From positions 1 through 23,069 of IMG/VR virus record IMGVR_UViG_3300042880_000450: DNA of 23,069 nt; one strand, given 5' to 3'. This document shows, one piece after another, positions 1 to 23,069 of the stretch. Made by a program: the position numbers and the translations under genes. The stretch's first letter is position 1. Every line of letters begins with the position of its first letter. The notes under the pieces are model-generated. The model did not search any database and was not told the DNA's origin. It saw nothing but the letters and a program-made list of their open reading frames with translations. This stretch comes from a virus.

Positions 1-275
1 GGGTGATTTAACTCAGATAACGAAATACCCTTATCAATCATCTTTTTATAGTTATCCGATTCCCTCATCAATATGTTCTTAGGGTACACACGACCATTTC
101 TATTTGGTGTGTCATACTTCTGGAGTACAGCGTAGAACTCAAATGGTTTTGAATGGTCCATAAAACTTTTGGATTCCATTATATAGTGGTTGTTTTCCGA
201 CTTAGGATTTATATACCCAGCGTCGTACTCAATTAGAATACCCTTACCGGTTTCATTAGGTGCTAATATTTTCAT
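1..275 (-). CDS. Prohead core protease, T4 gp21-like (partial, N-terminal 91 residues)
   Basis: The frame opens with ATG at 275 and runs off the left edge, so only the N-terminal part is present. The peptide reads FEFYAVLQKYDTPNRNGRVY, followed by PKNIL and, at the edge, SLSELNHP. An N-R-N-G-R-[IV]-Y-P segment followed by a [GS]ELxHP segment is typical of the phage prohead serine protease family of T4 gp21, in which the HP histidine is catalytic. That enzyme digests the internal scaffold and trims capsid proteins during head maturation, usually after [LI]xE. Its place downstream of terminase, portal and two small genes matches the T4 order 17-20-67-68-21. The catalytic serine lies outside the window. 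Confidence in the family is high. Confidence 0.9.
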   Translation of the reverse strand, partial: MKILAPNETGKGILIEYDAGYINPKSENNHYIMESKSFMDHSKPFEFYAVLQKYDTPNRNGRVYPKNILMRESDNYKKMIDKGISLSELNH

Positions 276-289
276 TTCGAAGTTTTATA

Positions 290-298
290 ATAAATATT
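290..298 (-). promoter_or_regulatory. ATATTTAT motif before the prohead protease
   Basis: AATATTTAT on the coding strand, 14 bases before the ATG at 275. It overlaps the TAA stop of the preceding gene. Candidate late promoter shared with ten other genes in the window; function inferred. Confidence 0.5.
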
Positions 299-764
299 AA
301 ACTTTTTCTGTTTTTATCTTAACCTCTTTATAATTTCCATTTTTGGTTAGATAAAAATCAAAATGTGTGTTATTATTTAAAACTTCAGAATATATTCTTT
401 TAAGTAAATTTTTTAATGACTTTTTTATTTCGTTTGATTTAAAATCCATATTTTCCGTTAAATATAGATTTATTTCTAGATTCATAAATGATTTTTTATT
501 AATCTGAATCCCACTAGATCTTAAATCAAGATCAACAATGTAATTTTTATTAAATAATGATGTATCTAAATTATTATATATTGAATGTTTAACCGATCTA
601 CTCATGTTCATGATGACTCTAGGCCAGTTTTCAGACTCGTATTTGGGTTCAACCCAGGTCTGTAAATTTAGATATAAAGATTTTAAATTTTTTGAGTCAA
701 CGGTTCCGTATAAAACTTTTGAATTTTTAAAACCATCTATTTTTGACGTTTTTCCTTTTTTCAT
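297..764 (-). CDS. Unrecognised phage protein, 155 residues, in prohead-core position
   Basis: I do not recognise this protein. It is a complete frame with ATG at 764 and TAA at 297-299. It is basic and rich in Lys, Asn and Ser, with no obvious membrane segment or cysteine. A central part (WPRVIMNMSRSVKHSIYNNL) is followed by alternating hydrophobic stretches that suggest a compact alpha/beta fold, and the C-terminus is Lys-rich. It sits directly before the prohead protease, the place where T4 has small core genes 67/68, so a role in head assembly is possible from context only. No Shine-Dalgarno sequence is visible. The 90-base gap upstream separates it from the divergent bS21 gene. Confidence 0.75.
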   Translation of the reverse strand: MKKGKTSKIDGFKNSKVLYGTVDSKNLKSLYLNLQTWVEPKYESENWPRVIMNMSRSVKHSIYNNLDTSLFNKNYIVDLDLRSSGIQINKKSFMNLEINLYLTENMDFKSNEIKKSLKNLLKRIYSEVLNNNTHFDFYLTKNGNYKEVKIKTEKV

Positions 765-854
765 TTCTATTTTTCATAGTATATTTGTTTATTTTTTAAT
801 AAGTTTACGAAAAATTTGTATATATATCAATATAATAAACATTTAATTTGAATT

Positions 855-1040
855 ATGTTAATAGTTAAGGTAAGAAAAAATGAAATTGAGAAGGCTCTTA
901 AAGAATTAAAGAGTAAGGTAATTAAAACAAGACAGAATAGTTTTCTAAATGATCGAAAAGAATACAAAAAAAAATCTGTCGTAAAAAGACAGATTTTAAA
1001 TAAAGCTATATATAGAGAAAAATTTAAAAATAAAAATTAA
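855..1040 (+). CDS. rpsU: Phage-encoded ribosomal protein bS21
   Basis: A 61-residue, strongly basic protein. It starts MLIVKVRKNE, continues with a helix (IEKALKELKSKV), and ends with KKSVVKRQILNKAIYREKF. This follows bS21 from end to end: an N-terminal V-[KP]-V-[RK]-x-[NG]-E strand, two helices, and a K-x-S-V-V-K-R segment as in Bacteroidetes bS21. bS21 binds the 30S platform near the anti-Shine-Dalgarno sequence and affects initiation. In Flavobacterium ribosomes bS21, with bS18 and bS6, helps hide the anti-Shine-Dalgarno. The gene is on the plus strand inside a minus-strand head block. It converges on the next gene so closely that both stops use the same TTAA (1037-1040). No Shine-Dalgarno sequence or convincing host promoter is visible upstream. 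Confidence 0.88.
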   Translation: MLIVKVRKNEIEKALKELKSKVIKTRQNSFLNDRKEYKKKSVVKRQILNKAIYREKFKNKN

Positions 1041-1753
1041 AGATCCTCATTTAATCTTTTCAGTTTAACATATGAGAATTTTGAAAATACCTCACTCTCA
1101 ATCTTAGATATCGTTTCTTCAATAGTCTTAACTACATCGGTGTTTGATTCTGATAACTTTAATTTGTTTAATCTATTAATTGAATTCTCCTTTATAAAAT
1201 TAAACTCCACCATTAATTTATTTTCATCCTCAGTCATCAATTTTTTAATTTCGGTCTTTTCCGATTCAGACAATGTATCCAGATAATCATTAACAGTTTT
1301 GTTAGCTATGTTCATTAAATTAGATAAGGTCACATTAGGTTTTGATTCAGTTATATTTTGAGTATCCATTAAATTTGTTAAAATATTTTTTTTACTTTTA
1401 ACTTTCTCTTCAAGTTTTGTGACATTACTAGTAAAAAGGTTATCAATATCAACATACTTATTTTCAGATTTTAAATGACCAATCCACATGTTAATTTCAT
1501 CTAAATCTGATTTTGTTATATTTTTTTTAATTGATTTAAATTCTGAAATACTTTCACTTATAAAATCAATACCGACAGATTCCGATAGACCCTTTTTTGA
1601 TGATAACTCATCGTACATTAAGTACAACTTACTTAAATTTTTATTATTTAGAATCAATTGTTCAAAAACAAATAAATCCTTTTTCATTGTGTTATTGACA
1701 TATGAGTGAACTAATTTGTCCTCAATTTTTGTTTTTAATATACCAAATTCCAT
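1037..1753 (-). CDS. Unrecognised helical protein between portal and protease, 238 residues
   Basis: No family is recognised. The sequence is almost entirely predicted helix, rich in Lys, Glu, Ser and Asn, without cysteine or membrane segments, and has coiled-coil-like stretches (for example TKLEEKVKSKKNILTNLMD, and the C-terminal third). It ends LKRLNEDL. Its place immediately after the portal and upstream of the prohead protease is where T4 encodes prohead core proteins, so an internal scaffold or core protein is a reasonable guess from position and composition alone. The start at 1753 is preceded by an ATATTTAT motif. It is separated from the portal stop by 20 bases. Confidence 0.78.
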   Translation of the reverse strand: MEFGILKTKIEDKLVHSYVNNTMKKDLFVFEQLILNNKNLSKLYLMYDELSSKKGLSESVGIDFISESISEFKSIKKNITKSDLDEINMWIGHLKSENKYVDIDNLFTSNVTKLEEKVKSKKNILTNLMDTQNITESKPNVTLSNLMNIANKTVNDYLDTLSESEKTEIKKLMTEDENKLMVEFNFIKENSINRLNKLKLSESNTDVVKTIEETISKIESEVFSKFSYVKLKRLNEDL

Positions 1754-1766
1754 GATCTTTTTTAGT

Positions 1767-1775
1767 ATAAATATT
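1767..1775 (-). promoter_or_regulatory. ATATTTAT motif before the 238-residue gene
   Basis: AATATTTAT on the coding strand, 13 bases before the ATG at 1753, overlapping the portal gene's TAA. Same spacing class as the copies before the protease and terminase. Confidence 0.5.
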
Positions 1776-3573
1776 ACCCATTTAACAATTTATCTAACTC
1801 ATCTGAAATTTCCCCTAAAGAATTATTTTTATTGTTGTTAAAATACTCGTCAAACGATGTATTATTATCCTCGAATAATAAACCTAATTTTTTTGGTGTT
1901 ACCTCATCAGCTAACGGTTCTTCAGGTCCTGGAGGTGGTGGAGGTGGTGGTGGAGCTCCTCCACCCATAGGTGGTGGTGCTGATGGTCCACCCTCTGTTG
2001 GGGTTGTCGGTTGTGTACTACCTGTAACAGTCTTATATAGCCTATCCACATTATCAAATATCCCAGTTCTGGTAATAACCGTTGCGGTATTGTCAAGTTC
2101 AGCTGAAATAGCTCTTTCCATCCTAATTTGATTAATGTCAAGTTTAATATCCTCATCTGACATACCAAGAATATGTTTCTTAGCCCATGTCGCTGACGTT
2201 GGTTGGATTGATTTAGGTATCTCACCCACACAATCCTTATACAATAACATTTTTTCCTTCCACACCTCAACCATTAATAGGTCAGCTTGTTTAGATGGAT
2301 TTGTTAACCCTAAAGTAAAGTTCTGTAATTCATCCTCAAACCCCATAAGGAATAGGTGAATAATTGCCACTTTATTTAGTTCAGCCAAAATACTTTTTTG
2401 TATTTTATTTATTGTTCTAGCGAATCTAATATCAAGTAATGATAGATTTTTACCATCACCAACAACCTCCTCAAAACCTAAATAAGCTTTTGGTATTCTT
2501 AACGCGGTTACTAATTTCTTTTGGATATACTCAATATCTGCGATTTCAGATAGGTTCTGAGCTCCTTGTAATGTTTCTATTGGCATTGTTTGTGCTGGGT
2601 CCCTAACCGGAATAAAATAATCCTGGTCAACCGCCATTTGGTTAAAACGTAAATCAACATTTCCGGTTTTTGAATCGACAACCTGATCACGTTTAAATTT
2701 ATTCGCTACACGTTGTACATAAGCCTCAACGTCTTTGTCATCCATGTTACCAACATAAACTTTAAATACCCTACGTTCCGGTGCTCTCGATGTTCTATAT
2801 ATTAACATAGCGTCCTCAGCTAGTACAAGTTGTTTCCATATACGTCTAGCTTTCTCCAACATAGATGTACCGTATGGTAATTTCCTATCATCACCCAGTA
2901 ATCTAAAATGAGCTATTTCCCAAGTGTTGAATTCCATATCCTTGGCTTTCCAGTGGAATCTAACACCTTTAGCTTTCGGGTCCGGTGACGAATTTACCGC
3001 CATAGCTTCCGTACCCCTCTCTAAACGTTCAATTTCGATATTTGGTAATTGTATACACCCAACAATACCCTTTTCCTGATCTAATTTAAGATATACAAAG
3101 TTATCACCATATTTACATGTATTTCTAATCCACATTTGTAGATTGGTATTAATATCTAATGTATTGTTAAATAAATCAGCTAATATACCTTTAATTCTTT
3201 TTGATTCGGAATATATTTGTAGTATATGTCCATCTTGATTTGGTGTGGTTGATTCCTCGGAATATATGTCCAACGCAGTTGATATTTCGGGAGTATACTC
3301 CATTGATTCGTAATCGTAAAACGCTGCTATACGATTTGGTTCATAATAAACCGCTTGGGTGTATAGATTATTCTCAACCTTTTGCCATTGACTAGATAAA
3401 TAAAAAGACTGTTGAAGTTGGAGTTTCTCCCTTTCATAAGTTTCTTTGTCCGTGGTTTTTAATAGTTCCTTTTTGTCAAACTTATATGACGGATAATCCA
3501 TACCCATTAAAGAGTTTGGTCCAAATGTCTTGGATAGTTTCTGCCATATTGTTAAATTTTTATTTTGTTCCAT
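1774..3573 (-). CDS. Portal protein, T4 gp20-like
   Basis: A 599-residue protein of the size and layout of T4-type portals, the dodecameric ring at the head vertex through which DNA is packaged. Recognisable parts are the early helix with a YEPNRIAAFYDYESMEY segment and TPEISTALDIYSEEST (T4 portals have a comparable 'YPEIDLAIDEI' segment), the central WKAKDMEFNTWEIAHFRLLG region, and the LRIPKAYLGFEEVVGDGKNL segment before the long crown helix. Terminase and prohead protease on either side support the call. The C-terminus is odd: after about residue 515 it becomes Pro/Gly-rich with a run of eight prolines, then an acidic tail ending SDELDKLLNG. Such a tail is probably disordered, and poly-proline slows translation. 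Confidence 0.9.
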   Translation of the reverse strand: MEQNKNLTIWQKLSKTFGPNSLMGMDYPSYKFDKKELLKTTDKETYEREKLQLQQSFYLSSQWQKVENNLYTQAVYYEPNRIAAFYDYESMEYTPEISTALDIYSEESTTPNQDGHILQIYSESKRIKGILADLFNNTLDINTNLQMWIRNTCKYGDNFVYLKLDQEKGIVGCIQLPNIEIERLERGTEAMAVNSSPDPKAKGVRFHWKAKDMEFNTWEIAHFRLLGDDRKLPYGTSMLEKARRIWKQLVLAEDAMLIYRTSRAPERRVFKVYVGNMDDKDVEAYVQRVANKFKRDQVVDSKTGNVDLRFNQMAVDQDYFIPVRDPAQTMPIETLQGAQNLSEIADIEYIQKKLVTALRIPKAYLGFEEVVGDGKNLSLLDIRFARTINKIQKSILAELNKVAIIHLFLMGFEDELQNFTLGLTNPSKQADLLMVEVWKEKMLLYKDCVGEIPKSIQPTSATWAKKHILGMSDEDIKLDINQIRMERAISAELDNTATVITRTGIFDNVDRLYKTVTGSTQPTTPTEGGPSAPPPMGGGAPPPPPPPPGPEEPLADEVTPKKLGLLFEDNNTSFDEYFNNNKNNSLGEISDELDKLLNG

Positions 3574-3596
3574 GGTTATAATTTAAACATTTTTTA

Positions 3597-3604
3597 ATAA
3601 ATAT
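3597..3604 (-). promoter_or_regulatory. ATATTTAT motif before the portal gene
   Basis: ATATTTAT on the coding strand, 23 bases before the portal ATG at 3573. A second, overlapping TATTTATA copy lies immediately upstream (about 3602-3609). Confidence 0.45.
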
Positions 3605-3613
3605 AAATAATTC

Positions 3614-4345
3614 CTAAACACAAGACCCAATCTCTGTAATGTTTAACGCTTTACACACATAGTTAAAACCGGATGTTGAACAAATAGACACAGTATCAAA
3701 CGGACCTACAGTGTAAAATCCTCTATCACCAACACAATCAATGTAGTAAACTTCACAAGGTGATTCTAGTGGATTGTAAAGTTCATATTCAATACACACA
3801 CCAAGACCACATAATTCGTCACAAACACCATTATCAATTACCTCAACAATTGAACCCCTACACCCTGATGTTAAGACAAAACTACTCTGATCTTTTGTAC
3901 ACACATAGTTATCCGTCCCGTTAACAGTTATTTCATTATCATTCCCATCACAATCTATATATCTCGCGACACACCTATCTTCACGACCACTAAAACTGTA
4001 AATAAAATTATAACATTTACATTCTGGTAATCCACTTGGTGTCATTGTTGGTGTCACAGTAGGCGTTTGTGTTGGGGTGTTGGTCATTGTTGGTGTAACA
4101 GTAGGTGTTTGTGTTGGTGTCACAGTAGGTGTCACAGTAGGTGTAGGTGTCACAGTAGGTGTTTGTGTTGGGGTGTTAGTAGGTGTTGGGGTTGGTAGTG
4201 GAATATCGTCATAATTATCTTTTTTTATTCCAGATTTACCAATAAAATTGGTATATTTTTTTACACTATAAACACCTTGACCAGGTACTATTAAACTAGA
4301 CCCACCAAAATAATTCCCAGAAACTCTACGTCTTACTAATCCCAT
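3614..4345 (-). CDS. Thr-Pro linker protein with two Cys-rich modules, possible virion surface protein
   Basis: A 243-residue protein with three parts. Residues 1-50 are a basic, Gly-containing head. Residues 51-104 are an almost pure Thr-Pro repeat with Val, Gln and Asn (TPTVTPT-type). From about 108 to the end there are two tandem modules of about 60 residues sharing C-x(3)-YIDC-[DV]-G, a later VC or IC, and a closing G-[CS]. Paired cysteines plus a stiff Thr-Pro spacer suggest a displayed binding domain, as in phage decoration or fibre-like proteins; no exact family is recognised. It lies between terminase and portal, where T4 has tail sheath and tube genes 18 and 19. No signal peptide is visible. 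Confidence 0.8.
4034..4195 (-). repeat. Minisatellite-like repeat coding for the Thr-Pro linker
   Basis: The plus strand shows repeated ggtgtcacagtaggtgt-type units of 6, 12 and 18 bases, encoding TPTVTP and TPTQTP. The units are in frame and near-identical at DNA level, so length change by slippage or recombination is likely. Confidence 0.85.
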
Positions 4346-4349
4346 ATTA

Positions 4350-4358
4350 ATAAATATT
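4350..4358 (-). promoter_or_regulatory. ATATTTAT motif before the Thr-Pro linker gene
   Basis: AATATTTAT on the coding strand, only 4 bases before the ATG at 4345 and overlapping the terminase stop. If it is a promoter core, transcription from it would start inside the gene, so here it may instead be a relic or serve another role. Confidence 0.35.
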
Positions 4359-6129
4359 ACTTACCACCAAATAACCAACCGTATTTAACGTAGTCACTTT
4401 TGGAAGCTTCCGTCACTTGTCGACCATATCTGTCATGTTTAACATTGACGTTTGGTAATGTGGGATTAAAATACACCTCATTTGCCACCGTTTCGTTATG
4501 AGCCACTGACCACGAATCCAACATCTTTTTTGTGTGTTCAGTTACACGTTCTAATTTTGAAAATGACGATTCCCCGACATATATCGGCATTGATATCCCC
4601 ATTATTAAGTCATCATGTTGACCTTTCTGGTGATCCGGTCGACCATTCATATAAATGAATGTATTCATTTCATTGTATAACCTAACACTACGGATCTTAA
4701 ACTTATGTCTAACATACTCCTCAAAAGCTGCGACAATCTGAACCCGTTTATTATTAAAATTTATACCTGGTATCTTTTCACCAGCTTTTGGATTATACGA
4801 CCAGATATTCGTACTATCCACACCATCAATGTACATATTTTTATAACCAAGTTCCTGCATTTTTCTTACCGTAGTAATACCCATACCACCCGTAATATCG
4901 ACAACCACAAAACATGAGTACATTGTACCCCACTTATAAGCGATTTCAGCTAAAGTATCCGGTGGAATTTTACCCAAGTACTCCAGTACCTGTTCACGTT
5001 CATCAAAATCGATAATTTGTATTGAACTAAAGTCGTCACTATCACCTCTGGATACATCAATACCCATAATATACTTGTGACCTTGTTCCGGTTCTTTCCA
5101 AATCCAAAGAGAATTACCCATAAGTTTAGTAATAGGTTCCATTATAGTATTCTCTTTTATATATTCCAATTGTTTTGAATCAAATACGTTGTCCCCAGAT
5201 CCAAGAAACTCACAATTTAACTCCTGATTTATTTTTCTCTTATCATATTTTAGTTTTTTAACCATTTTTTCATACCATGTTGAACATGGTTTATATCCTT
5301 GGTTAAATAATCCCTGTAACTCGTTATAATCACGTTCAAACGGATCCACATGTTCAAATGAAATATTCTTGGAATGATCCCTTTCCGACTTATTTAATAA
5401 ATAATCGACCATATCATCAGTTGGTACCAAAAATAAGTCTTTGGAATACCTAGGGTCTCTCCACCAGAACATCTCAGATATTTTAAACTGATTCATTCCC
5501 TTAACCGCTTGGTTATAGATTTCATAATAGATTGGATCAAATCCGTTTGGGGTCGATACCACAATAACTTTACCACCCGTAGATAGTGAAGCCATACAAG
5601 CTGCCCAGAAATCCCCATCAGCTTCGATAAACGCGGCCTCATCAAATACAAGTATCGTGGGGGTGTATCCACGAAGGGCATCCCTAGATGTCGCAACCGC
5701 TTTAACTTCACACCCATTTGTTAACTTATAATGTCTTTGTGAGTTTTTATCCTGGGAGAACCCCGTACCAACCCATTTTGGCCACTGATCGATGAACGAT
5801 CTAATTTTGTTCGCCATCTCCATTGAGGTATCCAATTTGTTGGCGATTATTAGAATTTTTTCCGGTCTTTCCTTTTTAGCGAAAACCAGTCTCTTTGAAA
5901 CCCAAGCTGCGGTTACTGTTGATACACCAGCTTGACGATATTTAAGTGCGATATTTTCCTCATATTCCTCGTAGTCGCTCAATAGTGAAACTTGGTCTGG
6001 GAATAGTTCTAAAGGTACATATCTCGATACGGTATTGTCATATGTCTGTAAGTAGGTTCTTAACGCGTACGGAGTGTCTTTCATACATCGAACATACTCC
6101 AACATTAATTGTTCTTTTGATAAACTCAT
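4357..6129 (-). CDS. terL: Large terminase subunit (packaging ATPase and nuclease)
   Basis: A 590-residue protein with both terminase domains. The N-terminal ATPase has a variant Walker A ([11 protein letters not shown], about 61-71), in which the lysine precedes RQ rather than standing in GK[ST], a known form among phage terminases. It also has Walker B (ILVFDEAAF, 159-167) and a coupling motif (VVSTPNG, 190-196). The C-terminal RNase H-like nuclease has three acidic clusters: [10 protein letters not shown] (D357), VVVDITGG (D411) and QHDDLIMG (D506/D507). It cuts concatemeric DNA and drives it into the head through the portal. It follows a terminator hairpin and an ATATTTAT motif, so it probably starts its own transcript covering the head genes. 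No small terminase is recognised in the window. Confidence 0.96.
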
Positions 6130-6143
6130 AAAGATATTTCTAT

Positions 6144-6152
6144 ATAAATATC
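6144..6152 (-). promoter_or_regulatory. ATATTTAT motif before the terminase gene
   Basis: GATATTTAT on the coding strand, 14 bases before the ATG at 6129, immediately downstream of a terminator hairpin. This is the cleanest case for independent initiation, because the previous operon is terminated just before it. Confidence 0.55.
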
Positions 6153-6185
6153 AAAACCCCCAATTATTTCTAATGTGGGGGTTTT
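6153..6185 (-). terminator. Intrinsic terminator of the 10256-6208 operon
   Basis: AAAACCCCC and GGGGGTTTT form a 9-bp stem with a 15-base loop, 22 bases past the stop of the 452-residue gene. The closing T run lies in the stem. The symmetry could allow weak function on the plus strand too. Confidence 0.75.
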
Positions 6186-6207
6186 CTACTATTTTTATGG
6201 TGTAAAT

Positions 6208-7566
6208 TTAATATGTCATTCCACCTTGTTCCTCTTCATCATATTCATCGTCATCACCGTCACCTTCTTTATATTGTTTGTATTGTTCTTTAGCTTGTTG
6301 TAAAATTTCAGAAAATTTTCTAGAAGCTTTTTGATTGTCTTCTCTATTATTGGAAACAACATTAGATATAATATCACGTAAGAATGATTCAGCTGGTACA
6401 CTGTACAAGATCTGTTCAAAGAACGGATAATACTTTTTACCTTCTGGACTTGTAGTTAACTCATCGGGTAATAATAATCTTATTTTTCTAACTAATTCAG
6501 CACCAACACGGAAATTCATTGGTTCGTTTGCCATCGTATCGGTTTGACCAATAACGTCCTGAGCCATACCAAGATCCATATCAGTCCACTGTGCTCTTGA
6601 TGTTACTATTGAAAATGTCTTAAATAACTCGTGTAGTAAAATTGGAAAGATGACTCCATTAGCGAAATAAGTGTCGTTTTCTTCATTTTCTTCACCCCCA
6701 CCTTCATCTTCGTCCTCATCTTCATCACCATCCATCTTACCAGCTGATCCAGCAGCGTTACCACCTAAAGCCTCAATTAGATCCTCATCAGTGAAATACA
6801 TTAAATCATTTGCTGCCATAATTTTATTATACATTGGGTATAAAGAGGGATCAATTTCATCTAATCTGTCCTTATACATTTGATAAGCAAATTGACCACG
6901 TTTACCCTTACCCTGGATAATCGCGTTTATCACATTTCGTTTTTCAATCTCAAGTTGTCTTTGTTCATCCGGAGTTAACTCGTCAACGTCAAATGAAAAG
7001 TTTTTAGGTAATTCCAGTTTTTTCATTTCTTTAGGTTTCATCTGAAATTGATTTGGGTCTATTCTTTGTTCACCTAAAAATGTTAGTACGTTGATGAAGT
7101 CAAACTTATAAACAACACCACCCTCTTTTCTTTCTTTGGATACAACACCCTCACCTACAGCTTCTTCCATTGTCATGTTTGACGGTATCCACCCTTCTTC
7201 CTTTGCCGCTATCTCCATAGCTAAATCCCTAAGTTCCTCCCTATAATTAGGTTCAATACCCATAACTTGTCTTACGGACATCATTTGTTCCATTTGAATC
7301 GCTCTTTTAACTTGTGGGTTTGTCAAATTTTCTTCGGTACCGTAATATCTTTTAACATAGTCAACGATTTCTTTAAATCGTTTTTCAGTCATTTTTTCTA
7401 CGTCACCAACACCACCTTTAAATCCACGGTTTTTAGCGTAAATCCCTTCAGGATCCTCAATTCTTTGTTGAGTTCTTGGGTGCATTCTTTCTGGGTAATC
7501 CCCGTACTCCACTGGAGCTTCGTTTACTATTTTTCTTATTAATCTTTCTAAATTACTATTTCCCAT
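6208..7566 (-). CDS. Unrecognised phage protein, 452 residues, with acidic linker
   Basis: I do not recognise the family. The N-terminal third is helical and charged and starts MGNSNLERLIRKIVNEAP. The middle (about 275-300) is a very acidic, Gly-rich linker of Asp and Glu. After it comes a hydrophobic helical domain (NGVIFPILLHELFKTFSIV) and a further helical part with PFFEQILYSVPAESFLRDII. The C-terminus is again acidic (DGDDDEYDEEEQ). The start codon overlaps the previous stop by one base (TAATG), so it is translated as the last member of a four-gene operon. It is followed by a strong terminator. The position just upstream of terminase and the composition suggest a virion or assembly protein, but this is context only. 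Confidence 0.82.
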   Translation of the reverse strand: MGNSNLERLIRKIVNEAPVEYGDYPERMHPRTQQRIEDPEGIYAKNRGFKGGVGDVEKMTEKRFKEIVDYVKRYYGTEENLTNPQVKRAIQMEQMMSVRQVMGIEPNYREELRDLAMEIAAKEEGWIPSNMTMEEAVGEGVVSKERKEGGVVYKFDFINVLTFLGEQRIDPNQFQMKPKEMKKLELPKNFSFDVDELTPDEQRQLEIEKRNVINAIIQGKGKRGQFAYQMYKDRLDEIDPSLYPMYNKIMAANDLMYFTDEDLIEALGGNAAGSAGKMDGDEDEDEDEGGGEENEENDTYFANGVIFPILLHELFKTFSIVTSRAQWTDMDLGMAQDVIGQTDTMANEPMNFRVGAELVRKIRLLLPDELTTSPEGKKYYPFFEQILYSVPAESFLRDIISNVVSNNREDNQKASRKFSEILQQAKEQYKQYKEGDGDDDEYDEEEQGGMTY

Positions 7567-8456
7567 TACATTAAATTTAACGCTTGTTTTATTACGGAGA
7601 TAAACTCATTCTTTTTTTCTTCTTTACCCTTTTTAGCTTTAGGTTGTTCTTTTGGTCCAGGTCTTTTGAATGGGTTTTTATCTTTTCCTGGTTTTGTTTT
7701 TTCTTTAGTTCCAGGTTTTACAGGAGCTGTTTCAGTGTTTTCACCCAATTCTTTACCCATACTAAATAATTTACCAATTGGTTTTTTCATAGTTTTCATT
7801 TCTTTTCCTTCATCTTTTGAAAACATAGTCATTTTTTTTGGTTTACTCAACATCATTGAGTCTTCTTTTTTCGTTTTTTCTGAAATAACTTTAAGAAAAT
7901 CACCTTTGGTCATTGATGGGTTTACATGACCCTCAATTAGTCTAACAATTTCGTTCTCTAGTTGTTCCTCAACTTTTGATTTTTCTTTTTTGTATTTTAC
8001 CGTTTTTTCCGGGTGTTTCTTTTCTGGCATTTTTTCGTAGTCTTTTTTTGTTGTGTCATCCGAAAATTCTTTAGCCATATCACACCACTTTTTCTTTTCC
8101 TTACCTTTTGTTTTGTTACACTTAACCCAAAATAATCCTTGTTGAGCTTTCGATTCAAATCTCTCAGTAACTTCCCCCTCCATGGTTACGGATACACTAC
8201 CATCTTGATTTAATTTTACAGCTTTACCACCAGGAAGTGACTCTCCCGATGATTTTGCACTACTAACTTCCCCAGGACTAAAGGTTCTAATTTTACTTAC
8301 GGTATCAACAGCTTCATCTGTTTCTTGTTTTTTAAATTTCTCAGATAACGTTTTAATCTGAGACTCACTTAATCTTGAAACGGTTTCAATTTTTAACCCG
8401 TTTTTGATTAAATTCATTATGTCTTTTTTAGTTCTCATACACCATTTTTTTTTCAA
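7566..8456 (-). CDS. Lys-rich phage protein with a SKAQQ-type segment
   Basis: Function unknown. The protein is very rich in Lys, with a disordered C-terminal third of Lys, Pro and Gly. Residues near 102-145 read SKAQQGLFWVKCNK, then KKKWCDMAKEF, DDTTKKDYEKMPEKKHP. This resembles the short 'SKAQQ...F...A..MS...Y.K.P.KK' segment found in several T4-like phage proteins of unknown role; the resemblance is by eye. The first ATG (8456) overlaps the previous gene by 29 bases. A second ATG at 8438 (MRTKKDIMNLIKNG) would give 290 residues and an 11-base overlap and may be the true start. It is the third gene of the operon that ends at 6208. Confidence 0.8.
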   Translation of the reverse strand: MKKKWCMRTKKDIMNLIKNGLKIETVSRLSESQIKTLSEKFKKQETDEAVDTVSKIRTFSPGEVSSAKSSGESLPGGKAVKLNQDGSVSVTMEGEVTERFESKAQQGLFWVKCNKTKGKEKKKWCDMAKEFSDDTTKKDYEKMPEKKHPEKTVKYKKEKSKVEEQLENEIVRLIEGHVNPSMTKGDFLKVISEKTKKEDSMMLSKPKKMTMFSKDEGKEMKTMKKPIGKLFSMGKELGENTETAPVKPGTKEKTKPGKDKNPFKRPGPKEQPKAKKGKEEKKNEFISVIKQALNLM

Positions 8457-8835
8457 ACTCCAATACGATATCTCTTTCGTATAATTTATCTTTTATCTCA
8501 GATTCGGTTTCACCAAACCTAAAAACCATTCTTTTTGTTATTGAAAAATCAATATCCCCAGTTTCTTTTTCCCACCCAAGAGCTAACACACCATCCATTG
8601 AGTCTATAAGTGAAAAAACATCGGAATCTTGAACCAATTCCAATGTTATCTTTTCATTACTTAATACCCCAACTTTTTTAATGTGTTCAATATCCGGTGG
8701 ACTAGGGTAACCGTTAGCTGGTTTTGATTCCCAGTTGTCACCCCAAACCTCTAAAGTATCCGAGAATATGAATTCATATATATTATCCCCCTTATAGTTT
8801 GGCCCAAGTTTATTTATGTAAATTAAACGATTCAT
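8428..8835 (-). CDS. Conserved-looking phage protein of unknown function, 135 residues
   Basis: A compact acidic protein starting MNRLIYINKLGPNYKGDNIY, followed by EFIFSDTLEVWGDNWESKPA and a Pro-rich NGYPSPPDIEHIKKV. The C-terminal half alternates strands and helices and ends EFEKKMVYEN. I believe similar proteins occur in other large Bacteroidetes phages but cannot name a function. The ATG overlaps the stop of the 474-residue gene as ATGA (8832-8835), indicating translational coupling. Its own end overlaps the next gene. No membrane segment, signal or metal motif is visible. Confidence 0.82.
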   Translation of the reverse strand: MNRLIYINKLGPNYKGDNIYEFIFSDTLEVWGDNWESKPANGYPSPPDIEHIKKVGVLSNEKITLELVQDSDVFSLIDSMDGVLALGWEKETGDIDFSITKRMVFRFGETESEIKDKLYERDIVLEFEKKMVYEN

Positions 8836-10256
8836 AGTACCTTACCGTCTGGGGTTATTTTGTTTTCCTTTAATCCTGTTTTAAATAATAAATTACCTTT
8901 ACTCGTCGACCCAACCAAGAAAGAATTAGGGTTTTTTTCTAAAAACTTTAAAGCCGCTCTTTCCTGTCTAATTGACTCGGAAAGATTAACAATTTTCTCC
9001 TTTGTTTTTGTTACCGATTTAGAATTTGAAATTTTAATTTCGGTTTCGTCAATATGTTTATTAATAACTTTATCAATTATTGATTCATAAATCGATTCAT
9101 ATCTTTCATGTGGATATCTTCTAATTTTTTGTCTAGATCCGTGTTTTGGGTAATCACTACTGTCATAATCATCTTCCTCACCTAATTCACCCATTAGTTC
9201 ATTTGAATATGACCCACCCATGTAATCACTAAAAGCGTCAGCGTACGATTCGTAGGTTTCTGCCATTTCTCCTGACGGTTCAGATACCGGTTCTTCAGGA
9301 CTAGCCATTTCTTCGTCACCAAAATCAATATCTTCTTCATCATCAAAACCCATATCCTCATCATCGTCTTCGTCAGTACCTTCTAACCTAGATATAATCT
9401 CCTCAACATCGTCCTCATCCAAAGCTGATAGATCCAAAGACGATAATATTGAATTAATAATGTATTTAACATCATTTGAGTTCATATCATCTTTAGATAA
9501 GTAAGCTCTAATTTTTTGTGCTGATTTGCCGATTAATTTTTGAATGAGTTTCATGGAGACTTTTCCATCTTTTTTGGGTCCCATATCATCGTCGTATCCA
9601 TCCGAAGAAGATGACGATCCCATATCGTCGTATGTATCAGAAGTGTCTGTTGACCCATCGTCAGATCCCATATCGTCCATTGGTGGAACATCCCCGCCTT
9701 CCATTGGTGGAACATCCCCGCCTTCCATTGGTGGAACATCCCCGCCTTCCATTGGTGGAACATCACCACCCATTGGAGGTACTGATCCTCCTTCCATTGG
9801 TGGTGTAACTGGAGGTGTTACCGGTTCCGGTACTGGTTCTACAACTGGTTCCGGAGTTTCAGTAGATTTTGTCTTTGGTAATTTTAGTTTAAACTTTTTT
9901 TTTTGCTCTGAAAATAGAGAAGTACCTTCGAAATTTTCGTGTAAAGTATTAAATTCCTTAGCCATTAAATTTAATTTTTTAAGTGCTTGAGAATATGAAG
10001 AATAGTATTTTCTATTTTTCATCGGTTCAATATAATCAGATACCGACTCATTAATCGATCTTTTTATAATATATCCTTGTTTTTCTTTAACGATTTCATA
10101 ATGATTTCCGTCAGATAATGATATCTTATATTCTGTTGATTCATTCTCATTAAGTCTTGATGGTCTATTTTCATTGTATCTAGCGATTTCCATAATACGC
10201 TTGATTTTATCCATACCCTCAAGTTTTTCACTTCCAATTGGTCTTAATCCTGACAT
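8832..10256 (-). CDS. Unrecognised acidic, repeat-containing phage protein, 474 residues
   Basis: First gene of a four-gene operon. The N-terminal 110 residues look folded and include ARYNENRPSRLNENEST and KRSINESVSD. Next is a Pro/Glu segment with a tandem PPMEGGDV octapeptide (about four copies), then a Ser/Asp-rich stretch, a helical domain (SMKLIQKLIGKSAQKIRAYL), a long Asp/Glu tract, and a C-terminal basic helix ending with NSFLVGSTSKGNLLFKTGLK. Such alternation of disordered acidic tracts and short helices is common in phage head-core or assembly proteins, but no homology is recognised. Several LxE or IxE sequences (RLNE, SINE, NLSE) could serve as prohead protease sites; this is speculative. 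Confidence 0.82.
   Translation of the reverse strand: MSGLRPIGSEKLEGMDKIKRIMEIARYNENRPSRLNENESTEYKISLSDGNHYEIVKEKQGYIIKRSINESVSDYIEPMKNRKYYSSYSQALKKLNLMAKEFNTLHENFEGTSLFSEQKKKFKLKLPKTKSTETPEPVVEPVPEPVTPPVTPPMEGGSVPPMGGDVPPMEGGDVPPMEGGDVPPMEGGDVPPMDDMGSDDGSTDTSDTYDDMGSSSSSDGYDDDMGPKKDGKVSMKLIQKLIGKSAQKIRAYLSKDDMNSNDVKYIINSILSSLDLSALDEDDVEEIISRLEGTDEDDDEDMGFDDEEDIDFGDEEMASPEEPVSEPSGEMAETYESYADAFSDYMGGSYSNELMGELGEEDDYDSSDYPKHGSRQKIRRYPHERYESIYESIIDKVINKHIDETEIKISNSKSVTKTKEKIVNLSESIRQERAALKFLEKNPNSFLVGSTSKGNLLFKTGLKENKITPDGKVL
9677..9770 (-). repeat. 24-base tandem repeat encoding PPMEGGDV
   Basis: Three perfect 24-base units start at 9677, 9701 and 9725 on the plus strand (ccattggtggaacatccccg plus cctt). 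A degenerate fourth follows, then diverged copies to about 9810. The units are in frame, so copy number can change without breaking the gene. Confidence 0.92.
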
Positions 10257-10288
10257 AGTATATTTTTTTAAATAATTATTTTTTCTTA

Positions 10289-10298
10289 ATAAATATAT
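10289..10298 (-). promoter_or_regulatory. ATATATTTAT motif before the four-gene operon
   Basis: ATATATTTAT on the coding strand, 32 bases before the ATG at 10256, in a 75-base gene-free gap. It is the only recognisable signal at the head of the operon. Confidence 0.5.
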
Positions 10299-10331
10299 CG
10301 ATAATTAGTATTATCTTATTTAAATTATAAA

Positions 10332-11063
10332 TTATTGGTTCATTGATAACCTATCGTCCATTAACCCTATTGACGCGTTATGTAATTTTTCGATATACCC
10401 ATTCCTCCTTAAAATTTTAAACACTAGATTTTCCGTTGAGTACTCTCCGTTTTTCTCCAAACCAGACGTTCTATACTTTTTAAGTTTTTCTTTGTACTTT
10501 GATAGAATCTCTTTCGCTGACTCTAGATCCTCATCACCAATACTGTCAACAACCTCATCAATAATGTTCATCCACTGTTTTGTTTTTTTCTTTAACAATT
10601 TTCTATCAATGTTGACACTTTCTTTTTTTGGTTTATTAGACCAATCGTCAAATAATACTGAATAAACCCCACTACTAAAGTGAGTTGCCGCTTCATCTTG
10701 GACATATAACTCAACCTCATAACCAAATAATTTAATATCGTGTTTTTGGTTAAATAATATTTTTTTTAGATTAAAGAATTTTTCATATAGATCTATTTGT
10801 TTTTCACTGTATTGTGAGAAATTAGCTACAACATGTAAATCAATGTCGGAATATCTGGACCAATTATAGTTTGATAGGGACCCCATTAATACTATGTCAG
10901 TTACTATAATATCTACATCTAAAAACTCAATAAATTGGTAAGATATTTCCAATAATTTGTCCCTAACGTCACGTTTCATTTTAACACTACCATCAGACTT
11001 CTCCCAAATTTTAGGGTTTAGTGATGTCTTGGGTATGAAACTACGTAATACTCTGTTATCCAT
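10332..11063 (-). CDS. Nucleotidyltransferase of the pol-beta fold
   Basis: A 243-residue protein with the minimal nucleotidyltransferase signature. MGSLSNYNWSRYSDIDLHVV contains the GS (61-62) and the D-x-D pair (D73, D75), and YEVELYVQD offers the third acidic residue (E118). These residues coordinate two metal ions for transfer of a nucleotide to an acceptor. The C-terminal half is helical and Lys-rich (LKKKTKQWMNIIDEVVDSI) and may bind the substrate. Related proteins modify RNA ends, proteins or small molecules; the substrate cannot be told here. No antitoxin-like partner is adjacent. The upstream neighbour, a KTSC protein, is 40 bases away on the same strand, so co-transcription is likely. 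Confidence 0.85.
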   Translation of the reverse strand: MDNRVLRSFIPKTSLNPKIWEKSDGSVKMKRDVRDKLLEISYQFIEFLDVDIIVTDIVLMGSLSNYNWSRYSDIDLHVVANFSQYSEKQIDLYEKFFNLKKILFNQKHDIKLFGYEVELYVQDEAATHFSSGVYSVLFDDWSNKPKKESVNIDRKLLKKKTKQWMNIIDEVVDSIGDEDLESAKEILSKYKEKLKKYRTSGLEKNGEYSTENLVFKILRRNGYIEKLHNASIGLMDDRLSMNQ

Positions 11064-11103
11064 TTTATTTGTTAATTCAATGATAAATAGTTTACTATTT
11101 AAT

Positions 11104-11349
11104 TTAGATCAATTTTTGATATTTAAATGTTTTAGATATTTTACTATTAAAGAAAGATCCCTGTGATGGTGACATTCTAAATTGAGTATATAATTGATGG
11201 GGTACATCCGAATATTGGTATTTAACCCCACCCTTAAATTCAACAACCAACACCTTACTTTCAGTGTCATACTCTGTTTTAACTAAATTACTGGAATTAA
11301 TTTCATTTATAATTTTAGTTCCTTTTATTTCTTCTTTTGTTATTGCCAT
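11104..11349 (-). CDS. KTSC-domain small protein
   Basis: An 81-residue protein. Its middle and end (YDTESKVLVVEFKGGVKYQY, SDVPHQLY, then SQGSFFNSKISKTFKYQKL) match the KTSC domain: a strand pair with L-x-V-x-F-x-x-G-x-x-Y-x-Y, V-P, then a G-x-[FY]-[FY]-N-x-x-I segment. The domain occurs alone or fused to other proteins in bacteria and phages. Nucleic-acid binding has been suggested for it, but its role is not established. The gene is divergent from clpC, with 85 bases between them, and probably shares a transcript with the nucleotidyltransferase downstream. Confidence 0.85.
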   Translation of the reverse strand: MAITKEEIKGTKIINEINSSNLVKTEYDTESKVLVVEFKGGVKYQYSDVPHQLYTQFRMSPSQGSFFNSKISKTFKYQKLI

Positions 11350-11365
11350 AATATCACATTTATAA

Positions 11366-11374
11366 ATAAATATC
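11366..11374 (-). promoter_or_regulatory. ATATTTAT motif before the KTSC gene
   Basis: GATATTTAT on the coding strand, 16 bases before the ATG at 11349, in the divergent gap shared with clpC. No clear plus-strand promoter for clpC was found in the same gap. Confidence 0.5.
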
Positions 11375-11434
11375 TAATTAAAAACAATATGTACTTTTAG
11401 TCTTTTGTTTATTAAATTTATAAAAAATAATGTT

Positions 11435-13492
11435 ATGATTGAATACGTAGATGATGGTGACAAGAACAAAAAGAAATCAGAGAGTGGGACCCCAGTTCTA
11501 GACAACTTTAGTAAGGATTTAATAAAACTAGCTGAACAAGGTAAGTTAGATCCGGTAATTGGACGACAAAGTGAAATTTTTAGAATAGCTCAAATCCTAT
11601 CCAGAAGAAAGAAAAATAACCCAATTATTATTGGTGAACCTGGAGCTGGTAAAACAGCGATTGTTGAGGGGTTAGCTATGATGATTCACAACGGGGAATG
11701 TCCTAAAAATTTAATGGATAAGAGAATTGTTTCCCTGGATATTAACTCAATTGTCGCTGGTACAAAATATCGTGGACAATTTGAGGAAAGAATGAAGGTT
11801 ATTATTGAGGAATTACAAAACACAACCAATATCATTCTTTTTATTGATGAAATCCACACAATGGTTGGTGCTGGGAATAGTTCCGGATCCCTGGACGCTT
11901 CAAACATATTTAAACCAGCGTTATCAAGGGGGGAGATTCAATGTATTGGAGCTACAACCCTAGATGAATACCGAAAACATTTTGAAAAAGACGGTGCTCT
12001 GGAGAGAAGATTCCAAAAAGTTATTGTTGACCCTTCATCAAAAGACGAAACCTTTGAAATTTTAAAGAGGAGTAAGTCAAAATATGAAGAACACCACAAA
12101 GTACATTATTCCGATGAATCACTTTGGTTGTGTGTTGAGTTAGCTGATAGGTATATCACTGATCGTGAGTTCCCGGATAAAGCTTTTGACATCCTGGATG
12201 AGGTTGGGTCAAGAATGCAGATAGATATTAAATTACCAGAGGTAATTGAAAAACTAAAACAGGAAGCTCAGGACATTAAAAAGGAAAAAGTTGATGTGAT
12301 TAAAAAACAAAATTACGAACAAGCTGCTGAACTTAGGGATCGTGAAAGAAGTGTGGTGTTAAAACTAGAAGATGAAAAGAAAAAATTTGAACTTGAGTTA
12401 TTAAGTAGTAAAAGAGGTATTCCAGAAGATTTAATTTATGAGGTTGTGTCGAATATGACTAAAATTCCTGTAAGTAAGTTGAATGTGGATGAGAAAAATT
12501 CATTGATCAGTTTGGAGTCCTCATTAAATCTAAAGGTCATCGGACAAGAGGAAGCTGTATCTAAAATATCAAAATCTATCCGTAGAAACCGTATCGGGAT
12601 TAAAGATCCAAATAGACCTATCGGTTCATTTATATTCTTAGGTTCTACTGGTGTTGGTAAAACATTTTTAGCTAAACAATTAGCTAAAGAAATATTTGGT
12701 AGTGAGGATAGTTTAATTCGTGTTGACATGTCCGAATACCAGGAAAAACACACAATTTCAAGGTTGATTGGATCACCCCCAGGATACGTTGGTCACGAAG
12801 AAGGTGGACAATTAACCGAACAAGTTAAAAACAAACCATATTCTGTGATATTATTTGATGAGATTGAAAAGGCTAATAAAGACATATTTTCAACATTATT
12901 ACAGATGTTGGATGATGGTCATATAACAGATAGTTTAGGTAGAAAGATTAACTTTAAAAATTGTTTAATCATCATGACATCAAATATCGGTGTTAAAAAA
13001 TTACAAGATTTTGGTACCGGTGTAGGGTTTAAAAGTAATATTAGTGAAACAATTCAGGAAGAACACAAACGTGACGTATTAAAGAAGGAATTGAGTAAGT
13101 TTTTCGCTCCCGAGTTTTTAAATAGGATTGACGATGTAATTATATTCAACTCACTTAAAAAAGATCATGTTGATAAAATTGTAAAACTGGAAATTGATAA
13201 GTTAATCGAGAGACTAAAGTCCATGAAATACAATTTTACGTATGAGAATTCTGTTACTGAGAAAATATCTGAGGTTGGGTTTGATGAGCAATTCGGTGCT
13301 AGACCAATTAAACGAGCTATTCAGGATAAGATTGAGGATCTAATATCTGAGAAGATATTAACTGGTGACGTTACTGAGGATAGAGAGTATATGTTGTTTG
13401 TCAAAAAAGAAAACGATGAATTGGTAATTGATTTGGAAGAAAGATCAAAACCGGAACCAAAAAAACGTGGTAGAAAGAAAAAGGAGGATTAA
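11435..13492 (+). CDS. clpC: ClpC-like double AAA+ unfoldase lacking the N-domain
   Basis: The protein has 685 residues from the ATG at 11435; an in-frame TTG at 11405 would add ten. It contains two AAA+ modules. D1 has Walker A GEPGAGKT (67-74), pore loop KYRG (111-114) and Walker B LFIDE (135-139). D2 has Walker A GSTGVGKT (403-410), pore loop GYVG (450-453), Walker B LFDE (473-476) and sensor-2 GARP (621-624). A short linker with a UVR-like KKQNYEQAAELRDRE (290-304) separates them, as in ClpC and unlike the long ClpB middle domain. FGTGVGF (526-532) supplies the VGF tripeptide that docks on ClpP. The usual N-terminal adaptor domain of about 145 residues is missing. A Lys/Arg-rich tail closes the protein. 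It likely feeds substrates to host ClpP; no clpP gene is in the window. Confidence 0.93.
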   Translation: MIEYVDDGDKNKKKSESGTPVLDNFSKDLIKLAEQGKLDPVIGRQSEIFRIAQILSRRKKNNPIIIGEPGAGKTAIVEGLAMMIHNGECPKNLMDKRIVSLDINSIVAGTKYRGQFEERMKVIIEELQNTTNIILFIDEIHTMVGAGNSSGSLDASNIFKPALSRGEIQCIGATTLDEYRKHFEKDGALERRFQKVIVDPSSKDETFEILKRSKSKYEEHHKVHYSDESLWLCVELADRYITDREFPDKAFDILDEVGSRMQIDIKLPEVIEKLKQEAQDIKKEKVDVIKKQNYEQAAELRDRERSVVLKLEDEKKKFELELLSSKRGIPEDLIYEVVSNMTKIPVSKLNVDEKNSLISLESSLNLKVIGQEEAVSKISKSIRRNRIGIKDPNRPIGSFIFLGSTGVGKTFLAKQLAKEIFGSEDSLIRVDMSEYQEKHTISRLIGSPPGYVGHEEGGQLTEQVKNKPYSVILFDEIEKANKDIFSTLLQMLDDGHITDSLGRKINFKNCLIIMTSNIGVKKLQDFGTGVGFKSNISETIQEEHKRDVLKKELSKFFAPEFLNRIDDVIIFNSLKKDHVDKIVKLEIDKLIERLKSMKYNFTYENSVTEKISEVGFDEQFGARPIKRAIQDKIEDLISEKILTGDVTEDREYMLFVKKENDELVIDLEERSKPEPKKRGRKKKED

Positions 13493-13507
13493 TAACCCTC
13501 CTTTTTT
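13481..13507. terminator. Bidirectional intrinsic terminator between clpC and the peptidase gene
   Basis: AAGGAGG and CCTCCTT form a stem around a 9-base loop that contains the clpC stop codon. T-rich runs follow on both strands, so it can end both convergent transcripts. The AAGGAGG is part of the stem and not a ribosome site. Confidence 0.82.
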
Positions 13508-13509
13508 AT

Positions 13510-14292
13510 TTAGTACTTTTCGTAACCAAGTTCATCTATCATTAACTGACCAACTTTAATACCATTATATGTGTCCTCTACAACCACGTATTCGTTCCTT
13601 GTGTGATAATTATAATACCCAATTGATATATTGAAACATTGAATGCCAAACATCGTTCTAATGGGATATATATCGGTATATGGATGTTTGTGATATTTGG
13701 TATCCGATGGGAAATGTTCAGTAATTAGTCTACCCCCAACCTCAAAGAATTTACTATCACGGTCAAACATACTAATATTCATCAAAAACTCTGAAATCAT
13801 ATTGTTTTCCGGAGCGTCAAATTGAATTGAGTATCCGACATTATCAAAGAATCCCGGATCAGCTTTGAAAGACCCTTTACACCCAGTCTCCTCAGATACG
13901 AAGAAAGCCGCTTTTACATTTGGTAGTCCTTTTAGTAATTCAAGACAAGCGTAAACACCACATTTGTCATCACCCCCAATCCCAGTTGGGTTCCCGTCAT
14001 CATTATACGCTTTCAGGGACAATTTAACATTACCCTGTGCGTCCGGTAACATCTCCTCAACAACGTTTATAGACTCAATGTTATGTACGGTGTCTGTGTG
14101 GGATATTACACATGGGAAAAAACTAACCTCATCAGTTTTTTTTGTAGCGTAAATATTGTGAAACTCATCGACATAAAATGGTATATTGTTTTCGGTTAAC
14201 CAATCACAAATAAATTTAACCATTTTTTCTTCCTGGTACGTTTTTGTTGGTACCGATAGAACGTCTTTTAATAGTTGGTAGTTTCTTTCCAT
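13510..14292 (-). CDS. M20-type metallopeptidase (peptidase T-like)
   Basis: A 260-residue zinc peptidase of the M20/M28/M42 fold. Metal-ligand and catalytic motifs are in order: SHTDTVH (H65, D67), GIGGDDKCGVYACLELL (D108/D109), SEETGCKGS (E134, E135), QFDAP (D159) and YHTRNEYV (H230). These resemble peptidase T and related di- or tripeptidases, which hydrolyse short peptides in the cytoplasm; no signal peptide is present. The protein is shorter than bacterial PepT (about 400), because the lid or dimerisation domain is small or missing. It converges on clpC across a shared terminator. A host-type promoter ends only 4 bases before the ATG, so the mRNA from it may be leaderless. Function as a protein-recycling enzyme is inference. 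Confidence 0.87.
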   Translation of the reverse strand: MERNYQLLKDVLSVPTKTYQEEKMVKFICDWLTENNIPFYVDEFHNIYATKKTDEVSFFPCVISHTDTVHNIESINVVEEMLPDAQGNVKLSLKAYNDDGNPTGIGGDDKCGVYACLELLKGLPNVKAAFFVSEETGCKGSFKADPGFFDNVGYSIQFDAPENNMISEFLMNISMFDRDSKFFEVGGRLITEHFPSDTKYHKHPYTDIYPIRTMFGIQCFNISIGYYNYHTRNEYVVVEDTYNGIKVGQLMIDELGYEKY

Positions 14293-14296
14293 ACAA

Positions 14297-14328
14297 CAAA
14301 TGTATGGGTTTTATATTTAATTACCAAA
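14297..14328 (-). promoter_or_regulatory. Host-type promoter before the peptidase gene
   Basis: The coding strand shows TTTG (14328-14325), 20 bases, then TACATTTG (14304-14297), a full match to the Bacteroidetes -33/-7 pattern TTTG-N19/20-TAnnTTTG. The ATG begins 4 bases after the -7 element. Confidence 0.65.
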
Positions 14329-15042
14329 TTAATTTAATATATATGTTTTTTTAAATCCGGACCAATCTATGTGATAATCATACATTTCTAGATCTATTGT
14401 GGTCATATTACGTTTTACTATAAACATACCAACAGAACCGTCACCCAGATACCAATTCCTGGTAAAATATCTAGTCACAAGACTACCGAATTTATTTTGA
14501 CCAATTGATCTAACATCACCTGGAAGAATATTATCACCCTTAACATAACCAAAATCAAATTCATAATCATTTTCACGACCCCAGAAATTTAATTTAAAAT
14601 ATTCCGAGTCATTCTCAATTAACACCTCTAAAAATTCTTTCGGTGTTTTAAATTTCTCAACTTCCCGACCACCATCATTGTATGAAGCTTTTGTCTTTAA
14701 CTCTAATTTTTTTTCTTTTGGGTGAATAAAAAATACAACTTCATTATACGAGTAATTTGAGTAGTCGTCACCACCTAACGCACTTTTTGGTTCACTCTCA
14801 ATATACTTAATTCTATCCCCATTTGTCATTAAAGTTATATCAATCAAAAATTGTTTAAGGTTATTTGGTAATTTAAGACTTTTAGATTCCATTCGTTGTC
14901 CCTTTTCATTCAGACCATAAACAAATCTCTCAACATCATCTATTTGTGGACCATCCATAAAGATTGTAAAAGTTGACACATCCCCTAGTGAACGACAAAA
15001 TATAAATAAACCGTTTAATAAATGTCTTTCATTATTTTCCAT
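14329..15042 (-). CDS. Unrecognised phage protein, 237 residues
   Basis: No family is recognised. The protein starts MENNERHLLNGLFIFCRSLG. It is rich in aromatic residues and acidic-basic pairs, with many likely beta strands (YNEVVFFIHPKEKKLELKTK, FKLNFWGRENDYEFDFGYV) and a C-terminal strand-rich part (VGMFIVKRNMTTIDLEMYDY). No signal peptide, membrane segment or catalytic motif is apparent. Its first codons overlap the end of the 469-residue gene by 28 bases, so the two are one transcriptional unit and probably translationally coupled. The stop codon abuts the -33 element of the peptidase promoter. Confidence 0.78.
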   Translation of the reverse strand: MENNERHLLNGLFIFCRSLGDVSTFTIFMDGPQIDDVERFVYGLNEKGQRMESKSLKLPNNLKQFLIDITLMTNGDRIKYIESEPKSALGGDDYSNYSYNEVVFFIHPKEKKLELKTKASYNDGGREVEKFKTPKEFLEVLIENDSEYFKLNFWGRENDYEFDFGYVKGDNILPGDVRSIGQNKFGSLVTRYFTRNWYLGDGSVGMFIVKRNMTTIDLEMYDYHIDWSGFKKTYILN

Positions 15043-16424
15043 AGCTTTAATCTATTTTCATTAAACAGTTCATAATTATACAGGAATGAATTTAATTCAT
15101 CCATTGATAATTTACGATATTCCGGATCCCTTTCCCCAGTATCAATCGCGATTGTAGCTTTATTTGTGGATCTATCAAGATCCGTAATTACGAATTTTTT
15201 ATTCTCACTTTTTGGTATAGTCATTACGGTACCAAATCCACCGAGTTTTTGAATATAATCCAAATAATTACTATATTCCTCAAAATTCATAAACTCAAAT
15301 TCCTCATTCTCTTGAATACCATCTATAATATCGTCAAAAATATTTGATATCTGATCATTTAACTTTTCATAATCAAAATCATCACAACCAAGACTATATT
15401 CTAATTCAGACCAATCACCCCTATTATTCTTATCATACTTATCAATCAATTTTGTTAATAGGTCTTTTACTGTCCCACCAATAACATTTAATTGTTTAAA
15501 CCATGTTAATAACACAGAAATATTAACTTCATATTTGTAAGAGTGATTTACCTCCTTAATCCCAAATTTCATAAACGGATTTTCAAATTCAGAATTGATA
15601 GACTCCCTAACATTGTCCTCAACACAATTTTGATAGTCCTGAGCGTAATCAGTCAAGAAATCATCTGAATAACGACTAAAAAATTGATCAAATACTTTAA
15701 CTTTTTCCTGTGTTGTTTTATTAACTGATCTTGGTGATACCAGTGAGATTACCTCATCAAATTTTTTCTTATTCTCATCATTTAATGTATAATTAACGAA
15801 ATCACCATCCTCCCACTGTTGGTTAAACCAATACACATCGGTATCACGGTAAGCGTATGGATTATTAGCGTCTTTGTAGTAATATCTATCCTCATTATCA
15901 ATATTAAATACGTCTAGAAAATCATCCTGTTCCTCAAATTTAATTGTTATACTACTAGATGATGGTCTATCCTCATTGTAATTAACAACATCAATTAATG
16001 GATCAACATCATCTCTCCAACTAGGTTGTACTTTACCAGACATAATAGACTTTAAATATTCAAACGTAGTACCACCCTTGAATATTTTATTAATATCTTC
16101 TTTTAACTGGGGATATTTTGAGATCACGTCCCTAACATCGGTAGCTTCTGATGACTTAAACCCATCTGTTACATTTAATATCTTTGTCCCATCCTCATAT
16201 TCTTTAAACATGAATATCTCAGATTCCGGATCCTTACCAACAATAAAATAAATGTCCTCACTAAACACCCCAAACTCACTACTCACGTTAGTTAGATCTT
16301 CCGTGTTAAAATCTGGTAATAGATACTTGAGACCTTTTTTTGTCATTACATCAATTAATTTAACACTATCATCCTCATAGATAACGTCCAGGTCTTCTTC
16401 GTATGGATTATAATTTTCTCCCAT
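15015..16424 (-). CDS. Unrecognised phage protein, 469 residues
   Basis: A long acidic protein without recognised domains. The N-terminus (NPYEEDLDVIYEDDSVKLID, then MTKKGLKYLLPDF) looks like a small beta domain. The middle is rich in Asp, Asn and Tyr, with a Ser run (RPSSSSITIKFEEQDDF). The C-terminal part (MTIPKSENKKFVITDLDRST) again looks strand-rich and resembles the N-terminal domain in style, perhaps an internal duplication. The sequence has two cysteines and no membrane segment. The gene heads a two-gene unit with the 237-residue gene. It is divergent from the tmRNA, with 114 bases between them that hold an ATATATTTAT motif for this gene and a host-type promoter for the tmRNA. Confidence 0.8.
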   Translation of the reverse strand: MGENYNPYEEDLDVIYEDDSVKLIDVMTKKGLKYLLPDFNTEDLTNVSSEFGVFSEDIYFIVGKDPESEIFMFKEYEDGTKILNVTDGFKSSEATDVRDVISKYPQLKEDINKIFKGGTTFEYLKSIMSGKVQPSWRDDVDPLIDVVNYNEDRPSSSSITIKFEEQDDFLDVFNIDNEDRYYYKDANNPYAYRDTDVYWFNQQWEDGDFVNYTLNDENKKKFDEVISLVSPRSVNKTTQEKVKVFDQFFSRYSDDFLTDYAQDYQNCVEDNVRESINSEFENPFMKFGIKEVNHSYKYEVNISVLLTWFKQLNVIGGTVKDLLTKLIDKYDKNNRGDWSELEYSLGCDDFDYEKLNDQISNIFDDIIDGIQENEEFEFMNFEEYSNYLDYIQKLGGFGTVMTIPKSENKKFVITDLDRSTNKATIAIDTGERDPEYRKLSMDELNSFLYNYELFNENRLKLWKIMKDIY

Positions 16425-16470
16425 TATATAATAAAATACTTTTTTTACTAATTTTAACTTGTTATATAAG

Positions 16471-16480
16471 ATAAATATAT
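16471..16480 (-). promoter_or_regulatory. ATATATTTAT motif before the 469-residue gene
   Basis: ATATATTTAT on the coding strand, 46 bases before the ATG at 16424. This is the longest spacing among the copies. It lies back to back with the tmRNA promoter. Confidence 0.45.
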
Positions 16481-16486
16481 TTATAC

Positions 16487-16517
16487 TTGTATATATGTAG
16501 GAATATACGTATATTTG
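16487..16517 (+). promoter_or_regulatory. Host-type promoter of the tmRNA
   Basis: TTG at 16487-16489, 20 bases, then TATATTTG at 16510-16517, matching the Bacteroidetes TTG-N20-TAnnTTTG pattern. It predicts a start near 16522-16525 and a leader of about 15 bases, which RNase P would remove to give the mature 5' end at 16539. Confidence 0.7.
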
Positions 16518-16538
16518 TATATAGTTCTTTGATAATAT

Positions 16539-16923
16539 GGGGGTGTTTATGGATTTGACAGGTATTGGCTGGAGAATAAGGGCATGTGGGGACTGAATTA
16601 ATCCCCTTAAAAACTGATTCAGAAAACAACTGGCAATGTGCTAAACAAAATGGAAACTCTTGGTTTACTAAGAGGTTCTGAAGTTACTGTAGCTTAAGAA
16701 GTTTACGGAAACGGGGGGTCGGTGGACATACAACCTAGCAACAGAAGTCTTTACAAAGGTGGATCACGACTGAACCCTAAATCGAGTCGTCCATTGGTTG
16801 TTGATTTACGATGGTGAAGAACAAATTAACTATTTTGGGGTATTAGAAAATACCAACCTAAACATGTAGTCCTTACCTTACGGGGTATTATGGACGAGGG
16901 TTCGAGCCCCTCCACCTCCACCA
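16539..16923 (+). ncRNA. ssrA: tmRNA (transfer-messenger RNA), one-piece, 385 bases
   Basis: Both tRNA-like ends are present. The 5' GGGGGTG (16539-16545) pairs with CACCTCC (16913-16919), followed by the discriminator A and an encoded CCA (16921-16923). The conserved GATTTGACAGG D-arm segment lies after the acceptor. The T arm is GAGGG-TTCGAGC-CCCTC, and the conserved AACATGTAG helix segment precedes it. tmRNA is charged with alanine, enters stalled ribosomes with SmpB, and adds a degradation tag. The most plausible tag frame starts at GGC 16632 after CAACT and ends with GTA GCT TAA at 16697. It encodes 21 residues, beginning GNVLNKMETL and ending SEVTVA, instead of the usual ALAA end. No smpB is in the window, so host SmpB is presumably used. 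Confidence 0.95.
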
Positions 16924-16928
16924 CTTAA

Positions 16929-16957
16929 CCTCATTACACTTGTGATGAGGTTTTTTT
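16929..16957 (+). terminator. Intrinsic terminator of the tmRNA
   Basis: CCTCATTAC, a 4-base loop ACTT, then GTGATGAGG form a 9-bp stem followed by seven T. It starts 6 bases after the tmRNA CCA end. Confidence 0.9.
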
Positions 16958-16960
16958 ATG

Positions 16961-16998
16961 CCAAATAAAAAACCCCATTCGATTAAGAACGAGGTTTT
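16961..16998 (-). terminator. Intrinsic terminator of the small lipoprotein gene
   Basis: On the minus strand, AAAACCTCGTTC and GAATGGGGTTTT pair over 12 bp (with G-U pairs) around a 6-base loop and run into TTTTTT. It lies 22 bases after the stop at 17020 and back to back with the tmRNA terminator. Confidence 0.8.
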
Positions 16999-17019
16999 CT
17001 TTTTAGGGCAATTCCTGAA

Positions 17020-17190
17020 TTACTTCACGGTAACAGTGTCTGTAGATTTTACTGTAGAAGTTGACGTACTATCAGATACTTCACTAGTAGCGTTTTTAGA
17101 TGCGTTCCCAGTTGATGTATTTTCACCACAAGATGTCATTAGAGATATTGTCGTGAAAACAACAGTAATAGTTAAAAATAATTTTTTCAT
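17020..17190 (-). CDS. Small predicted lipoprotein, 56 residues
   Basis: The frame runs from ATG at 17190 to TAA at 17020-17022. It starts MKKLFLTITVVFTTISLMTS, followed by Cys21-Gly-Glu-Asn. A two-Lys N-region, a hydrophobic core and a lipobox (LMTS-C) make a type II signal peptide. The mature part is only 36 residues of Ser, Thr, Asn, Asp and Lys and should be an unstructured, lipid-anchored tail. Small phage lipoproteins such as T5 Llp block re-infection by acting on surface receptors; that role here is only an analogy. It lies between the giant RNA terminator and its own terminator, opposite the tmRNA. I found no convincing promoter, so it may depend on read-through from the RNA or on an unrecognised signal. 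Confidence 0.8.
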   Translation of the reverse strand: MKKLFLTITVVFTTISLMTSCGENTSTGNASKNATSEVSDSTSTSTVKSTDTVTVK

Positions 17191-17266
17191 TTTTGTTTTA
17201 ATTAAAGTTATAGTTTATTATACATAATATATAGTACATTTTTTTGTAAAAATCAATAGGTGGTAT

Positions 17267-17292
17267 AAAAAAAAGACAACTAATTGTTGTCT
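17267..17292 (-). terminator. Intrinsic terminator of the giant RNA
   Basis: On the minus strand, AGACAAC, a 5-base loop AATTA, then GTTGTCT form a perfect 7-bp stem directly followed by eight T. No protein-coding frame ends nearby on this strand, so it must end a non-coding transcript. Confidence 0.9.
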
Positions 17293-18238
17293 AAGTTGTT
17301 TTCCAGTAAATTAATTTGATAAAAAAAGGTTGAGATTACACCTGTTATTGAGAACCTTTGGAAGGATTATTGTTTCCCTTCGTATCCACCATCTTTTGAA
17401 CGGTATTTCTCAGTGACGGTTATTTAAGTGAACCACTCTTTGAGGTTTGATCTACTCTCCTATTACTTAACTCTCTCCGAGAATGCCTTCCCAGTTGATC
17501 CTTGCGAGATTAGAGGTCTTTGGTAAAAATACACTCAGACTTGGGGTCCTTATGTGCAACGAACAACTCGTTACTAGGTAGTCACCTTTCGACCAAACCT
17601 GACGGACACTTTTCCTTTCTGTAGTTTAATAATAGATTTATTACTTTCCATAAAGTTTTTGTGTCGTGGATTGTGAAAGTAGTGGTCCGTCTCGAGATTC
17701 GTTATCTTTTGAACAACAAAATACCCAACTACCCTCTGAAATGTCCCCATTTCCATATTTTAAGACTACTTCGAAACAAATCCCTTGGTAGGGATTTATT
17801 AAGGACAATTTCAGCACCACCTGTTTGTTGTCATACCTTTCGGTTTTAAGTATCCTTTAATATTGGAATACGTAATTGTAAATTTGGATAACTTACTTCT
17901 CACATAATTCCTACGGGTTATTCCTATTGGGGTTCCCCCCTCAATCAGATGACCCACATCACCTAATCATAAGATCACTTTCCCTACACCGTTGGCCTCG
18001 GTACTAAAGATCTTATGGTATCCCGCTTGTGTACTCGACCTCAATGATCCGGAGACCATTAAGACGCAAATCAATTTGACAGTTGATTCACTTTATCCCA
18101 CTTTCGTGGTTTATTTAACGACTATACACAGCCAATTATCGTTTATCAGTTCCTGGTGTTTGTCCCGAAGGATCTAACCGTACTCCTGAACGGATAATTT
18201 CTTAATTTTCAAAGAACGTTTCGGACTTTTCCGAATTC
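17267..18238 (-). ncRNA. Giant structured non-coding RNA, about 970 bases (GOLLD/ROOL-like or new class)
   Basis: No credible gene lies here, yet the minus strand has a full host-type promoter at one end and a perfect terminator at the other. The minus-strand RNA is full of stable local structure. There is a 5' hairpin TTCGGA-AAAG-TCCGAA (18220-18235). Tetraloop hairpins include CCAC-GAAA-GTGG (18098-18109), ACC-GAAA-GGT (17835-17844), GGGG-GGAA-CCCC (17929-17940), TCC-TTCG-GGA (18163-18172) and AATGGTC-TCCG-GATCATT (18043-18060). Longer hairpins are AAATCCCT/AGGGATTT (17778-17797) and GTAACGA/TCGTTGC (17556-17574). Long-range helices are CATAAGATC/GATCTTATG (18009-18017 with 17968-17976) and GACGGAC/GTCCGTC (17685-17691 with 17601-17607). 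GNRA and UNCG loops appear on this strand, not the other. Phage-borne RNAs of such size and ornateness are known as GOLLD and ROOL; class membership cannot be settled by eye. Confidence 0.85.
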
Positions 18239-18243
18239 TGATA

Positions 18244-18274
18244 CAAAGTTAAGACATTTATTTTGATTTGTCAA
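18244..18274 (-). promoter_or_regulatory. Host-type promoter of the giant RNA
   Basis: The coding strand has TTGACA (18274-18269) with its TTG exactly 20 bases before TAACTTTG (18251-18244), a full match to the Bacteroidetes pattern. The predicted start near 18238 lies just before the 5' hairpin of the RNA. Confidence 0.78.
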
Positions 18275-18303
18275 GTACTTTGTAAACTTTTTTTTATTTT
18301 TTT

Positions 18304-18453
18304 TTAATATTTTTCGATGTATACGTGTTCGGTACCATACTTTGTCGCCTGATTATGAGCGAACTCAGCACTTGGTGTGTAGTATCTCATACCGTTAGAT
18401 CCAAAGTAGTAAAAAATAATGTTTTCAATGACAACTGTTTCTTGTTCTGACAT
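18304..18453 (-). CDS. Unrecognised 49-residue protein
   Basis: A short complete frame, ATG at 18453 to TAA at 18304-18306, reading MSEQETVVIENIIFYYFGSN, then GMRYYTPSAEFAHNQATKYG and TEHVYIEKY. It is soluble, aromatic-rich and without cysteine. I recognise no family. It is preceded by a good host-type promoter with a leader of about 20 bases, which argues that it is a real gene. The A/T-rich stretch after the stop (ten T on the plus strand) lies upstream of the giant RNA promoter. Expression of small soluble proteins from host promoters is common for early phage genes that alter host functions, but no function can be assigned. Confidence 0.75.
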   Translation of the reverse strand: MSEQETVVIENIIFYYFGSNGMRYYTPSAEFAHNQATKYGTEHVYIEKY

Positions 18454-18476
18454 ATTAATAAATTTTAAATTCGATA

Positions 18477-18507
18477 CAAAGATAGTGGATAAAAACTAAA
18501 AAACAAA
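18477..18507 (-). promoter_or_regulatory. Host-type promoter before the 49-residue gene
   Basis: TTTG (18507-18504), 19 bases, then TATCTTTG (18484-18477) on the coding strand fully match the Bacteroidetes pattern. It lies in the gap after the M23 gene, 23 bases before the ATG. Confidence 0.68.
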
Positions 18508-18510
18508 TTT

Positions 18511-19629
18511 TTATAATAATTTTTTAAATATTTTTTTGATCTCATTAACATTCTCAGTTACCTCAGAAGTTTCTTGGGGTGTCATCATTTTACCAAAAGA
18601 CCCAAATAAATCAAAAAGAGTGGAACTTCCACCTTTACCAAAAAATCCAGAATAAGCGTCATCATAAGTTGATTTTGTATCCCCACTTACCGATTCCCCA
18701 TCCCCATCTGACGATTCGGAAGATTTACCGGAACCTTTTAATAAGGTTCCATCTACGGACAAATACTCTTTAATGTGTTTTTTATCGTCAATACCAATAT
18801 GTACGTGAGTTATTGTTGGAGCTGAGTCCCATTCACTTATTTCACCAACTAGATCACCAACACTTATTTCATTACCAACACTTAGTTTTACATTTTTTAA
18901 GTGTGTGTAAAATGTGTTCGGGTTTCCTTCCGTCCCTGTAATTGATACTTGAGTACCAAAAACTTTACCGGTTGTTTTATTGGTTACTCTCACTTTTTTA
19001 ACCTTCCCTGGAAGTATAGCGTAAACCTTTGTACCGGGTTTAGCGAATATATCCCAAGCGTTATCGGATTCCCAGTTACCAAAAGCTCTAGCTCCGTGGT
19101 TTTTTGGACCATTCTCATAACCGGAGTTTTTGTTGTCACCCCAACCGGGTTTAACATCCCCAAAAATCTTAGGTAATACTTTAGTCTCGACCCCAACTCC
19201 CGCTTCAGATCCTTCACCTTCTTTATCACCTTCTTCAGTTTTACCATCAGACGAAGATTTACACAGTGTCGGAATCCTACCAATTAACGCTTCCAGTTTA
19301 GCCAAATCTGTTTTATCTTCTGGGTGACAAGTTAACATGGACTTAGCGGACTCAATACCACTTTTAGCTTCTCCAATCTCGTCTAGTTTAGAACAAGCGG
19401 TATTTGGGTCAATAGCACGTAGATCCTTTTCCTTATTCTCAATTTGGGTTTTAACGAATCCGGAATGTCTATTTTTCAACCCGGATAGAATGGATAAAGC
19501 TTCAGTTTTAACCTTGGTTATTTCCTCAACTTTAGATTCATTTAGAAGATATTGTTTATCCCCTAAGAATTTTGTCTCAAGTAATAAATTAGATTTTGTT
19601 AAATTTTCACGTTTTGAGTTATGTCTCAT
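18511..19629 (-). CDS. M23-type peptidoglycan peptidase with long N-terminal helical region
   Basis: A 372-residue protein. Residues 1-125 are charged and helical; 126-150 are a Gly/Glu/Ser linker; 155-285 form an M23 (LytM/lysostaphin) domain; the remainder is a Ser/Gly linker and a C-terminal amphipathic helix. The domain shows ESDNAWDIFAKPGTKVYAIL (D193 as metal ligand), YTHL (H243) and THVHIGI (H275, H277 of the HxH motif). The position that is normally the first metal histidine (H-x3-D) is Asp189, a possible ligand change. There is no signal peptide, so it is either a virion-associated wall enzyme or a structural relic. It is followed by the host-type promoter of the 49-residue gene and preceded by an ATATATTTAT motif. 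Confidence 0.87.
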   Translation of the reverse strand: MRHNSKRENLTKSNLLLETKFLGDKQYLLNESKVEEITKVKTEALSILSGLKNRHSGFVKTQIENKEKDLRAIDPNTACSKLDEIGEAKSGIESAKSMLTCHPEDKTDLAKLEALIGRIPTLCKSSSDGKTEEGDKEGEGSEAGVGVETKVLPKIFGDVKPGWGDNKNSGYENGPKNHGARAFGNWESDNAWDIFAKPGTKVYAILPGKVKKVRVTNKTTGKVFGTQVSITGTEGNPNTFYTHLKNVKLSVGNEISVGDLVGEISEWDSAPTITHVHIGIDDKKHIKEYLSVDGTLLKGSGKSSESSDGDGESVSGDTKSTYDDAYSGFFGKGGSSTLFDLFGSFGKMMTPQETSEVTENVNEIKKIFKKLL

Positions 19630-19646
19630 TTGAATTGATATATCCT

Positions 19647-19656
19647 ATAAATATAT
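19647..19656 (-). promoter_or_regulatory. ATATATTTAT motif before the M23 gene
   Basis: ATATATTTAT on the coding strand, 17 bases before the ATG at 19629. It begins inside the TGA stop of the preceding gene. A partly palindromic GATATATTTATAGGATATATC surrounds it. Confidence 0.5.
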
Positions 19657-20132
19657 CACTCAGGTAAAAACCACTCCGGTTTGTCCCTATTTCTCCAGGT
19701 TGTGAAATTGGATTTAGCCCCCATGTAATATTTACGATATGATTCGGTAACCGAGTCTGTCTTATATTCATCTGGCATAGCTTTTGGTGGATTTGTAAAC
19801 TCCCTATCTGGAATATTTGGTTTATTTACAATACACCACTCAATAACTTCCTGGGATTTATGTCGTTTACCGTATCTATATGTGTATTCACGACACAATT
19901 CCAACCCAAGATCACAAAGATAGAGATAGTTGGACAAACTTTCCCTGGACCATATCGAACAAGGGTGGTTTTTGTGTGAAAGCTTGTACGGTACTTGATC
20001 GGTAGCTTGATCGGTCATGTGATGAACACCACATAGGAGTTGTGCGGTCTCCAGAATCATTTTTACCACATGTTTATCACAATGATACGTAGCACATTTT
20101 TTTGTGTCGAAGTCTAAAAAGAAAATATTCAT
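19656..20132 (-). CDS. Conserved phage protein of unknown function with CDKHVVKM motif
   Basis: A 158-residue protein starting MNIFFLDFDTKKCATYHCDK, then HVVKMILETAQLLCGVHH. Further on it has KNHPCSIWSRESLSNYLYLC, ELCREYTYRYGKRH, and ends with KPEWFLPE. I know this pattern (CDKHVVKM-ETAQ-L, HKNHPC-W-R-S-NY, YRYGK-H) from many marine and freshwater phages, where it is left as a conserved hypothetical. The many conserved Cys and His residues suggest metal binding or catalysis, but the activity is unknown to me. A near-match to the host promoter pattern (TTTG, 20 bases, TAAATTAG) ends 4 bases before the ATG. The next gene (M23) follows after 26 bases. Confidence 0.82.
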   Translation of the reverse strand: MNIFFLDFDTKKCATYHCDKHVVKMILETAQLLCGVHHMTDQATDQVPYKLSHKNHPCSIWSRESLSNYLYLCDLGLELCREYTYRYGKRHKSQEVIEWCIVNKPNIPDREFTNPPKAMPDEYKTDSVTESYRKYYMGAKSNFTTWRNRDKPEWFLPE

Positions 20133-20189
20133 AAAACTAATTTACTGGATATAAACCAATAAAACAAATTTTATTAAATATTTTTTATG

Positions 20190-20801
20190 TTAATTCTCAA
20201 GATGTGAGATTAAAACACCCCCAACGGATGTCGCGTGTACCTGGAGATGGTTAATACTTTCCATATCCAATTTTGTTTTTCTCTTTGTGAAGTCAACCCC
20301 AAGGATACCTATGAATTTCTCATCAATTGTCTTAATAGAAAATAAATATCCAGATTTACACCCACTTTCCTCCGCGACATATTTTAGACCAAAAGTAGCG
20401 ATTGTTTCATCTTTAAAATCCGAAACCTCAATTGTGTCGTTTTGTAGGAGTTCATTTATAGCTTTTGAAAACAGGTTAACCGGGATGTTGTGGAAGTTAC
20501 TTTGTATTGATGTTGTTCCCAGATTAACGGTTTCGTATATTATTGAGAATTTAGCCATTGATTTACCAGTTGGGTAAAAATTACCCCCATTATGAAACTG
20601 AGCTATCCAAACTCTATCGGAATTAAACTCCTCCCGTATGTGATCTATTTTTGATGTGATCAATTCACTGACTCTTAATGTGTCTCTAACCATATCTGGT
20701 TTTTTCTTCTTCCCCTCTAACCAATTTCTAACAATTATTACTAGAATTGGTCCTAAAACACCGGTAATAAAAGCTACCGAAATCATTATAAAATTCTCCA
20801 T
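20190..20801 (-). CDS. Membrane-anchored GAF-like domain protein
   Basis: A 203-residue protein. Residues 3-27 form one hydrophobic segment (IMISVAFITGVLGPILVIIV) followed by positively charged RNWLEGKKKKP, so the bulk should face the cytoplasm. A short helix (DTLRVSELITSKIDHIREEF) leads into a GAF-like domain: DRVWIAQFHNGGNFYPTGKS, a KFSIIYE strand, then GYLFSIKTIDEKFIGILGVD and a final helix with HLQVHATSVGGVLISHL. GAF domains bind small molecules or act as signalling modules; the ligand is unknown. It lies just downstream of the lysis operon's terminator and has its own ATATATTTAT motif. A role in sensing for lysis or host control is only a guess. Confidence 0.78.
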   Translation of the reverse strand: MENFIMISVAFITGVLGPILVIIVRNWLEGKKKKPDMVRDTLRVSELITSKIDHIREEFNSDRVWIAQFHNGGNFYPTGKSMAKFSIIYETVNLGTTSIQSNFHNIPVNLFSKAINELLQNDTIEVSDFKDETIATFGLKYVAEESGCKSGYLFSIKTIDEKFIGILGVDFTKRKTKLDMESINHLQVHATSVGGVLISHLEN

Positions 20802-20815
20802 TAAATTTTTATTTA

Positions 20816-20825
20816 ATAAATATAT
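20816..20825 (-). promoter_or_regulatory. ATATATTTAT motif before the GAF-like gene
   Basis: ATATATTTAT on the coding strand, 14 bases before the ATG at 20801. It is downstream of the lysis-operon terminator, so this gene probably has separate initiation. Confidence 0.52.
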
Positions 20826-20850
20826 TTAAATCCATAAAAATACTTAGATT

Positions 20851-20882
20851 AAAAACAAAAACCCCCATTTTAGGTGGGGGTT
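20851..20882 (-). terminator. Intrinsic terminator of the lysis operon
   Basis: On the minus strand, AACCCCCA and TGGGGGTT pair over 8 bp around a 7-base loop, followed by TTTGTTTTT. It starts 20 bases after the holin-like gene. Confidence 0.88.
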
Positions 20883-20902
20883 AATATAACTTTATTAAAA
20901 AA

Positions 20903-21070
20903 TTATTTTTTGTCAATAATTGACCAAATAGCTCCTGTTAATGTCATAACGCCACCGACGATTTCAGTAACGATAGTTTCATCAACAAGTCCCTTCATTA
21001 CAACGATACCACCAACGAATGTCAACGCATGTCTGATAATACCCATAATTTGTTCTTTAGATAATTTCAT
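20903..21070 (-). CDS. Small holin-like membrane protein, 55 residues
   Basis: The frame runs from ATG at 21070 to TAA at 20903-20905: MKLSKEQIMGIIRHALTFVG, GIVVMKGLVDETIVTEIVGG, VMTLTGAIWSIIDKK. Two hydrophobic stretches (about 9-25 and 34-51) with a charged turn match a family of small phage holins in which 'R-H-x-L-T-F-x-G-G' and 'G-A-[IV]-W-S-I' recur. Such proteins make membrane lesions that release the endolysin. It follows the endolysin gene after 37 bases and is followed by a terminator. An ATATTTAT motif lies 30 bases before the start, so it may be expressed both from the operon and separately. Confidence 0.82.
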   Translation of the reverse strand: MKLSKEQIMGIIRHALTFVGGIVVMKGLVDETIVTEIVGGVMTLTGAIWSIIDKK

Positions 21071-21100
21071 AAAATTTGTTTTTTATGGTTTATTTTTAAT

Positions 21101-21109
21101 ATAAATATC
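21101..21109 (-). promoter_or_regulatory. ATATTTAT motif before the holin-like gene
   Basis: GATATTTAT on the coding strand, overlapping the TGA stop of the endolysin gene and 30 bases before the ATG at 21070. It could give the holin its own late transcript. Confidence 0.5.
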
Positions 21110-21932
21110 ACTTAAGTAGGTTATAATACTCTTTAAAGTGTTTTATCCTATCAGCAAGACCTATTGTTCCACCATTAACTCTCTTTGTTACTGCAGTTAC
21201 GGTAGCGTCGTCAGCACCCTTATCACAGATACTCCAAAGTTTATTTGAATCGAAGAAGAATCCCGCTGACGCCAATGGGTATTTAGTGGCAACAAGATCA
21301 GGATTCGAGACACAATCTTCACCAATAAATTTTGTAAAACTTGTGTAGTTTCCTTTTCCTGTTAATTGAATATACCCTCTACCTCTAAATTTAAACCCTT
21401 CTTTTGACGCTTCATCCCCATTACTCATACGGTTAGCGTAAACCCGGGACGCTATTTTCTCAGGTTGTCTAGCGTATGATTCCGCTAAGTTACCTGGAAA
21501 ATATTTACCAAATGTTCTTTTTAATCCATCAGCTGAATAATTTAAATTTTCCGATACCGCTTTAAACCCTCCTGATTCGTGACCACATTGAGCTAAAAAG
21601 TGTGCAAGTCTAAGATTACTTGTGATGTTAAATTTCTTCGCGGTTTCTGGAATTTGTGTGATAACAGCATCGGGAATATGACCCTTTAATTTCTCAATGT
21701 TTAATCCCGTTACTGGTGTGATCACAACATCTTCTTTAACCACTTGGGTTGTTCCAAACATTTTAGACCAGGTACCATCACCAACAATACCATCAGCGGT
21801 TAATCCGTTTTTAGTTTGCCATTCTTTTACCACCGATTCAGTTTTAGGTCCAAAAGAACCATCAGCAGTTAATCCTAATTTTTCTTGGAGTTTTTTTACA
21901 TCGTCCCCTTTCGATCCTACTTTTAATAACAT
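21108..21932 (-). CDS. Endolysin: peptidoglycan-binding domain plus GH19 muramidase/chitinase-type domain
   Basis: A 274-residue protein with two domains. Residues 1-60 are a PG_binding_1 module (VGSKGDDVKKLQEKLGLTAD, DGSFGPKT, DGIVGDGTWSKM). Residues 80-274 are a GH19 domain: RLAHFLAQCGHESGGF carries the catalytic E119, SENLNYSA holds the likely second acid E128, and FKFRGRGYIQLTGKGNY is the substrate-cleft signature. GH19 endolysins cleave the glycan strands of peptidoglycan. There is no signal peptide, so export should need the adjacent holin-like protein. The gene follows the coiled-coil membrane protein by 11 bases and ends 37 bases before the holin, as in a lysis operon. Confidence 0.95.
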   Translation of the reverse strand: MLLKVGSKGDDVKKLQEKLGLTADGSFGPKTESVVKEWQTKNGLTADGIVGDGTWSKMFGTTQVVKEDVVITPVTGLNIEKLKGHIPDAVITQIPETAKKFNITSNLRLAHFLAQCGHESGGFKAVSENLNYSADGLKRTFGKYFPGNLAESYARQPEKIASRVYANRMSNGDEASKEGFKFRGRGYIQLTGKGNYTSFTKFIGEDCVSNPDLVATKYPLASAGFFFDSNKLWSICDKGADDATVTAVTKRVNGGTIGLADRIKHFKEYYNLLK

Positions 21933-21943
21933 AGTTTTTTGTT

Positions 21944-22618
21944 TTATTGTTTATTTTCTGTTGCGTATTTAATACCCATAATGGTTCCCACAATTGAAAA
22001 AGCGTTAGTTAAAAGAATACCAAATATGTTAGACCAAGCAGCACTTATAACTTGTGTATCCTTACCCATTACAAGGGTAAATACGTACACTCCGGTAGTA
22101 ATTATACCAACCCCAACGATAATATAAAGTGCAACCCTAACTATTGTTGATATTAATTCTGTTTGGTTTTTCTTTTGGAGTATGTCAAGATCGTTAATCG
22201 CGTTTGTTTTAGCTTCCTCCGCACGTATTCTCGCACTTTCAGACTTAATCATTTCCTTTTGGAGTTCTTGTTGAATTTTTTCGTTCTCTTCTCTCCAAGT
22301 AATTAACTCACCATTCTGGATTTCAATTTTTACCCTTTGTTCTTCAGCTTCGTTTAGTGTGGATTGGAGGTCCTCCATAATTTTCAAATTCTTCTCGTTC
22401 AAATGGGACAACTCACTGTTTTGTGTTTGTACTTTTTTCGTTATCTCCAATCGTTTACGTCTAGAATCTTTATCTTTGTCAGAACATTTAGTTAGATAGG
22501 TTTTAAAATCGTTGTTATCAGACTCAATTAATTTAATAATGTTTCCCTCAAGTCCGATATTCTTGGACTCAAAGAGTTTAATTAAACCTGTTTCACTATT
22601 TTTATCTAATCTTATCAT
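21944..22618 (-). CDS. Coiled-coil protein with two C-terminal membrane segments
   Basis: A 224-residue protein. Residues 1-45 are a small N-terminal part; 46-155 are a long Glu/Gln/Lys-rich coiled coil (LNEKNLKIMEDLQSTLNEAE, then LQKEMIKSESARIRAEEAKT); 160-188 and 197-218 are hydrophobic membrane segments (VALYIIVGVGIITTGVYVF; NIFGILLTNAFSIVGTIMGI). The coiled coil should lie on the cytoplasmic side. The ATG overlaps the receiver gene's stop as ATGA (22615-22618), which indicates coupled translation and a functional pair. It is followed after 11 bases by the endolysin. The protein could anchor the receiver at the membrane or adjust the timing of lysis; it lacks a kinase domain or periplasmic spanin features that I can see. 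Confidence 0.8.
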   Translation of the reverse strand: MIRLDKNSETGLIKLFESKNIGLEGNIIKLIESDNNDFKTYLTKCSDKDKDSRRKRLEITKKVQTQNSELSHLNEKNLKIMEDLQSTLNEAEEQRVKIEIQNGELITWREENEKIQQELQKEMIKSESARIRAEEAKTNAINDLDILQKKNQTELISTIVRVALYIIVGVGIITTGVYVFTLVMGKDTQVISAAWSNIFGILLTNAFSIVGTIMGIKYATENKQ

Positions 22619-23052
22619 TTATACACTTTAAATGGGGCAGTTCTATTTTTATACCCATCATAATCTTTTCTGAACTCTTCTAAACGAGGTTCGATATCGT
22701 CAGATTTTATAATCCAAAACTGAGCACCAGCTTGAACAGCCTTCGCTTGCTCTTCTGGTTCGTTTGAAGATGATATAATACCAACAACTACGTGATTACC
22801 GTATTCAAAATTAATTTTCCTAATTAATTCTATACCATCAAAAGAACTACCAATAATATTTAAATCAACAAATACACATTCAGGTTTATCATTATCGTCC
22901 CCACTTTGGAACCATTTTTCGAATTTTTTTGCCGCTTCGTCAGAACTATTTAACGCGTTTAAAGACAAACTTATGTCAAGTAACGAACAAGCGTCCTCAA
23001 ATACCAAATGGAATAAATCCTCATCATCCACTAATAAAATTGAATCAATCAT
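22615..23052 (-). CDS. Stand-alone response-regulator receiver domain
   Basis: A 145-residue CheY-like receiver without output domain. ILLVDDEDLF supplies the acidic pair (D9, D10), CVFVDLNI the phospho-acceptor (D63), VGIISSS the conserved Ser/Thr (S94/S95), and FWIIKSDD the conserved lysine (K116). All residues for phosphorylation are present, so it should accept phosphate from a histidine kinase, presumably the host's since none is seen here. Its stop overlaps the start of the coiled-coil membrane gene, and endolysin and holin follow. Receiver domains in lysis operons are unusual; a link between host signalling and lysis is inference. The region upstream is cut by the window edge, so the operon may begin earlier. 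Confidence 0.88.
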   Translation of the reverse strand: MIDSILLVDDEDLFHLVFEDACSLLDISLSLNALNSSDEAAKKFEKWFQSGDDNDKPECVFVDLNIIGSSFDGIELIRKINFEYGNHVVVGIISSSNEPEEQAKAVQAGAQFWIIKSDDIEPRLEEFRKDYDGYKNRTAPFKVYK

Positions 23053-23069
23053 TTTTTGTTTTTTTTTAT

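Follow-up and report, generated by a model that had tools for sequence, protein, structure and literature searches.

A phage bS21 gene without the Shine-Dalgarno sequence that marks flavobacterial rpsU

Introduction

The ribosomal protein most commonly carried by phages is bS21. Five clades (a-e) of Bacteroidetes myoviruses encode it on the reverse strand amid the genes for the large terminase subunit (TerL), portal, prohead protease and MCP, where it lies between two conserved hypothetical genes, is transcribed late and at a high level, and has a conserved aromatic residue at position 54 together with a divergent end to helix 1 (Chen et al. 2022, PMC9723584). A bS21 from the Pelagibacter phage HTVC008M has been shown to enter Escherichia coli ribosomes (Mizuno et al. 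2019, PMC6375957).

In Flavobacterium johnsoniae, bS21 helps to hide the anti-Shine-Dalgarno (anti-SD) sequence of the ribosome (McNutt et al. 2023, PMC9976891). Nearly all host mRNAs of Flavobacteriales are SD-less, with A+T-rich leaders, and typically rpsU alone carries a strong SD (PMC9976891). This extended SD (9-13 bp of pairing) drives autoregulation, since ribosomes lacking bS21 are better at translating rpsU, with its SD, and poorer at translating SD-less messages, as established experimentally in F. johnsoniae (PMC9976891). The same work lists bS21 paralogues in other phyla and none for Bacteroidota, and speculates on a phage protease directed against host bS21.

The window analysed here is a 23-kb contig of a lake phage (IMG/VR IMGVR_UViG_3300042880_000450; 23,069 nucleotides), referred to below as the contig. 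Its bS21 gene belongs with those that Chen et al. 2022 (PMC9723584) described, and the gene arrangement is thus already published; what is new is that the phage bS21 gene is without the SD by which the host limits its own rpsU.

Results

Identity and Fold of the Phage bS21

An open reading frame of 61 residues with an ATG start lies at positions 855-1040 on the plus strand, flanked by minus-strand head genes. The initial annotation had read it as a bS21 homologue, and the reading frame, profile matches, and PDB sequence and fold searches agree in supporting this. Pfam PF01165 (Ribosomal_S21) matches the protein at E 1.3e-5 over profile positions 2-54 of 55, and TIGR00030 at E 5.9e-5. The profile search therefore finds a full-length, collinear match, with the minor qualification that the contig protein on its own scores slightly below the curated bS21 thresholds (25.2 bits against 27 for PF01165 and 22.8 against 28.95 for TIGR00030); the PF01165 cut-off is exceeded by six of eight related phage proteins tested (30.7-38.7 bits). 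The top matches in a search of PDB sequences are bS21 chains, including 9i5v (4.5e-5) and that of F. johnsoniae (7jil, 5e-4). An AlphaFold model (pLDDT 92) consists of the three helices expected of the family (residues 11-25, 27-34, and 40-60), and all eight matches in a PDB fold search with this model are ribosomes, with weak E-values (0.9-10) for a protein that is small and helical; from their size and position, the matched chains appear to be bS21. The product of 855-1040 is thus a bS21, with predicted binding to the 30S platform.

Genomic Context and Selection

The head block on the minus strand includes a T4-like portal protein (1774-3573), the large terminase subunit (4357-6129) and, cut by the contig end, the 5' part of a prohead (head maturation) protease (1-275; phrog_207, E 1.3e-5; Peptidase_S77, E 0.015, below the cut-off). 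The bS21 gene sits between two hypothetical genes of the same strand as this block, a divergent neighbour of 155 residues (297-764) and a convergent neighbour of 238 residues (1037-1753), whose stop codon overlaps that of bS21 by 4 nt. An opposite-strand bS21 between two flanking hypotheticals, the aromatic at position 54, the divergent helix 1 and AT-richness are all shared with clades a-e (PMC9723584).

Relatives in IMG/VR numbered 256 through a bS21 search and hundreds through a terminase search, the latter including relatives with a TerL 80-99% identical to that of the contig. In every fetched locus having both genes, bS21 is opposite in strand to the terminase, and both flanking hypotheticals are present in nearly all fetched loci. 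A median pairwise dN/dS of 0.21 places phage bS21 under purifying selection. Three relatives (L150, L155, and L158) have nevertheless lost the gene while keeping its neighbours, so that bS21 is not indispensable. In L150 (11329-11903) a start stub remains (MLIINVK, then a stop) and a different reading frame occupies its place, and in L155 (6673-6741) and L158 (6497-6565) the remnant consists of the C-terminal part only, with stops.

Nearly every phage bS21 gene has the 155-residue neighbour next to it. This protein shows strong conservation (55-70% identity) and yields a confident α/β model. Its sequence had no match in the PDB, and a PDB fold search gave none under 0.001. A viral fold search with the model produced one good match, to an uncharacterised myovirus protein. 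Pfam searches returned weak noise only, and an identity as Phage_RpbA (3 of 24 members, best E 0.046) was rejected as part of that noise.

The closest cellular bS21 proteins among genome_contigs, in a set picked by likeness to phage bS21, are almost all from Flavobacteriales, and the nearest cultured terminases include those of Flavobacterium phages, at 27% identity. The bS21 kinship and the literature indicate that the phage probably infects Flavobacteria.

Conserved Residues and Phylogeny

Tyr53 of the contig protein corresponds to Tyr54 of F. johnsoniae, the residue that stacks on the anti-SD. The equivalent position is aromatic in all 58 distinct phage bS21 proteins (47 Tyr, 6 Phe, and 5 His), and the protein is accordingly of the Bacteroidia type. 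The initial annotation had pointed out that bS21 in Bacteroidetes helps to occlude the anti-SD. This conservation also bears on a possible role away from the ribosome, such as packaging into virions or control of phage messages through RNA binding. The gene does sit in the head block, packaging has been raised by Chen et al. (PMC9723584), and bS21 has been reported elsewhere in a non-ribosomal RNP (PMC12054373). An aromatic that contacts the ribosome would be needless there, however, and its retention in 58 of 58 proteins makes such a role highly improbable.

At the end of helix 1 the phage proteins have a KSKVIKTRQN-type sequence, with [KR]T[RK]Q in 58 of 58, in place of the RKFDKTGT of hosts. 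In a phylogeny that includes cellular copies they form a single long-stemmed clade (support 99/97, and 99/96 in a second tree). A phage bS21 that merely restored supply, as a spare copy to meet a shortage of host bS21 late in infection and with specificity and rpsU unaffected, would be in keeping with the conserved C-terminal residue and with the poor initiation of bS21-lacking ribosomes on SD-less messages (PMC9976891). A host-like copy would suffice for this purpose, yet the phage proteins are a separate clade with a signature of their own, and we regard simple resupply as a possible but doubtful explanation.

Descent of the phage bS21 from an SD-less host paralogue was also considered and set aside. 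The grouping that suggested it (98/85) came from a tree of hits resembling the contig protein, and with an unbiased sample the AU test does not reject a grouping of the phage proteins with SD-bearing copies (p = 0.21). Such descent is therefore not claimed. Many chromosomal SD-less bS21 proteins do share with the phage copies KKS in place of KPS.

Shine-Dalgarno Contrast between Phage and Host

Computed against an assumed Bacteroidota-type 16S tail (AUCACCUCCUUUCU), as opposed to one taken from a host sequence, pairing revealed no SD among 132 phage bS21 leaders (median +1.6, best -4.7 kcal/mol), whereas the same computation gave about -17.5 kcal/mol for canonical flavobacterial rpsU. Pairing stronger than -13 kcal/mol, taken as the mark of the extended SD of an autoregulated rpsU, was found neither in the contig (-0.9 kcal/mol) nor in any of the 132 leaders. 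The lack of SD extends to the contig at large. Its 21 gene starts pair more weakly (median -1.0, best -5.9 kcal/mol) than mock upstream windows (-2.0 and -8.1 kcal/mol), and the leaders are A+T-rich and SD-less, in line with the earlier statement that the phage mRNAs mostly lack SD sequences.

From this it had been proposed that a phage bS21 could bias ribosomes toward phage mRNAs. That part of the initial annotation is not supported, because nearly all flavobacterial host messages are SD-less too (PMC9976891) and SD-lessness cannot separate phage from host. Ribosomes replete with bS21 should therefore favour phage and host mRNAs alike, and host rpsU is the only message shown to be disfavoured by them. 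A preference for phage over host, if any, would need the changed N-terminal helix, by which phage bS21 would recruit phage messages over those of the host (Chen et al. 2022). The fixed end of helix 1 in the phages, and its divergence at the same site in Chen et al. (PMC9723584), speak for such message choice. No phage-specific leader element was found, however, the contig leaders being of the same A+T-rich, SD-less type as reported host leaders (PMC9976891), and we consider message choice unlikely.

A sample of Flavobacteriaceae taken without regard to phage was then used for the host side, with 40 genomes read. A single bS21 gene was read in 19, with the SD in 16 of these. The other 21 have two or three, and in each of these 21 genomes exactly one copy bears the SD. 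A strong SD thus marks one bS21 copy per multi-copy genome, and the phage copy resembles those that stand outside the autoregulatory loop.

Several further bS21 genes are recorded here as observations in their own right. Of the Flavobacteriaceae genomes sampled (G028-G069, loci L257-L366), about half have a second or third bS21 that is SD-less. In Psychroflexus (G003, G005, and G006) the single bS21 gene is SD-less. The 735-kb phage LR756501 (locus L306) differs from the clade of the contig in that its bS21 has an SD of moderate strength (-12.1 kcal/mol).

A Hairpin within bS21 and an Upstream Box

A 10-bp hairpin, AAAATCTGTC-7-GACAGATTTT, lies at 971-997 inside codons 39-48 of bS21, and is followed on the minus strand by a T-tract. 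On that strand, the convergent gene (1037-1753) reaches its stop ∼40 nt before the hairpin. A terminator scan of the contig found 5 against 3.0 expected, among which the hairpin alone is not significant, and under synonymous recoding it reaches only P = 0.018. Because the contig by itself gives such weak statistics, the case for the hairpin is carried by its relatives. It is present in 28 of 63 distinct phage bS21 sequences and missing in 35, counts that are inflated by relatedness. At position 42, 28 of the 63 coding sequences use GTC, a rare codon for Val (6% usage), and codon 46 is CAG in all 28 of these and in only 1 of the 35 others. Loop codons vary among relatives, and one stem pair is altered on both sides, from AAA..ATT to AAG..ACT (22 and 6 sequences; 5 of 17 distinct segments), probably in a single event. 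In the decayed copies of L155 and L158, which lack at least the first third of bS21 and run into stops thereafter, the hairpin is whole. With moderate confidence, the hairpin is probably an intrinsic terminator of the opposite, convergent operon that is embedded in the bS21 code.

Upstream of bS21, the box TATATATCAA (821-830, plus strand) precedes the ATG by 25 nt. Among 53 distinct upstream regions of relatives, 50 have its core, TATATCAA, or a near variant at 10-35 nt (mostly 22-35) before the start, and in long loci the full box (or TATATTTATCAA) is intergenic solely at bS21. We take the box for a probable bS21 promoter or operator; a sigma-70 promoter scan gave no more hits than in shuffled sequence.

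Other Features of the Contig

A ClpA/ClpC-like two-domain unfoldase (11438-13492; phrog_4871) is the only other large gene on the plus strand. A tmRNA gene (16539-16923, plus strand; Rfam RF00023, 108 bits), missed by ARAGORN, has an encoded CCA and intact acceptor and T arms, and we read its candidate tag frame as GNVLNKMETLGLLRGSEVTVA followed by a stop. Close to it is a full-length GOLLD RNA (17327-17736, minus strand; Rfam RF02032, 330 bits). The unfoldase, bS21 and tmRNA make up a small translation and protein-quality set.

Discussion

The phage gene shares with the autoregulated rpsU of F. johnsoniae (PMC9976891) its protein family and the residue that stacks on the anti-SD, and differs in having none of the extended SD (9-13 bp of pairing). 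HTVC008M likewise encodes a phage bS21 (PMC6375957), but belongs to another host phylum and is absent among the tblastn matches of the contig bS21 at E <= 1. The second bS21 genes of Flavobacteriaceae are SD-less like the phage copy; they are chromosomal, for example beside what we read as proline-synthesis-like genes, whereas the phage copy is viral. The text consulted of Chen et al. 2022 (PMC9723584) does not describe the SD contrast, the hairpin inside bS21, the box upstream of it or the decayed copies seen here.

We favour, with moderate confidence, a reading in which the phage makes a late bS21 substitute that keeps the anti-SD covered, stands outside host control and possibly switches rpsU off. 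The protein would be made late, along with the head proteins and from its own promoter, and would replace host bS21 in 30S subunits. There its conserved C-terminal aromatic would tuck away the 3' end of the 16S rRNA, and with the anti-SD covered, SD-less messages, which here include those of all phage genes, would continue to be well translated. Translation of the phage bS21 message would itself fall to ordinary ribosomes replete with bS21, and not to those lacking bS21 on which host rpsU depends. Since the gene is without the limiting SD of the host, it should escape host autoregulatory control, its SD-less message placing it outside the loop. As a counterpoint, the absence of an SD may do no more than reflect the general leader type of the phage, without selection for escape.

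Filled platforms would be expected to shut down translation of host rpsU, a likely consequence of their occupancy, and new ribosomes would then take up phage bS21. It is conceivable, and we put it forward tentatively, that the phage exploits the host feedback in this way, with an unregulated, SD-less bS21 filling the 30S platform, rpsU silenced, and the ribosome pool converted without a protease. Silencing of rpsU by the circuit would make the phage protease speculated on by McNutt et al. (PMC9976891) unnecessary.

The benefit that a phage draws from bS21 has so far been framed as message bias, a published idea without a known signal in hosts whose own messages are SD-less. The contrast between the sampled copies of the phage clade, none of which has an SD, and multi-copy host genomes, with one extended SD each, turns this into a simple reporter question in F. 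johnsoniae, for which strains with rpsU'-gfp are already available. The results further indicate that roughly half of the Flavobacteriaceae sampled carry an additional, SD-less bS21 on the chromosome.
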